64,000 bases of DNA from the NCBI RefSeq assembly GCF_003390325.1, contig NZ_QUOK01000006.1, forward strand, positions 62,001 through 126,000, given 5' to 3'. The position numbers and the translations under genes are program-made. Position 1 is the first letter of the stretch; the number at the start of each line of letters is the position of its first letter. The notes under the pieces were generated by a model, which worked only from the letters and a program-made list of their open reading frames with translations, searched no databases and had not been told where the DNA came from. The DNA is from Rhodohalobacter sp. SW132 (GTDB lineage Bacteria; Bacteroidota; Rhodothermia; Balneolales; Balneolaceae). Below, piece by piece: positions 1-64,000 of the stretch.

Positions 1-2114
1 TTGCTTTGGAAGTTGTAATTCACACGGCTAAAAAAGTTCAGTCTGGTTGCATGATCAGGTCTGTCACCCAATGATGAACTTCCCCCGCCAATACTCTGTT
101 GATCTTCACCACCGAAAGAAAGCTCGTCTATTTCTGTGGAAACAAAGTATCTTCTATACGCATTAAATCCTGAATTTGTAATTCGCTGACTTTCAGTCCC
201 AAGTAACAGGCCTAAGGTATGATTTTCAAAATCCACACGGTAATTACCCACCAGGTTAAGAAGTATATTTCTTCCCTGGTCTGACCACTGCTGCAGGTTT
301 GCATCATTGTTCGGTACAAGACTTTCATTAAACGTAGGTTCTCCGCTATCATCGAAACCTGTAAAGTCATACAAAGTCCAGGGCGATTGCCATCGTTTCC
401 TTTCTCTGAAATCCTGGTCAAACACGGCAGTACCTGTAAATGAGAGCCCTTCTACTTGCGGTACATCTATACTGAGCCTCGCGTTACTTTGGAAATAGTA
501 CCTTTCATCTTTATCGTATCCGGTAGCATCTGTACCGGTTACCACCGGGTTCACACCGTTTTCAATATCCGGTGCAGGTAGGCCATTAGGCCAAAAACCA
601 TGCTCATTCGGTTTACCCCGCATCAACATCCTGAATGTTTGCCCCGCACTTGCTGTGGGGAAATTCCGGTCCTCATAACGTCCTAAAACATCAAGAGATA
701 ATGTTATGTTATCAGAAAGCCGCCCATCAAGATTACTTCTAAAACCGTATTCATTATAACGTGTTGAACTGTTTCGGTAGAATCCATCTTCAGTTAAACC
801 GCTGAACGATATGAAATATCTCATGGATTCACTTCCGCCTGCAACAGACATATCCAGTCGGGATTGCTGTGAAACAGGTTTAAGTGCTTCATTAAACCAA
901 TCCGTATCAGGGCACTCCCAGGCATCTTGTTGCAACCGGTGGCAATCAATTTCAGCCTGCGTGAAACGGTCCCCCTGGCCTCTGTAGTTGTCAACTTCGT
1001 TAAGCATTTGCATGTAAGTAGCCGCATCTGCCATATCGGGAATCCGGGTAGGCTGATTAAAGCCCTGATTTACATCAATCGTAAACTGTGGTGCTCCTTC
1101 ACGTCCGCGCTTTGTGGTAATCAGGATTACTCCATTTGCAGCTCTGGAGCCGTAAATAGCTGCAGAAGCATCTTTCAGAATTGTAACGCTTTCAATATCC
1201 CGGGGATTGATTCGGTCCAATCCGCCTGCGCGATCGGGAACCCCGTCTATTACAATCAAGGGCTGGTTGTTATTGAGCGTACTTTCTCCACGAATCCGAA
1301 TGAGGGCCCCATCATAACCGGGTTCCCCACTTTGGTTAACCGTTACAATCCCTGGCAGATTACCGCTAAGAGTATTTGCAAGATTAGTTACAGGAATCTG
1401 CTCAAGCCGCGGCCCTTGAATGCTACTCACTGAACCTGACAGAGTTTCCCGTGCCTGAACACCGTAGCCTACAACAATCAGCTCATCACCAGAAAAAACA
1501 GACATTTGGAGTTGAACATCTATTTCAGTTCTTCCATCTATGGGTTCTACGAGTCTTTGAAAACCCACGAAAGTAAATACAAGATTCACATCCAAAGAAG
1601 GTACAGTAAGTTCATATGAGCCATCAGGACCGGTGTTTGTGCCTATGCTTGTACCTTCAACTACCACGTTTACACCCGGCATGCTTTCGCCTGTTGCGGC
1701 ATCTCTTACCACGCCACTGATAGTTTCCTGTTCCTCAATTACAGGTGCAGCATCTTTTTCTGTTATGACAATAGTCTGTTCATCGAGTTGAGTATAATCA
1801 AGGTTAAGTGCCGTAAAAAAACCGCTCAGCTCATCCCCTGTAATCTCATTAATGGATAATCCACTGAGATCTACATACTTATCCTCTATCACCCGATCGT
1901 GATATAGAAATGTGACTTTAAACTTCTTTTCAAGATCATTCAAAAGATGTTTGATGGGAATCTGACTCACTTCAGAATCGGTTTGATTATCCATAAATGA
2001 ATAAACCGATGCCAATGAGCTCTCGTTTGCCTGGGCATTTAATTCCAGGGCACCCGTAAATTGCATAAACAATGCTGCCAATAAAAGGCATATCAATCGT
2101 TGCATTCGCTCCAT
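1..2114 (-). CDS. SusC/RagA-type TonB-dependent outer-membrane receptor, C-terminus cut by window edge
   Basis: I translated the minus strand by hand; the frame stays open from about 2114 to the left edge. After a signal peptide (LLAALFMQFTGALELNA) comes an STN domain (HLLNDLEKKFKVTFLYHDR), the short N-terminal domain that TonB receptors use to signal to a FecR anti-sigma factor. A carboxypeptidase-regulatory-like beta domain (SGVVRDAATGESMPGVNV) and a TonB plug follow (IRIRGESTLNNNQPLIVIDG; DIESVTILKDASAAIYGSRA), then the start of the barrel. About 700 residues are visible; the family usually has 1000-1150. Starts at 2123, 2114 and 2105 are all in frame; I chose the middle one. The FecR and ECF sigma genes just upstream fit transcription control by substrate uptake. 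A SusD partner would lie beyond the edge. Substrate unknown, probably a glycan or other polymer. Confidence 0.9.
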   Translation of the reverse strand, partial: MERMQRLICLLLAALFMQFTGALELNAQANESSLASVYSFMDNQTDSEVSQIPIKHLLNDLEKKFKVTFLYHDRVIEDKYVDLSGLSINEITGDELSGFFTALNLDYTQLDEQTIVITEKDAAPVIEEQETISGVVRDAATGESMPGVNVVVEGTSIGTNTGPDGSYELTVPSLDVNLVFTFVGFQRLVEPIDGRTEIDVQLQMSVFSGDELIVVGYGVQARETLSGSVSSIQGPRLEQIPVTNLANTLSGNLPGIVTVNQSGEPGYDGALIRIRGESTLNNNQPLIVIDGVPDRAGGLDRINPRDIESVTILKDASAAIYGSRAANGVILITTKRGREGAPQFTIDVNQGFNQPTRIPDMADAATYMQMLNEVDNYRGQGDRFTQAEIDCHRLQQDAWECPDTDWFNEALKPVSQQSRLDMSVAGGSESMRYFISFSGLTEDGFYRNSSTRYNEYGFRSNLDGRLSDNITLSLDVLGRYEDRNFPTASAGQTFRMLMRGKPNEHGFWPNGLPAPDIENGVNPVVTGTDATGYDKDERYYFQSNARLSIDVPQVEGLSFTGTAVFDQDFRERKRWQSPWTLYDFTGFDDSGEPTFNESLVPNNDANLQQWSDQGRNILLNLVGNYRVDFENHTLGLLLGTESQRITNSGFNAYRRYFVSTEIDELSFGGEDQQSIGGGSSSLGDRPDHATRLNFFSRVNYNFQS

Positions 2115-2198
2115 ATGTATCATGTTTAGGTTACGTGTTCAGTGTGAAAGCGCTTTTCTGGGTAGAAATAAGAAGTTTTACTCATGATCTATATCTAT

Positions 2199-3284
2199 TT
2201 ATCCTCCAATAATAATGTTGTTATTGAGATGGGCGACGGAAATATCCACAGCTTCAGAAATGCCTTCCATGATTAGCTGAAGGTTTTCGCTGCTGATACT
2301 TCCTGAGATAGTTTTTTCCTGAATATTCTCAAATGGGAAAATAACTTTAACTCCAAATACATATTCAATTCTTGCTGCGACATCTGTAAGTGGGGTTTGA
2401 TCAAAAACCCATACGTCCCGAATCCATGAAGTATAGATATCAGGGTCAACTTCTTTGACCTCAATTTTTTCAAGTCCTGACATGTACCATGCCATTTGGC
2501 CTGGCTCAATTATCATACTGTTCGATTCAACAACTCCATTCTCTTGGTAACTTTCAATTTTGATAATGCCTTTTTCAAGTACAGTTCTTGTGCCTTTTTT
2601 TGATGTCTGCACATTTAAGGTAGTTCCAAGTACTTCAATTATACCATCGTGTGTATGTATATGTATTTTTCGGTTATCTTTACCATCAGCATTTACAGGT
2701 TGTATATCAAACCACGCTTCTCCCTGCAGATAAATATCAATATCACGTGTACCTTTAGCTGAACCTGTAAAAGCATACTTAAGATGAGAATTGGCATTCA
2801 AAATAATACTGGAACCATCAGAAAGCTGGAGTGTAACTTTTTCTCCAAAGCTTGTGAAAAATTCTGATGATGTTTGGACAGCCGGAATTTCAATAACCTC
2901 ATAATCAATCACCTCAAAATTTTCGAAAATCGTATACATGGATAAAACAATCATTGCCACGGCAGCGGCTGCAACCGGCCAATAGTTTTTTTTCCTATGC
3001 TTGGTTTGATTTAATTTTTTTATAGGATTCTTAACCTTATAGCTCCCTTCGCGTTTTATCAGTTTTTCTATTTTGTTGATTTCGATAATCGGATCAGGAA
3101 TATTTCGCTCACTCTTGGAAGTAAAACGAATGAGCTGCATGGCCTGATCATACAAAATTTGGTGAGAAGAATTTTCTTTAAGCCAACTAACCCAGTGCTT
3201 ATGTTCAGCGGCAGAAGCTTTTTTCTTTATGAAACGAAGAAAGGAGTCGTCAGATAATAAGTCTTCTAAGTAGTTGTCTTCCAT
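2199..3284 (-). CDS. FecR-family anti-sigma factor
   Basis: A 361-residue single-pass inner-membrane regulator. The N-terminal cytoplasmic part (about residues 1-100) would hold the sigma factor. One membrane helix lies at about 102-120 (VAAAAVAMIVLSMYTI). The periplasmic FecR domain (about 140-240) contains LSDGSSIILNANSHLKY and GEAWFDI, and a C-terminal STN-like/DUF4974 domain (about 290-358) ends in NNNIIIGG. In this family the periplasmic part senses the STN domain of the partner TonB receptor, which is the gene directly downstream. The cognate sigma factor is upstream but separated by about 470 bp holding a palindromic element, where the two genes are usually close. Confidence 0.93.
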   Translation of the reverse strand: MEDNYLEDLLSDDSFLRFIKKKASAAEHKHWVSWLKENSSHQILYDQAMQLIRFTSKSERNIPDPIIEINKIEKLIKREGSYKVKNPIKKLNQTKHRKKNYWPVAAAAVAMIVLSMYTIFENFEVIDYEVIEIPAVQTSSEFFTSFGEKVTLQLSDGSSIILNANSHLKYAFTGSAKGTRDIDIYLQGEAWFDIQPVNADGKDNRKIHIHTHDGIIEVLGTTLNVQTSKKGTRTVLEKGIIKIESYQENGVVESNSMIIEPGQMAWYMSGLEKIEVKEVDPDIYTSWIRDVWVFDQTPLTDVAARIEYVFGVKVIFPFENIQEKTISGSISSENLQLIMEGISEAVDISVAHLNNNIIIGG

Positions 3285-3399
3285 TATGCGGCTTTGTAGT
3301 TCTTTTAAACCTTAAACACAATTTTATAGACAGAGACAACAAACAATAGTACCGGAAAATATTTTAAGATTTCTTGAAATCGGTCATTGATACATTAAA

Positions 3400-3571
3400 A
3401 ACCTGAGTTCGATTAATAATATATTTCATTTATTCGGTATCAAGTCTCCCCTAAAAAGGGGAGATTTAGAGGGGTGTTCATCGGTTTTTCTAAGTTTGGT
3501 GAACATCCCCCTGCATCCCCCTTTTCTAAGGGGGACTTTTGATGTCATTATTTAAGAATCGAACTCAGGTT
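3400..3571. repeat. 172-bp palindromic element with perfect 15-bp terminal inverted repeats
   Basis: The ends are AACCTGAGTTCGATT (3400-3414) and its exact reverse complement (3557-3571). Inside, a second imperfect palindrome pairs about 3441-3480 (AAGTCTCCCCTAAAAAGGGG, then GAGGGGTGTTCA) with about 3501-3540 (TGAACATCCCCC, then CCCCCTTTTCTAAGGGGGAC). There is no coding potential. It looks like a non-autonomous MITE-like or REP-like element sitting between the sigma and anti-sigma genes. As RNA it could fold into a long hairpin affecting sigma-to-fecR readthrough. Confidence 0.75.
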
Positions 3572-3756
3572 AAAAGAGATAAAATAAGAATTACGCTTCC
3601 TGCACTCAGGCTTTTTGGGGTGTAGGTTTTTAGGAGGGGCAAAATTTGAGACGGCCAAATTCCGAAGAATGTCCGTGATGTGGTATTATTTTCGGTAATA
3701 AGATCTCTTTGAATTTTAGGGAATTGCAAACTTCATAATAGTTAGCTGTCAACTTT

Positions 3757-4359
3757 CTAAAACTCCTCTATCAATAGATGGCCATAAATAGACTCTCTCA
3801 AATGTTTTATGGCTTCATAGACGTAATTTTTTATGCTTTGATCAGAAAGATCTAAAAGAATAGCAATTTCATGGTTAGTCAATCCATGCTGGAGTCGCAG
3901 ATAGAGTACTTCTTTTTGGCGGCCGGTGAGCAATTTCATCGCCTTATTGAATTTTCTGTATCTTTCACTTTCAAGCTCTCCTTCTACAATGCTCTCTTCC
4001 ATGGATTGCAAAGTATCAGAATTCATGCTCATATATATTTGATCACGCCGATGTATGGACATGCTTTTCTTTTTTTGATCAAACAAAATTCTTCTGAGCG
4101 AAAATAGCAGGTAAAATTCCACGCATTTTGCATGATCAACGCTTTCACGGTTATTCCAGAGTTTTAAAAATAACTCCTGAACCCCGTCTTTCACCATATC
4201 ATCACTATGCATTAATTTCATCCCATAATTGTAGAGACGGGTATAATAGCGTAAAAAAACCTCTCCCAAAGCTTCTTGTCGTCCATTCAGAAACTCCTTC
4301 CATAAATCTTCATCATTCCATTGGCCTGAATTATATGAATGATCCGACTGTAAGAACAT
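3757..4359 (-). CDS. ECF RNA polymerase sigma factor (FecI-like)
   Basis: A 200-residue sigma-70-family protein with only regions 2 and 4. Region 2 covers about residues 30-100 (EVFLRYYTRLYNYGMKLM, then VQELFLKLWNNRE). Region 4 covers about 140-190 and has the helix-turn-helix LTNHEIAILLDLSDQSIKNY. With the FecR anti-sigma gene and the STN-bearing SusC receptor downstream on the same strand, it forms a typical transmembrane signalling trio: substrate at the receptor releases sigma, which transcribes the receptor locus. The ATG at 4359 gives normal family length. No promoter can be assigned with confidence. Confidence 0.92.
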   Translation of the reverse strand: MFLQSDHSYNSGQWNDEDLWKEFLNGRQEALGEVFLRYYTRLYNYGMKLMHSDDMVKDGVQELFLKLWNNRESVDHAKCVEFYLLFSLRRILFDQKKKSMSIHRRDQIYMSMNSDTLQSMEESIVEGELESERYRKFNKAMKLLTGRQKEVLYLRLQHGLTNHEIAILLDLSDQSIKNYVYEAIKHLRESIYGHLLIEEF

Positions 4360-4935
4360 AGCTGTGCCCCCACGTTTAGAAAATAGTTAATGAATGCAAA
4401 CAAAAAATAAAGCTGCATTCTAAGTTTAAGGGAAACGAAATTACGAGCAATACTTTTTGCAAGACTTCACATAATATCCTGATTTTAAATAACTATAACT
4501 TTGAAAATAAACAAGAGTCGGATATGTAACTTCGTTTATTTTTTCTCAATTTATACTTTAGCTGTATTCAGAAATCATTGATGAATTCAAAAATCATTGA
4601 ACTTGGATAAATCCTTCAGTGTCGTAATATATACCTATATATAATGGATTTACGGGCACCTTATTTAAATGTACTACCTCGGGGCAAAGCCCACAAGGTA
4701 TCGACTTGGATTCCATACCTTTTTGATCGATACGGAGTGGAGTTTATTCTGGAGTGCCCCCCCTTTTGCCGCGGGCATCCTTTGGGGAAAGGGGCAATGG
4801 GAAGATGAACTCCTGAGCTTCACGATGGAAATGGACACTTCCAAAATCAGGATAAATGGCAGGCAAGACTTTTCAAAAATACAACTGCGTATTCTGAGAG
4901 GCACTTTCCAAGGTAGTATGCTGAAATACTATAAC
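4360..4935. other. Intergenic stretch, no supported gene
   Basis: Low-complexity AT-rich DNA upstream of the sigma gene, probably holding its promoter. Short open frames on both strands around 4670-4940 overlap one another and show no recognisable domain. The plus-strand one could be an upstream part of the decayed gene that follows. Confidence 0.4.
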
Positions 4936-5111
4936 TGAACCCGCAAACACCAACAATCGGATCGGGTTACCACCCCAGGAAGTGCATCACACAAATGATG
5001 GGAATCGGCGGAATGCCCGAATCTCTTGAGGTGAACTGGTTTGATGGAAGAAGTGAGACGATTATCATCGAGCGCGGGGTGCTTGTGTATGAAGTTCAGT
5101 ATGATGAGTAG
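4936..5111 (+). pseudogene. Decayed gene end resembling an ASPIC/UnbV (CRTAC1-like) C-terminal domain
   Basis: A frame with no start codon runs from a stop at 4932-4934 to TAG at 5109-5111. It contains MPESLEVNWFDGRSETIIIE, preceded by a Gly-Ser-Gly-Tyr stretch. The pattern of a Gly-Tyr stretch, a short gap, then xSLEVxWxDGRxxTI is like the ASPIC/UnbV domain that ends many FG-GAP-repeat secreted proteins. The rest of the gene is not recognisable upstream, so this would be a remnant. The assignment rests on pattern memory over about 55 residues. Confidence 0.3.
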
Positions 5112-5120
5112 GTTTTGATG

Positions 5121-5700
5121 ACCGTCATCGCGGACCACGATCCGCGATCTTCCATCTCAGCACACAGAATCCATTCAGCCAGTGGCAAAATCCACAGGCC
5201 GGACTCAAATGGGAAATACCGTGTCGGGGCACGGTATGACATCAAATGACTCATGATCTATTTCCGTCATCGCGGAACCCGATCCACGATCTCCCATCTC
5301 AGCACGCAAAAACGTTCAGCCAATGGCAGAATCCACCGGCCGGACTTAAATGGGAGATGCCGTGTCGGAGCACGGCATGACATCAATTGACTCATGATCT
5401 ATTTCCGTCATCGCGGACCCCGATCCGCGATCTTCCATCTCAGCACACAGAATCCATTCAGCCAATGGCAGAATCCACCGGCCGGACTTAAATGGGAGAT
5501 GCCGTGTCGGAGCACGGCATGACATCAATTGACTCATGATCTATTTCCGTCATCGCGGAGCCTGATCCGCGATTTCCCATCTCAGCACACAGAAACGTTC
5601 AGCCAATGGCAGAGTCCACAGTCCGAACTCGAATGGGAGATGCCGTGTCGAAGCACGGCATGACATCAAATGATTCACAGCCTTCCACCGTCATCGCAAA
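5121..5700. repeat. Tandem array: four palindromic units of about 141 bp plus a fifth partial unit
   Basis: The unit start GTCATCGCGG recurs at 5124, 5266, 5407 and 5549, with a truncated GTCATCGC at 5690, giving spacings of 142, 141, 142 and 141. Each unit is about 117 bp of palindromic core plus a spacer of about 25 bp that includes GACTCATGATCTATTTCC. The core begins with hairpin GTCATCGCGG...CCGCGAT and ends with hairpin ATGCCGTGTCGGAGCACGGCAT then GAC, so the two ends also pair (GTCAT with ATGAC). The last partial copy abuts the clpB stop codon. Units differ by scattered substitutions. The ends resemble the dispersed GTCAT...ATGAC element at 54447-54520. Confidence 0.85.
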
Positions 5701-8337
<2,637 letters not shown>

Positions 8338-8511
8338 AATCGTCAGATTTATTTTCTTTTATCTGATGTGATGCTAAAAACATACCACCGTTCAGAATCT
8401 GACGGATTTACAGATTTCTCTCTTCCCTGGAACCCCCACTGCTCTTTTGGCAATTGTACGTGGCACAATTTGCTCTCTTTGGCAGATATTAAAAGCCGTA
8501 TATACAGATAT

Positions 8512-8543
8512 AAAAAAAAGCGGCCCCTCTCGGAGCCGCTTTA
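8512..8543 (-). terminator. Rho-independent terminator
   Basis: Read on minus: AAAGCGGCTCC, loop GAGA, GGGGCCGCTTT followed by a run of U. It lies about 37 bp after the stop of the 156-residue exported protein gene. Confidence 0.85.
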
Positions 8544-8579
8544 AATATTATTAGACGTTATAAGTTTGTCTGGATCTTA

Positions 8580-9050
8580 TCAGTTACTGCTTTCCGCTAC
8601 CTGACGTTCCTGAATGCTATCTACCAGCACTTGAAAAGCGTCATTTGCTTTGTTCTCGGAAATAAGCGGAATAATTGATTCTGCTACGTTAAAGCTCTCT
8701 TTATCCTTCAGGTATGAAAGAGTAAGGTGTGCTTTATATCGCACAACGTGCGTATCGCCATTCAGTGCAAATTCAGTGATCCTTGTATTAACCCGTTGTG
8801 ATTCGAATTCAGGGTTTAAGGCTTTGTATGAAATTGCATTGAAAAGAGTAGCTTCAACTATGCCGTTCACATCAGAACTGAGGCCGTAGAGAAGTGATCT
8901 CTCCATTTTTTCAAATTCGGCTTCTTTGTCCACATATTCAGTGGTTCCTAATGTATCAGCGGTTGAGCTGTTTGCGTTTACGAATTCTGCTGACGTGAAT
9001 GTTATCACGACGATAAGAAATGCTGTGAGTGATTTAACTATTGATTTCAT
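8580..9050 (-). CDS. Small exported protein of unknown function
   Basis: 156 residues with a clear signal peptide (KSLTAFLIVVITFTSAEFVNA, predicted cleavage near residue 27). The mature part is acidic and predicted mostly helical, with a HEAT-like look (RITEFALNGDTHVVRYKAHL; AESIIPLISENKANDAFQVL). No catalytic motif or named domain recognised. It is monocistronic with its own terminator. The Ala-rich helical pairs suggest a periplasmic scaffold or binding protein, but that is a guess. Confidence 0.75.
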   Translation of the reverse strand: MKSIVKSLTAFLIVVITFTSAEFVNANSSTADTLGTTEYVDKEAEFEKMERSLLYGLSSDVNGIVEATLFNAISYKALNPEFESQRVNTRITEFALNGDTHVVRYKAHLTLSYLKDKESFNVAESIIPLISENKANDAFQVLVDSIQERQVAESSN

Positions 9051-9503
9051 GGTACTGTAGGTTTTGAGTTGAAGTAGTAATTTTCTTTCCAGGCTATCAC
9101 AGCCTTAACTGTTTTAGTTCGCTCTTAAGTTATCAGCATTTTCTTAGCTGAAACAACTATTTGACAATGATTTAATTTTAAATACTTGTCATAGTCCTGA
9201 CATAAGTTCATATATTTTTCCTGAAAGCACTTCCATTTTTTTATCCTTAACACTGTCATAATATCGATACAATTTATCACTCTGATAGGGGTGGATCTGT
9301 TGCCTAAAAAATCGCTTACATATTCTTTTTTTCGTGGAAGCGATTTTATAGTATTTGATTATATTTTTTTGATTAACTGTCAAATCAACACGAAAAAAAG
9401 TGCATTTTCAGGCAATTAAAAGCGCTTTGCAACACAAACTGACAGACTGTATCTTGAGTTATCTGCAATAGAAATGTTCACTTTTGTGCGCGGGATACCA
9501 GAT
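9051..9503. other. Divergent intergenic region, no supported gene
   Basis: AT-rich region between the minus-strand exported protein and the plus-strand macro-domain gene, expected to hold both promoters. A 64-codon minus-strand frame at 9189-9383 starts only with TTG and has no recognisable features. Confidence 0.4.
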
Positions 9504-10037
9504 ATGATTAAAAAAACAGAGAATATTACACTGGAATTAAAAACAGGAAACATCGTAAAACAGCATGATACCGACGCGATTGTGAATGCGGCAAATGCTG
9601 AGTTGAAGATTGGCGGAGGTGTAGCAGGCGCGATCCACTCTGCCGGTGATCCTGAACTGGAGCAGCTGACTCGTCCGCTGGCACCGATCAAACCCGGTGA
9701 AGCGGTCATCACCGAAGCGCCCAATCTGCCGAACCGTTTTGTAATTCACTGCCTCGGCCCCGTGTACGGAAGAGATGAACCGGCTGATACTTTACTTGCC
9801 AGGTGCTACAAAAATGCACTGACCTTGGCTGAGGAAAATCAGCTGGAATCGATCGCTTTTCCCGCAATTTCTACCGGAGCCTTCGGTTTTCCGATGAAAG
9901 ACGCTGCAAGAATCGCCATCCAAACCGTACTCGATGAATCTAAACATGCTAAATCGCTGCGATTCGTGACGTTTGTCTTATTTGATGAAAAGACATACTC
10001 CGTTCATGCAGAAGTTTTGAAAAGCCTGGAGATTTGA
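9504..10037 (+). CDS. Macro-domain protein, probable O-acetyl-ADP-ribose deacetylase or ADP-ribosylhydrolase
   Basis: 177 residues forming a single macro domain, which binds ADP-ribose and in bacterial relatives hydrolyses O-acetyl-ADP-ribose or removes ADP-ribose from proteins. Motifs: DAIVNAANAELKIGGGVAGA (the Asn-rich phosphate and ribose contact region with catalytic Asn and Gly loop) and IAFPAISTGAFGFP (the diphosphate loop). I start at the ATG at 9504 because MIKKTENITLELKTGNI matches the family start; an in-frame ATG at 9474 would add ten residues. It stands alone, converging on the S1/P1 nuclease gene. Confidence 0.93.
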   Translation: MIKKTENITLELKTGNIVKQHDTDAIVNAANAELKIGGGVAGAIHSAGDPELEQLTRPLAPIKPGEAVITEAPNLPNRFVIHCLGPVYGRDEPADTLLARCYKNALTLAEENQLESIAFPAISTGAFGFPMKDAARIAIQTVLDESKHAKSLRFVTFVLFDEKTYSVHAEVLKSLEI

Positions 10038-10040
10038 AAT

Positions 10041-10062
10041 AAAAAAGGGGCCAAAGCCCCTT
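10041..10062. terminator. Bidirectional terminator hairpin between convergent genes
   Basis: AAGGGGC-CAAA-GCCCCTT with an A-run on the left, so U-rich on the minus transcript. It best serves the nuclease gene and more weakly the macro-domain gene. Confidence 0.8.
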
Positions 10063-10088
10063 CTGTAATTTAATAAGCAACAATCGGC

Positions 10089-10877
10089 TTATCTGTCATA
10101 AATATCGTTCAGTACACCTGCCAATCTCACACCGGCCTGAACCAGTCTCTTTTCAACAATATGGTAGTTCTGAAACCGGTATTCATACCCAATTCTATTG
10201 TCATCCGGAAGATCGTACACATCATCGCGATAACTGACGGATTCATTGGCCCAGTCTCTCACATCAGCTGACTGCCATTCGCGAACCTGGTCTTCATCCA
10301 CAACATCGAGATTCATTGCGATTTCGGTGTAGCTCATCTGCCGTGAGTTGATCATATCGCTGTCCCACACCCTGTGGAGATTACTGTTATTGCCCATCCA
10401 GTGAACGCGAACTCGGTTTCCGCCGAGATCTTCGCCGGTTCCAACGTGCAGCGGCTGATGAATATCCCCAACCATATGCATCACAAACTTCAGCCTCTCG
10501 TACTCCTCCTGCTCTGAAAGACCGCCCTCTTTAAGCCTGGCGATACTCTCCTCAAGAGCCGCAATGATATCACCCTCCGGGTTCTTCTCTGTCTCATCGT
10601 AGGTCATCCCGTCAGGAATGGTAACCCAGTGCCAGGTATTCGTGTAGTCGTATGTGCTGTCCGACCGGATATCATCCATCCAGACGGTAGCTGATGCGAT
10701 CGTCTCTTTACCAATCACACGCTCAATTTCGGCTGCTGTATTTTCTGTGATATGATTTTCTGCGATATGCCCTGTCACATAATGACCGATCTGTCCCCAG
10801 CGGAGATCATTTGAATCGGAATGGCTGAAAAGTGATGTTGAAAAAAGAATCAGGAAAGCGAAAAATGGCGTGTGCAT
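10089..10877 (-). CDS. S1/P1-type zinc nuclease, secreted
   Basis: 262 residues with a signal peptide (FFAFLILFSTSLFSHS). The mature protein starts close to LRWGQIGHYVTGHIAE; family members place an N-terminal Trp and a His among the trinuclear zinc ligands. Other motifs: VWMDDIR, NTWHWVTIP, MHMVGDIHQPLHVG, DLGGNRVRVHW and NLHRVWDSDMI. Together these are the complete ligand set of single-strand-specific S1/P1 nucleases and 3'-nucleotidases. Probable role: periplasmic or extracellular nucleic-acid scavenging. Monocistronic, with a terminator downstream. Confidence 0.95.
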   Translation of the reverse strand: MHTPFFAFLILFSTSLFSHSDSNDLRWGQIGHYVTGHIAENHITENTAAEIERVIGKETIASATVWMDDIRSDSTYDYTNTWHWVTIPDGMTYDETEKNPEGDIIAALEESIARLKEGGLSEQEEYERLKFVMHMVGDIHQPLHVGTGEDLGGNRVRVHWMGNNSNLHRVWDSDMINSRQMSYTEIAMNLDVVDEDQVREWQSADVRDWANESVSYRDDVYDLPDDNRIGYEYRFQNYHIVEKRLVQAGVRLAGVLNDIYDR

Positions 10878-11198
10878 GTGTGAAGAATTTTAAAAGTGAT
10901 AAAGGGAGCCTAATATTCAAATATTTGGCATCACAATCCAGATGCGTTTCAGCCTTTTTAAAATTGCCTATAACTTCAGTTTGATTATTAAATTATGATC
11001 TCCCCCCCCTCTTTATAAGGGGTACCATGTTTAAATAAGTTTTAGAAAAAATCATTATAGAAACGATAGATTGAGTTTTTAACAAATGAATGGAGATTCT
11101 TCAACTCAGACAAAAAACGTTGCCTGTGATCTACCGATAACAAATTTTAAATAGCGTTATTTCTTGATTTAGTTTGCGATTTCTGCTCAATGAATGTA
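10878..11198. other. Intergenic, no supported gene
   Basis: AT-rich, upstream of the nuclease gene. It contains a C-run (CTCCCCCCCCTC near 11002) that may be a decayed half of the palindromic family seen just downstream. No RNA gene seen. Confidence 0.35.
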
Positions 11199-11360
11199 CC
11201 CTAAATCCCCTCTTGAGAGGGGAAATGGATTTGAAAACTGCGGAACGCAGATTTTCAAGCCGAGGGGTGTGTTGGAAGGCGCCGGAGCCAGAATGCGACT
11301 ACAGTTTTATCAAGACTCCGGAGAACACACCCCTAAATCCCCTCTCGAGAGGGGACCTTT
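11199..11360. repeat. About 160-bp palindromic intergenic element, related in plan to the 3.4-kb element
   Basis: Both ends carry CCCTAAATCCCCTCT followed by GAGAGGGG (11200-11222 and 11331-11354), themselves hairpins. An inner inverted pair GAGGGGTGTGTT (11262-11273) / AACACACCCCT (about 11324-11334) brackets smaller hairpins such as TTGAAAACTGCG-GAA-CGCAGATTTTCAA. It is noncoding: the two plus-strand frames through it have no protein-like features. The remaining 230 bp to the J-protein gene hold nothing recognisable. Confidence 0.65.
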
Positions 11361-11593
11361 AAACTGTCACCTTTCAATTATTTTGCCCCAATTAACTACA
11401 TTAAAACTTCTTAGAGTAGGCTTTTGGGCAAAATTAGAAGCTCTGAATGACAAGGGTCGATTTCTGTTTAAAATAAAGGGCATTTGTCATCCTGACGATT
11501 CCCATCACTGATTTTATGAGGGAATGAGGAAGGGGCACCATCTCGGTTATTAAAAAAATAAAACGTGATAGGGTTTAACCGAAACAATATCCC

Positions 11594-12577
11594 CTAATTT
11601 TTCCGGATATCAGCAAGTTCTTTCAGCAGTTTCTTCTCTCTGGAAGATAGATTTTTTGGAAGTTTTACGTTACATCGGACGTAGTAATTTCCTTTTTTTC
11701 CGCCATTGTTCATAGCTGGAAGTCCTCGTCCGCTGAATTTAAAGAGTTTTCCATTTTCCGTCTCTTCAGGGATATTCAGTTTCAGTTTGCCATTTAGAGT
11801 AGGTACAATAATCTCACCGCCCAGTAGTGCTGTATAGAGGTCTATATCCACATCCTGATAAACATCCTTTCCTTTTCTCTCGATGTTTTCCGGAATATCT
11901 ACGTTTATTTTCAGATAGAGATCACCCGTGGAAACCCCAAAATCTGATTTGCTTCCTCTGCCTTTCAGCTTCAGTTTTTTTCCATCTTCAATTCCGCCGG
12001 GAATTTTAATTTTCACCTTATCACCATTGATTCTAAATGTTTTCGTGGTATCTGTGAAAAGATCTTTTAAAGGCAGAGTTACATTGGCCGCCGTATCACC
12101 ACCCGACCTGGATGGTGAACGTTTTTTTGTTGAGCGTGAAGTTTGCTGCTGCTGAAATCCGCCTCCACCAAAAAGAGTTTCAAAAAAGCTCGAAAACGGG
12201 CTTCCGGATGATGCACCTCCCCTGCCTGCCGACTGATCTCCAAATATATCTCCGTAATCTACATTTACTCGCTGACGGGTACCCTGCTGGCGTGCATATT
12301 CGTTCCAGTCGAAACCACCGCCGCCTCTGCTTCCCCCCTGCTGATATTGTTTCCAGTCGCTGCCCGCACGATCATATAGCTTTCGTTTTTCAGGATCTTT
12401 CAGAACTTCGTACGCTTCACCCACTTCCTTAAACTTTGTTTCAGCAGTGGAGTCGTCCGGATTTTTGTCGGGGTGATATTTAGCCGCCTTTTTTCGATAT
12501 GCCTTTTTTATCTCCTGCTGAGTAGCAGATTTATCAACACCTAAAATTTTGTAGTAATCTTTATAATCCATATCCAT
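11594..12577 (-). CDS. CbpA-like J-domain co-chaperone (DnaJ without zinc finger)
   Basis: 327 residues. N-terminal J domain (about 1-70, [20 protein letters not shown] and the HPD motif in [10 protein letters not shown]) stimulates DnaK ATPase. A Gly/Phe-rich linker (about 75-150) contains [16 protein letters not shown] and [10 protein letters not shown]. Two C-terminal beta-sandwich substrate-binding domains follow (about 165-320, [20 protein letters not shown] and [20 protein letters not shown]). No CXXCXGXG repeats are present, so this is class B/CbpA, not DnaJ proper. It is near clpB, htrA and hsp20 but transcribed separately. Confidence 0.93.
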
Positions 12578-12644
12578 TCAATCTGGCTTTTACAAATATT
12601 AGAAGCAAAAGTAATGCCAGATCATAATCGGGAGAATTATTGAC

Positions 12645-12680
12645 AAAAAAAAAGCTGCCATCCAGCGGGATGGCAGCTTT
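12645..12680 (-). terminator. Strong rho-independent terminator of the htrA gene
   Basis: A 13-bp perfect stem AAAGCTGCCATCC / GGATGGCAGCTTT with a 4-nt loop and a U-run on the minus transcript, 25 bp past the protease stop. Confidence 0.93.
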
Positions 12681-12704
12681 TAACCTCAACCAAAACAATT
12701 ACTA

Positions 12705-14192
12705 TTATAACTCAAATGCGATAAACATATTGTTTCCCTGCCTGATAATTCTCAGCAGAAGCGCATCATTTTCAGACTGAGCATAATCGCTCATAATACT
12801 GTAGAACTCATTTTCATTTTCCACAGTCTGGCTACCCACCTGGGTGATCACATCACCTTCGCGTAATCCTTGTCGGTATGCTGAACTTCGCTGACTGATA
12901 CCAGATACGATAACCCCATTCACTTCGGGCTGAAGTCTGAGCTGCTGCCGGAGGTTGTCGGTCAGGTCATCTACCTCAAAACCAAGCCGCTCAACCAAAT
13001 CTTCTTTCTCATCTGGTTCTACAGCCGCAACATCATCTGCATCCCGTTCACCAAGTTCTACCGTAATAGTCATATTTTCGCCATCCCGGAAAATTTCAAG
13101 TTCAACTTCGGTTCCAGGTACAGAATTGGCAATCGCTACACGGAAGTCATGATAATCCCTGATTCGTTCGCCATTAAGGTTTACAAGCACATCCCCTGAG
13201 CGAATTCCCGCTTTATCAGCAGGGCCGCCGGATGTGATATCTCCCACAATAAATCCGCGCGGAGAACTCATGCCAAGAGCACGGGCCATTGTACGATCCA
13301 CTTCGCCACCCATATTTAATCCAAGGAATCCTCGTGCTACACGCCCATCTTCGATAAGTGCTTCCATCACGTTTTTCACCATATTTACGGGAATAGCAAA
13401 CCCGATTCCCTGGCTGCCTCCGCTCCGGCTGGCGATGGCGGTATTAATTCCAATCAATTCACCATCCAGATTAATCAATGCACCCCCTGAGTTCCCCGGG
13501 TTGATGGCGGCATCGGTCTGAATATAGTTCTCAAACTGGTTGAGACCCAGGAATGACCGTCCGCTGGCGCTTACAATTCCTTGTGAAACCGTATGTGCAA
13601 ACCGCTCCTGAAGCGGACTTCCGATCGCAAGGACCATCTCACCAACTCGGATATTGTCGCTGTTGCCCAAAGGTACAGCGGGAAGATCCGGAACATCCAC
13701 TTTCAGAACTGCCACATCACTTCCGGGATCGGTACCCACAATTTCTGCCTGATGCTCATCCCCATTAAATAGGCGAATGTTGATTTCTTCGGCGTTCTCA
13801 ATTACATGATTGTTGGTTACAATATAACCAGAACCTGAATCAACAATCACACCTGACCCAAGGCCGCTAACTTGTCGTTCCCTTTCACGATTTTGACGCG
13901 GATCCTGGAAAAAGAAATCAAACGGACTACGAACCTGCTCGCGAACTGTTCGCTGCGTGGTGATGGTCACCACGGTAGGATTGGTTCTGTCCGCTATATT
14001 TACAATAGCGTTGTTAAAATCTGCAAGTGTTCGGATGGGAATATCTTCTGCTTTTTCAGAAGCAGTGGTATTAAAATTCGGCATATTAAATACCGAGGCG
14101 CCGGTGGAATCGCCGTCTATCGCGTAATTCATACCTAAAAACAGTACCAAAATTACTACTGCGGCGGCGATACTCTTCGTCATGCGGTCCAT
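12705..14192 (-). CDS. Periplasmic HtrA/DegP-family serine protease with two PDZ domains
   Basis: 495 residues. An N-terminal signal or anchor helix (SIAAAVVILVLFLGMNYAI) directs it to the envelope. The trypsin-like domain (about 60-285) has the triad His129 (NNHVIE), Asp159 (GSDVAVLK) and Ser235 (NPGNSGGAL). PDZ1 covers about 290-385 (GFLGLNMGGEV; GIRSGDVLVNLNGERI) and PDZ2 about 410-490 (GLREGDVITQVGSQTV). It degrades or refolds damaged envelope proteins. It has its own terminator and no visible stress operator. DegP versus DegQ cannot be decided from sequence alone. Confidence 0.96.
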   Translation of the reverse strand: MDRMTKSIAAAVVILVLFLGMNYAIDGDSTGASVFNMPNFNTTASEKAEDIPIRTLADFNNAIVNIADRTNPTVVTITTQRTVREQVRSPFDFFFQDPRQNRERERQVSGLGSGVIVDSGSGYIVTNNHVIENAEEINIRLFNGDEHQAEIVGTDPGSDVAVLKVDVPDLPAVPLGNSDNIRVGEMVLAIGSPLQERFAHTVSQGIVSASGRSFLGLNQFENYIQTDAAINPGNSGGALINLDGELIGINTAIASRSGGSQGIGFAIPVNMVKNVMEALIEDGRVARGFLGLNMGGEVDRTMARALGMSSPRGFIVGDITSGGPADKAGIRSGDVLVNLNGERIRDYHDFRVAIANSVPGTEVELEIFRDGENMTITVELGERDADDVAAVEPDEKEDLVERLGFEVDDLTDNLRQQLRLQPEVNGVIVSGISQRSSAYRQGLREGDVITQVGSQTVENENEFYSIMSDYAQSENDALLLRIIRQGNNMFIAFEL

Positions 14193-14516
14193 ACGTATTT
14201 CTATCTGTTGATTAAGATTGAGGTTTATTGATAACCGTTTTGATCAATTTCATGTGGCTACTTCCTTCAACGACATGCAAGCATTCAGGACGGGAAATAG
14301 TACAATCAATCACATTCGATCATACAATGCTTGGTGACTGAATTTATTGTTGTACCCGTCGCAAATTCAGGTCTTTACTCCGGAATTCTGAATATTTTTT
14401 ATGACATTACAGATCCGGACGTCCATTCCAAACGATCATCAGATGTAAAAAAATAGGCCGAGGCCATAGATCAATACGGCCCCGGCAACTAACTAACCTG
14501 CTCTCGTGAGAGAACA
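14193..14516. other. Intergenic between htrA and hsp20
   Basis: Holds the hsp20 terminator on its right side and presumably the htrA promoter on its left. No gene or other structure recognised. Confidence 0.4.
14452..14486 (-). terminator. Rho-independent terminator of hsp20
   Basis: On minus: GCCGGGGCCGTA-TTGATC-TATGGCCTCGGC, 12 pairs including two G-U, then TATTTTTTT. It lies 30 bp after the Hsp20 stop. Confidence 0.85.
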
Positions 14517-14945
14517 CTATTGAATCGCTATCTGTTTTTTAAGCTTTTCTTCACGTTTACCGAGCTGAATATTCAGAACACCATCGGCATATGTTGCTTC
14601 GATGTTTTCAGAGTCAACGTGATCTGGCAGCTGAAACGTACGGCTGAATGATCCATAACGGGTTTCAACCCTGTGAAACCTGCGTTCTTTTTCTTCCGTT
14701 TCATGCTTGCGCTCACCGCTAACGGTTAACACATTGTTTTCAATATCAACGTTGATATCATCCTTTTTCATGCCCGGAACTTCCACTTCTATATTGAAGT
14801 TATTTTCCGTTTCTGAAATATTGATGCTGGGTGAAAATGTTGATGTGCGATCTGCAACCGCTTCATTAAAAAATTCATCCATTATATCTGAAAAATGTTT
14901 TCCGGCTACATTTCTTCCGGGTCTGCTATATTTAATAAGAGTCAT
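14517..14945 (-). CDS. Small heat-shock protein, Hsp20/alpha-crystallin family
   Basis: 142 residues. A short N-terminal arm (DIMDEFFNEAVADR) leads into the alpha-crystallin domain (about 38-130: INISETENNFNIEVEVPGMK; DIENNVLTVSGERKHETEEK; SFSRTFQLPDHVDSENIEAT; YADGVLNIQLGKRE). It ends in IAI, the I-X-I tail that docks oligomers. It holds unfolding proteins for later rescue by DnaK/ClpB; clpB and a J-protein are neighbours. Monocistronic. Confidence 0.95.
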   Translation of the reverse strand: MTLIKYSRPGRNVAGKHFSDIMDEFFNEAVADRTSTFSPSINISETENNFNIEVEVPGMKKDDINVDIENNVLTVSGERKHETEEKERRFHRVETRYGSFSRTFQLPDHVDSENIEATYADGVLNIQLGKREEKLKKQIAIQ

Positions 14946-15417
14946 GATTAAGCCTCCATTTGTGTTAATTGGTTCTGTTATTATAGCTGCAAGCGATATG
15001 CCAACTGAAATAATTGGCAGAACCCTGCCAGAATGATCAACATTTCAATGAAGGAGTTTCAGGTTGGATAACGTATGAATCACCTTGTCATTATATTTTC
15101 GACGAACTGACGGACAGAAACTGAAAAAATGACAAGTAACCCAATTTCTACGGGTAGACAGCATTCAATTCACATCTCTTTTTTCTGAGTTATTTTTCTG
15201 TTTTTAATTTATTATTATCAGAGTCATGCTTTTTTAATCACAAATTTTTAATAAAAAGCATCTGCAAATCCATAAAAGATTTATTCCATTTTGCTTTACC
15301 AATTTAAAATCCTCTCAAATGGCTAATACGATCTACCACAAATATGTCCCAACATACTTTATCAAGGTTCAGATTATGAATTAAGAGAGAGTCACCTATA
15401 AATTTAAATATCCTGCC
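14946..15417. other. Divergent intergenic region, no supported gene
   Basis: 472 bp of AT-rich DNA between hsp20 (minus) and the ThuA-like gene (plus). It should contain two promoters. No hairpin, operator or RNA gene stands out. Confidence 0.4.
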
Positions 15418-16407
15418 ATGATCCAGGTTTTCAATTATAAATTTATTATTCACCTATTTTTAGGGATACTTGCTATTATCTCTGCTATTGAACTTTTGAA
15501 TAAGGGTTTACCATATAATCCTAATAATTCTATCAAAGCAGAAGACAAGCATGTATTATTTATTGCAGGCGCTCCCTCACACGGGTTCGGCAATCATGAG
15601 CATTATGGAGGTTCTCAGCTTTTGGCATCAACCATTGAAGAGGCTGATGTGGGTGTAAAAACAACAGTTATTAACGGATGGCCTGCTGATGCTTCAATTT
15701 TTGATGATGTTCATTCTGTTGTTATCTATTCAAACGGTGGCCCGGGTCATCCCATTATGGATCATCTTGAAAGTTTTAATGAAGTCATGGAACGCGGAGT
15801 AGGATTTGTTACCCTTCATTATGCCGTTGAAGTTCCTAAAGGAGAAGCAGGAAATAAATTTATAGAGTGGCAGGGTGGTTATTTTGAAACGGATTGGTCA
15901 GTAAATCCTTTTTGGACAGCAGATTTCAACGAATTTTCAACGCATCCAATACAACGCGGTGTTAAAAGTTTTTCCATTCGCGATGAGTGGTATTATCACA
16001 TGAGGTTTGCCGATCAGATGGAAGGTGTTACTCCGGTTCTTACCGACCTCCCCCCTGCCGAATCACTCGAACGGGATGATGGACCACATTCTAATAATCC
16101 TCATGTGCGTGAATCTGTTCTTCAAAATGAAGAAGAACAACATGTAGCCTGGGCTTTTGAAAGAACCAATGGGGGCAGATCATTCGGCTTTACCGGCGGC
16201 CATTATCACTGGAACTGGGGACATGATCAGTTTCGAAGAATAGTAGCAAATGCAATTGTATGGAGTGCTGGAGCTGATGTCCCCCAGGATGGCTTACAAT
16301 TCGCTCCCATCACCGCTCTTGAACTGGCTGAGTTAACTGACGATCCTATTCCAGATGACTGGGACCATCAGGACATACAGGATATGCTTGATAAAGCCAA
16401 TAATTAA
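15418..16407 (+). CDS. ThuA-like domain protein, membrane-anchored or exported
   Basis: 329 residues. A hydrophobic N-terminus (FIIHLFLGILAIISAIELL) is followed by a class I glutamine-amidotransferase-like fold of the ThuA family (VLFIAGAPSHGFGNHEHYGG; VVIYSNGGPGHPIMDHL; GVGFVTLHYAVEVPKGEAG; FTGGHYHWNWGHDQFRRIVA). Family members occur in sugar-catabolic loci of Bacteroidota, but biochemical function is poorly known. The next gene, 35 bp downstream, is an exported sugar isomerase/epimerase-like protein, so the two likely act on the same periplasmic sugar substrate. Confidence 0.88.
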   Translation: MIQVFNYKFIIHLFLGILAIISAIELLNKGLPYNPNNSIKAEDKHVLFIAGAPSHGFGNHEHYGGSQLLASTIEEADVGVKTTVINGWPADASIFDDVHSVVIYSNGGPGHPIMDHLESFNEVMERGVGFVTLHYAVEVPKGEAGNKFIEWQGGYFETDWSVNPFWTADFNEFSTHPIQRGVKSFSIRDEWYYHMRFADQMEGVTPVLTDLPPAESLERDDGPHSNNPHVRESVLQNEEEQHVAWAFERTNGGRSFGFTGGHYHWNWGHDQFRRIVANAIVWSAGADVPQDGLQFAPITALELAELTDDPIPDDWDHQDIQDMLDKANN

Positions 16408-16442
16408 CCTTTATTAAACCACATTAAACCAAAACAGATTTT

Positions 16443-17411
16443 ATGTCAAATTCCAAGAAACTCATCACACGTCGTGATATGCTAAAAAATACAGCTGCAC
16501 TATCAGCAACGTTTGCTGCGGGCTTATCAATTCCCGGGAACGTGTTTGCATCTGAAAAGAAGAAAAGCAGGAAAAAAGCGGTTGAAAACGGTCGCATCAA
16601 ACAGATTCTCGTTTCATGGCCGTACATGAATTTTGGGGAGCACTGGAGTCTTGATCAGCTTTGCCAGGCTGCCGTTGAGCTGGGCTGTGAAGGAATTGAA
16701 CTCGTGGGACCGGATGAGTGGCCAACCATGAAAGAGTATGGATTGCAGTGCGGAATGTCTGTGAATGGAATGCCGGACCCTCCTTTTGAAAAAGGATTGA
16801 ATAATCCCAGGTATCGCGACGAGGTTTTAGAGAAGACTAAACGCAGGATTGAGGAATGTGGCGAAGCAGGCGTCCCAAATGTTATTGCATTTACCGGATT
16901 TGAGTATCGTGATCTCGATAACCCCGATGCCGGAACCATTCCGTCGGATGAAGGCGCTCAATATACCGTTGACGGGCTGAAAGAGCTTGCCCGGTACGGC
17001 GAACGTCACGATGTTACCATCTGTGTGGAACATCTGAACTCACGGGTTGAAGATGATGACAACCGCGGGCATCCCGGCTACCAGGGCGATGACATCGATT
17101 ACTGTGCAGATATCATTCGTGAAGTGGGCTCATCTCACGTGAAGCTGCTCTTTGATATCTATCACGTACAGATTATGAATGGTGATATTATCGCCCGAAT
17201 ACATGAGTATGGCACCGACCTTATTGGCCATGTGCACACCGCCGGAGTTCCAAACCGTGCTGAACTGGATGATTCCCAGGAGCTGTTCTATCCTCCAATC
17301 ATGCAGGCGCTTCTTGATATCGGGTATGAAGGATATGTGGGACAGGAATTTATCCCCACCCGCGATCCTATGGAAGGGCTCAGAGAAGCGATTGCCCTTT
17401 GTGATGTGTAA
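16443..17411 (+). CDS. Tat-exported sugar phosphate isomerase/epimerase-like TIM-barrel protein
   Basis: 322 residues. A twin-arginine signal (TRRDMLKNTAALSATFAAGL, Arg10-Arg11) is followed by an AP endonuclease 2/xylose-isomerase-like barrel resembling hydroxypyruvate isomerases. Metal and substrate signatures: CEGIELVGPDEWP, ICVEHLN (Glu ligand), LLFDIYHVQIMNGD (Asp/His), GHVHTAGVPNR (His) and GYVGQEFIPTRD (Glu). Tat export implies folding, often with metal, before translocation. Translated downstream of the ThuA-like gene, probably one operon, ending at the hairpin near 17.48 kb. Substrate unknown. Confidence 0.9.
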   Translation: MSNSKKLITRRDMLKNTAALSATFAAGLSIPGNVFASEKKKSRKKAVENGRIKQILVSWPYMNFGEHWSLDQLCQAAVELGCEGIELVGPDEWPTMKEYGLQCGMSVNGMPDPPFEKGLNNPRYRDEVLEKTKRRIEECGEAGVPNVIAFTGFEYRDLDNPDAGTIPSDEGAQYTVDGLKELARYGERHDVTICVEHLNSRVEDDDNRGHPGYQGDDIDYCADIIREVGSSHVKLLFDIYHVQIMNGDIIARIHEYGTDLIGHVHTAGVPNRAELDDSQELFYPPIMQALLDIGYEGYVGQEFIPTRDPMEGLREAIALCDV

Positions 17412-17470
17412 TCTGCTTTTTTGAAAGCAGCATTCAGGAAAGCACTCTTGTAATTGACTGAATAATGAGT

Positions 17471-17500
17471 AAACAGCACGTCGTTTCCGGCGTGCTGTTT
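17471..17500. terminator. Bidirectional terminator between convergent genes
   Basis: AAACAGCACG / CGTGCTGTTT, a 10-bp perfect stem with a 10-nt loop, lying between the convergent isomerase (plus) and DAHP synthase (minus) genes. Confidence 0.85.
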
Positions 17501-17519
17501 TCATTTATGAGTGATATTT

Positions 17520-18947
17520 TTATTTACCGTAGCTCTTATTCCACTCTTTCGCTACGAGAAACGCCATTTCAAGACTCTGCTCGTAGTTCAGGCGGGGATC
17601 GCAGTATGTTTCGTAATTGAGATCCAGGCTATCTTCATTCAGGCCGTTGGCTCCGCCAACACATTCGGTGACGTTGTCGCCGGTAAGTTCCAGATGAACG
17701 CCGCCAAGGTAACTTCCTTCCGCCCTGTGTACAGCAAATGTCGTGCGAATCTCCTGCAGAATATCATCAAAACTTCGGGTTTTAATGCTGTTCCCCGTTG
17801 AGAAGGTGTTTCCGTGCATCGGGTCGCAGCTCCAGACAACAGGATGTCCTTCTTTTTTAATCGCCTTGATAAAGTCCGGCATAATTTTCTCAACATCATC
17901 CACGCCCATCCGCGTAATCAATACAATTTTACCTGCCTCGTGTGTTGGGTTGACGGTCTCAATCAGTTTCAGGGTTTCATCCAGATCAAACGGCGGCCCA
18001 ACTTTAATTCCAATAGGATTTTCGATTCCTTTCAGGTACTCCACGTGTGCACCATCCAGCTGCTTGGTCCGGTTACCGAGCCATACCATATGTCCGCTCA
18101 GATTGAACCAGCCGCTTTTTCGCGGTACCTGACGGGTTTGTGCGGAATCATAATAAAGATTTAAAGCCTCGTGCGAGGTATACAGATCGATCTTGTGGAG
18201 TGTGGTGAATACGTTCGGTGTGATCGTCTCCATGAAATGAATCGCCTTGTGGATGGAATTCACCATCGCTTCGTAATCCTTATAATACTCGTTGTTTTTC
18301 ATGAAATCGAGCTCCCACTGTTCGGGATGCTGGAGATCGGCAAAGCCTTCATCGGTCAGCGCACGCAAAAAGTTAAGTGTCAGTGCAGATTTATTGTACG
18401 CCTGAATCATGCGTGACGGATCCGGTTTTCGCGCTTCGGCATTTGGCTCGAAGCTGTTAATCAGGTCACCGCGGTAATTGAGCATTTCCACACCGTCAAT
18501 CACTTCAAAATCTTTAGATCGCGGTTTGGCAAACTGACCCGCTATCCGGCCGATTCGAACGACAGGCGTGCCCATTTCATGCACAAGAATGAAACTCATC
18601 TGGAGCAGTACTTTCAGCAGGTTTACTATTTTGGGGGATTTACATGCATCAAACGTTTCAGCACAATCTCCGCCCTGAAGTAAAAATCCTTTCCCGTTCG
18701 ATACATCAGCAAGCTTCTCTTTAAGTGCTTCAATTTCCCACGATGTAATGAGCGGGGGCAAATCCTGCAGTTCGCGATACCTGCTTTGAAGTTCTTCCGT
18801 ATTAGGATACGTAGGTAACTGCTTAATAGGCTTGTCGTTCCACGATAGCGGGTGCCAGTCAAGCCCCGATGTAGAACGTGCAGATGAGATGGGATTTGCC
18901 GTTTTCTGTTTCGTACTCATAGATATGTTGTGGTTCATTGTTATCAA
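17520..18947 (-). CDS. 3-deoxy-7-phosphoheptulonate (DAHP) synthase, class II
   Basis: 475 residues of the plant/actinobacterial-like class II family, which joins phosphoenolpyruvate and erythrose-4-phosphate in the first step of the shikimate pathway. Motifs: PPLITSWEIEALKEKLADVS, LLQGGDCAETFDACK (metal Cys), VRIGRIAGQFAKPRS, IGIKVGPPFDLDETLKLIE, VWSCDPMHGNTF (His/Asp region) and GGVHLELTGDNVTEC (Glu). Full length for the family. The ATG at 18947 is in MITMNHNISMSTKQ; later in-frame ATGs nearby are possible starts. Monocistronic. Confidence 0.96.
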   Translation of the reverse strand: MITMNHNISMSTKQKTANPISSARSTSGLDWHPLSWNDKPIKQLPTYPNTEELQSRYRELQDLPPLITSWEIEALKEKLADVSNGKGFLLQGGDCAETFDACKSPKIVNLLKVLLQMSFILVHEMGTPVVRIGRIAGQFAKPRSKDFEVIDGVEMLNYRGDLINSFEPNAEARKPDPSRMIQAYNKSALTLNFLRALTDEGFADLQHPEQWELDFMKNNEYYKDYEAMVNSIHKAIHFMETITPNVFTTLHKIDLYTSHEALNLYYDSAQTRQVPRKSGWFNLSGHMVWLGNRTKQLDGAHVEYLKGIENPIGIKVGPPFDLDETLKLIETVNPTHEAGKIVLITRMGVDDVEKIMPDFIKAIKKEGHPVVWSCDPMHGNTFSTGNSIKTRSFDDILQEIRTTFAVHRAEGSYLGGVHLELTGDNVTECVGGANGLNEDSLDLNYETYCDPRLNYEQSLEMAFLVAKEWNKSYGK

Positions 18948-19031
18948 AAATAGCCTTTAATATAACAATTTCGCGGGGAAAGAAGTGCCGGTTCCTATAA
19001 TTTTCTCACGCATTAGTGTCATGCCAATTTT

Positions 19032-19098
19032 AAACCTGTCAGGTTTGGGGAATAAAATCCTTTTTATGAATTTAAAACCCAATAAACCTGACAGGTTT
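19032..19098. repeat. Inverted repeat pair AAACCTGTCAGGTTT / AAACCTGACAGGTTT
   Basis: Two 15-bp near-palindromic arms (19032-19046 and 19084-19098) are exact reverse complements, separated by 37 bp. It lies upstream of the DAHP synthase gene and about 140 bp beyond the stop of the amidohydrolase gene. It could be a small mobile palindrome, a terminator-like hairpin or an operator. Confidence 0.6.
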
Positions 19099-19235
19099 TA
19101 TCCGACACTTTATCGATAACACGACATTGGTCTGTACGGCCAAAAAATGCCTAAAATTCTTTATTTTAAGTCGTCTTGTACAGAAAACAGCTCATCAACT
19201 GCTTTTGGAACCGGCTCCTAAAACCGCGTCTCTTT

Positions 19236-20636
19236 TTAATTGTTTGCGATTTGATTTAGCCGTTCCTGAATTTTTTCTTCAGGCCACCACTCTCCCCTAA
19301 CCATCACGCCGGCTCTGTCACTTACGTTAGCGATGTCTTGCAGCGGATTTTGATTTAGCAGGATCAGATCTGCCCTTCTGTTTTCTTCAACTGTACCGAA
19401 CTCATCAGGTGTATCATAATAGATAGCCGGATTTTTTGTCCCTGTAACCAGAACTTCATAGGGTGAAAGACCGGTTGCCACCATCATTTCTAACTCGTGG
19501 TGAATAGAAAATCCGGGCACATTAAAGAATTGTGGTGCATCAGACCCAAGTGCTATAGGAGCACCACTATCGTGAAGTTCTTTTGTAAGTATTTGACGAA
19601 TTTCAACAAGGCGATTTGCTGCTTCAGGTTGAAAATCATCTCTGGCCTGAAAGTCACGCTTCGAATTCACCCAGCCATCTACCACATCAGCCGGCATATA
19701 CTTCATTTCCGGCCACTCAGCCATCTCCTCAGCAGGTACTTCAGATGCAAGATGTTCTACAAGGCTTAAGGTGGGCACATTCCATGTTCCGGCCTCTATA
19801 GTGCGCTCTACAGCCTCAGAAATTCGACTCGCATCAGCAAGATGAACAACAGCACTGCCAAAAAACCCGGGATTACTTCCATCCCAGCCGGCATCATCCG
19901 GCACCAGAAATTCAACATACCTGTCGTAATGATCAATGGATTTCTGGCCGGCTTCTAATGCATTAACGAGTCCCACACCTTCCGGTATGTGCCCGGCAAA
20001 CGGCAGTCCAATTTCTTGAGAAGCCTCTGCAACAGCGAGATATGTATCCTGTGGCAGGCTTCCCATTTTCATGTGATCAAAACCCGCTTCCTTATATTCC
20101 CGAACAGCACGTTCGGCATCCTCCGGTCCCGAAACAGAGTTGGAACTTAACCAGGGTGTTGCGGCAAAAATTGTGGGCCCTGTTACCTCACCCTCTGCCA
20201 CCTTGTCTCTCAGCTCTATATGGTATGGGTTTCCTGCCATGTTACGTACAGTTGTTACACCATTGGAAATATAGAGAAATAGCACATCTTCAACATATTG
20301 GGGATTATCAGATCCGGGAATATGTCCATGCATCTCCGTTAGCCCGGGCATTAAATATTTATCACTCCCATCAATCTGTTCTGCATTTTCAGGGATTTCT
20401 ATGTCACCAGACGGTGCAACGGAAGAAATTCTGCCATCTCTGACAATAACGGTATGATTTTCGAGAATGCGTTCTTCATCCATTGGCACTACATTTACAT
20501 CCGTAAAAGCATATACGCCGAAGTTATTTATTTCTCCCGATTTATCCGCACTTAAACCGACCATAAAAAAAGATGAAAAAGCAACCAGACAAATAAGAGA
20601 GTAAAAGTAATTCCTGAATTTATTTTTTGTAATCAT
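19236..20636 (-). CDS. Exported metal-dependent amidohydrolase (imidazolonepropionase-like)
   Basis: 466 residues with a signal peptide (FYSLICLVAFSSFFMVGLSA). The composite domain starts with a beta-sandwich strand (YAFTDVNVVPMDEERILENH). The TIM barrel has metal ligands HxH at about 103/105 (TEMHGHIPG), further His in LPFAGHIPEG and KSIDHYDRY, and an Asp in ALGSDAPQFF. It belongs to the broad family of periplasmic Xaa-Pro dipeptidase/imidazolonepropionase-like hydrolases, so the substrate cannot be called. Genes for two small envelope proteins lie 120 bp upstream on the same strand. Confidence 0.9.
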   Translation of the reverse strand: MITKNKFRNYFYSLICLVAFSSFFMVGLSADKSGEINNFGVYAFTDVNVVPMDEERILENHTVIVRDGRISSVAPSGDIEIPENAEQIDGSDKYLMPGLTEMHGHIPGSDNPQYVEDVLFLYISNGVTTVRNMAGNPYHIELRDKVAEGEVTGPTIFAATPWLSSNSVSGPEDAERAVREYKEAGFDHMKMGSLPQDTYLAVAEASQEIGLPFAGHIPEGVGLVNALEAGQKSIDHYDRYVEFLVPDDAGWDGSNPGFFGSAVVHLADASRISEAVERTIEAGTWNVPTLSLVEHLASEVPAEEMAEWPEMKYMPADVVDGWVNSKRDFQARDDFQPEAANRLVEIRQILTKELHDSGAPIALGSDAPQFFNVPGFSIHHELEMMVATGLSPYEVLVTGTKNPAIYYDTPDEFGTVEENRRADLILLNQNPLQDIANVSDRAGVMVRGEWWPEEKIQERLNQIANN

Positions 20637-20752
20637 AGTACCCTTTTTTTGAGATTATGCAATTTTAATCATTATGCCGGATCTGCCTTAAATATTCCTT
20701 GTAGGCAAAATCAACTATTATCTGCTATCCATTTCTGTAATAATATTTTGTT

Positions 20753-21250
20753 TTAAGTATAAGCGATCAATCTGCCGCAGGCAATAACACTAAACCAGAG
20801 CAGTATTGATAATATGCCTGCAACCCTTGCTTTAACCGGAGGCATTCTATTGATGTTCCACTTACCCACAGTTCTAACCGTAAATGTGTGAAAAACATAT
20901 GCATTCAGGCCAGCAAGAAAAATAAGGGCAAGTTTTATTCTGAATGCCGGATTGAATGCAATACTAACTGCATTTACCATGAAAAGTATCAATCCACTCA
21001 GCAGTACAGCTAAAAAACTGATACGCGCCCACAGAATAAAATGTTTAATTGATTCTTTGACCGGTAATTTTCGGGCCATTCCCAGTAAACGAAGATCAAA
21101 AAGAAATGCAGCACCCACTAATACTGCAAAACCAATAATATGGATGATCTCCACAGCTGGATAAAGCCAAATGGACTGACGAAAGAATAGAGCTGCTTCA
21201 CTATTCTCAAGCCAATGCAAAAAACCTGAACTACTTTCCAGAAAAAACAC
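20753..21250 (-). CDS. Four-helix integral membrane protein, DUF6644-like
   Basis: 165 residues with about four transmembrane helices: about 25-50 (YPAVEIIHIIGFAVLVGAAF), 70-95 (ILWARISFLAVLLSGLILFM), 103-122 (KLALIFLAGLNAYVFH) and 143-163 (VAGILSILLWFSVIACGRL). His in EIIHIIGF and VFHTF could be haem or metal ligands, as in related membrane proteins. The start is GTG at 21250, sharing one base with the TAG stop of the gene upstream (TAGTG), so translation is coupled. Function unknown; probably partner of the DUF6152-like protein. Confidence 0.8.
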   Translation of the reverse strand: MFFLESSSGFLHWLENSEAALFFRQSIWLYPAVEIIHIIGFAVLVGAAFLFDLRLLGMARKLPVKESIKHFILWARISFLAVLLSGLILFMVNAVSIAFNPAFRIKLALIFLAGLNAYVFHTFTVRTVGKWNINRMPPVKARVAGILSILLWFSVIACGRLIAYT

Positions 21251-21633
21251 TACCGCAATTCAATGGTCACATCACCAATAATGATTCGTTCAGCACGCAT
21301 CTCATTTTCAATATTTCTGTGCGGATAACCAACAACTCTCACTGTATCACCAACAGCCAGCATTGAATCATCGGTCATTCCCCGGTTTCGCATTCTTGTT
21401 ACAGGTGCAAGCACTACTTTCCACTCTTTTATTTCAATTTCCTCCTCACCAATTACCTCGATATCGATATAGGTGTGAGGATTTCCAATATCATTACTTT
21501 GGATTATACCGTTATAATCCATCTCTTTATCTGCATCATAATTTGCCCAACCATGGTGAAGTACAGTTCCGGCAGCTATAAATGCAGCTGCACAAAGGAA
21601 AACACTGGCTCTAATCAAAATGATTTTTCTCAT
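21250..21633 (-). CDS. Small exported protein, DUF6152-like
   Basis: 127 residues. A signal peptide (ASVFLCAAAFIAAGTVL) precedes HHGWANYDADKEMDYNG, the His-His-Trp/Ser start typical of the DUF6152 family of secreted OB-like beta proteins. Later motifs are NPHTYIDIEV, VGDTVRVVGYPHR and MRAERIIIGD. The His-His pair right after cleavage suggests metal binding, though this is unproven. It is translationally coupled to the following DUF6644-like membrane protein. Confidence 0.8.
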   Translation of the reverse strand: MRKIILIRASVFLCAAAFIAAGTVLHHGWANYDADKEMDYNGIIQSNDIGNPHTYIDIEVIGEEEIEIKEWKVVLAPVTRMRNRGMTDDSMLAVGDTVRVVGYPHRNIENEMRAERIIIGDVTIELR

Positions 21634-21950
21634 GATATTATTAATTAATTAAAGTGAATATATAATTAAACTGTATACAAAATCTTTTGCAAGTACTACA
21701 AGAAGGTTTTACAAATCCCCATCACTAATTAATATATCGGGTAACCACGCCGAAGATAAGATGGAGTATAGTTTAATTTCTAAAATGACAGTTAGTAAAA
21801 AACCGGAGTGGTAATAGGATAAGAACCTGCTGGTTTACCATAAAAAAAGAAACTAATCAGTCCTTGGAAATATTTTATCTGCCGGGAACGTGATGTTACC
21901 TGAAAGGTTTCGTATTTTATATAGTTTATTAAACATCACCCAGATTACCC
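21634..21950. other. Divergent intergenic region upstream of uvrA
   Basis: 317 bp, AT-rich. It should carry promoters for the DUF6152-like operon (minus) and uvrA (plus). No recognisable SOS operator or RNA gene. Confidence 0.35.
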
Positions 21951-24791
21951 TTGCAAAACAATATCATCATCCGCGGAGCCCGCGAACACAATCTCAAAAA
22001 TATCGACATCAACATTCCCAGAGAGAAGCTGGTCGTTTTTACCGGGCTCTCAGGGTCGGGTAAATCATCGCTCGCTTTTGATACGATTTATGCAGAGGGG
22101 CAGCGCCGCTTTCTTGAATCACTTTCAGCCTACGCCCGGCAGTTTATGGGAATGATGGAGCGCCCTGATGTTGATTTCATCGACGGACTCTCGCCGGTAA
22201 TTTCCATCGACCAGAAAACCACCAACCGGAATCCGCGATCAACGGTTGGAACCGTCACCGAGATCTACGATTTTCTGCGGCTTCTCTACGCCCGGGTGGC
22301 AACACCCTATTCCTACAAATCGGGTAACAAGATGGAGAAGCAGACCTCCGATCAGATTGTTGCGGCGATAATGGATATTGAGCAGGGCACCAAAGCGTAT
22401 TGCCTGGCGCCGGTGGTTCGTGGCCGGAAAGGTCACTACCGCGAACTGTTTGAACAGATGCAGAAACAGGGATTTGTTAAAGCTCGCGTGGATGGTGAAT
22501 TGATTGATCTGGAAGGCGAAATCAAACTGGATCGATACAAAACGCACAATATTGAAGTGGTGGTCGACCGGTTTGTCATCAGCCCTAAAAGTGAAAAACG
22601 AATTTCTGAAAGCGTGCATATGGCGCTTGAAATGGCTGACGGCAACCTGGTTCTGGGCATTCAGACAAAAGAGGGCATCCGCGATAAAGTCTATTCTAAA
22701 AATCTTTACGATCCCGAAAGCGGACTCTCCTATGAAGATCCGGCCCCAAATCTTTTTTCATTTAATTCGCCGTACGGAGCCTGCAAAACGTGCAACGGAC
22801 TGGGATATCGCTACGATGTAAGTCAGCAGCTTGTTATTCCAAACACCGATGAATCGATTGCCGATGGCGGCCTCCGTTTCTTTGGGAAACCTCGCGATAT
22901 ATTTGTTTTTAAACAGATGCAGGCCGTTCTCGAATCGTTCAACCTCGATTTTGAAACGCCGCTGAAAGATTTTCCAGAAGAAGTGATAGATGTACTGTTT
23001 GATGGAGCCGGCGATCAGAAGTTTGATGTCAGTTACGATTTTAAAAACAGCAACGTCACCTACAAGCATAAATTTGCGGGTATCCGGTCCGTTATTCGCG
23101 AGCAGTACGAGGAAAGCAAATCAAATAAACAGCGTGATAAAGCGAAAGCGTATTTATCAAAAGTGGACTGCAGCACCTGCGGGGGCGGACGTCTCAACAA
23201 AGAGGCACTTTCGTATAAAATTGACGGGCATTCCATTCACGATCTCGTTCAGCAGGATATAGAATCGCTCAGGCATACCGTTACAAATCTAAACCTCACC
23301 GAACGGCAGCGTAAAATCGGTCACCAGGTTCTTAAGGAAGTGATCGACCGGCTCGATTTCCTGCTGAATGTAGGTCTGTCGTATCTTTCACTCAACCGGG
23401 AAGCGCAAACCCTCAGTGGCGGCGAAGCTCAGCGAATCCGGCTTGCAACACAGATCGGGACTCAGCTTGTTGGCGTGCTCTATATTCTTGATGAACCCAG
23501 CATCGGACTTCATCAGCGGGATAATATCAAGCTGATCAAATCACTGGAAACACTGCGCGATCTCGGAAACTCGGTGATTGTGGTTGAGCACGATCGCGAA
23601 ACGATTGAACATGCCGATTACGTGGTAGATCTGGGGCCGGGAGCGGGTACAAATGGCGGTGAAATTGTTACTGAAGGCACACCGGATGAGCTGGATGAAT
23701 CAGCGCTGACCACCCGTTTTCTCAAAGATCTGGAGACCATTCCCTACAATCCTGAACGACGAGAGGGTACCGGTAAATCGATTCGGCTGAATCAGTCATC
23801 GGGGCATAATCTTAAAGATGTTGATCTGGAGATTCCGCTGGGTAAATTCATCTGCGTGACGGGCGTCAGCGGAAGCGGCAAAAGTACACTGATCAACCAG
23901 ACCCTGGAGCCTATTCTCGCTACCACATTTTATAACTCCAAATCCGTACCGCTCCCCTATCAAAAAATTGAAGGGCTTGATAACGTGGATAAGGTGATCT
24001 CGATCGACCAGAGTCCGATTGGCCGCACACCAAGATCCAATCCCGGAACGTATACCAAGGTTTTTGATCACATCCGGTCTCTTTTTGCTGAATTGCCGGA
24101 ATCAAAAATTCGCGGGTACGACCAGGGACGCTTTTCCTTCAACGTAAAAGGCGGACGCTGTGAAACATGTAAAGGAGATGGCGTTCGGAAAATTGAGATG
24201 AATTTCCTGCCCGATGTGTACGTCGATTGCGAAGTTTGCAACGGCCATCGATACAACCGGGAGACGCTTGAAATTCATTACAAAGGAAAAAATATCTCTG
24301 ATGTTCTGAAAATGCCGGTCAGTGAAGCTTCAGAATTCTTCGACTCTGTACCTGCCATCAAACGAAAACTGAAAACGCTAAACTCTGTGGGCCTGGGATA
24401 TTTAACCCTCGGGCAGTCGAGTACGACCGTAAGCGGCGGGGAGGCACAGCGAATCAAACTATCGCGCGAACTCTCAAAAATTGGTACGGGCGACACGATG
24501 TACATCATGGATGAACCTACCACCGGGCTTCATTTTCAGGATGTTCGCATGCTGGTGGATGTGATTCAAAAACTTGTGGAAAAAGGAAATACCGTGATCG
24601 TCATCGAACATAATCTCGATTTGATCAAGGCAGCCGACTGGGTGATTGACATGGGGCCGGAGGGCGGTGACGGAGGCGGAGAAATTATTGCTGAAGGCAC
24701 ACCGGAAACGGTCGCTGAAGTCACAAAAAGCCACACAGGACAATTTTTAAAGCAAGAATTTGCAAGAGAGAAACGTTTGGTAAAAAAATAG
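21951..24791 (+). CDS. uvrA: Excinuclease ABC subunit A
   Basis: 946 residues. It is the damage-recognition ATPase of nucleotide excision repair, loading UvrB at lesions. Two ABC modules are seen: Walker [14 protein letters not shown] (about 31-44) and [11 protein letters not shown] (about 640), with signatures [14 protein letters not shown] and [12 protein letters not shown]. Zinc-finger cysteines occur in [18 protein letters not shown] and [17 protein letters not shown]. The start is TTG at 21951 because [18 protein letters not shown] matches the family N-terminus and no ATG is close. Length is normal. Confidence 0.98.
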
Positions 24792-24852
24792 TTTATTTGA
24801 GTGAAGATATATTTTGTCTGCACTCGCTATTCTGCCTATTTTACCGAACTGC

Positions 24853-25410
24853 ATGTTAGCTCGATTTTCACATATCACGCGCCTTCTGGTCATCGGCATC
24901 CTGTTTGCGGGATTCGCCGCACATCTGGCCAATCCATTTTTTGGTGATGCTAAAAAAGCAGCCTTCACACAGTGGCTGGATCATAAAGTTGTAGCAAGTG
25001 GTGATTCTGCAGAAGCGGAACTGCGCGACCGGATCAAAAAATTACCTAAAGAAGCTTCCAACTTCTGGATGCTCATTCAGGATGCATCAAAACTGATAGC
25101 AGACCATAAGGATGATTTTCGGATCAGCCCTTTTACCTCATCAAATGATGAAAAGAAGAATGTATCAAGCTGGCTCATTGGACAGTGGAGCACATTTAAC
25201 AGTCAGCATAGCAGTAATGCAGTCCTTCCCGAAATTGTAAAACCGATCCAGAAATGGATCGCTCCGACCGATCTTGCAACATATACAAAACCCTTTCGTG
25301 AGTTATTATTAAAACTGCCGCAAACCGCACTGCTGCCCAATGATTTTGATTCCGGCAGTACCTGGCTTCTCCCCCCTTTGATCAGCGGCATCAGTATCAA
25401 CGCGCCGTAG
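24853..25410 (+). CDS. Membrane-anchored protein of unknown function between uvrA and secD
   Basis: 185 residues if started at the ATG at 24853 (MLARFSHITR); a TTG at 24814 would add 13. One N-terminal hydrophobic segment (LLVIGILFAGFAAHLANPFF) should anchor or export it. The rest is soluble and helical, with no recognised motif (EAELRDRIKKLPKEASNFWM; LPEIVKPIQKWIAPTDLATY). It lies 61 bp after uvrA and 91 bp before secD, same strand. A hairpin CCGGG-gattct-CCCGG near 25457 could be a weak terminator. Possibly lineage-specific. Confidence 0.7.
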   Translation: MLARFSHITRLLVIGILFAGFAAHLANPFFGDAKKAAFTQWLDHKVVASGDSAEAELRDRIKKLPKEASNFWMLIQDASKLIADHKDDFRISPFTSSNDEKKNVSSWLIGQWSTFNSQHSSNAVLPEIVKPIQKWIAPTDLATYTKPFRELLLKLPQTALLPNDFDSGSTWLLPPLISGISINAP

Positions 25411-25501
25411 CGCTCCCTTTTCTTACCAACGTTTTCTATTTCAATTTCCGGGGATTCTCCCGGCTACCATTATTTTATTAAATAATCATATTTGAACTGC
25501 T

Positions 25502-27301
25502 ATGAAAAAACAAAACAACGGATTTAAAATCGGATGTATCGTACTCTTTTTGGGTATGACCATCTGGTATCTATTCCCAACTGTTCAGTGGACTCTGGAA
25601 CAGCGTCACATCGACGACATGCCGGAGGCCGAACGCGTAACCTATCTTGATGAAAACCGGGAGCGGCTTCAGAATCTTCAAGCCCGATCACTCTCTCTTG
25701 GACTTGACCTTCAAGGCGGCATGTATGTAACGCTTGAAGTTGGCGTTGCCCAGCTTATTCATGAACTCGCAGGTGATTTTGCGGATGACAGTCTCGAAGA
25801 TATCATCAATACAGCCAATGAACGGTCTATGGAGCAGCGTACAGACTTTATCACCGAATTCGTAAATGAATTTGAAAGCCGTGATCCAAACGCTATGCTT
25901 AGCCGATACTACCGCTCGGATGCGGAAAACATCACTCGCCGATCAACAAACTCCGAGGTGGAAGAGTACCTTCGGGGCCAGCGCAGCAGCGCCGTTGAAC
26001 GTGCGATGGAAATTATCCGGACACGGGTTGACCGTTTTGGTGTAACTGAGCCGTCCATCCTGCAGCAGGGAAACAGCCGCCTCGTGGTTGAACTGCCCGG
26101 TGTAGATGATGAACAGCGAGTTCGGGATTTGTTGCGCGGAACAGCACGGCTTGAATTCCGCCTGACTCCCAATGCGGATGAAATCAGCAACGCCAGGGAT
26201 CAAATCATTCAATATTTTGAGGAACAAGCTGAGGAAGAGAACGGCAACAACCCGCTTCTCGAAGTTCTTAATCCACAGGCACGAAGCCAGTATGTAGTTG
26301 GATTTGCAGCCGGACCTGACACCGCCCGTGTTAACCAGCTTATTTTCCAGGATGAAGTTCTATCCCTTCTGCCCAGAAATTCAACCCTGATGTGGGGCGC
26401 TACACCATTTGCGCAGGACCGGGGTCTCGATCTGTTTGAACTGATTTCTGTCCGTTCACAAGTTGAGATGACCGGCGATATCGTTTCTGAAGCGCGTGTT
26501 GCATTCGATCCGAATACAAACGCTCCGGAAGTTTCCATGACAATGGACTCCGAAGGAACCCGGCGATGGGCACGGATTACCGGGGCAAACATTGGCCGGC
26601 CGGTCGCTATTGTGCTCGACGGTTATGTGTATTCCTACCCGAATGTTCGCTCGAAAATTACGGGTGGACGATCATCCATCTCCGGAATGGGCGGATTGCA
26701 GGAAGCGGAAGATCTTGTAAACATTCTGCTTTCCGGTGCACTTCCTGCACCTCTTGAAATTATTGAGGAGAGAACGGTAGGTGCCACACTCGGTGAGGCA
26801 TCCATTAAAGCCGGTTTCTACTCTGTTATGTTTGGTTTGCTCATTGTTGCCCTGTTTATGATAGCCTACTACCACGTAGGGGGAGGGATTGCCGATTTGG
26901 CGCTTACCCTGAACATCATTTTCATATTAGGGATTCTGGCGGCCTTCAACGCCACACTCACCTTACCGGGTATCGCCGGAATTGTTCTTACGATCGGTAT
27001 GGCGGTGGATGCCAACGTACTGATCTTCGACCGTATCCGCGAGGAGTTGCGAGCCGGTAAAACACTAAGAGCATCCATCGATAACGGCTACTCGAACGCA
27101 ATGAGTGCAATTATTGATGCGAACGTAACGACCTTCTTTGTAGCTGTGATTCTGTTCAGCTTTGGCGTTGGCCCGATTAAAGGCTTCGCGATTACGCTGA
27201 TGGCAGGTATTGCTTCATCACTCTTCAGCGCTATTGTAATCACACGTGTCATTGTAGACTACCTGACTCGTGAAAAAACATCCAGTATCAGTTTTGGATA
27301 A
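25502..27301 (+). CDS. secD: Protein translocase subunit SecD
   Basis: 599 residues. With SecF it uses the proton gradient to help pull secreted proteins through SecYEG. TM1 at about 10-27; periplasmic P1 region with SLGLDLQGGMYVTLEV (the conserved GLDLxGG motif) and ARLEFRLTP; then the five-helix RND bundle (about 430-590) with GMAVDANVLIFDRIREELRA, which carries the conserved Asp. Directly followed by secF (51-bp gap). Confidence 0.97.
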   Translation: MKKQNNGFKIGCIVLFLGMTIWYLFPTVQWTLEQRHIDDMPEAERVTYLDENRERLQNLQARSLSLGLDLQGGMYVTLEVGVAQLIHELAGDFADDSLEDIINTANERSMEQRTDFITEFVNEFESRDPNAMLSRYYRSDAENITRRSTNSEVEEYLRGQRSSAVERAMEIIRTRVDRFGVTEPSILQQGNSRLVVELPGVDDEQRVRDLLRGTARLEFRLTPNADEISNARDQIIQYFEEQAEEENGNNPLLEVLNPQARSQYVVGFAAGPDTARVNQLIFQDEVLSLLPRNSTLMWGATPFAQDRGLDLFELISVRSQVEMTGDIVSEARVAFDPNTNAPEVSMTMDSEGTRRWARITGANIGRPVAIVLDGYVYSYPNVRSKITGGRSSISGMGGLQEAEDLVNILLSGALPAPLEIIEERTVGATLGEASIKAGFYSVMFGLLIVALFMIAYYHVGGGIADLALTLNIIFILGILAAFNATLTLPGIAGIVLTIGMAVDANVLIFDRIREELRAGKTLRASIDNGYSNAMSAIIDANVTTFFVAVILFSFGVGPIKGFAITLMAGIASSLFSAIVITRVIVDYLTREKTSSISFG

Positions 27302-27351
27302 TCAATCGCTGAACAGAAATTTTTTAAATACTTTAAACACAGGTATCAATT

Positions 27352-28275
27352 ATGAAATGGTTTGAAACACCTAATTTTGATTTTATTAAAGCTCAAAAGA
27401 TGATGTATGTCGTCTCCGGGTTTTTATTTATCGGGTCCATTGTGGCAGTATTGACGATGGGACTGAATTACGGTATCGACTTCAGGGGCGGAAAAGAGTA
27501 CGTCTTTGATTTCGAGAATGATGTAGATGTTGTAGAGATACGAGCAGAACTCACCGAAACACTGGGTGCGCCACCTGAACTCAAGCTCTTTGGTTCATCA
27601 AGTGATATTCTCATCCGAACAGATGCAGAAGGTGACATCGGTGATGTCCAGAATACTATTATGGCTTCACTCACCCAGCTTTATCCGGATAATCCGGTGA
27701 CGGTCATCAAAACAGATGTAGTGGGGCCGCGCTTTGCGGAAGACCTCAAGGTTGCAGCGATTAATTCCATTTTATTTGCTGTGGCAGTTATTTTCATCTA
27801 CATTCTGATACGGTTTAAAGGGTGGTATTTTTCCGCCGGTGCCGTTGCCGCATTGATTCATGATGTGGTTATTGTACTCGGAATTTTCACCATCCTGGAA
27901 CCGCTGGTGAATTTTAATGTCACGATCGACCAGGCACTGATTGCCGCATTCCTTACCATTGTGGGTTACTCCCTTAACGATACGGTGGTTGTTTTTGACC
28001 GTATCCGGGAGAACTCTCTGATCTATAAAACGATGGAGTTTAAGGATATGATTAACAAAAGTTTGAATGACACCCTTAGCCGAACGGTTGTCACTTCGGT
28101 TACAACCTTGTTTGTGGTCACCGTGCTGTTTATATTCGGCGGAGAAGTGCTTAAAGGTTTCGCCTTCGCCCTTGTAATCGGAGTCATTCTGGGTACTTAC
28201 AGCTCACTTTTCGTAGCAAGTTCTTTTGTTGTGGAACTGCAGAAACGAGCACTCAAAGCAAAGGCAAAGTCGTAA
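27352..28275 (+). CDS. secF: Protein translocase subunit SecF
   Basis: 307 residues and six membrane helices. Motifs: MGLNYGIDFRGGKEY (the conserved GxDFxGG), DVVGPRFAEDLKVAAI, ALIHDVVIVLGIF and VGYSLNDTVVVFDRIREN (transmembrane Asp). It is the partner of SecD just upstream. The STAS gene follows after 30 bp, so the three probably share a transcript. Confidence 0.97.
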   Translation: MKWFETPNFDFIKAQKMMYVVSGFLFIGSIVAVLTMGLNYGIDFRGGKEYVFDFENDVDVVEIRAELTETLGAPPELKLFGSSSDILIRTDAEGDIGDVQNTIMASLTQLYPDNPVTVIKTDVVGPRFAEDLKVAAINSILFAVAVIFIYILIRFKGWYFSAGAVAALIHDVVIVLGIFTILEPLVNFNVTIDQALIAAFLTIVGYSLNDTVVVFDRIRENSLIYKTMEFKDMINKSLNDTLSRTVVTSVTTLFVVTVLFIFGGEVLKGFAFALVIGVILGTYSSLFVASSFVVELQKRALKAKAKS

Positions 28276-28305
28276 ACTAATTTATAATCACAAACGGAAA
28301 TAGTC

Positions 28306-28647
28306 ATGGGTTTTAATGTTTCAGAGCGTTATAACTGTGTTGTCATCGCATTTAAAGGAAATGTGATGGGAGGACCAGATGCAGTAAGTTTAAATGAAAA
28401 GCTTCACGAGCTGATCGAAAAAGATCAAAAAAACGTGGTCGTTGACCTCAGTAAAGTGAAGTTTATGAACTCGTCGGGTCTTGGAATGCTAATTGGCGGC
28501 CTTACAACAATGAGGAAAGCCGGCGGCGATCTGAGGATCTGCAACGCAGGTGATAAGATTGAAAGTCTGCTTATCGTAACAAAGCTAATCACCGTGTTCA
28601 AGCATTATCAATCGCTTGATGAGGCGGTTGAATCGTACTCAGAATAA
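28306..28647 (+). CDS. STAS-domain protein, anti-sigma factor antagonist-like
   Basis: 113 residues forming a single STAS domain: VVVDLSKVKFMNSSGLGMLI contains the conserved serine pair whose phosphorylation in SpoIIAA/RsbV proteins switches partner binding. In those families an anti-sigma kinase phosphorylates it, but no such kinase lies next door. Position after secDF on the same strand suggests cotranscription. Ends 34 bp before an intrinsic terminator. Confidence 0.9.
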   Translation: MGFNVSERYNCVVIAFKGNVMGGPDAVSLNEKLHELIEKDQKNVVVDLSKVKFMNSSGLGMLIGGLTTMRKAGGDLRICNAGDKIESLLIVTKLITVFKHYQSLDEAVESYSE

Positions 28648-28663
28648 CTGCTTTGAACCTTAA

Positions 28664-29989
<1,326 letters not shown>

Positions 29990-29991
29990 CG

Positions 29992-31116
29992 ATGACGGAT
30001 TCCGGCGATTCTTTTTTTGTCGATTACTGTTTTTCAGCCGGATCTCAATCCGAAGCTGAGGATAAAGCATCAGGCATTGCAGTGGAGCAATCAGCTGAAC
30101 TTCCGGTTGAAACCGTACCCCGGCACTTGCTTGATTACGTAGGTACGGTTGAGGAATTGCAAGAACAAGAAGAGGCGGGAAATCGCTGGAAAGCCAAAAT
30201 CTTTTTCAAAAAAGAGATTGTCTCCGGGGATACGGTTCAGTTTTTAAACGTTGTTTTTGGCAATGTATCCATCAAACCCGGAGTTCAGGTCACCGGCCTT
30301 GATCCCGGTTTTCTTTCCACGCTATTCAGCGGCCCAAATCATGGAATTGATGGAATACGTGAGCGATTATCAGCACCAAAACGTCCGCTGAGCTGTACCG
30401 CGTTAAAACCGATTGGCAGCAGTTCTGAAGAACTGGCCCGGATTGCCACAGAATTTGCCGGAGGCGGCATTGATATAATCAAGGATGATCATGGGCTGGC
30501 AAATCAATCCCTCGCAGATTTTAAATCCCGTGTTCAATCGTGCGTTCCGGCAATACGAGATGCTGAAAATCTTTCAGGAAAAAAGACACTTTACTTCCCT
30601 AACATCACCGGTACATTCAGGGAACTTACGGAACGTGCAGAATTTGCCGCTCAACATGGAGCTGATGGATTCCTGATCTCACCACAATTGACAGGACTTT
30701 ATTCAGTGAGTGAATTAGCTGCAATGTTTCCTGATATGCCAATCATGGCTCATCCTGCATTTTCCGGACCCTATACAATCCACAAACATTCCGGTTTTGC
30801 CCCATCGGTCTACTTCGGGATGCTCTGGCGCGCACTTGGGGCTGATTGTGTGATTTATCCCAATGCAGGGGGACGATTCTCCTATCATGTGGATGAGTGC
30901 AACGAGATTAACCGGATGTGCAGAAGTAATGATCTTCAAATGAAACGATCTTTTCCTGTACCTGCCGGCGGAATAGACAGAAACAGCCTGCAGAAATGGA
31001 TGGATGAGTATGGAGCTGACACACTTTTTTTAATCGGGGGAAGTTTGTATAAGCATCCCAAAGGATTAACAGTAGCTGCCCGTGAGTTCCAAACAAAATT
31101 GAGTGAATATGAGTAA
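29992..31116 (+). CDS. RuBisCO-like protein (form IV large-subunit homologue)
   Basis: 374 residues. It has the RuBisCO large-chain fold: N-terminal alpha/beta domain (SFFVDYCFSAGSQSEAEDKA), then the TIM barrel. The first catalytic Lys is kept (LSCTALKPIGSSSEELARIA). The metal-site motif reads GGGIDIIKDDHGLANQ: the carbamylated Lys and the Asp are present, but His replaces the following Glu of true RuBisCO. The loop-6 region reads YPNAGGRFSYHVDE without the loop-6 Lys. It is therefore not a carboxylase but an enolase/isomerase-type RLP. The ATG at 29992 is preferred; the open frame reaches back inside purA. The following cupin gene overlaps it by 8 bp, suggesting a joint pathway, possibly methylthioadenosine salvage. 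Confidence 0.92.
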   Translation: MTDSGDSFFVDYCFSAGSQSEAEDKASGIAVEQSAELPVETVPRHLLDYVGTVEELQEQEEAGNRWKAKIFFKKEIVSGDTVQFLNVVFGNVSIKPGVQVTGLDPGFLSTLFSGPNHGIDGIRERLSAPKRPLSCTALKPIGSSSEELARIATEFAGGGIDIIKDDHGLANQSLADFKSRVQSCVPAIRDAENLSGKKTLYFPNITGTFRELTERAEFAAQHGADGFLISPQLTGLYSVSELAAMFPDMPIMAHPAFSGPYTIHKHSGFAPSVYFGMLWRALGADCVIYPNAGGRFSYHVDECNEINRMCRSNDLQMKRSFPVPAGGIDRNSLQKWMDEYGADTLFLIGGSLYKHPKGLTVAAREFQTKLSEYE

Positions 31117-31564
31117 AAGCAAGTCCGCTGTACTATCATGCGATAATTTCTCCTGGGATGGGGTTGAAAAAAAGATTTATAAAACCGAAACCGATAATTT
31201 TCGTGATATTCACCGGTACACCCTTCTCGGTGATGAACATTCCGAGCTCAACTCCGAAACCCGATATTTTGAGATTCAGCCGGATGGATACTCCTCACTG
31301 GAATATCACCGCCATCCGCACTCCGTAGTGATCATCCGCGGAAGCGGGTCCGTTATTCTTAATGATGAACTTCATTCCATTCAGTCATTTGATGTAGTCT
31401 ATATCGGCCCGGAAACGATACACCAGTTTCACGCCGATAATGGGGAAGAACTTGGTTTTATTTGCGTTGTGGATCGATATAGAGATCGTCCTTCCATTCC
31501 GGACGATGACCAGATCCGCAATACAATACGATCAGAAAAAATTTTAAAGAAAATCAGAAAATAG
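31109..31564 (+). CDS. Cupin-domain protein coupled to the RuBisCO-like protein
   Basis: 151 residues with a single cupin barrel. Motif 1 is GYSSLEYHRHPHSVVIIRGS (metal His residues) and motif 2 is VVYIGPETIHQFHADNGEEL (further His). The ATG at 31109 overlaps the end of the RuBisCO-like gene (ATGAGTAA), so the two are translated together. In Rhodospirillum rubrum a RuBisCO-like isomerase works with a cupin that splits off methanethiol from 1-methylthioxylulose 5-phosphate; this gene is a candidate for an analogous role by context only. A generic sugar-phosphate isomerase or dioxygenase cupin is the alternative. Confidence 0.88.
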   Translation: MSKSKSAVLSCDNFSWDGVEKKIYKTETDNFRDIHRYTLLGDEHSELNSETRYFEIQPDGYSSLEYHRHPHSVVIIRGSGSVILNDELHSIQSFDVVYIGPETIHQFHADNGEELGFICVVDRYRDRPSIPDDDQIRNTIRSEKILKKIRK

Positions 31565-31672
31565 TGTTGAAAAGGTAGTGCAAATCGTTTTATATTTTAA
31601 GTCTTGATTGAAACGTAATTCACTTGTTTCAAATCAATTTCTATTGACATTTTGATAACTATATATTCCCAA

Positions 31673-31745
31673 GCGGGAATAGCTCAGTGGTAGAGTCCCG
31701 AAAGCGTTCGGGACCAACGAGAAGGTCAACGCCTTCCCTACCACC
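31673..31745 (+). pseudogene. Degenerate tRNA-Gly-like unit, copy 1
   Basis: The first 23 nt (GCGGGAATAGCTCAGTGGTA, then GAG) equal the acceptor 5' strand and D arm of the real tRNA-Gly. The anticodon 5' half is replaced by hairpin TCCCGAA-AGCG-TTCGGGA. CCAACGAGAAGGTC matches the real gene again, then the T arm and acceptor 3' strand are replaced by AACGCCTTCCCTACCACC. It cannot form a tRNA. It could fold as GTGGTAG...CTACCAC enclosing two hairpins. It repeats 102 bp downstream. Confidence 0.8.
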
Positions 31746-31774
31746 TTGACATTTTGATAACTACATATTCCCAA

Positions 31775-31847
31775 GCGGGAATAGCTCAGTGGTAGAGTCC
31801 CGAAAGCGTTCGGGACCAACGAGAAGGTCAACGCCTTTCCTACCACC
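31775..31847 (+). pseudogene. Degenerate tRNA-Gly-like unit, copy 2
   Basis: Almost identical to copy 1 (one C-to-T change in CCTTTCCTACCACC, on the side of the second hairpin). Preceded by the same segment TTGACATTTTGATAACTA as copy 1 and as the functional tRNA, at an exact 102-bp period. The near identity suggests recent duplication or selection. Confidence 0.8.
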
Positions 31848-31876
31848 TTGACATTTTGATAACTACATATTCCCAG

Positions 31877-31948
31877 GCGGGAATAGCTCAGTGGTAGAGC
31901 ATCTCGTTGCCAACGAGAAGGTCGCCGGTTCAAATCCGGTTTCCCGCT
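31877..31948 (+). tRNA. tRNA-Gly (anticodon GCC)
   Basis: 72 nt with a complete cloverleaf: acceptor GCGGGAA/TTCCCGC, D arm GCTC...GAGC, anticodon arm TCTCG-TTGCCAA-CGAGA (anticodon GCC), T arm GCCGG-TTCAAAT-CCGGT, discriminator T. CCA is not encoded (TCA follows). The 5' flank TATTCCCAGGCGGGAATA is itself a hairpin that would compete with the acceptor stem before 5' processing. A terminator follows directly. Confidence 0.97.
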
Positions 31949-31955
31949 CATTTAC

Positions 31956-31992
31956 AAAAAAGCTCAAAGACATCCTCTTTGAGCTTTTTTTA
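31956..31992 (+). terminator. Rho-independent terminator of the tRNA-Gly unit
   Basis: AAAAGCTCAAAGA-CATCC-TCTTTGAGCTTTTTTT, a stem of at least 13 bp with a U-run, starting 8 bp after the tRNA. Confidence 0.93.
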
Positions 31993-32015
31993 TTTCAACA
32001 TCATATTCAAGAGAT

Positions 32016-32237
32016 ATGTTTTACACCTACATTCTGTACAGCTCTTCAACAGATCGATACTACACCGGCCACACCAGTACCACTTTAGAGAAACGAGTTC
32101 AGCGGCATAACCAGGGCGATAATCCATCCACAAAACCCGGCATTCCCTGGTCACTGAAATTCTATAAATCGTTTGATACCAAAACCGAAGCCATCAAGTT
32201 CGAAAATCTTATTAAACGAAAGAAAAGCCGAATTTAA
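32016..32237 (+). CDS. Small GIY-YIG-family nuclease domain protein
   Basis: 73 residues. The N-terminus FYTYILYSSSTDRYYTGHTS carries the GIY-YIG pair in the variant YTYIL...YYTGHT; then LEKRVQRHN (Arg and His region) and EAIKFENLIKRKKSR. This is the standalone small family of unknown function (UPF0213-like). The TAA stop comes early; without it, the codons that follow would read I-E-T-F-L, resembling the usual family ending (KSR-x-[YF]-I-E-x-L), so a nonsense mutation trimming a few residues is possible. It sits between tRNA-Gly and a palindromic repeat array. Confidence 0.82.
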   Translation: MFYTYILYSSSTDRYYTGHTSTTLEKRVQRHNQGDNPSTKPGIPWSLKFYKSFDTKTEAIKFENLIKRKKSRI

Positions 32238-32239
32238 AT

Positions 32240-32940
32240 CGAGACATTTCTTTGATCTATCGTTTTGAAAACGCTCCATTGCCGCGGCTCAGCGAGCCGT
32301 GCTACGTAAACCGGATCGCCGATCCGGAAACCACATCCAACCAGAGGCGAAGATCTCTTTCGGTTCACTCGAAACTTGATCGAGGCATCCACATGATTAA
32401 TCGTTTTTAAAATGCTCAATTGCTGCGGCTCAGCGAGCCGCGCTACATAATCGGCTCGGCGAGCCGTGGTACGTAAACCGGATCGCTGATCCGGAAACCA
32501 TATCCAGCCAGAGACAAAGATCCCTTTCAGTTCACTCGAAACTTGATCGAGGCATCCACATGATTAATCGTTTTTAAAATGCTCAATTGCCGCGGCTCGG
32601 CGAGCCGTGGTACGTAAACCGGATCGCCGATCCGAAAACCATATCCAGCCAGAGGTGAAGGTCTCTTTCGGCACACTCGAAACTTGATCGAGGCATCCAC
32701 ATGATCTATCGTTTTGAAAACACTCCATTGTCGCGGCTCGGCGAGCCGTGGTACGTAAACCGGATCGCCGATCCGGAAACCATATCCAGCCAGAGGTGAA
32801 GGTCTCTTTCGGCACACTCGAAACTTGATCGAGGCATCCACATGATCTATCGTTTTGAAAACACTCCATTGTCGCGGCTCGGCGAGCCGCGCTACGGAAA
32901 TCAGCTCGGCGAGCCGGGGTACGGTGGCATTTTATCTGAA
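32240..32940. repeat. Tandem array of GC-rich palindromic units, mostly 141-bp period
   Basis: The marker GAAACTTGATCGAGGCATCC occurs at 32371, 32538, 32679 and 32820, giving periods of 167, 141 and 141. The first interval is longer because of an inserted segment of about 26 bp containing another CGGCTCGGCGAGCCG hairpin. Each unit has two hairpins, CGGCTCGGCGAGCCG and CCGGATCGCCGATCCGG, followed by about 90 bp of linker. The minus-strand frames through it only reflect the repeat (repeating Gly-Tyr-Gly-Phe-Arg). A final truncated unit ends 50 bp before the M28 peptidase gene. Confidence 0.85.
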
Positions 32941-32990
32941 AATGTTTCACCTTATCGGATTGTAAATTTTACGTTCACAACCACCTGATT

Positions 32991-35096
32991 ATGTCACGAT
33001 TTCACTCTCTGCCGGTCTTCATTCTTTGCTTTTTTATTTTTGCGCATTGCACCACAGAATATGAACCGGAGCTGACCGGCTTTTCGGAAAATCAGATCCA
33101 GTCCCAGAGAGAAATCGAACAGAGTCTGCTTACCAAGCATACACCTGAAAGATATCGTCATCATCTTTATAATTTAACTCAAACGCCTGCTTTTGCAGGT
33201 CAGGAAGAGAATCGCGAGGTGATTGAGTACATTCACTCCACTATGCAAAATGCAGGTCTGACTGTCGAAAATTATGACTATGATGTGCTTCTGCCACAGC
33301 CCGGTACGGTATCCGTAAAAATCGTTACACCCGATCAGGTTGAGCTCCCCAACAAAGAGTATGAATATGAGGAAGATCCATATACATCCCATTCTAATCT
33401 TGTTCATGGCTGGGCTGCATATTCGGGCAGCGGTACCATATCAGCGGAGATTGTATACGCGAACTACGGCACAAAAGAGGATTTTGAACGGCTTACGAAT
33501 CTTGGAGTTTCTGTAGAAGGAAAAATCGTCCTCGCCCGTTTTGGCGGCAATTTCAGAGGGTATAAAGCGAAATATGCTGAAGAAGCGGGAGCTGCCGGAC
33601 TCATCATGTATACCGATCCGCCATCCGATCGTGATAACGTTTATCCGAACGGAATTCAACCGGATGAGAGCGCCATTCAGCGGGGTTCACTTCTTACTCT
33701 CGATTATTACGGTGATCCGCTTACACCGTTCGAGCCGGCACTTCCGCTCGAGCATCCGGATTCCCCGGAACGACTGGAGATCGACGATGTGGACTTTCAC
33801 TCCATTCCGGTCGCCCCGATTGGTTACGGCGCTGCAGAAGAGATACTGAGCCGAATGCAGGGCGATCCGGCTCCGGATGACTGGCAGGGTAATTTTGATT
33901 TCCCTTATCCGGTGACCGGTGGAAGCGACCTGACCGTGGAACTGCATGTTGATCAGCCGTATGAGATGAAACGAATCTCAAATGTCATCGGCACCATCGA
34001 AGGGAGTGAGTACCCGGATGAGTGGATTATCCTGGGAGCACATCTCGACGCATGGTCGTTTGGTGCAACAGATCCGAATAGCGGAACCGCCATGCTGCTA
34101 ACCCTTGCTGAATCTATCATGGAGCTTGTTGAAGAGGGATATCAGCCAAAACGCAGTATACTGATTGGCCACTGGGATGCCGAAGAGTTTATGCTGATCG
34201 GTTCATCGGAATGGGTTGAACATCTTGAAGATGAGCTGATGGCAAAATCTGTCCTCTATCTGAACGCAGACATGTCGGTCACGGGACCCAACTTTCGGGC
34301 ATCATCATCCCCATCCCTCAAAAAACCGATCATTGAGGCCGCAAAATCGGTTACTCATCCCGATACCGGTTTTTCCATGTATGATTACTGGGCTGGAAAT
34401 TCATCGGATAGCTCACCCGTAATCGGAAATCTTGGCGGCGGTTCCGATCACGTTGGCTTTTACATGTATGCGGGCATTCCATCGGCCGGGGTGTCTATTT
34501 CCGGTTCCGTGCCAATATATCACACCAATTTTGACACCTTCTGGTTTTATGAAAACCACCTGGATCCCGACTTTAGCTATGGACCGGCTCTCGCCGATGT
34601 CTACGGTTTGATCGCCCTTCGTTTTGCCAGCGCTCAGATTTTGCCGTATGACATTCCAAGCTATTCAACTGACCTGAACACCCACCTTGAATCCATTCGT
34701 GATCGGGCCGGGAGCGATATTTTTGATGGCAGCGGTTTGATGGAGATTACAGGACAGATTACACAGGATATCGAAACCTATGAAAACCGGTTAGGCCAAT
34801 ACCTCGACCGCGGGCAAATTGAAAATGCCGAAGCTATTAACCGGGAGTTGATTCAGCTTGAGCGTGCTTTCCTGAACGATGAGGGACTTCCATTCAGTCC
34901 GTGGCTTCGATCACTTTATGCATCATCTGACCCATATAGCGGTTACGCCTCGTGGATGTTCCCTGCCTACCGGTACGCGATTGAAGAAGGCTTGCTGGAT
35001 GATGAAGAGTTTATGGAAGAGCTGCACAATGCTCATTTGCAGGCGCTGACACGCTTTTCTGATACGTTACAGCGGGTTATTCAGAATATGGAATGA
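32991..35096 (+). CDS. M28-family metallopeptidase resembling glutamate carboxypeptidase II (PSMA)
   Basis: 701 residues, exported (SLPVFILCFFIFAHC; the Cys may be lipidated though His at -1 is atypical). Domains: protease-associated domain (about 130-280, GKIVLARFGGNFRGYKAKYA), M28 di-zinc peptidase (about 320-560) with ligands in LGAHLDAWSFGATDPNSGTA, HWDAEEFMLIGSSEW (catalytic Glu pair), LNADMSVTG and GGGSDHVGFY/YHTNFDTF, and a C-terminal TFR-like dimerisation domain (about 580-700). Domain order and spacing match the PSMA/NAALADase family. Probable periplasmic exopeptidase. Monocistronic. Confidence 0.94.
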   Translation: MSRFHSLPVFILCFFIFAHCTTEYEPELTGFSENQIQSQREIEQSLLTKHTPERYRHHLYNLTQTPAFAGQEENREVIEYIHSTMQNAGLTVENYDYDVLLPQPGTVSVKIVTPDQVELPNKEYEYEEDPYTSHSNLVHGWAAYSGSGTISAEIVYANYGTKEDFERLTNLGVSVEGKIVLARFGGNFRGYKAKYAEEAGAAGLIMYTDPPSDRDNVYPNGIQPDESAIQRGSLLTLDYYGDPLTPFEPALPLEHPDSPERLEIDDVDFHSIPVAPIGYGAAEEILSRMQGDPAPDDWQGNFDFPYPVTGGSDLTVELHVDQPYEMKRISNVIGTIEGSEYPDEWIILGAHLDAWSFGATDPNSGTAMLLTLAESIMELVEEGYQPKRSILIGHWDAEEFMLIGSSEWVEHLEDELMAKSVLYLNADMSVTGPNFRASSSPSLKKPIIEAAKSVTHPDTGFSMYDYWAGNSSDSSPVIGNLGGGSDHVGFYMYAGIPSAGVSISGSVPIYHTNFDTFWFYENHLDPDFSYGPALADVYGLIALRFASAQILPYDIPSYSTDLNTHLESIRDRAGSDIFDGSGLMEITGQITQDIETYENRLGQYLDRGQIENAEAINRELIQLERAFLNDEGLPFSPWLRSLYASSDPYSGYASWMFPAYRYAIEEGLLDDEEFMEELHNAHLQALTRFSDTLQRVIQNME

Positions 35097-35203
35097 ATGT
35101 GTTGTGTCAGTGGTGAGAGATCCACCCGAAGTCATCGGATGAGTGGGTAGGGCTACATTTTACTCTGTGAGCTTATGAAATGGATAATGTACAGGTCGGA
35201 CAA

Positions 35204-35234
35204 TTCACCGGATGAAGCGAATTCATCCGGTGAA
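35204..35234. repeat. Hairpin TTCACCGGATGAA / TTCATCCGGTGAA
   Basis: Perfect 13-bp inverted repeat with a 5-nt loop between convergent genes. It could act as a terminator, though it has no strong U-run. Just upstream (35131-35148) lies GTCATCGGATGAGTGGGT, whose reverse complement recurs near 49.33 kb, so this is part of a dispersed repeat. Confidence 0.7.
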
Positions 35235-35312
35235 GATTTTCATCAAACATACCTGTCGATACATCATTGACACGACAGTAGACTCGAGTCATTGCTAATT
35301 TACCCCTGCTCA

Positions 35313-36503
35313 CTATTCTATTTCTACAAAATCCAGTTCGAACTTTACAATTTCTTCTGCCCCGGCCTCATTCTCTATTCTCATATAAACGTGCCCGTTC
35401 CGAACCGTTTCAATTCTTTGCTCACGGGGCAGTAAATGTCTTGCCAGTAGTTCTCCCGAATTGTCCAGGAGCCACCATTCGTACAGATCTTCATCATCAA
35501 TAATTGTTGAAATCCAAAGTCTGTCATCGTCATCACTCATAAATCTTTGTACGACAGGCCAGTTCTCAGGCAGATCAGAGGACCGTGCTGCTCGTCTGTA
35601 GTTTTCGTTATTATAATATTGCAGAGCAGTTTCCCTGGAAAGATGTTTTCGTGAAAACGGATAATAGACCGCTCTCTGATAAGTGCCATTATGGTCGTAA
35701 TATCGAAAAAGAAACTGATCGGACCTGTTTACCACAATTCCATCCTGGGTCGTATCCAATTTAAATTTGGCTCCAAAGGGAGTACCAAAAACCGAAACGC
35801 TATTTGCCGTTCTATCCACAAGTACAAAATCTGCTTTTTCTCTTAAAACCTGTTCCGGCTTAACATTTCCTTCCTGAGTGATTTTGTAAAACAGGTCGTA
35901 GCGTTCTTCATCCCCTGAATCGGAACCGGCTCTTCCGAATGGCTGACTGAACCGAACTAACAAATCGGAATGGGTTGACAGCCAGAATACTGATGGAGAA
36001 TATCCGGCGAGTTCATCTTGCGGTTCTCCCTCAACCTGTAATGGAATTGTATTTACATATTGCAGTGTTTCAGTCGAAAAAAAGTTTACCCTGTGCAGAC
36101 CAAAATCCTTCGCATAGATATAGTTATCATCCAGCACTAAATTGTGAATGTACTCAAATTCGCCAGGACCTCTTCCCTCACGACCCAAAAGTTCTATTAA
36201 ATGGCCATCCGCATCAAATACAATGATTTGTTTATTACTGTCATCGGCAATGAAAACGCGACCGGATTGATCTACTTGAACGCCTGAGATTCTCCCAATA
36301 ATCATATCACCCATATCGCCAAAACGTTGTTTTCTTGTTAGTTCAATTGAAAACTGCGGTTCCGGATCTGATGGAAAAACAGTCAGATTTTCGAGGTTGG
36401 CAACGGATTCAGGCAGTTCCGAATTCTCAGAACCGGCACATGAGGATAACAAAAACAGGGATGCAGCGCTCAGGATAGAAAATAGATAGATATTACGTGT
36501 CAT
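35313..36503 (-). CDS. 6-bladed beta-propeller lipoprotein (NHL/BF3243-like)
   Basis: 396 residues from the ATG at 36503; the frame extends to 36533, but MTRNIYLFSILSAASLFLLS followed by SC gives a proper lipoprotein signal with lipobox LSSC. The mature chain has propeller blades: GRISGVQVDQSGRVFIADDS, IIVFDADGHLIELLGREGRG and VLDDNYIYAKDFGLHRVNFF. Bacteroidota propeller lipoproteins of this type are common and mostly uncharacterised. No adjacent partner is obvious; the MauE-like gene is upstream on the same strand. Confidence 0.88.
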   Translation of the reverse strand: MTRNIYLFSILSAASLFLLSSCAGSENSELPESVANLENLTVFPSDPEPQFSIELTRKQRFGDMGDMIIGRISGVQVDQSGRVFIADDSNKQIIVFDADGHLIELLGREGRGPGEFEYIHNLVLDDNYIYAKDFGLHRVNFFSTETLQYVNTIPLQVEGEPQDELAGYSPSVFWLSTHSDLLVRFSQPFGRAGSDSGDEERYDLFYKITQEGNVKPEQVLREKADFVLVDRTANSVSVFGTPFGAKFKLDTTQDGIVVNRSDQFLFRYYDHNGTYQRAVYYPFSRKHLSRETALQYYNNENYRRAARSSDLPENWPVVQRFMSDDDDRLWISTIIDDEDLYEWWLLDNSGELLARHLLPREQRIETVRNGHVYMRIENEAGAEEIVKFELDFVEIE

Positions 36504-36662
36504 CGGCAAGGCCTCACTGAATAGAATTCTCATTAAATAACGAAGTGAGAGATAATAGAGTTATTTAGATTTGCATTCAATAACCCATTTATGGATTTAC
36601 CCCTGAGAAAGGAAGATGATTGATAAAAAAGCACCCATCGAAAACTTACTGCATATGAAGCT

Positions 36663-37121
36663 CTACCTGAATTTTCTCTCAGGATTGTAAAACAGAATGC
36701 CAGCCATCGCCAGAAATATTCCATTTCGGATTACCATCGACCAGCCAAATGTGCTTCCGAGCAGCATGGCGAGAATATTAGAGTCGTCCGGTTCGCCAAA
36801 ACAGCCGCAGTCTCCTTCCATCCCGGATCCGAGGCCGTAGACGGCAAAGGCAAAAAATCCAAGGTAGATCATAGCGCCAACCGGGATGACGGTTTTCCTG
36901 AAGATTCCGGTAATCATCAGCGCACCGACCAGTACCTCAACGTAGGGCAGCAGATCGATCACAAACGATTTTAAACCAGTGGGAAGCCACGAAATGTAGG
37001 CGATCGTTTCGAAAAGTGCGGAATTATCCTGCAGTTTGAATACGCCCGCAATCAGCAGAAGCGCGCCCAGGATGACGCGGAAACTGATTTGTACGATTGA
37101 GATGATTTTTTTCTTATACAT
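36663..37121 (-). CDS. MauE/DoxX-family membrane protein
   Basis: 152 residues with four transmembrane helices (VILGALLLIAGVFKLQD; LPYVEVLVGALMITGIF; VIPVGAMIYLGFFAFAVYGL; SMVIRNGIFLAMAGILFYN). The loop motif GDCGCFGEPDDSN is the hallmark CGCFG of MauE-like proteins, which in some systems help thiol/disulfide maturation of partner proteins. No methylamine dehydrogenase genes are nearby, so the role here is more likely a general membrane thiol-redox or bilayer function. Confidence 0.85.
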   Translation of the reverse strand: MYKKKIISIVQISFRVILGALLLIAGVFKLQDNSALFETIAYISWLPTGLKSFVIDLLPYVEVLVGALMITGIFRKTVIPVGAMIYLGFFAFAVYGLGSGMEGDCGCFGEPDDSNILAMLLGSTFGWSMVIRNGIFLAMAGILFYNPERKFR

Positions 37122-37266
37122 ACGCGATAATATACGGCATGATCGTTAATTTATTTTGAAGTCAACATAAAAAGAACCCATTTCCATTTCAGCCGAACCT
37201 TTTATTTAGTGCTTAATTCCATATCTTTAGGTCTACTCAAAATTATCAGATCTGCTAATTATACAT

Positions 37267-38769
37267 ATGACAGATAAACCCCGCGATTATTGTGGAATTT
37301 TCGGGATTTTTGATCATTCCGACGCGGCACTTCTCACCTATTACGGACTGCACGCGCTACAGCACAGAGGTCAGGAATCAGCAGGAATTGTCACGTCTTA
37401 CTTCGATGAAAAAAAACAGCGGGCCGTTATGCCGATGCATAAAGATTTTGGCCTGGTGCTCTCCGTTTTTGATGATGATAAAATTTTCAAACGTGAGCTG
37501 AAGGGCCGCAACGCCATCGGGCACAACCGATATTCGACTTCCGGATCGTCGAAAAATCCCGCTAATATTCAGCCGTTCAGAGTTCATCACAAAAACGGCA
37601 ACCTGGCGATCGGCCACAATGGAAACCTGACCAACGCCCGGATTCTCCGTGAACGATTTCGCGAAGAAGGCGTGCTATTTCAAAGCACATCAGACACCGA
37701 ATTGATTCTACACCTGATCTCGCACAGCAAAGAAGAAACACAGCTGGATCAGATTCTCGATGCACTTCGCCAAATTGAAGGTGCATACTGTCTTGTGATT
37801 TTAACCGATGATAAGCTCATTGCCGTTCGCGATCCCAATGGATTTCGGCCGCTCGCTCTCGGTACGATCGACGGATCCTACACGATTGCCAGTGAAACCT
37901 GTGCGTTTGATATCATCGGGGCAGAATTTGTGCGTGATGTTGAACCTGGTGAAATCATTGTAATTGACCGTGATTCTACTGAAAAGCAAGAGCCTGTCTC
38001 CTATTATTTGGATGCAAAAGAAGGAACCACAAGCAGCCAGTGTATTTTTGAGTATGTTTATTTTTCCCGGCCCGACAGCAGAATTTTCGGCGAGATGGTG
38101 GACAAAATCCGACGGAATCTCGGTAAACAGCTCGCCAAAGAACATCCGCTGCGTGACGTAATAAAACATCACAATCCTGATAAAAAACCGATCGTGATAT
38201 CCGTTCCCGACTCAAGCAACACGGCTGCAATCGGTTATGCGCATGAAAATCAAAAGGTTGGGTTCGACTGCAAGTATGATATCGGGCTGATTCGAAACCA
38301 TTATGTGGGCAGAACATTTATCTCGCCGGGACAAAAATCACGCGAGCTGAAAGTCCGCACAAAATTCAACACAGTGAAAGGCGTGATTGAAGGGCGATCG
38401 GTGATTATTGTGGATGATTCGATCGTTCGCGGAACCACTTCCCGCTATCTTGTGGAGATGATCCGCAGCGCTAATCCGCTTGAGATTCATTTCCTGGTCA
38501 GCTCACCGCCAATCACACACCCCTGTTTTTACGGGATGGATTTTCCAAGTCCTGAAGAACTAATTGCAAATAAATTTAACCGGGATGTGGAAGCCATCGC
38601 CCGTGAAATTGGCGTGGACAGTGTACGGTATTTGTCGGCTGACGGACTGGTAGATGCCGTGAAAGAATCGAATGAATCGAAACACTCGTACTGCACAGCC
38701 TGCTTCACCGGAAAATACCCGGTCCCGGTAGATTTTGGAGTAGAAAAAGAAGAGAATGAGGTTGTTTAA
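37267..38769 (+). CDS. purF: Amidophosphoribosyltransferase
   Basis: 500 residues. It catalyses the first committed step of purine synthesis, PRPP + glutamine to phosphoribosylamine. The catalytic N-terminal Cys is Cys9 (DYCGIFGIFDH), so an 8-residue propeptide must be cut off, as in the Bacillus-type enzyme. The Ntn glutaminase motif is GHNRYSTSG and the PRPP loop is VIIVDDSIVRGTTSRY. Four cysteines (SQCIFE, THPCFYG, HSYCTACF) fit the ligands of the regulatory 4Fe-4S cluster of Bacillus-type PurF. Followed by engB after 55 bp. Confidence 0.98.
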   Translation: MTDKPRDYCGIFGIFDHSDAALLTYYGLHALQHRGQESAGIVTSYFDEKKQRAVMPMHKDFGLVLSVFDDDKIFKRELKGRNAIGHNRYSTSGSSKNPANIQPFRVHHKNGNLAIGHNGNLTNARILRERFREEGVLFQSTSDTELILHLISHSKEETQLDQILDALRQIEGAYCLVILTDDKLIAVRDPNGFRPLALGTIDGSYTIASETCAFDIIGAEFVRDVEPGEIIVIDRDSTEKQEPVSYYLDAKEGTTSSQCIFEYVYFSRPDSRIFGEMVDKIRRNLGKQLAKEHPLRDVIKHHNPDKKPIVISVPDSSNTAAIGYAHENQKVGFDCKYDIGLIRNHYVGRTFISPGQKSRELKVRTKFNTVKGVIEGRSVIIVDDSIVRGTTSRYLVEMIRSANPLEIHFLVSSPPITHPCFYGMDFPSPEELIANKFNRDVEAIAREIGVDSVRYLSADGLVDAVKESNESKHSYCTACFTGKYPVPVDFGVEKEENEVV

Positions 38770-38824
38770 TCTCGCAGATATTGCTCTATCTGAAAATTTT
38801 TAATCGATATATACTCCAAACATC

Positions 38825-39436
38825 ATGGGATTTCAACAGGCAGAATTTGTAACCGGTGCTCCAACACTGGATGATTGTCCCCCGCCAACGATCCCGGAAT
38901 TTTGTTTTGCCGGGCGTTCGAATGTCGGCAAATCATCGCTTATCAATAAAGTGACCAACAAGCGAAGGCTGGCGCGAACCAGTAACACACCCGGAAAAAC
39001 CCAGCAGATGAACTACTACAAGGTGGATAACTCATTATACCTTGTGGATTTGCCCGGTTTCGGGTTTGCGAAAGTTCCCAAAAAAGAGCGGGAGCGATGG
39101 GGAAAAGATATTCAAAACTATCTGAAAAACAGGGAGACGCTTCAGCTTATCATCCATTTGGTAGATGCAAGACACAATCCAACGGCACTGGATGAAGATT
39201 TCTTTTTCTGGATGGCGTCTAACGAAATGCCGTTTTCTGTTGTACTCACCAAGGCAGATAAACTTTCAGGAAACAAGCTGGCACAGTCGGTCAGCCGCGT
39301 GAAAAAAGTGCTGTCCGAGATGAATATTGAAGTGCCGGTTCTCCCCTGCTCCGCCGAATCCGGGAAAGGAGTTGGCGAGCTCAGATCACTGATCAATGAC
39401 TTCATCAACCCGAGTGATGAGCTTTTGCCTTCTTGA
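38825..39436 (+). CDS. engB: Ribosome-biogenesis GTPase EngB/YsxC
   Basis: 203 residues. Circular TRAFAC GTPase domain: G1 GRSNVGKSSLIN, G3 DLPGFGFAK, G4 TKADK, G5 SAESGKGV. Required in many bacteria for 50S subunit maturation. Normal length. It converges on the kinase gene at 39477 without a clear terminator. Confidence 0.97.
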   Translation: MGFQQAEFVTGAPTLDDCPPPTIPEFCFAGRSNVGKSSLINKVTNKRRLARTSNTPGKTQQMNYYKVDNSLYLVDLPGFGFAKVPKKERERWGKDIQNYLKNRETLQLIIHLVDARHNPTALDEDFFFWMASNEMPFSVVLTKADKLSGNKLAQSVSRVKKVLSEMNIEVPVLPCSAESGKGVGELRSLINDFINPSDELLPS

Positions 39437-39476
39437 TTTTAACAGATAAACCCGGATTTTAAAACTCTTAACCCGG

Positions 39477-41390
39477 CTATTTCATACTATTTGAATCTAT
39501 ATCTTTTACGGCTGATTTATTGAAGACAAGCTTGAATTCCACACCGCGATCCAGTGATGTATAAGAATATTCGCCATTAAGCTGTTTTGTAAGCGTTTGA
39601 ATCAGCACCATTCCAAGAGTGTTTCCGTTTCCTTCATCGTTAAAATCTTTCGGCAGGCCCTTTCCATCATCCCTGATTTTCAGCGTCACGGTTTCATCTT
39701 CCTCGATCAGGAAAACTTCCACTAATCCTGAATCCCCGTCATTGTATGCATATTTAAGAATATTTGTAATGACTTCGTTTACAATGAGTGAGCAGGGAAG
39801 TGCATCATCGATATTCAATTCAACCGGTTTCATGTTATACGATATATCCAGATCAACAGAAACGTCGAATGTCCCCACTAAACTGGTGATAATCTGTTCA
39901 ATATTTTCATCAATTTTCAGTTCTACAAAGTTTGAAGACTTATAAAGCAGTTCATGGATAGTTGCCATTGTTTTGATTCGCCCGGTACTGGCATATAGTT
40001 TTTTCTGAACCTGCTCATCCGTTTCATTTAAAGCCTGCAGGATCAGCATTCCGGACACAACGGCAAGGTTATTTTTTACCCGGTGATGAATCTCTGCCAG
40101 TAAGATCTTATTCTGTTCCAGTAATTTTTTATTGCTTTTTGATTGCTCTTCAATTTCAGTCAATTCACTTATGTCCACAATGGCTCCAATGATATCTTCC
40201 GGCGTACCGTCTTCATTGCGATCCACATACACGCGGTTCATAACATATTTATAAGATCCATCAAACGTTCTGATCCGGTATACAAGCTTCATTTTCCGGC
40301 TTTCCCCCTCCACTGTGAGTTCCACATCATGAATCACCCGTTTTAGATCATCGGGATGGATTTTATCAAGCCACCAATCATAGTTCACAAATTTTTCCGT
40401 ATTTGGATACCCGAGTACATTTGTTAACTCATCTCCCCAGGAAAGTTCACCTGACTCCCAATTCAGATTGTAAATGAGGTCTGTAGCAACTGAAACAACT
40501 TTTTTAAGTTTATCTCTAAGATCATAAACCCCCTGCTCCGCTTCTTTTTTATCGCTGATATCCGTAGCTGTTACATACCAGTGGTTCTCATCAGCAGAGA
40601 AATTACACTGGAACCATCTCTTCTGGTTTTCGCGATCTTTAAGGCGGATCGAGGTAGTGTAACGCCCTCTGTGTTGTTTTTCAATTGAAAACAATTCTTC
40701 AATTTTATCCCCCTCAAGTTCATCCGTCTCCACAATTTCAGAAAATGGTATTCCCTGCAGCATATCCGGTGAATATCCCAATACTTTTCTCACTCCAATA
40801 CTAACATGGGCAATTTCCCCTGTTTCAGGCTCCAGAAGAAAAGTTATATCTGCTGAGTTTTTAAGTAATGCTGAAGAAATCTTGAGTTTTCTGCTATTCT
40901 CATTCGACAATTCCGTTTGATTATAGAGCATAAGATTGGCATTTACTCCGTCAGCAATCACCCCAAGCTGCTGCTTCTGAATCTCTGAAAGCTCACGGGG
41001 GTTGGAGTCACATATACAAAATGCGCCAATGTTGTTGCCGGCCTCATTTCTGAAAAGTGTCCCGGTATAGAATTTAACCTTCTCCAATTCCTCATCAGAC
41101 AACAGGGAGGCAAACTTATGATGTTCCCGAACATTTTCAATGACCGACAGACCATTTTCCGGATCCAAAACGCCCGAAATCTTTTGGGCAGCAGAAACTA
41201 CGTGTTCTTCACCATCTCCATCGGATGCCAGTATCCTGATAACTGAATCCTCATGGATGAAAATCAGTGAGGTAGTCGCTTCACAAATATCTGAACCGGT
41301 TTTCAGGATCGACATCATCCGGTCCCTGAGCTCATTCAACCCTGTTTCTGAAGATGGTTGGGCAGCTTTTATTTCCTTCTCTATGATCAT
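39477..41390 (-). CDS. Soluble GAF-PAS-PAS sensor histidine kinase (HisKA_2 type), paralogue A
   Basis: 637 residues, no membrane helix. GAF domain about 20-155 (FYTGTLFRNEAGNNIGAFCI; ELSEIQKQQLGVIADG). PAS1 about 165-285 (DITFLLEPETGEIAHVSIGV). PAS2/PAS_3 about 300-415 (WWLDKIHPDDLKRVIHDVEL; VDRNEDGTPEDIIGAIVDIS). HisKA_2 has its phospho-accepting His near 435 (ILLAEIHHRVKNNLAVVSGM). The HATPase has LKIRDDGKGLPKDF and GMVLIQTLTKQL. No response regulator is adjacent. The next kinase upstream on the same strand is a close paralogue with one more PAS domain. Confidence 0.94.
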   Translation of the reverse strand: MIIEKEIKAAQPSSETGLNELRDRMMSILKTGSDICEATTSLIFIHEDSVIRILASDGDGEEHVVSAAQKISGVLDPENGLSVIENVREHHKFASLLSDEELEKVKFYTGTLFRNEAGNNIGAFCICDSNPRELSEIQKQQLGVIADGVNANLMLYNQTELSNENSRKLKISSALLKNSADITFLLEPETGEIAHVSIGVRKVLGYSPDMLQGIPFSEIVETDELEGDKIEELFSIEKQHRGRYTTSIRLKDRENQKRWFQCNFSADENHWYVTATDISDKKEAEQGVYDLRDKLKKVVSVATDLIYNLNWESGELSWGDELTNVLGYPNTEKFVNYDWWLDKIHPDDLKRVIHDVELTVEGESRKMKLVYRIRTFDGSYKYVMNRVYVDRNEDGTPEDIIGAIVDISELTEIEEQSKSNKKLLEQNKILLAEIHHRVKNNLAVVSGMLILQALNETDEQVQKKLYASTGRIKTMATIHELLYKSSNFVELKIDENIEQIITSLVGTFDVSVDLDISYNMKPVELNIDDALPCSLIVNEVITNILKYAYNDGDSGLVEVFLIEEDETVTLKIRDDGKGLPKDFNDEGNGNTLGMVLIQTLTKQLNGEYSYTSLDRGVEFKLVFNKSAVKDIDSNSMK

Positions 41391-41869
41391 TAGTGTGTTT
41401 TTTTGATACTTTTGTAATTTGATACTGCTTCGATATGAACAGCAGTACCGGGAATTATTAGAGGTGTGAATTACTATCCTGGTACACTTGAATCTGCTAT
41501 ATACTATTCTGAATTTTTATGGTACTGCTGGAATTTGGTCTAACCATCGTTCGGGGAATTATGTCACATACATTAAAAAAATAAACAATCACTCATCGAA
41601 CCGGATTACAGATATCACGTTTTATTATAACGTAAATCAAATCTTCCCCGGCCACCATCTCCTGAACAGTATTGATATCGTTTTCTGAAAAATACCGGCT
41701 TGCAGATATTTGCATTTGAACCTTATCTCATGCTCATCCGCAACTCAGGTACAACATTCTTTCTGCTGAGATCTGTCGTTAGCTCTTGATCGTTGATTGA
41801 TGATGCTTTGATATTTAAAGATTTCTGAACCTGGTTCATGAAATCAGGATTCCGCCTGATGATCCGGTC
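41391..41869. other. Intergenic between the two kinases
   Basis: 479 bp. It likely carries the promoter of kinase A near 41.4 kb. The only coding candidate is a 38-codon minus-strand frame at 41723-41839. A short hairpin ATCAGG-ATTCCG-CCTGAT lies at about 41847-41864. Confidence 0.4.
41723..41839 (-). CDS. Possible 38-residue small protein between the kinases
   Basis: An ATG at 41839 opens 38 codons beginning MNQVQKSLNIKASSINDQEL and ending VVPELRMSMR, then TAA. It begins 30 bp after the stop of kinase B on the same strand. No homologue is recalled and no clear ribosome-binding site is present, so it may be chance. Confidence 0.22.
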   Translation of the reverse strand: MNQVQKSLNIKASSINDQELTTDLSRKNVVPELRMSMR

Positions 41870-44143
41870 TTACTTTAAATTTGATCCCACTCCCTTTCTG
41901 TCTGATTTGTTGAAGACAAGTTTAAACTCTGCACCCCGATCCAGTGATGAATATGAGTATGTGCCCTTAAGCTGCTTTGTGAGTGTTTGAATCAGTTCCA
42001 TCCCAAGAGATTTTCCATTGCCTGTTTTATCGAAATCATCCGGCAGGCCTTTTCCGTCATCCCGGATCTTCAGCGTCACTGTTTTACCTTCCTGGATAAG
42101 AGAAACATTTAATAACCCTGAATCCCCGCTATTGTAAGCGTGCTTCAGGACATTTGTCACCACCTCATTTACAATAAGCGAGCAGGGTATTGCATCATTG
42201 ATATTCAATTCAACCGGTTCCATATCGTATGAAACATCCAGATTAATGGATTGATTGTAAGTATTGCAAATATTAGTGATAAGCTGTTCAACATTTTTAT
42301 CAAGGCGGAGGTTTTTAAAGCTCGATGACTTGTAAAGCAATTCATGGATGGTTGCCATGGTCTGAATACGCCCGGTGCTGGAGTATAATTTTTGCTGAAT
42401 ATTTTCATCCGTTTCATTAAATGCCTGCAGGTGCAGAATCCCGGATACAACGGCAAGATTATTTTTAACCCGGTGATGAATCTCAGCCAGCAAAATATTT
42501 TTTTCCTCCAGAGAGCGCTGGACCAGTTCCTGACTTTCTTTCTCTTCGGTAATATCAACCGATACCCCGCCAACAATATTATCCAGCCCTGCAACACCTT
42601 TTATCGGAAAGATATTGGTTTTATAACATCTCACGTTTCCATTTAGTTTGAGCTTCTCCTCAAATACAACGGGTTCACCCGATTCCAGTGCTTTCTGATC
42701 ATTAGCTTTAAACTGGCTTGCAATGTCATCATCAAAAAGGTCATATACGCTCTTCGTCACCACCTTTTTCCCGGTCAATCCGAGCAAGGATTTGAACTTA
42801 TCATTGGCAAACAGAAACATTCCGTTTTCATCTCTAACCCAGGTGGCTGACCAGGCATTATCGGCAAGCTCCTCCAGCAGTTGCTTGTTGCGGTATGATT
42901 CCTCTTTAATTTTTACCAATTCGCTAATGTCAACAATGGCTCCAATAATGGTTTCCGGCGTGCCGTCTTCATTTCGATCCACATAGACGCGATTCATCAC
43001 ATATTTATAAGATTCATCGAACGCTCTGATTCGGTACACCAGTTTCACCTTCTGGCTTTGCCCCTCCACCGTATGAGCCACATCCTGAATCACCCGTTCA
43101 AGGTCGTCGGGATGGATCTTATCGAGCCACCAATCGTAATCCACAAATTTCTCCGTATGCGGGTATCCAAGCACATCGGTTAACTCATCCCCCCAGGAAA
43201 GGTCTCCCGACTTCCAATCCAGTTCGTAAATCAGATCCGTCGCTACAGATACAATTTTCTGAAGTTTTTCTTTAAGCTCATCAACTCCATGCTCCGCTTC
43301 TTTTTTGTCGCTGATGTCCCTGGCGGTCACATACCAGTGGTTTTTGTCAGCCGAAAAATCACATTTATAGGTTTTTTTCCGGTTTTGATAGTCTATAAAA
43401 TGAACCGTTGTTGAGTAACGCCCCTTGTTGTGATTTTCAGTCAAAAACCATTGATCTATTGTTTCGCCGTCAAGCTCATCCTCCATCACGATATCTGTAA
43501 ATGGTTTCCCTCGCAACAGATCCGGTGAGTACCCCAATTCCTTCTCCACCCTGTTACTTACGTCAATAATTTTTCCCAATTCAGGCTCCAGGAGGAATGT
43601 CAGATCTGCTGAGTTTTTAATTAATGCAGCACTAATCTTCAGTTTTCTGCTGCTCTCATTCAGCATTTCTTTTTGTTTGCCGAACATAAGTTGAGTTTTT
43701 ACTCCTTCTGCCATCACTCGGAGCTGCTGCTTTTGAACCTCTGTGAGTTCGTGTGGTTTGGAATCACATACACAAAACGCTCCGATTATACCGGTCTTAT
43801 TTCTGAAGAGTGCCCCGGCGTAGAACTGAATCTTATCTATTTCCAAATCAGATAGTAAGGAAGCTGCCTGTTGATGTTCCCGAATGTTTTGAATGATTGA
43901 CAGACCATTTTCCGGATCCATAATGCCGGAAATCTTCCTGGCAGCGGAGATCATTGGTTTGTTAAAGTCTCCGTAAGATTCCAGTATTTTAATATCTGAA
44001 CCATCATGTATATAAACCAGGGATGTGGTCCCATCAGAAATATCTGATGCCATTTTCAGGATCGGCTCTAAATGATCTCTCAGTTCAGTTAAATCTGTTT
44101 CAGAAAATGGAGAATCTGTATTAATTTCATTCTCTATCATCAT
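41870..44143 (-). CDS. Soluble GAF-PAS-PAS-PAS sensor histidine kinase (HisKA_2 type), paralogue B
   Basis: 757 residues, the same architecture as paralogue A at 39.5-41.4 kb: GAF (FYAGALFRNKTGIIGAFCVC), PAS1, PAS2 (WWLDKIHPDDLERVIQDVAH), HisKA_2 (ILLAEIHHRVKNNLAVVSGI) and HATPase (LKIRDDGKGLPDDF). The difference is about 120 extra residues just before the His domain, forming a third PAS (LADNAWSATWVRDENGMFLF; ...VGGVSVDITEEKESQELVQR). The pair looks like a tandem duplication in which one copy gained or lost a PAS module. Output partner unknown. Confidence 0.94.
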   Translation of the reverse strand: MMIENEINTDSPFSETDLTELRDHLEPILKMASDISDGTTSLVYIHDGSDIKILESYGDFNKPMISAARKISGIMDPENGLSIIQNIREHQQAASLLSDLEIDKIQFYAGALFRNKTGIIGAFCVCDSKPHELTEVQKQQLRVMAEGVKTQLMFGKQKEMLNESSRKLKISAALIKNSADLTFLLEPELGKIIDVSNRVEKELGYSPDLLRGKPFTDIVMEDELDGETIDQWFLTENHNKGRYSTTVHFIDYQNRKKTYKCDFSADKNHWYVTARDISDKKEAEHGVDELKEKLQKIVSVATDLIYELDWKSGDLSWGDELTDVLGYPHTEKFVDYDWWLDKIHPDDLERVIQDVAHTVEGQSQKVKLVYRIRAFDESYKYVMNRVYVDRNEDGTPETIIGAIVDISELVKIKEESYRNKQLLEELADNAWSATWVRDENGMFLFANDKFKSLLGLTGKKVVTKSVYDLFDDDIASQFKANDQKALESGEPVVFEEKLKLNGNVRCYKTNIFPIKGVAGLDNIVGGVSVDITEEKESQELVQRSLEEKNILLAEIHHRVKNNLAVVSGILHLQAFNETDENIQQKLYSSTGRIQTMATIHELLYKSSSFKNLRLDKNVEQLITNICNTYNQSINLDVSYDMEPVELNINDAIPCSLIVNEVVTNVLKHAYNSGDSGLLNVSLIQEGKTVTLKIRDDGKGLPDDFDKTGNGKSLGMELIQTLTKQLKGTYSYSSLDRGAEFKLVFNKSDRKGVGSNLK

Positions 44144-44420
44144 ACGTATAATCTTGATTTATTTCTTTGTACTGGGTGCTTCATCGGTAAACTAAAATTT
44201 ACCTGGAAACTTCATGGATGGGGGATATTATCTTTTTTCGCTATTATATAATATAACTAATTATTAATGTTATTCCATTCCTTAAGGTCCATTATATATT
44301 TCACTTATTAGACCATCTCATCGCACATAATATTTTTACACATTATTTCCTCTCATTTTATACAGTAAAAAAATCAATTGTGATTTTTTTTAGTTTTTCT
44401 TACTGTGATTTTTTACTGAG
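44144..44420. other. Upstream region of kinase B
   Basis: Very AT-rich DNA expected to contain the kinase B promoter; no gene or RNA seen. Ends at the first of two inverted-repeat elements. Confidence 0.35.
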
Positions 44421-44521
44421 AGACATGGTATTTCTGAGGAATCAATAGTCTGCATGCCTGACACTTAGAAGAGAAAACGTAGCCAAAATATACATGCCAT
44501 ATCTTGAGAAATACCATGTCT
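44421..44521. repeat. 101-bp element with perfect 15-bp terminal inverted repeats, copy 1
   Basis: Ends AGACATGGTATTTCT (44421) and AGAAATACCATGTCT (44507-44521). The interior carries AATAGTCTGCATGCCT and TACATGCCATAT. No coding potential. A second copy of equal length lies 155 bp downstream. Confidence 0.85.
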
Positions 44522-44575
44522 GGTGTTGATTAATTTGCTTTAAGAATGCTACTGCGAAAGAATAAAGTCACAGAG

Positions 44576-44676
44576 AGACATGGTATTTCTGAGTGATCAA
44601 TAGTCTGCATGCCTAACAGTTAGAAGAGAACACGTAGTCAAAATATGCATGCCATATCATGAGAAATACCATGTCT
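44576..44676. repeat. 101-bp element with perfect 15-bp terminal inverted repeats, copy 2
   Basis: Same ends as copy 1 and the same length, with scattered internal substitutions (for example CACGTAGTCAAAAT against AACGTAGCCAAAAT). The flanks GAG before and GGTG after are also shared, so the duplicated block is slightly longer than the element. It lies 24 bp beyond the stop of the symporter gene, where it could also serve as a terminator. Confidence 0.85.
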
Positions 44677-44700
44677 GGTGCTCGTGATTCGTGCCAGTTC

Positions 44701-46260
44701 TCACTGCTGATTCCCGGCCATCTTCCTGATGTAATGCGAAGCATTTGCCACGGCCATCACAACCAGCCCCCCAACCAGCGTATAGAGCGGCCAGGCGATT
44801 GTGAGTCCGTCACCGGGAAGGAATTGCTGCAGTGCTCCCTCCACCATAAACAGGAGTGCAATCAGACCGCTGAAAAAGCCGATCATCGCATCTGTTTTAT
44901 CGGGATGATCAAAGAGGCGCCCCAGCATGAAAATCCCCAGAAGTCCGCCATAGGTGTATGAAGCTATGCCAAGACCAAGCTCCACGATTGCCGGCTGATC
45001 ATCTCCGGAAAGCTGCAGCCATGTAAAGAGAAATGCTGAACCGGTAAGCAGAAATCCCCAGCCGATCGTTACCATCCGGGAGATCCAGAGCTCTTTCGCA
45101 TCATCCCATGCACTGCCGTATAGCGGCTTCAGAATGTCGTAGGTTGTTGATGAAGCGAGTGCATTAAGGGATGAACTGAGGCTGCTCATTGCGGCTGCAA
45201 AGAGTGAGGCGACAATCAATCCCGCCACACCCACCGGCATGTGATCCACAATGAACATCGCAAAAATTTCGTCAGTGGTGCGGAGGCCCAGTTCTGCAGC
45301 CGATGCACCGGAGTAGAAAACGTAAAGCATCAAACCGATAAACAGAAACAACCCGAACTGCAGGCAGGCTACAATACCGCTCCAGACCAGCGCTTTCTGA
45401 CTCGATTTGATATTGCCGACCGCCAAGAGTCGTTGCACGATCAGCTGGTCGGTTCCGTGTGATGCGATCGAAAAGATCGCGCCGCCAATCAGCGCTACCC
45501 AGAAGACATAGGGATCAGCCAGAAATTCTGATACGCTGAGCCCCGTTCCCCAATTAAAGATCTGAAATTTTCCGGCTTCGTGGATAATTGCAAACGACTC
45601 CCCGATACCGATCGGCATTTTGCCCACCATCAAAAAGAGAGCAAAGAGTGCGCCACCGATGTAAACCACCATCTGCACCACATCCATCCATATCACTGCT
45701 TTGATCCCGCCAAAAAAGGTATAAATAAGCGTGATAACTGCAATTACAGAAATTGCAAGCAGGTAGACGGCGCCATCACCCCACTCCGCAAACAGCCCCG
45801 CAAAACGGAAGATTATTGCCAGTGGTATGGCCGTTGCAAACAGACGAACACCATCCGCAAGCAGACGTGTGATGATAAATGTTGAACTTGCAGCTTTGCG
45901 CATCCCGGTGCCGAACCGTTTTTCAAGAAACTGATACGCCGTGGTGAGCTCGCCCTGAACATAGGCCGGGAGGAACCAAATGGCTACAATAATTCGACCT
46001 ATGATATACCCGAATGTGAGCTGCAAAAAGGTAAGGTTTCCGCCATAAGCCACCGCAGGAATACTGATAAACGTGAGGGTGCTGGTCTCTGTGGCAACCA
46101 CGGAGAAGAGAATAGCCCACCAGGGCATGTCGCGTCCGCCAAGAAAATAGTCGGTCGTGGACTTTTGCGTACCGGCTGACCATATACCGAAAACGGCCAC
46201 GGCCAACAGGTAGAGAACAATAATCAGACCATCCCAAATCGTAAATCCCATAACTCCCAT
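44701..46260 (-). CDS. Sodium/solute symporter (SSS family)
   Basis: 519 residues with about 13-14 membrane helices. Typical N-terminus WDGLIIVLYLLAVAVFGIWS, then STTDYFLGGRDMPWWAILFS and VATETSTLTFISIPAVAYGG; sodium-site region ALASSTTYDILKPLYG in the eighth-helix area. It uses the sodium gradient to import a small solute; relatives carry sugars, sialic acid, proline or pantothenate, and the substrate cannot be read from sequence. No catabolic genes are adjacent. Confidence 0.93.
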   Translation of the reverse strand: MGVMGFTIWDGLIIVLYLLAVAVFGIWSAGTQKSTTDYFLGGRDMPWWAILFSVVATETSTLTFISIPAVAYGGNLTFLQLTFGYIIGRIIVAIWFLPAYVQGELTTAYQFLEKRFGTGMRKAASSTFIITRLLADGVRLFATAIPLAIIFRFAGLFAEWGDGAVYLLAISVIAVITLIYTFFGGIKAVIWMDVVQMVVYIGGALFALFLMVGKMPIGIGESFAIIHEAGKFQIFNWGTGLSVSEFLADPYVFWVALIGGAIFSIASHGTDQLIVQRLLAVGNIKSSQKALVWSGIVACLQFGLFLFIGLMLYVFYSGASAAELGLRTTDEIFAMFIVDHMPVGVAGLIVASLFAAAMSSLSSSLNALASSTTYDILKPLYGSAWDDAKELWISRMVTIGWGFLLTGSAFLFTWLQLSGDDQPAIVELGLGIASYTYGGLLGIFMLGRLFDHPDKTDAMIGFFSGLIALLFMVEGALQQFLPGDGLTIAWPLYTLVGGLVVMAVANASHYIRKMAGNQQ

Positions 46261-46432
46261 TCGGTTTTTGAAACGTTAAAAGAAAACAATTTTGGGGATC
46301 GATTCAAAGCAATCAGGAATTGGAATCAACAGAGAGGGCACGCAAAGGCGCGACGGCGCAAAGCAGGTTGGAAATCGATACAAAAAATTCCCCCTCAAAC
46401 ATTGCGCCGTAGCGAGAAACCTCTTCTCAAAG

Positions 46433-47020
46433 CTATTTTAATAATTGTATAAACTTTTGAATAGCTTTCCCACGATGACTGATTCTGTTCTTCTCTTCAC
46501 TGCTGATTTCAGCAAACGTCTGGTCGTAACCCTTAGGTACAAACACAGGGTCATATCCAAATCCCTTCTCTCCTTTTCTTTCGGTTATGATCTCCCCTCT
46601 GCAGATGCCTTCAAACAGGTTTTCATTTCCAACCGCATCGATGTAAGCGATGACGGTTCGGAATTGTGAAGACCGGTTGTGGCTTCCTTCGAGTTCCCGA
46701 AGCAGTTTATCTACATTTTGCTCGTAAGTGGCCTTCTCACCGGCGTATCGGGCTGATCGAACACCCGGGGCACCGTTCAGCGCTTTCACTTCAAGACCGG
46801 TGTCATCAGCCAGGGATGGAAGTCCCGTTTTAGTGAACCAAAACCGCGCTTTTTTCAGAGCATTTCCATCCAGATCGGGCTGATCTTCTTCTACTTCTTC
46901 CGCATCCGGGTAATCAAGCGTGGATTTTAGCTTAATTCCCATCGGACGCAGAATCTGCTGAAGCTCATCGATTTTATGGGGATTGCCGGAAGCGAGAAAT
47001 ATTACGTTGGGTTGCATCAC
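46433..47020 (-). CDS. rdgB: XTP/dITP pyrophosphatase (non-canonical purine NTPase)
   Basis: 195 residues. It removes dITP/XTP from the nucleotide pool. Motifs: FLASGNPHKIDELQQIL (the S/TxNxxK motif), GLPSLADDTGLEVKALNGAP and GVRSARYAGEKAT, and C-terminal GFGYDPVFVPKGYDQTFAEI, EEKNRISHRGKA. Its start overlaps the stop of the PfkB kinase gene by 4 bp (ATGA), so the two are co-translated. Confidence 0.97.
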   Translation of the reverse strand: MMQPNVIFLASGNPHKIDELQQILRPMGIKLKSTLDYPDAEEVEEDQPDLDGNALKKARFWFTKTGLPSLADDTGLEVKALNGAPGVRSARYAGEKATYEQNVDKLLRELEGSHNRSSQFRTVIAYIDAVGNENLFEGICRGEIITERKGEKGFGYDPVFVPKGYDQTFAEISSEEKNRISHRGKAIQKFIQLLK

Positions 47021-47934
47021 TCAATCTCCGGAATTACACTCAGCCGTCTAAACTCTTTGTACCGGTTGTAGATTTCCTGTTCTTTCAGATCCTTCAGACG
47101 TTCCGGTCCAAACTTCTCTACACAAAAACTGGCCATTACGGAGCCCATGATTACGGCACGGCGCATGTTATGAGGAGTAAGGTCGTTGGTGTAAGCCAGC
47201 CAGCCAAGTAACCCACCCATGAAAGTGTCACCCGCGCCGGTAGGGTCAAAAATGTCAATCACTGGATAAGCCGGTGCCGAAAAGATTTCATCGCCCGTAA
47301 ACAGAAGCGCGCCATGCTCTCCCTTTTTGATGATCAGTGAATCGGGACCCATCGCACGAACTTTTTCTGCTGCGGTAATCAGGTTTGGCTCATCGGCCAG
47401 TTCACGGGCTTCAGAGTCGTTGATCACCAACAGATCCACACCTTTCAGCGTCTGTTTCAGTGCATCCGGCGTGCCTTCAATCCAGAAATTCATCGTATCC
47501 ATCACCACAAGACGCGGGTCGGTTACTTGCTCAAGTACTTTCTGCTGCAGACTCGGTTCGATATTCCCCAGGGCTACAAAATCTGCGTTCTTATAACCAT
47601 CAGGTATAATCGGATCAAAGTGTTCAAATACATTCAGCTGGGTATCCAGTGTATCACGCATATTCAAATCGTGATGATACCTGCCTTTCCAGAAAAAAGT
47701 GTTCCCCCTCTCATCAAACTGTAATCCCTCCAGGTCTACGTTTTTGCTTTTCAGAAGCTCAATATCTTCATCTGCAAAATCTTTTCCCACAACACCAACC
47801 AGGTTGATATCTTCTGTGAAATAGGATGAAGCGAGTGAAATGTAGGTAGCCGACCCTCCGAGAATTTTATCTGTTTTTCCGAATGGTGTTTCGATTCCAT
47901 CGTAGGCGACTGAACCAACAACTAAAAGTGACAT
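47017..47934 (-). CDS. PfkB-family carbohydrate/nucleoside kinase
   Basis: 305 residues. Ribokinase fold with GSVAYDGIETPFGKTDKILG and GGSATYISLAS at the N-terminus, VVMDTMNFWIE, LLVINDSEARELADEP, and the catalytic/anion-hole motif DPTGAGDTFMGGLLG near the C-terminus. The family includes ribokinase, adenosine kinase and fructokinase; the substrate is not settled. Overlap with rdgB hints at a nucleoside-related role. Confidence 0.92.
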   Translation of the reverse strand: MSLLVVGSVAYDGIETPFGKTDKILGGSATYISLASSYFTEDINLVGVVGKDFADEDIELLKSKNVDLEGLQFDERGNTFFWKGRYHHDLNMRDTLDTQLNVFEHFDPIIPDGYKNADFVALGNIEPSLQQKVLEQVTDPRLVVMDTMNFWIEGTPDALKQTLKGVDLLVINDSEARELADEPNLITAAEKVRAMGPDSLIIKKGEHGALLFTGDEIFSAPAYPVIDIFDPTGAGDTFMGGLLGWLAYTNDLTPHNMRRAVIMGSVMASFCVEKFGPERLKDLKEQEIYNRYKEFRRLSVIPEIE

Positions 47935-48074
47935 ATACTTTGATTTATGATAATGTTAATCTAAACGTTACATTTTCGGTGCGAAAAATAATGAATATCT
48001 GCCTGTTATGTGGATCGAATCCCTGTTTTAAACGGGTGTTGAAATTTAACGTTATTAATATCACCGATTGATGT

Positions 48075-48542
48075 ATGAACAATGAGTTTATGAAACGTGC
48101 CATTCAAATTGCACAGAATGGAATGGATGAAAACCAAGGCGGCCCGTTTGGTTGTGTGGTCGTAAAAAATGGCGCTATAATTGCTGAAGGAAACAACCGC
48201 GTTACATCATCAAACGATCCCACAGCTCATGCGGAGGTGGTGGCAATACGGAAAGCGTGTGAAGCACTTGGTACATTTCAGCTCGAAGGCTGTGATATCT
48301 ATACATCGTGCGAACCGTGCCCGATGTGCCTGGGCGCAATTTACTGGTCCCGTCCCGACCGGATTTTCTACGCAGCGACCCGCTATGACGCCGCAGATGC
48401 CGGGTTTGATGACTCCTATATTTATGAAGAACTCAAGGTGCCGGATCGTGAAAGAAAAATCCCAACAGAAAATATTAGCAGAGATCAGGCTGTAAAACTA
48501 TTTGAAGCGTGGAAACGCAAAGAGGATAAAACCGATTATTAA
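48075..48542 (+). CDS. Guanine deaminase-like nucleoside/base deaminase
   Basis: 155 residues of the cytidine-deaminase fold. Zinc and catalytic motifs: TAHAEVVAIRKAC (His and proton-shuttle Glu) and SCEPCPMCLGAIYWSRPD (two Cys). The stretch AATRYDAADAGFDDSYIYEE closely recalls Bacillus guanine deaminase GuaD rather than tRNA adenosine deaminase TadA. It would convert guanine to xanthine. A NUDIX hydrolase gene follows after 48 bp. Confidence 0.9.
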   Translation: MNNEFMKRAIQIAQNGMDENQGGPFGCVVVKNGAIIAEGNNRVTSSNDPTAHAEVVAIRKACEALGTFQLEGCDIYTSCEPCPMCLGAIYWSRPDRIFYAATRYDAADAGFDDSYIYEELKVPDRERKIPTENISRDQAVKLFEAWKRKEDKTDY

Positions 48543-48590
48543 TACACCGTACTTTTTTTATGAATTTTTGATCAGCGTGACACTCAACGG

Positions 48591-49229
48591 ATGAATATCC
48601 CCTTTTACAGATTTCTTGAAGAGAGGCTTCAACAGCCTCTGCCCGGCAAAGAAGCACAAATGAAAATGATGCCGGAACCGGTTGATCCCGACGAAAAAAT
48701 TCCTATTGAATCGATCGACAGCAGCGGCCACCCGAGCGGCGTACTTGTACCGATTTACCCGGATCTGCAGGGAAATATGAATGTAATCCTCACACTCCGG
48801 ACAGACTCCATTCGTCATGCGGGTCAGATCAGCTTTCCCGGCGGGCGGTCAGACAACGGCGAGTCGGCAACAGAAACCGCCCTCAGGGAGACCCGTGAAG
48901 AGATTGGAATAGAAAATAAATTGATATCGATAGCCGGTTCACTCTCTCCGTTTTACCTGTACAGAAGCCACAATCGAATTACGCCGGTGGTCGGATTTTT
49001 ACGTGAGAAGCCTCAAATGAAAAAAAATCCCTACGAGGTGGAAGAGATTATCACCGTAAAACTGGACAGACTTATTTCAGAAGAGCGGATCAAAAAAGAG
49101 AGATGGGATCTTGAGCACAACAGCTTTTACGTGCCGTTTTGGGATATTCACAAGGTACCACTCTGGGGAGCTACAGCCATGATGATGAGTGAGCTTCTGG
49201 TCATTTACAGAGAGTTTTTGGAAGAGTAG
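48591..49229 (+). CDS. NUDIX hydrolase, CoA pyrophosphatase-like
   Basis: 212 residues. The Nudix box runs through GGRSDNGESATETALRETRE plus EIG, fitting GX5EX7REUXEEXGU, and the preceding GQISFPGG is typical of the CoA-diphosphatase (NudL) subgroup. An N-terminal helical extension (about 1-40) is also common there. It probably hydrolyses CoA or related nucleoside diphosphate compounds. Same strand as and close behind the guanine deaminase-like gene. Confidence 0.92.
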   Translation: MNIPFYRFLEERLQQPLPGKEAQMKMMPEPVDPDEKIPIESIDSSGHPSGVLVPIYPDLQGNMNVILTLRTDSIRHAGQISFPGGRSDNGESATETALRETREEIGIENKLISIAGSLSPFYLYRSHNRITPVVGFLREKPQMKKNPYEVEEIITVKLDRLISEERIKKERWDLEHNSFYVPFWDIHKVPLWGATAMMMSELLVIYREFLEE

Positions 49230-49234
49230 AATCT

Positions 49235-49358
49235 TTCATCGGACGAATTCCCTTCATCCGATGAATGTTTGAGGGCAAAAGACTTTCCTCAAGCAGACTC
49301 GATTTTAAGGCACGGGACCCCACCCACTCATCCGATGACGGAGAGTCAGCGGATGAGT
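49235..49358. repeat. Pair of CATCCGATGA-type hairpins
   Basis: Hairpin 1 is TTCATCGGA...TCCGATGAA (49235-49265); hairpin 2 is ACTCATCCG...CGGATGAGT (49326-49358), touching the doc stop codon. The 18-mer ACCCACTCATCCGATGAC here is the exact reverse complement of 35131-35148, marking a dispersed repeat family. Confidence 0.7.
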
Positions 49359-49767
49359 TTACAACTCTCTGGCCGAGCTTCGAAGATGCTTCTCAATGTC
49401 TTCTTTAGATATTTTCTTAGTCAAAAAATCAATGATCAAATCGGCCAGTTCCAGATCATAAGATTCTTCAATTTCATATCCGTTGATATAGAGAAAAGTA
49501 AGTGCTGAAGCAAGAGCCGCACGCTTATTACCATCTACAAATGGATGCCGTATCGCCAAACAAGAAATGTATGTGGCCGCCATCCCGAATAGATCACTCA
49601 AATATTCTCCGCCAAAACTTGCTTTTGGAGCATCTATACATGCATTTACCCCTTCTAAATCACGAATATTGGGTTCACCACCAGCAGCTTTAATCTCTTG
49701 TTCGTGAATAAACAGAACGTCATCCAAAGACAAAAACTTACAAAGACAAAAACTTAGGACCCGGCAT
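49359..49767 (-). pseudogene. doc: Doc/Fic-family toxin, frameshifted near its start by a 16-bp tandem duplication
   Basis: The long frame (49733-49359, about 124 codons) is a Doc-type Fic protein: LFIHEQEIKAAGGEPNIRDL, SDLFGMAATYISCLAIRHPF and the Fic motif HPFVDGNKRAA. Doc kinases inactivate EF-Tu by phosphorylation. The natural start is the ATG at 49767, which overlaps the antitoxin stop (TAATG), giving MPGPKFLSL and then TAA. The 16-bp block at 49725-49740 is repeated at 49741-49756; deleting one copy restores MPGPKFLSLDDVLFIHEQ, a normal Doc start. As written, only reinitiation at TTG (49733) could yield toxin. A sequencing error is unlikely for a perfect duplication but not excluded. 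Confidence 0.8.
49725..49756. repeat. 16-bp perfect tandem duplication inside doc
   Basis: CAAAGACAAAAACTTA occurs twice head to tail. Sixteen is not a multiple of three, so it shifts the toxin frame. Loss of one copy by slippage would repair the gene. Confidence 0.95.
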
Positions 49768-49973
49768 TATTCGGCAAGTTTATCGAGGGATTTCCGGTGT
49801 TTTTTACTCACCTGACTGTATGCTGATTTCGTATCCACTTTCTTAATGAGCAACCCTTCCTCATGCGGGACAACCTCAACGCTACCATCATTTTCTACTT
49901 TCAGGAGTTTTAACAGTGCCTTTTCCAGAAGTATTCCTCGACTGTTTCCAATTTTTTGGAGTTTTTTTATCAT
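49767..49973 (-). CDS. AbrB/MazE/SpoVT-type antitoxin
   Basis: 68 residues from the ATG at 49973. MIKKLQKIGNSRGILLEKAL is the swapped-hairpin DNA-binding domain (IGNSRGI core); the C-terminal tail (TKSAYSQVSKKHRKSLDKLA) would wrap the toxin. The open frame extends far upstream but that part is low-quality sequence overlapping the FAD oxidase gene and is not coding. Its stop overlaps the original doc start (TAATG), the usual toxin-antitoxin coupling. It probably represses its own promoter. Confidence 0.9.
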   Translation of the reverse strand: MIKKLQKIGNSRGILLEKALLKLLKVENDGSVEVVPHEEGLLIKKVDTKSAYSQVSKKHRKSLDKLAE

Positions 49974-50056
49974 TCTATTTGCTCGTTCGTTCTTACATTG
50001 TAATAACAAGTATAATACGAAAACAAACACCAAATAGTGTATGAATTTAATATGCC

Positions 50057-51154
50057 TCAACCAATCCTCTTCACAACACCTTTCGCCACTTCCATCCCGA
50101 TTGCAATTCCCATTCCGCTGAGTCCGGCAGCAACCCAGACATTTGGCGAGACTTCTTTGATGATCGGCTCTTTGTTTCCGGTCATGCCCATGATTCCGCT
50201 CCACTCCTGGTTAATTTCCCAGCCGGCGGGAAGCTTTAAGGTATCGGATACGAACCGAACCAAATGATCTTTGATTGCCGGGTTCACTCCAAATTGATCG
50301 GTCTCTTCCTCTGCTTTTGCAATGTTTCGTGCGCCGCCGATCAGCAGCCTGTTTTCAACATTTCTGAAATAGATATACCCTTCATCAAAATGAAATGTAC
50401 CGCACCATTTCAGATTTTCCATTGGTTTGGTGACAAAAACATATCCGCGCGCCGGCTGCACTTGTATGTCTGTCAGATTTCTAATAAAACCGTTCGTAGC
50501 CAGTACCGTCTTGGATGATTCAAATTCCATCCCATTCTCCAGAACTACCCGGTTGCCCCGAATGGATTTCACCGCACAGTTCCACATCGTCTCCACACCC
50601 AATGCAGAGAGTTTTTGATGCAGCCGCTTCATCAATCGCCCGCTGTTGATCGCTCCCTCCACCCGGTTCAATATTGCGGGATATCCTTCATATTCAGTTG
50701 CACTGTAAACCGGTTCAAGCCCCATCTGCTCCTGCAGCTTCCGGTTGATCTCCGGAATCCGGGCACAGCACGCATCAAATATCTTGTTATCCGTAAAGAT
50801 CTCGTGTCCGCCGGTATGCTCATAATCAATCGCCTCCTCTCCCATCGTTTCTTTCAGCAAATTCAGCCCTTCCCACCGGCGTTTGATTCGTCCGAATACA
50901 ACCTGTTCCCCGGCCGTTTTCATGTCGGCAAGATGTTCGGAAATCGATCCGATGCAGGCAAATCCGGCATTACGCGTACTGGCCCCTTCCGGCATCATCC
51001 CTTTATCGAGGATTTTTACGTTGTGATCGGGATATTTTTCCTTATAAAAAAGTGCTGTGGATGCTCCCACAATTCCACCGCCAACAATCAGCAGATCAGG
51101 CGGCTGCAGCCACTCTTTGGTTTCCCAATACGAATAGGTTTGAGGCGCGTTCAT
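50057..51154 (-). CDS. FAD-dependent amine/amino-acid oxidoreductase (DAO family)
   Basis: 365 residues. N-terminal Rossmann FAD motif PDLLIVGGGIVGASTALFYK (about 19-38), GASTRNAGFACIGS at the isoalloxazine site, and a C-terminal GMTGNKEPIIKEVSPNVWVA and GLSGMGIAIG. It belongs to the glycine/D-amino-acid oxidase-dehydrogenase fold; exact substrate not evident. It is read after the WbuC-like cupin, with a 4-bp ATGA overlap. Confidence 0.93.
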   Translation of the reverse strand: MNAPQTYSYWETKEWLQPPDLLIVGGGIVGASTALFYKEKYPDHNVKILDKGMMPEGASTRNAGFACIGSISEHLADMKTAGEQVVFGRIKRRWEGLNLLKETMGEEAIDYEHTGGHEIFTDNKIFDACCARIPEINRKLQEQMGLEPVYSATEYEGYPAILNRVEGAINSGRLMKRLHQKLSALGVETMWNCAVKSIRGNRVVLENGMEFESSKTVLATNGFIRNLTDIQVQPARGYVFVTKPMENLKWCGTFHFDEGYIYFRNVENRLLIGGARNIAKAEEETDQFGVNPAIKDHLVRFVSDTLKLPAGWEINQEWSGIMGMTGNKEPIIKEVSPNVWVAAGLSGMGIAIGMEVAKGVVKRIG

Positions 51155-51645
51155 CCCGATAGTTTCTTCATAAATGTTTCTACCTCAGGATCGTTCTCTT
51201 CAGGTGCCCACACCGCAAACTTTTTATCGGTTTTGGCATCATACGGACCTTTTTTACACTCAAAAATAATCGTATCCGGTTCCAATACAAGGAACGAGTG
51301 CCAGGTACCCGGCTCGATATCGATCACATCCGGAATGAGGTTTGAACGAAGTATGTGGTCAGCATGTACCTCTCCGGACTCATCAAATGTGAAAAATCGG
51401 ATCGAACCTTGCAGCAGAACAATCGATTCAGAAGCGTGCGGCATTGAGTGCAAGTGCGGACGAATATAGGTTCCCGGCTGCAGAAAATTAATCATCCGCT
51501 GCACTTCGGCATCCTGCTTTCGGTGGATTGGTAAGATCATACGCTTTCGGCTGCTCTTACGAGAGGCGGCGATACCACTTTCGATCTGGTCTTTAGAGAT
51601 TTTAAAGATACCACCGGGTGGATTTTCAAAAGCGGTTTTAGTCAT
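51151..51645 (-). CDS. WbuC-like cupin-fold metalloprotein
   Basis: 164 residues. Cupin motifs: MINFLQPGTYIRPHLHSMPH (His ligands, then SES) and IDIEPGTWHSFLVLEPDTII; the central KRMILPIHRKQDAEVQRMIN fits WbuC family proteins, found in some polysaccharide clusters and elsewhere. Function unproven. Overlaps the FAD oxidoreductase downstream, so they are probably one operon. Confidence 0.88.
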   Translation of the reverse strand: MTKTAFENPPGGIFKISKDQIESGIAASRKSSRKRMILPIHRKQDAEVQRMINFLQPGTYIRPHLHSMPHASESIVLLQGSIRFFTFDESGEVHADHILRSNLIPDVIDIEPGTWHSFLVLEPDTIIFECKKGPYDAKTDKKFAVWAPEENDPEVETFMKKLSG

Positions 51646-51855
51646 CGTATTGTAGTATTTCAGATCTTAGTATAAATCCCAGCATTTTTGTTCTGACTCA
51701 TAATTCATCCACTATAATCATCGATTTGTACACTTAAAATCTCATTCGTTTATCAGAAATGCTGACATTTCCGATGGATGCTTATTGATTTAATCGTCAA
51801 CCATATTTAGACATCAACAACAACTCATAACTCACAAATCATCACTAAACACTTA

Positions 51856-53046
51856 TCACTCTCCCAAAACCAATCCCGCCATCAGAGCCGAACCGGTCAG
51901 CATACACTTCTCATCCACATTATATCGCGGATGATGCCAGCTCCACTGCGAGTCGGCTTCTTCACTTCCACTTCCTAAAAAGAAAAAAGCGCCGGGAAAA
52001 TGCTGCTGATAAAACGCAAAATCTTCGCCGGCCATGATTGGTTTTTTTAGCTCAATAACGCCATCATCTCCCAGATACGTTCTTGCCGTTTTGATGATCC
52101 GATCCGTTAATTCCGCATTGTTTACCACCGCCGGGTACCCTTCATTAAATTCAAATTCATATCCGCCGCCGGATCCTTCGGCTACTCCTTTCAGTATCGC
52201 TTCCATCCGGTCCCGGATCAGGTAGGCATTTTCCTGGGAAAATGTTCTGACCGTCCCAATCAATTCTGCTTTTGCAGGAATTACATTATAGGTTGATCCT
52301 GCCCGCACGCGCCCAATCGTTACCACAGCAGGATCGGTTGGATCCACGGAACGGCTTATAATTGTCTGAAACTGGGTGATCACCTGCCCCAGCAACACAA
52401 TCGGATCAACGGTCAGGTGCGGGGATGCGGCATGTCCGCCTGTTCCTTTGATCGTAATTTCAAACTCATCGGGACGCGCCATCAGCGGCCCCGGTTTGGT
52501 TGCGATGGTACCCGGTTTATGGGTGGGGTTAGTATGGAGGCCATAAATCGCCTGTACGCCATACTCCTGCAAAAACCCGGATTCACTCAAAAGACGCCCG
52601 CCCCCGGGAAGTGACTCTTCCGCCGGTTGGAAAATGAGCAGGATTTTTCCTTCAATTTCATCCTGCATCTCGGTCAGAATATGTGCTGCACCGAGCAGGT
52701 TGGCTGTATGTGCATCGTGGCCGCAGCAGTGAGCCGCGCCGGGCCGTTCAGAAATAAATTGTATTTTGGCCTCTCCCTCTTCTTCCATTTCAAGCGCATC
52801 GATATCGGCGCGAAGTGCGATTACCCGATCGGATGTTTTCCCGCCCTCAATCACACCCACACAACCGGTCTCCAGCGGACGATGCGTTTCAATTCCCAGC
52901 TTCTTCAGTTCATGAATAATATAGTCGGTTGTTTCGAACTCTTTAAAACTGATCTCCGGATTTTTATGCAGATATCGCCGGGTCTGCACCATATAATCGA
53001 AGTGATATTTTGCTTTTTCTTCTATCGTCTTTCTAAGATCGGCCAT
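51856..53046 (-). CDS. M20-family amidohydrolase/aminoacylase
   Basis: 396 residues from the ATG at 53046 (MADLRKTIEEKAKYHFDYMV); the frame continues to a TTG at 53115 but the extra part is unlike the family. Motifs: RRYLHKNPEISFKEFETTDY, RADIDALEMEEE, and GAAHCCGHDAHTANLLG, the di-metal site with Cys and His; QPAEESLPGGG with the Glu pair; the lid domain ITIKGTGGHAASPHLTVDPI; and PIMAGEDFAFYQQHFPGAFF. It resembles hippurate hydrolase/N-acyl amino acid deacylases. Divergent from the alcohol dehydrogenase gene. Confidence 0.95.
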   Translation of the reverse strand: MADLRKTIEEKAKYHFDYMVQTRRYLHKNPEISFKEFETTDYIIHELKKLGIETHRPLETGCVGVIEGGKTSDRVIALRADIDALEMEEEGEAKIQFISERPGAAHCCGHDAHTANLLGAAHILTEMQDEIEGKILLIFQPAEESLPGGGRLLSESGFLQEYGVQAIYGLHTNPTHKPGTIATKPGPLMARPDEFEITIKGTGGHAASPHLTVDPIVLLGQVITQFQTIISRSVDPTDPAVVTIGRVRAGSTYNVIPAKAELIGTVRTFSQENAYLIRDRMEAILKGVAEGSGGGYEFEFNEGYPAVVNNAELTDRIIKTARTYLGDDGVIELKKPIMAGEDFAFYQQHFPGAFFFLGSGSEEADSQWSWHHPRYNVDEKCMLTGSALMAGLVLGE

Positions 53047-53143
53047 TCGTTGAAACGGGTTTACGGTTTGAGGTGTTGATGATGTGTGATATGATTCTAC
53101 ACCTGTTCTATCCAATAATTTATTTAACCAAATATAAGACTTT

Positions 53144-54367
53144 ATGAATCCCTTTGAACTCCATATTCCAACACAGTTATTTTTCGGTAAAGAGAAAGCG
53201 GACGCATTTTTTGAACACCTGCCCGCTTATGGCAGTAAAGCCCTTGTGGTTATCGGGGGCGGCAGTATAAAGAAAATGGGATATCTGAACCAGGTAGAAG
53301 AGCATCTTGAAAAAAACGGGATCGAGCCGGTTCTGTTTGAAGGAATCGAAGCCAATCCGCATTCAAAAACGATTAATAAAGCAGCGGAGATGGGTAAAAA
53401 AGAGAGCGTCGATTTTGTACTTGCTCTCGGCGGTGGTTCGGTGATGGATGCATCAAAAGCGATCGCCGGATTGATTCATGATGATTTGGATGATATATGG
53501 CCCTACACGGTTGGCGGACCAAAATATCGCGAGATGAAGGGAGCCTTGCCGGTGGTTTGTATTCCCACGACTGCGGCAACCGCATCTGAGGTAACCGCCC
53601 ACGCGGTCATTTCCAACCCGGAAGTAAAGGGAAAATCGCCGGTCAGTTACCCGTTTATGAAACCCTCAGCTTCCTGGCTGAACCCTGCCTTTCATACCTC
53701 GCTGCCTAAAACAACAACCCGGGATGGCGCTTCGGACATCCTCAGTCACGTGTTTGAAAATTATCTCCTTGGCGGCAATGAATCCGATCTCGCCGACCGC
53801 TACAGCGAGGGTGTGATGGAGACCGTGCTCGACACGCTTCCCAAACTGGAACTCGATCCTGAAAAAGAACATCTGAGGGGACAGTTGCTCTGGGCCTCAA
53901 CGATGGCGCTGAATGGAATGCAGATTGCGGGCCGAAAAGCAGCTCCCTTCACGCTGCACAATCTTGAGCACGCACTCAGCGGACAAAATCCCGACCTGGC
54001 ACACGGACGCGGTCTTGCGATTCTGTATCCGGCTTATTTCAGGTGGTTACACAAGAATGACCGCGCAATTGACCGAATGGCGCTTCTTTCAAAACGGCTT
54101 TTCGGCATATCCGGTGAAGATCAAACGGAAAATGCACTCTCCTTTATCACACATTTTGAAGGTTGGCTGAAGCAAAACCATCTGTACGAGCGGCTGTCTG
54201 ATCAGGATATATTCCCAGAGGAGTTTGGTGATGTGGCAGACTATGCCATCAAAATCTATGGGGGCGGAAAAGATCAGCTCTCCGCAGCCGGACCACTGAC
54301 CCGGGATAACATCATCGAGATTTTCGAGATGACCGAACAGCAAAAACCTGAACCGGAAATGGCTTAA
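53144..54367 (+). CDS. Iron-containing (group III) alcohol dehydrogenase, BDH-like
   Basis: 407 residues. NAD(P) motif VDFVLALGGGSVMDASKAIA (GGGS loop) and PTTAATASEVTAHAVIS. The metal site has Asp and His in DGASDILSHVFENYLLGG and His in LHNLEHALSGQNPDLAHGRG. Full length for the butanol-dehydrogenase-like branch, probably an NADPH-dependent aldehyde/alcohol oxidoreductase. Monocistronic. Confidence 0.94.
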   Translation: MNPFELHIPTQLFFGKEKADAFFEHLPAYGSKALVVIGGGSIKKMGYLNQVEEHLEKNGIEPVLFEGIEANPHSKTINKAAEMGKKESVDFVLALGGGSVMDASKAIAGLIHDDLDDIWPYTVGGPKYREMKGALPVVCIPTTAATASEVTAHAVISNPEVKGKSPVSYPFMKPSASWLNPAFHTSLPKTTTRDGASDILSHVFENYLLGGNESDLADRYSEGVMETVLDTLPKLELDPEKEHLRGQLLWASTMALNGMQIAGRKAAPFTLHNLEHALSGQNPDLAHGRGLAILYPAYFRWLHKNDRAIDRMALLSKRLFGISGEDQTENALSFITHFEGWLKQNHLYERLSDQDIFPEEFGDVADYAIKIYGGGKDQLSAAGPLTRDNIIEIFEMTEQQKPEPEMA

Positions 54368-55087
54368 TTCATCAACTTGGATCTCATAACTTTTTGATCG
54401 ATATGTAGTTTATTTTGGAGTGTTCCAAGGCGTGTCCAATAAGGGCGTCATCCCGCGCTTGATGCGGGATCTCCAATCCCTAACATGGGCAGGAGATACC
54501 GGATCGGAGTCCGGCATGACGAAATTGAGGATGAATGTTCTTTTTTCCCGCCCTTTTTGGACACCTCGAGATTTTTTTTGCAAATATACAACCCACGGAT
54601 CAGCGAATTAAACCACTTATGATTAAAACAACAGAACTGCCGATCAGCTATACCGCTTTTTCCGGGAATCCCTCATCTGCATTGTATCGCCCGGTTCAAG
54701 TTTTCTGATGAACTTGACCGCTTTATAGAACCGCTCATTACTTAGCAATCCATCGATCGAATTCAGGTTTAGTTTTGGATCCCGCAGCGGTGCTGCGCTT
54801 AACCGGCTTAAAGATGACTGGCTGTTAATGTGATAAAAGTCTGGATTTACTGCAACTCTTAAACCATTCTTTAAAATGCAAAAAGCGGCCAAGTCTGCAT
54901 TGAGACGCTGGATATTTCACCTAACTTATTGATGAACAAAACTATTGGTGATATGTATAGTTAATCCCATGGTGAGGATGGTATAGTCACTTCATAACTG
55001 GCAGTGAAACGAAGTTTTATTAAACCATAGGTATTGACGCAATCACATGTGTATAAAAAGTAAAGGACCCTGCTAAATTCATTCACA
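54368..55087. other. Intergenic with one nested repeat and no supported gene
   Basis: 720 bp. Contains the palindrome at 54432-54564. A minus-strand frame at 54644-54892 has only TTG starts and no recognised motif. The final 150 bp presumably hold the promoter of the lipoprotein gene. Confidence 0.4.
54432..54564. repeat. Nested palindromic element: GTCAT...ATGAC unit inside a larger inverted repeat
   Basis: Outer arms GTGTCCAATAAGGGCG (54432-54447) and CGCCCTTTTTGGACAC (54549-54564) match 15 of 16 when inverted. The left side encloses a 74-bp unit (54447-54520) that starts GTCATCCCGCGCTTGATGCG and ends GGAGTCCGGCATGAC, with its own hairpins. The inner unit shares plan and ends with the array near clpB. 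Confidence 0.75.
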
Positions 55088-55708
55088 ATGAAAAGAGGAG
55101 ATACATATTCCAGACGAGTTTCATTTGCAGTTTGTGCTATTTCAGCCTGCGTCCTAACCCTTTATGCCTGCAGCAATCCTGTGGATAGCACGATGGAAGA
55201 GGCAACCTTGTGCGGCCCGGGAGTGATTGTTCCCGGTGTTTGTATTGACGGGATAAAACTCGGTGATTCACGGGAAAGAGTGGAGAAATTGTTAGGTGAG
55301 CCAGAAGGAATTGGGTGGGAAGATGGGCTCTATCGTGGATGGCGCTCGTATCGTTATAAACCTCCCGGATCCGAGGGGGGTGGTTTAACGATACGTTTCT
55401 TTATTGAAGAAGATGGTTCCTGGGGGCCTGTTGATATGTTAAAACTTGAGGAACCATACGATGGTGGTAAGACTCCAGAAAATATCGGCATAGGTTCCAC
55501 CCTCAAAGAAGTAAGAAAGGCCTATGGAGAACCCGACTATGTATCCGAACATCATCTAAATAACAGTATACAAAGCAGTTATTACTATTGTATAAACTCA
55601 AGGCGTTTTGCTATAGGGGGATTAAACGGTGTTGCAGAACGTATAAGTTTCTGGTATTTCATACCTCTGGAGCAAGACACATCATACTCATGTAAAACGG
55701 AAGGTTGA
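55088..55708 (+). CDS. Lipoprotein with two BamE/SmpA-like repeats
   Basis: 206 residues. Signal RVSFAVCAISACVLTLYAC with lipobox LYAC (Cys near residue 28). Two internal copies of a short motif, IKLGDSRERVEKLLGEPEGI (about 55-74) and IGIGSTLKEVRKAYGEPDYV (about 133-152), match the G-x-S/T-xx-E-V-xx-xxGEP signature of BamE-like domains, each followed by beta strands. Four other cysteines (LCGP, GVCI, YYCI, SYSCK) may form disulfides. Function unknown. Confidence 0.8.
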   Translation: MKRGDTYSRRVSFAVCAISACVLTLYACSNPVDSTMEEATLCGPGVIVPGVCIDGIKLGDSRERVEKLLGEPEGIGWEDGLYRGWRSYRYKPPGSEGGGLTIRFFIEEDGSWGPVDMLKLEEPYDGGKTPENIGIGSTLKEVRKAYGEPDYVSEHHLNNSIQSSYYYCINSRRFAIGGLNGVAERISFWYFIPLEQDTSYSCKTEG

Positions 55709-55858
55709 TTAATAACCCTTCGTGAATTCCTCGTGTTTTCGTGCCCTCGTGGCTGCAAAGCAGATATTTTTTCAGGCTTAAACGTTGTTCCTGAGCTCCC
55801 GACTTAATATTCTAAAGGACTCAATCCACAAAAATTCCTGTAGAATGTTTTATCTTGG

Positions 55859-56662
55859 ATGTTTCTTCAACGACAAATAAAATTTCAGGTTTTGGGTAAT
55901 CAAATCAAAAAAACCGGCGACGGCTCCGATACCCTCGTTTCAGATACCTTCAATCAACCCTACCACAGCTTAAGCGGCGCAGTTTCTGAAAGCCGGATCG
56001 TTTATTTCGAATCCACCGGGTTAGATGAGCTTTTACTATCATCGAAGCAGGTTGACATAAACCTCATGGAGATCGGGTTTGGAACCGGTATGAACCTGGT
56101 CCTGCTGCTCGATTATCTCGGGAAAACACAATCTCAAAAAAATATCACATTCTGTTCCGTTGAGGCGTACCCGGTCGGACCTGAACTGGTTTTGGAAATC
56201 GATTTTGGCAAATCACTCAGTCATCTGAATTACCGCGAGATCCTGAAAAATATTTTTTCAAACCTGAAGCCGGGATGGAATACCTTTGACGTTCATTCAA
56301 ATATCTCCCTCAATTTATTCCACGGTACATTTACAGAACTTTCTAATCCGGATGATTCTGTATTCGATTACATCATGCACGATCCCTTCTCCCCCGATTC
56401 CAATCCCGCCGGATGGACAGCCGATCTATTTGCAAAACTCTCATCCTGGAGCTCGGATGATGCGATGTTATCCACCTATTCTGCCGCAACATCGGCCCGG
56501 GCAGCAATGGCAGCCGCCGGATGGAAAATTGCCCGTGCACCAGGAGCTCTTGGCAAACGGGAGATGACGGTAGCCTCCATCAACCCGGAAAAACTGTCGC
56601 ACCTGAAACGAGTCAATGAAAAAAGGCTGATTGAGAGGTTTAAGGATGGTGAGTTTGGGTGA
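55859..56662 (+). CDS. MnmC/MnmD-type tRNA (5-methylaminomethyl-2-thiouridine) methyltransferase-like protein
   Basis: 267 residues. It matches the standalone methyltransferase domain of MnmC: SDTFNQPYHSLSGAVSESRI, SAM-binding LMEIGFGTGMNLVLLLDY, catalytic-region MHDPFSPDSNPAGWTADLFA, and TYSAATSARAAMAAAGWKIA followed by GALGKREMT. It would methylate nm5s2U to mnm5s2U in the wobble position of certain tRNAs. No MnmC oxidase domain is attached. Confidence 0.88.
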   Translation: MFLQRQIKFQVLGNQIKKTGDGSDTLVSDTFNQPYHSLSGAVSESRIVYFESTGLDELLLSSKQVDINLMEIGFGTGMNLVLLLDYLGKTQSQKNITFCSVEAYPVGPELVLEIDFGKSLSHLNYREILKNIFSNLKPGWNTFDVHSNISLNLFHGTFTELSNPDDSVFDYIMHDPFSPDSNPAGWTADLFAKLSSWSSDDAMLSTYSAATSARAAMAAAGWKIARAPGALGKREMTVASINPEKLSHLKRVNEKRLIERFKDGEFG

Positions 56663-56873
56663 TGTACTATTTACACCTTCAATCTTTTAGCTAAAAAATC
56701 CGGTTTAAAGTAAACTGCATACATTTTCTCCCATCAAAATCATCTTCTTTATCGCTAACTGACTGATAAACACACAATATCCTCTCATAAATTAACCCAA
56801 GCTTCACGGCACCATTTGGCGAGGAAATTTGTATACTCAACCACACTCTTGATCACCTATAAACATATTCTGC

Positions 56874-58058
56874 ATGCAGGAATTTGACGCTCTGGCCCAG
56901 GCGCTTCAGCCACATTACTCACATTTTAATGTAACCAACCGCCTGCTTTTTACCGGTCACTCTCACCAGGCGTGGCCTGATGTGGCATTTGCCGGAATCC
57001 AGGAATATATGCGCGTGGTGACCGATCGTGTGGATACCAAGTGGGATATCGGGTTCGAGAAAACAGAAATCCTCCGAAATTACCTGCGAGATTATTATGA
57101 TGATCCCAACGGCCTCTACTGTCGCGAGCAAAATACGCACGTACTCCTGGTCTCCTGGCTCTCTTCGCTCGATCTGAAAAACAAGCCTAAAATCATCACC
57201 TCTTCCGGTGAATTTCACTCCATGAAAAGGCAGCTCAACCGGCTGAGTGAAGAAGGGTTAAATGTCGTAAACGTTTCTCACAATGATGATCAGCAATTTC
57301 TGGATGGAATAAAAAATGAGATCGACAATTCAACCAGCGCGGTTATGATTTCGCGGGTCTATTTTGAAACCGCTGAAATCAACACCAAACTATCGGAGAT
57401 TGCACAGGTTTGCAGGCAGTCGGGTGTGCCGCTGATGATCGACGACTACCACGGCACCAACGTTGTTCCACTCTCCATTCGCGATGAGAAGATGGAGGAT
57501 TGTTTTGTACTGATCGGCGGATACAAATATCTGCAGTGGGGCGAAGCAAACTGTTTCCTGCGTTTTCCCAAAGATTGTGAATTTCGCCCGGCCGTTACCG
57601 GATGGTTTGCCGCGTTTGAAACCCTGGATAAACCTCAGTCCGGCGGGCCCGTGGAGTTTGATGATGGCGATCAACGATTTGCCACCGCTACATACGATCC
57701 CATTTCCCAGTTCCGTGCCGCTGAAGTCGTCAACTTTTTCAAAACCCAGGGATTAACACCCGATCGCTTGCGACAACAATATCAATCACAGGTAGAATAT
57801 CTGACCGCCCTGTTTGATGAGGAGAATTTTGATGGCTCCGGAATAAAACGATCACACAGCCGGCCGCCCGAAGAGACCGCCGGTTTTTTATCGCTGACAT
57901 CACCTCACGCCCGCGTTCTGCGCTCAAATCTGCTTGCAAAAGGGATCTTTACCGATGCCCGGGATCAGATTTTACGCATTGGGCCGGCCCCATATACCAC
58001 CTCAAATCAGTGCGAGAGTGTCATTAAAGCCCTGTTTGATGAAATCCGAAATCTTTGA
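56874..58058 (+). CDS. Kynureninase-like PLP-dependent aminotransferase class V protein
   Basis: 394 residues, fold type I PLP enzyme. N-terminal substrate loop RLLFTGHSHQAWPDVA; SGEFHSMKRQL; cofactor Asp in PLMIDDYHGTNVVPLSI; Schiff-base Lys in LIGGYKYLQWGEANCFL. The YKYL...G context is that of kynureninases, which cut kynurenine to anthranilate and alanine, but no other tryptophan-catabolic gene is near, so a desulfurase-type or other class V activity is also possible. Confidence 0.85.
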   Translation: MQEFDALAQALQPHYSHFNVTNRLLFTGHSHQAWPDVAFAGIQEYMRVVTDRVDTKWDIGFEKTEILRNYLRDYYDDPNGLYCREQNTHVLLVSWLSSLDLKNKPKIITSSGEFHSMKRQLNRLSEEGLNVVNVSHNDDQQFLDGIKNEIDNSTSAVMISRVYFETAEINTKLSEIAQVCRQSGVPLMIDDYHGTNVVPLSIRDEKMEDCFVLIGGYKYLQWGEANCFLRFPKDCEFRPAVTGWFAAFETLDKPQSGGPVEFDDGDQRFATATYDPISQFRAAEVVNFFKTQGLTPDRLRQQYQSQVEYLTALFDEENFDGSGIKRSHSRPPEETAGFLSLTSPHARVLRSNLLAKGIFTDARDQILRIGPAPYTTSNQCESVIKALFDEIRNL

Positions 58059-58243
58059 AATTATTTCTGTAAGTATTTCGCTCATTCTGTATCATACACA
58101 TAGATCTAACATATACTTATATATCCTTCAAAATGATGTTCAAAATGGCGGATATATATTTTATTGAAGCGGGATGACACACTGTTGTCACTTCCCGGTT
58201 GTATACTATCTGGAGAAAATTAAACCTAAACCGATTTAGCATT

Positions 58244-59302
58244 ATGTCCACCAAAAAAGAAGACCGATTAAAAGCACTCGACACGGCCATGGGTCAGATC
58301 GAGAAACAACATGGCAAAGGAACTATCATGAAACTTGGCGGCAATCCCTATAATGAAGTTGACGCCATCTCCACCGGCTCTATTATGGTGGATTATGCAC
58401 TTGGCGTAAACGGAATACCGCGCGGACGAGTAACGGAAATTTACGGTCCGGAAGCGAGTGGTAAAACCACCCTTGCACTTCAGGTAATCGCACAGGCACA
58501 AAAAAAAGGAGGCTACTGCGCGTTTATTGATGCGGAACACGCTTTTGATCCCAAGTATGCAAAAAACCTGGGGATCAATACCGATGAACTGCTCATTTCG
58601 CAGCCCGACAGCGGTGAGCAGGCACTTGAAATTACCGAAACGCTGATCCGTTCCGGAGCCCTTGATGTGATCGTTGTAGATTCCGTGGCAGCACTTGTCC
58701 CACGCGCTGAGCTGGAAGGCGAAATGGGAGATTCCCACATGGGTCTCCAGGCACGGCTGATGTCGCAGGCGTTACGGAAAATCACCGGGATTGTGAGTAA
58801 ATCACGCACATCCTGCATCTTTATTAACCAGGTGCGTGAAAAAATTGGCGTGATGTTCGGAAACCCCGAAACAACCACAGGCGGCCGCGCCCTGAAATTC
58901 TACAGCTCTGTCCGTATTGATATCCGGCGGATCGGTTCACTGAAAAAAGGCGACGAAGTACTTGGAAACCGCACCAAAGTGAAGATTGTGAAAAATAAAG
59001 TGGCTCCTCCTTTCAAAGTTGTTGAGTTTAACATTCTCTACGGTAAAGGTATCTCCAAACTCTCTGAGATTCTGGATCTTGCCGTTGAGTACGACATCAT
59101 TGAAAAACGCGGAAGCTGGTATCGATATGATGGCGATCCGATCGGCCAGGGTACCGATGCTGCGATGCAGTTCCTGGAGGAAGATCCTGAACTTGCCGAC
59201 AAAATCGAACAGATTGTCCGTGCCAAACTCATGCCGGAAGAGTTCGACATGCCCGAAAAGGCTGAAAAGGAAGAAAAAAGCAAAGAAAAAGAAACCGCCT
59301 GA
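58244..59302 (+). CDS. recA: Recombinase RecA
   Basis: 352 residues from the ATG at 58244 ([20 protein letters not shown]); the frame extends to 58199 but the family N-terminus fits here. Walker [11 protein letters not shown], Walker [18 protein letters not shown]2 loop region [20 protein letters not shown]. The C-terminal tail is highly acidic and lysine-rich ([14 protein letters not shown]), as usual for autoregulation. recX starts immediately after, and an AI-2E family exporter gene overlaps recX. Confidence 0.98.
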
Positions 59303-59303
59303 G

Positions 59304-60008
59304 ATGAGTCCTGATCCGGACAACCCATCTGAACAGCAAAAGAGGGAGCAGATTTTATCGAAGCTCCCTCTTGTTATTTCCTCTGTCTCTCCTCAAAAAA
59401 AGAACCCCGACCGCTTCTCTCTCTACCACGAAAAAACATTTTTGATCGGTGTATCTTCTCAGTCAATGCTCGATTTTCAAATAAATAAAGGCATAAAGCT
59501 GACGAGAACGCTTTTCATGCAAATTATCGATTCGGAGGAGTATCAAAGTGCGAAAGACCGGGCGTATCGTCTGCTGTCCGGCAGGGATCACGGGGCAGAA
59601 GAGTTACGGCGAAAATTAATCAAGAAAGGATTTTCACCCGAAAGTACCCGCCGGGTAATCGATGAGTTTTCTGATAAAAATCTTCTGAATGAACAGACGT
59701 ATGCAAAGAAGTTTGCCGCCGATAAATTTCAGCTTCGCCAGTGGGGCCCCAAAAAAATTGAAGCTGCGCTCTACAATAAAGGTGTCCCGAAAAACGTGAT
59801 TCAGGATGTGATACAAAATTTGAAAGCGGATATCGATCAAAAAGATGCCTGTTTAGAACTCGCCCTGAAACGCCGAAAACATTTTCTGAGAGAACCTGAC
59901 ATCTACAAACGTAAACAGAAAATTTTTCGGTACCTTGCCGGAAAAGGGTATTCACCGGATTCCATCCAGCGGTCGCTACCAAAAATAATAGAGCAGCTAA
60001 ATGCTTAA
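59304..60008 (+). CDS. recX: Regulatory protein RecX
   Basis: 234 residues from the ATG at 59304, one base past the recA stop; the open frame reaches further back inside recA but that part is a shadow. Three-helix RecX repeats: AYRLLSGRDHGAEELRRKLI, KNLLNEQTYAKKFAADKFQL, RQWGPKKIEAALYNKGVPKN and KIFRYLAGKGYSPDSIQRSL. The N-terminal 80 residues are an extension. It binds RecA filaments and limits their activity. Its end overlaps the AI-2E gene by 8 bp. Confidence 0.93.
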   Translation: MSPDPDNPSEQQKREQILSKLPLVISSVSPQKKNPDRFSLYHEKTFLIGVSSQSMLDFQINKGIKLTRTLFMQIIDSEEYQSAKDRAYRLLSGRDHGAEELRRKLIKKGFSPESTRRVIDEFSDKNLLNEQTYAKKFAADKFQLRQWGPKKIEAALYNKGVPKNVIQDVIQNLKADIDQKDACLELALKRRKHFLREPDIYKRKQKIFRYLAGKGYSPDSIQRSLPKIIEQLNA

Positions 60009-61107
60009 AAATCTTACGCTTGATAAAGTATTAAAGTCGATTATCGGTCTCACCGGACTGCTTTTGCTCGGTTTGATTGTATATAATTACAGCAATCTTA
60101 TCGCATATGCGGTTATTGCCATGCTCGTGAGTTATATGCTCGACCCGATCGTAAACCGGCTTCAGGCGGCTGGGATGAACCGCACTGTTGGCACAACCCT
60201 TACGCTGGCAACTGTTATTCTTGTGATCGTATGGGGTTCAACTTCAGTGATTCCGATCGTTGCCAACCAGATGGCCAGTCTCGCACGTCAGCTCGATATA
60301 GAGAATCTTCGCTTTATCGCCGAACAGATTGAAATGAGCATCATCGGTAATTTCGATTTTCTGCCACAAGGTTTTTTGCGGGATAACATCGCGGTCTTTT
60401 CTGATAACTTTTTTAATATGGACCAGTTTTCGAACATTGTAGGTGATGTGATCGGGATTTTCACCAACCTGTTTGCCGCTTTCTTGGTTATTCCTTTTGC
60501 CACTTTTTTCTTTCTCAAAGACGGGCATAAAATCCGCCGGGATCTGCTGAAGCTCGTGCCCAACAAATATTTTGAGACTATCCTCAGCCTGGTCGACAAA
60601 ATTGAAACACGCCTGGGAAAATATTTCAGGAGCGTATTTGTTCAGTGCACGCTTGTAGGGATTGTAAGCTGGCTTGCGCTCTCAGTAGCCGGCCTGAATA
60701 ATGCGGCTTCTGTGGGTATTGCTATTGGCGTAGCCAACTCTATACCCTATTTCGGTCCGCTCATCGGTTATATTCTATCTATTGTTATTTCCATCATTGA
60801 AACGGGTGATTTTTCACTGGTCATTCCGTGTATCATAGCCGTACTTATTGCACAGATACTGGATAATGTGGTTTTGCAGCCGCTCATCTTCTCCAAATCA
60901 GCAGACATGCACCCGGTTGCGATTCTGTTTATCATACTCATAGGAGCTCAGACTGCCGGCGTCTTAGGCATGCTGATTGCGATTCCAATCGCTACAATCA
61001 TCAAAATTTCTATCAATCAGATCTCCTGGAGTTTTAATAACTACAGAATATTCAGGTTGGATCAAACTTCACCGGATCAGCAAACTTCTGCAAATCAGTC
61101 TGAATAA
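60001..61107 (+). CDS. AI-2E/PerM-family transporter
   Basis: 368 residues with about eight membrane helices: ...LIVYNYSNLIAYAVIAMLVS near 20-40, a long amphipathic stretch (about 95-140), then VIPFATFFFLKDGHKIRRDL and VGIAIGVANSIPYFGPLIGY, which is the family signature. Members export AI-2 or act as Na+/H+ or other transporters; the role here is unknown. The start overlaps the end of recX by 8 bp. Confidence 0.92.
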   Translation: MLKNLTLDKVLKSIIGLTGLLLLGLIVYNYSNLIAYAVIAMLVSYMLDPIVNRLQAAGMNRTVGTTLTLATVILVIVWGSTSVIPIVANQMASLARQLDIENLRFIAEQIEMSIIGNFDFLPQGFLRDNIAVFSDNFFNMDQFSNIVGDVIGIFTNLFAAFLVIPFATFFFLKDGHKIRRDLLKLVPNKYFETILSLVDKIETRLGKYFRSVFVQCTLVGIVSWLALSVAGLNNAASVGIAIGVANSIPYFGPLIGYILSIVISIIETGDFSLVIPCIIAVLIAQILDNVVLQPLIFSKSADMHPVAILFIILIGAQTAGVLGMLIAIPIATIIKISINQISWSFNNYRIFRLDQTSPDQQTSANQSE

Positions 61108-61168
61108 TCGCCCTTATTTTTTCTATCTTTTGCCCTGTCGCTGAAACCGCATTGATCAGAATTTTTCT

Positions 61169-61753
61169 GTGCACAAATTACTCTTTTTCGCTTCCGGCTC
61201 AGGTACCAATTTTCAGGCTGTAATTGATGCTGTAGAATCCGGATCACTGAATACCAAAATTGTGGGTTTAATTACAAACCGTGAAGATGCCGGGGCAATT
61301 CATCGTGCAAAAGATCACAATATTCCGGTTGAGGTGATTCCTTTTTCTAATGAAGATCACTACATACCGAATCTGCTAAAAACAGTAGAAACCTATTCCC
61401 CCGATCTGATTGTACTCGCCGGGTATCTCAAAAAAATTCCTGATCCTCTGATAGAAACGTATCGGAACAGAATCATCAATATCCATCCGTCACTGCTACC
61501 CAAATATGGCGGAAAAGGATTTTACGGACTGAATGTTCATCGCGCTGTTATTGAAAATCGTGATCCAGTAAGCGGTTGCACCGTCCATTTCGTTAACGAA
61601 ACCTATGATGACGGTGCCATCATTGATCAGGCAAGTGTTAAAGTTTCCGGTGAAGATAATCCGGAAACACTTGCCAAAAAAATTCTCCGTGAAGAACACA
61701 AGCTTCTGCCGGAAAGCATCAAAAAAATACTAACACAAAAACATACCCAGTAA
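61169..61753 (+). CDS. purN: Phosphoribosylglycinamide formyltransferase
   Basis: 194 residues, GTG start at 61169. FASGSGTNFQAVIDAVESGS at the N-terminus binds the substrate; VLAGYLKKIPDPLIETYRNR, INIHPSLLPKYGGKGFYGLN with catalytic Asn/His region, and SGCTVHFVNETYDDGAIIDQ with the catalytic Asp. It formylates GAR using 10-formyl-THF in purine synthesis. Overlaps the intercistronic gap of one base before purH; the two form an operon. Confidence 0.97.
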   Translation: MHKLLFFASGSGTNFQAVIDAVESGSLNTKIVGLITNREDAGAIHRAKDHNIPVEVIPFSNEDHYIPNLLKTVETYSPDLIVLAGYLKKIPDPLIETYRNRIINIHPSLLPKYGGKGFYGLNVHRAVIENRDPVSGCTVHFVNETYDDGAIIDQASVKVSGEDNPETLAKKILREEHKLLPESIKKILTQKHTQ

Positions 61754-61754
61754 C

Positions 61755-63329
61755 GTGGCCTTAAAACCTCTCGAATCTCTTCCCGAAACTCCGCTCAAAA
61801 TTAAGCGTGCACTCCTTTCTGTTTCCGATAAAACCGGAATTACCGCTCTTGCCAAAAGCCTTCATGAGCAAAACGTTCAGCTGATCAGCACCGGGGGAAC
61901 TGCAAAAGCGATTCGTGATGCCGGAATTCCCGTCACTGACGTTAGCAAGATAACCGGCTTTGAGGAGTGTCTTGATGGCCGGGTAAAAACGCTGCACCCG
62001 GTGATTCACGGCGGAATTTTGGCCAGAACCAGTCACGCTCCCGACCGTGAAGAACTGGAACGGCTGAATATCAAACCGATTGAATTGGTGGTTGTCAATC
62101 TCTATCCATTTGCAGAAACGGTAAAGAAAGAAGGGGTCACTCCTGCCGAAGCCACAGAAAATATTGACATTGGCGGGCCGACCATGATCCGTGCTGCAGC
62201 AAAAAACTTTGCCCACGTTACGGTGCTTACATCTCCGAATCAGTATAAAGAGTTTTCGGAAGAGCTTGAGGGTAGTGAAGGAATTTCTTTCCCTTCACGG
62301 CGCAAATTTGGCCGCGAAGCATTTGAACATACCGCCGCTTACGATACAGCCATCAGCAATTTTTTTAGTAGGATTGAAGATTTGGAAGTGCCGGGTCAGC
62401 TATCCATAGCCCATCAAAAGTCGGGAGATTTGCGTTATGGAGAAAATCCGCATCAAAAAGCAGGCGTATACGGAAACCAGGATCAATTCATAGACTGTTT
62501 TCACGGGAAGCAGCTCAGCTACAACAATTATTTGGATGTGGATGCAGCTCTGAAACTGATGGCCGATTTCCCTGAAACTGACACAACCATCGCTATATTC
62601 AAGCATACGGTTCCTTGCGGAGTTGGAATATCCGATACGCTTGCCGACGCGTACAAAAAAGCGTTCAGTACGGATACAGTGTCCCCTTTTGGCGGAATTG
62701 TGTGCAGCAACAAAACACTGGATATCAACACAGCCAGGGAAATTGATACGATTTTCACGGAAATCATCATGGCTCCGGATTTCACAGAGGAGGCGAGAGA
62801 GCTACTCCAACAGAAAAAAAACCGGCGTCTGATTCAAATCAAAAAGTGGCCGGATAGCACTACAGAATTTGCATTTCGATCCATTTTTGGCGGCGCGCTG
62901 CTGCAACAGGAGAACCATTTGTTAATCCCGGATCAAAAACTCACGATACCAACCAAGCGGAAACCTACAGACAGTGAACTGAAAAATCTTCACTTTGCCT
63001 GGAAAGTTGTGAAACATATTAAATCAAATGGCATTGTATTTGCTAACGATTTAAAGACGATCGGTATTGGAACAGGTCAAACGAGCCGGGTGGACAGTTC
63101 CGAAATTGCGATACTAAAAGCTCAGAAAGAAGGTCTTTCGGTTCAGGGATCTGTAGTTGCATCCGATGCTTTTTTCCCTTTTGCAGATGGCGTTGAAGCA
63201 GCAGCTGAGGCCGGAGCAACAGCAATTATTCAGCCCGGCGGCAGCATTCGCGATGAAGAAGTTATCAAAGCTGCCGATAAACATAACCTGGCGATGATCT
63301 TTACAGGAACACGCCATTTTCGTCATTAA
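61755..63329 (+). CDS. purH: Bifunctional AICAR formyltransferase/IMP cyclohydrolase
   Basis: 524 residues, GTG start one base after the purN stop. Cyclohydrolase domain at about 1-200 (RALLSVSDKTGITALAKSLH; LISTGGTAKAIRDAGIPVTD; GRVKTLHPVIHGGILART). The transferase domain has SGDLRYGENPHQKAGVY, AIFKHTVPCGVG and SDAFFPFADGVEAAAEAGAT. It performs the last two steps to IMP. Full length. Confidence 0.98.
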   Translation: MALKPLESLPETPLKIKRALLSVSDKTGITALAKSLHEQNVQLISTGGTAKAIRDAGIPVTDVSKITGFEECLDGRVKTLHPVIHGGILARTSHAPDREELERLNIKPIELVVVNLYPFAETVKKEGVTPAEATENIDIGGPTMIRAAAKNFAHVTVLTSPNQYKEFSEELEGSEGISFPSRRKFGREAFEHTAAYDTAISNFFSRIEDLEVPGQLSIAHQKSGDLRYGENPHQKAGVYGNQDQFIDCFHGKQLSYNNYLDVDAALKLMADFPETDTTIAIFKHTVPCGVGISDTLADAYKKAFSTDTVSPFGGIVCSNKTLDINTAREIDTIFTEIIMAPDFTEEARELLQQKKNRRLIQIKKWPDSTTEFAFRSIFGGALLQQENHLLIPDQKLTIPTKRKPTDSELKNLHFAWKVVKHIKSNGIVFANDLKTIGIGTGQTSRVDSSEIAILKAQKEGLSVQGSVVASDAFFPFADGVEAAAEAGATAIIQPGGSIRDEEVIKAADKHNLAMIFTGTRHFRH

Positions 63330-63429
63330 AAAAACAGTGCGGATTTAGGCAAACTATCGTTCGCAAATAGAAGCTCAAACTCGTATTTTCGAGAGTTGAT
63401 CCTCATAACAAAAAATCTATCTCAATTAG

Positions 63430-64000
<571 letters not shown>

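Follow-up and report, generated by a model that had tools for sequence, protein, structure and literature searches.

In the T4 and T6 phages, SegB is a free-standing GIY-YIG homing endonuclease that is encoded beside tRNA genes, and tandem units of tRNA plus segB have been described that are recombination-dependent and involve microhomology between the 5' end of the tRNA and the 3' end of segB (PMC13096335). This is the nearest documented system to the locus described here. Tyrosine-integrase elements located at tRNA genes leave an intact tRNA and a partial tRNA copy on the other side, group I introns with homing endonuclease genes occur in tRNA anticodon loops, and Rickettsia palindromic elements, REP-like repeats and mitochondrial double-hairpin elements place short hairpins inside RNA genes and in intergenic DNA. 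In a literature search outside subscription papers, no account was found of bacterial tRNA/GIY-YIG cassettes, nor of RNase P RNA interrupted by GIY-YIG genes.

The locus is located in a stretch of 64,000 nucleotides from Rhodohalobacter sp. SW132, a member of the Balneolaceae, which as a whole is called here the window; the relatives named in the analysis are Rhodohalobacter, Gracilimonas, Fodinibius and Balneola. Sequence analyses revealed an intact tRNA-Gly gene preceded by two upstream (U) units and followed by a small nuclease gene, with the following features:

31567-31597, + strand: likely promoter of the tRNA-Gly locus, TTG-N19-TATATTT, Bacteroidota type, predicted by consensus match
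31644-31745, + strand: U unit 1, made up of a leader, tRNA-Gly nt 1-23, a hairpin, tRNA nt 34-47 and a private tail
31673-31695, 31696-31713, 31714-31727 and 31728-31745, + strand: parts of U unit 1, respectively nt 1-23, hairpin, nt 34-47 and tail
31746-31847, + strand: U unit 2, with the same anatomy as U unit 1
31775-31797, 31798-31815, 31816-31829 and 31830-31847, + strand: parts of U unit 2, respectively 5' part, hairpin, nt 34-47 and tail
31877-31949, + strand: intact tRNA-Gly, anticodon GCC (ARAGORN; Rfam RF00005, 75.5 bits)
31960-31991, + strand: probable intrinsic terminator after the tRNA, AAGCTCAAAGA-catcc-TCTTTGAGCTT followed by a T run, read by eye
32016-32237, + strand: small GIY-YIG nuclease ORF of 73 aa (Pfam PF01541, 7.7e-16)
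32285-32900, no strand assigned: palindrome-rich tandem repeats, with 141/167-bp units of several palindromes (TRF)

A sequence-only reading of this DNA had described two near-identical 102-bp units, chimeric copies of tRNA-Gly, ahead of a third unit that holds a real tRNA-Gly, and on this point the sequence, ARAGORN, Rfam and TRF agreed. Units 1 and 2 differ at 2 of 102 positions (98% identity) and were reported by TRF as a single array with a period of 102 and a 98% match. ARAGORN called no tRNA in either unit, an Rfam scan of both showed no match to any structured RNA family, and an exact-pattern scan of genome contigs with the unit sequence returned no match. The tRNA-Gly(GCC) at 31877-31949 was the only copy found in the host genome (tRNA list, 30 of 38 hits typed). 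The hairpin is the same in both units (TCCCGA-AAGCGT-TCGGGA), has a perfect stem and an expected number of 0.04 in the window, and is directly followed by nt 34-47 of tRNA-Gly (CCAACGAGAAGGTC). This retained segment was overlooked when the 3' half was described as replaced. The 18-nt tail that comes after it contains a CTACCAC able to pair with GTGGTAG of the D arm, as had been proposed. Both units fold as described in that reading, with predicted energies of -36.9 kcal/mol (z -5.1) for unit 1 and -35.0 kcal/mol (z -4.2) for unit 2.

On the other side of the tRNA, the probable terminator has an A+T-rich stem and was not reported by the terminator scan. The sequence-only reading had not noted the GIY-YIG gene, located some 70 bp beyond the 3' end of the tRNA, or the matching downstream (D) copies of the tRNA in relatives. 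The nuclease is truncated at its C-terminus, with homology running on through two in-frame stops to about 32258, and the palindrome-rich repeats start directly after it, where a D copy would be expected; no D copy remains in the region of the window 3' of the nuclease.

Units 1 and 2 are probably what a chromosomal homing-endonuclease cassette, specific to the tRNA-Gly gene, has left behind: displaced, dead copies of tRNA-Gly(GCC). The cassette itself would be the small GIY-YIG nuclease gene that immediately follows the tRNA. The nuclease would cut the tRNA gene on a cassette-free chromosome, recombinational repair would then copy the cassette in, with one intact tRNA beside the nuclease, and pieces of the old tRNA would remain outside the cassette as U and D copies. 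Arrays would grow by repeated rounds of this process or by unequal recombination between copies. A short hairpin, often TCCCGA-n-TCGGGA, which is a dispersed genomic palindrome, overwrites the anticodon and/or T arm of the displaced copies. The overwritten arms leave a single functional tRNA, and they would probably render the copies uncuttable and poor partners for cassette loss, which is the reason that we prefer for their replacement. With its nuclease truncated and its D copy gone, the cassette in the window looks dead.

The proposed cassette has in common with SegB a free-standing GIY-YIG gene located by many kinds of tRNA and the tandem tRNA plus nuclease repeats, and the running of the nuclease ORF into the downstream tRNA copy resembles the microhomology between tRNA and segB ends. 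It differs from SegB in its occurrence on bacterial chromosomes, with no phage or plasmid match, in its ORFs of about 88 aa, in the single target tRNA of each nuclease clade, in the leftover copies with hairpin-replaced arms, and in that RNase P RNA is interrupted too. As in tRNA-integrated elements, a tRNA gene is occupied, an intact tRNA is left and a partial copy stands opposite. Unlike in these elements, no large cargo lies between the copies, no integrase was noticed among the ORFs of 27000-37000 of the window or between copies in relatives, and partial copies with hairpin-replaced arms are found on both sides and in arrays. The combination of a homing-type nuclease and the tRNA anticodon region is shared with group I introns; a group I intron in the tRNA was nevertheless rejected, as the tRNA is contiguous (ARAGORN) and Rfam found no intron family in the window or in seven tested loci. 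Short hairpins inside RNA genes and in intergenic DNA are also a property of the short palindromic elements, but here they are about 16-20 bp long, have changing loops and repeatedly replace tRNA arms beside a nuclease.

In many of the 92 genomes of the family that were searched, tRNA-Gly was found to be accompanied by partial copies of itself, with a common plan. The U copies keep the 5' part of the tRNA and the 3' strand of the anticodon stem, and have the 5' strand of the anticodon arm replaced by the hairpin. The D copies come after the GIY-YIG ORF, carry the hairpin in the anticodon arm, the T arm or both, and retain the acceptor 3' strand and the terminator; the ORF often ends inside the D copy, at the TAG of the tRNA sequence GGGAATAG. 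The 14 nt that follow the anticodon hairpin were those of the genome's own tRNA or had 1-3 differences from it, though the stems differ between genera (in this comparison, one hairpin, at locus L132, was typed as anticodon and is really a T-arm hairpin). The stems vary in paired fashion (TCCCGA/TCGGGA, TCCCGC/GCGGGA, TCCCGT/ACGGGA, CCCCGA/TCGGGG and TTCCGA/TCGGAA), a variation that is descriptive because the search rule demanded perfect stems, and the loops change freely among copies. Complete U-tRNA-GIY-D order was observed at L112, where the ORF is interrupted by one stop, and U-U-tRNA-GIY-D-GIY-D order at L060. Equal numbers of U and D copies (2/2 at L060, 1/1 at L112) were considered as proof of nested insertion and this was set aside, since many loci have D copies only. 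In one genome (G066), a mirror order was seen at tRNA-Ser(CGA), with 5' copies and GIY-YIG ORFs upstream of the intact tRNA (L176).

In relatives, the U units retain the 5' half, the place of the hairpin and the 3' strand of the anticodon stem, and these follow each genome's own tRNA. The description of the units as decayed duplicates was thus close, though incomplete, in its second word, while the free decay implied by the first is contradicted by the relatives. In loci that are cassette-free or have D copies only, the putative promoter motif is found immediately upstream of the tRNA. Of 9 loci with U copies, 7 have it immediately upstream of the outermost of these, and the search rule missed the other two; in the window, both U units are located 3' of the likely promoter. 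Because of this position of the motif, the U copies probably stand where the tRNA formerly started and are transcribed together with it.

The relationship between the nuclease and the copies was evaluated in 51 tRNA-Gly(GCC) loci of the family. Nuclease and hairpin copies were both present in 23 loci, the nuclease only in 2, hairpin copies only in 0 and neither in 26 (Fisher p about 1e-12, a value that is descriptive since some loci were chosen for having copies and the genomes are related). A recount gave 23, 3, 0 and 25, the difference being L125, which has a nuclease and no copies and had been scored as nuclease-free by the ORF-start rule. Occupied and cassette-free loci were both found within one genus. 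Among the nuclease-free loci, L142 is a deletion product that retains the first codons of the nuclease and L131 still has a D remnant, with no TCCCG hairpin, thus indicating that some of these loci are losses and not never-occupied sites. Some nuclease-bearing tRNA loci are without hairpin copies and some hairpin copies are without a remaining nuclease, so that the homing-cassette reading requires decay or loss. The intact tRNA is identical in occupied and cassette-free genomes, which counts against homing, as the sparing of the cassette's own tRNA is unaccounted for. A recoded, nuclease-resistant rescue tRNA was rejected because occupied and cassette-free genomes do not differ in the anticodon stem of the intact tRNA.

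The nuclease is encoded by its own ORF, outside any intron or intein. Residues Y5, Y16, G18, R27, H31 and E63 are invariant across the family alignment and are all kept in the window copy. The pN/pS of the nuclease was low, with a median of 0.32 and a value of 0.14 between the window and its nearest relative, indicating that the gene has been under purifying selection. Nuclease genes have a tRNA gene less than 1 kb away: in a search based on sequence alone, which returned relatives at Gly in Balneolaceae and at Ala in Maribacter, 15 of 16 were located 3' of a tRNA (ARAGORN), and the 16th was found at the end of a contig, next to the 3' half of a tRNA. Phylogenetic analysis, based on 90 columns only and with several open forks, revealed that the nuclease clades follow the target gene, with 15 label changes on the tree compared to a mean of 28 after shuffling (0 of 200 shuffles as low). 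The Asp, Asn, RNase P and most of the Met and Gly rows cluster together, and so do most of the Ala rows, from Maribacter and two other genera. Searches of phage and plasmid collections returned no relative of the nuclease at E 1e-5, and an origin from either was therefore rejected. The GIY-YIG domain, the separate ORF, the occupied and cassette-free alleles and the site-specific lineages observed here are all features of a free-standing GIY-YIG homing endonuclease.

Copies with a hairpin in place of the anticodon and/or T arm were found for about 17 kinds of tRNA in the Balneolaceae and other Bacteroidota, next to the intact tRNA and in company with a small GIY-YIG nuclease gene that usually follows the tRNA immediately. 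Pattern searches, which together with family searches are the basis of the genome-wide statistics, gave hits in 14 of 394 genomes of the phylum and in 18 of 249 genomes of a second family; most hits were U or D copies beside intact Val, Ala, Arg, Phe, Asn, Met, Pro, Lys, Leu and Gly(TCC) tRNAs, and a minority were unrelated hairpins. The anatomy of the tRNA-Gly loci is repeated at tRNA-Ala in Maribacter, whose loci were found apart from the 249-genome search, and further relatives of the nuclease in the family are located at Ser, Val, Met, Pro, Asp and Asn tRNAs. In the host genome, where 30 tRNA loci were inspected, tRNA-Asn is flanked by three hairpin units and a nuclease, and like debris was found at two tRNA-Arg genes and at Asp, Pro, Ala and Met. 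The same genome contains, at L173 (C1:940500-943500), a tandem pair of GIY-YIG ORFs accompanied by 3' parts of tRNA-Asp and by TCCCGA hairpins; there is no intact tRNA-Asp in this place, but one is located elsewhere (L214).

Genes other than those of tRNAs were also involved. In one genus, the RNase P RNA gene of 3 congeners out of 8 was found to carry a GIY-YIG ORF in its P3 loop (loci L187, L198, L199 and L200; genomes G001, G003 and G004), and the remaining 5 have a short P3 hairpin. In another genome (G012), a GIY-YIG ORF lies within the 5' end of an rfbB-like gene and divides it (L191, 1020-1420, reverse strand); the start of this gene is duplicated, with a second, slightly different start region after the ORF.

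The copies could also be ordinary tandem tRNA duplications, produced by replication or recombination errors and colonised by common palindromes, with the GIY-YIG gene as a passenger at tRNA flanks; we regard this as unlikely. In its favour, the palindromes are spread genome-wide, with 26 TCCCGA hairpins in the host genome vs 0 for the reversed control, and TCCCGA-n-TCGGGA hairpins are found inside RNase P RNA genes (three in L075) and one 23S rRNA gene of relatives (loci L075, L077 and L071). In the host genome, the intact tRNA-Met gene is directly preceded by a copy of its nt 1-64 (L225) that has neither hairpin nor nuclease; this copy also fits duplication, although it is perhaps an early stage. 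Against duplication stand the lack of hairpin copies without a nuclease among the 51 loci of the family, the specificity of the nuclease clades for one tRNA and the replacement of the same arms at unrelated tRNAs in distant families. As TCCCGA hairpins are also present far from tRNAs, they are not cassette-specific, and their dispersal across the genome and in RNase P and 23S rRNA genes suggests that they may belong to an independently spreading palindrome that serves as a patch. Dispersed elements carrying the TCCCGA hairpin were observed in the host genome (L004-L007), several of them with long terminal inverted repeats (ACCTGAGTTC...GAACTCAGGT).

It is very improbable that the units are a small structured RNA derived from tRNA-Gly, or a decoy for a synthetase, RNase P or a tRNA-cutting toxin. 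A small RNA and a decoy had been among the suggestions of the sequence-only reading, which also saw a possible three-way junction. The strong predicted folds of both units, and their probable position within the tRNA transcript, would suit this function, but the tail pairing that forms the junction is missing from the U units of relatives and is private to this genome, so that a conserved three-way junction was rejected and a small RNA or decoy built on one is not supported. The absence of an Rfam match, the variation in unit number, spacer and tail between relatives, and the many loci with downstream copies only also argue against it.

There is likewise little to be said for the U units being a selected leader, which would insulate the tRNA from misfolding with extra 5' halves or tune tRNA dosage in the manner of SegB amplification. 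The location of the units 3' of the likely promoter is consistent with such a leader, and SegB does amplify tRNA-Tyr along with its own gene (PMC13096335). In thermodynamic folding, however, native leaders at equilibrium protected the acceptor stem no better than shuffled leaders, a result that does not support insulation, and the copies cannot be functional tRNAs, hence they would add no dosage. Finally, tandem repeats misassemble easily and runs of N occur inside some relatives' arrays, but an assembly artefact, also raised earlier, is hardly credible, and is excluded for the phenomenon as such, since the same arrangement is seen at many tRNA genes and in numerous genomes assembled independently of one another.

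The reading of units 1 and 2 as remnants of a homing cassette leads to a broader and more tentative proposal: the Bacteroidota may possibly harbour a large class of tiny, selfish cassettes by which essential RNA genes are cut and restored in one act, with the replaced arms protecting the cassette from re-cutting or recombinational loss. The targets of this class would be tRNAs of some 17 kinds and RNase P RNA, and the cassettes would represent a natural cut-and-reconstitute drive. If this is true, the recurrence of one palindrome family in tRNA remnants, RNase P RNA and 23S rRNA loops would become testable, and the odd tRNA fragments found near bacterial tRNA genes would gain a cause. The system would also serve as a natural model for the cutting of an essential gene by an element that nonetheless leaves it whole, and essential, conserved tRNA genes would be standing targets of homing endonucleases across a phylum.
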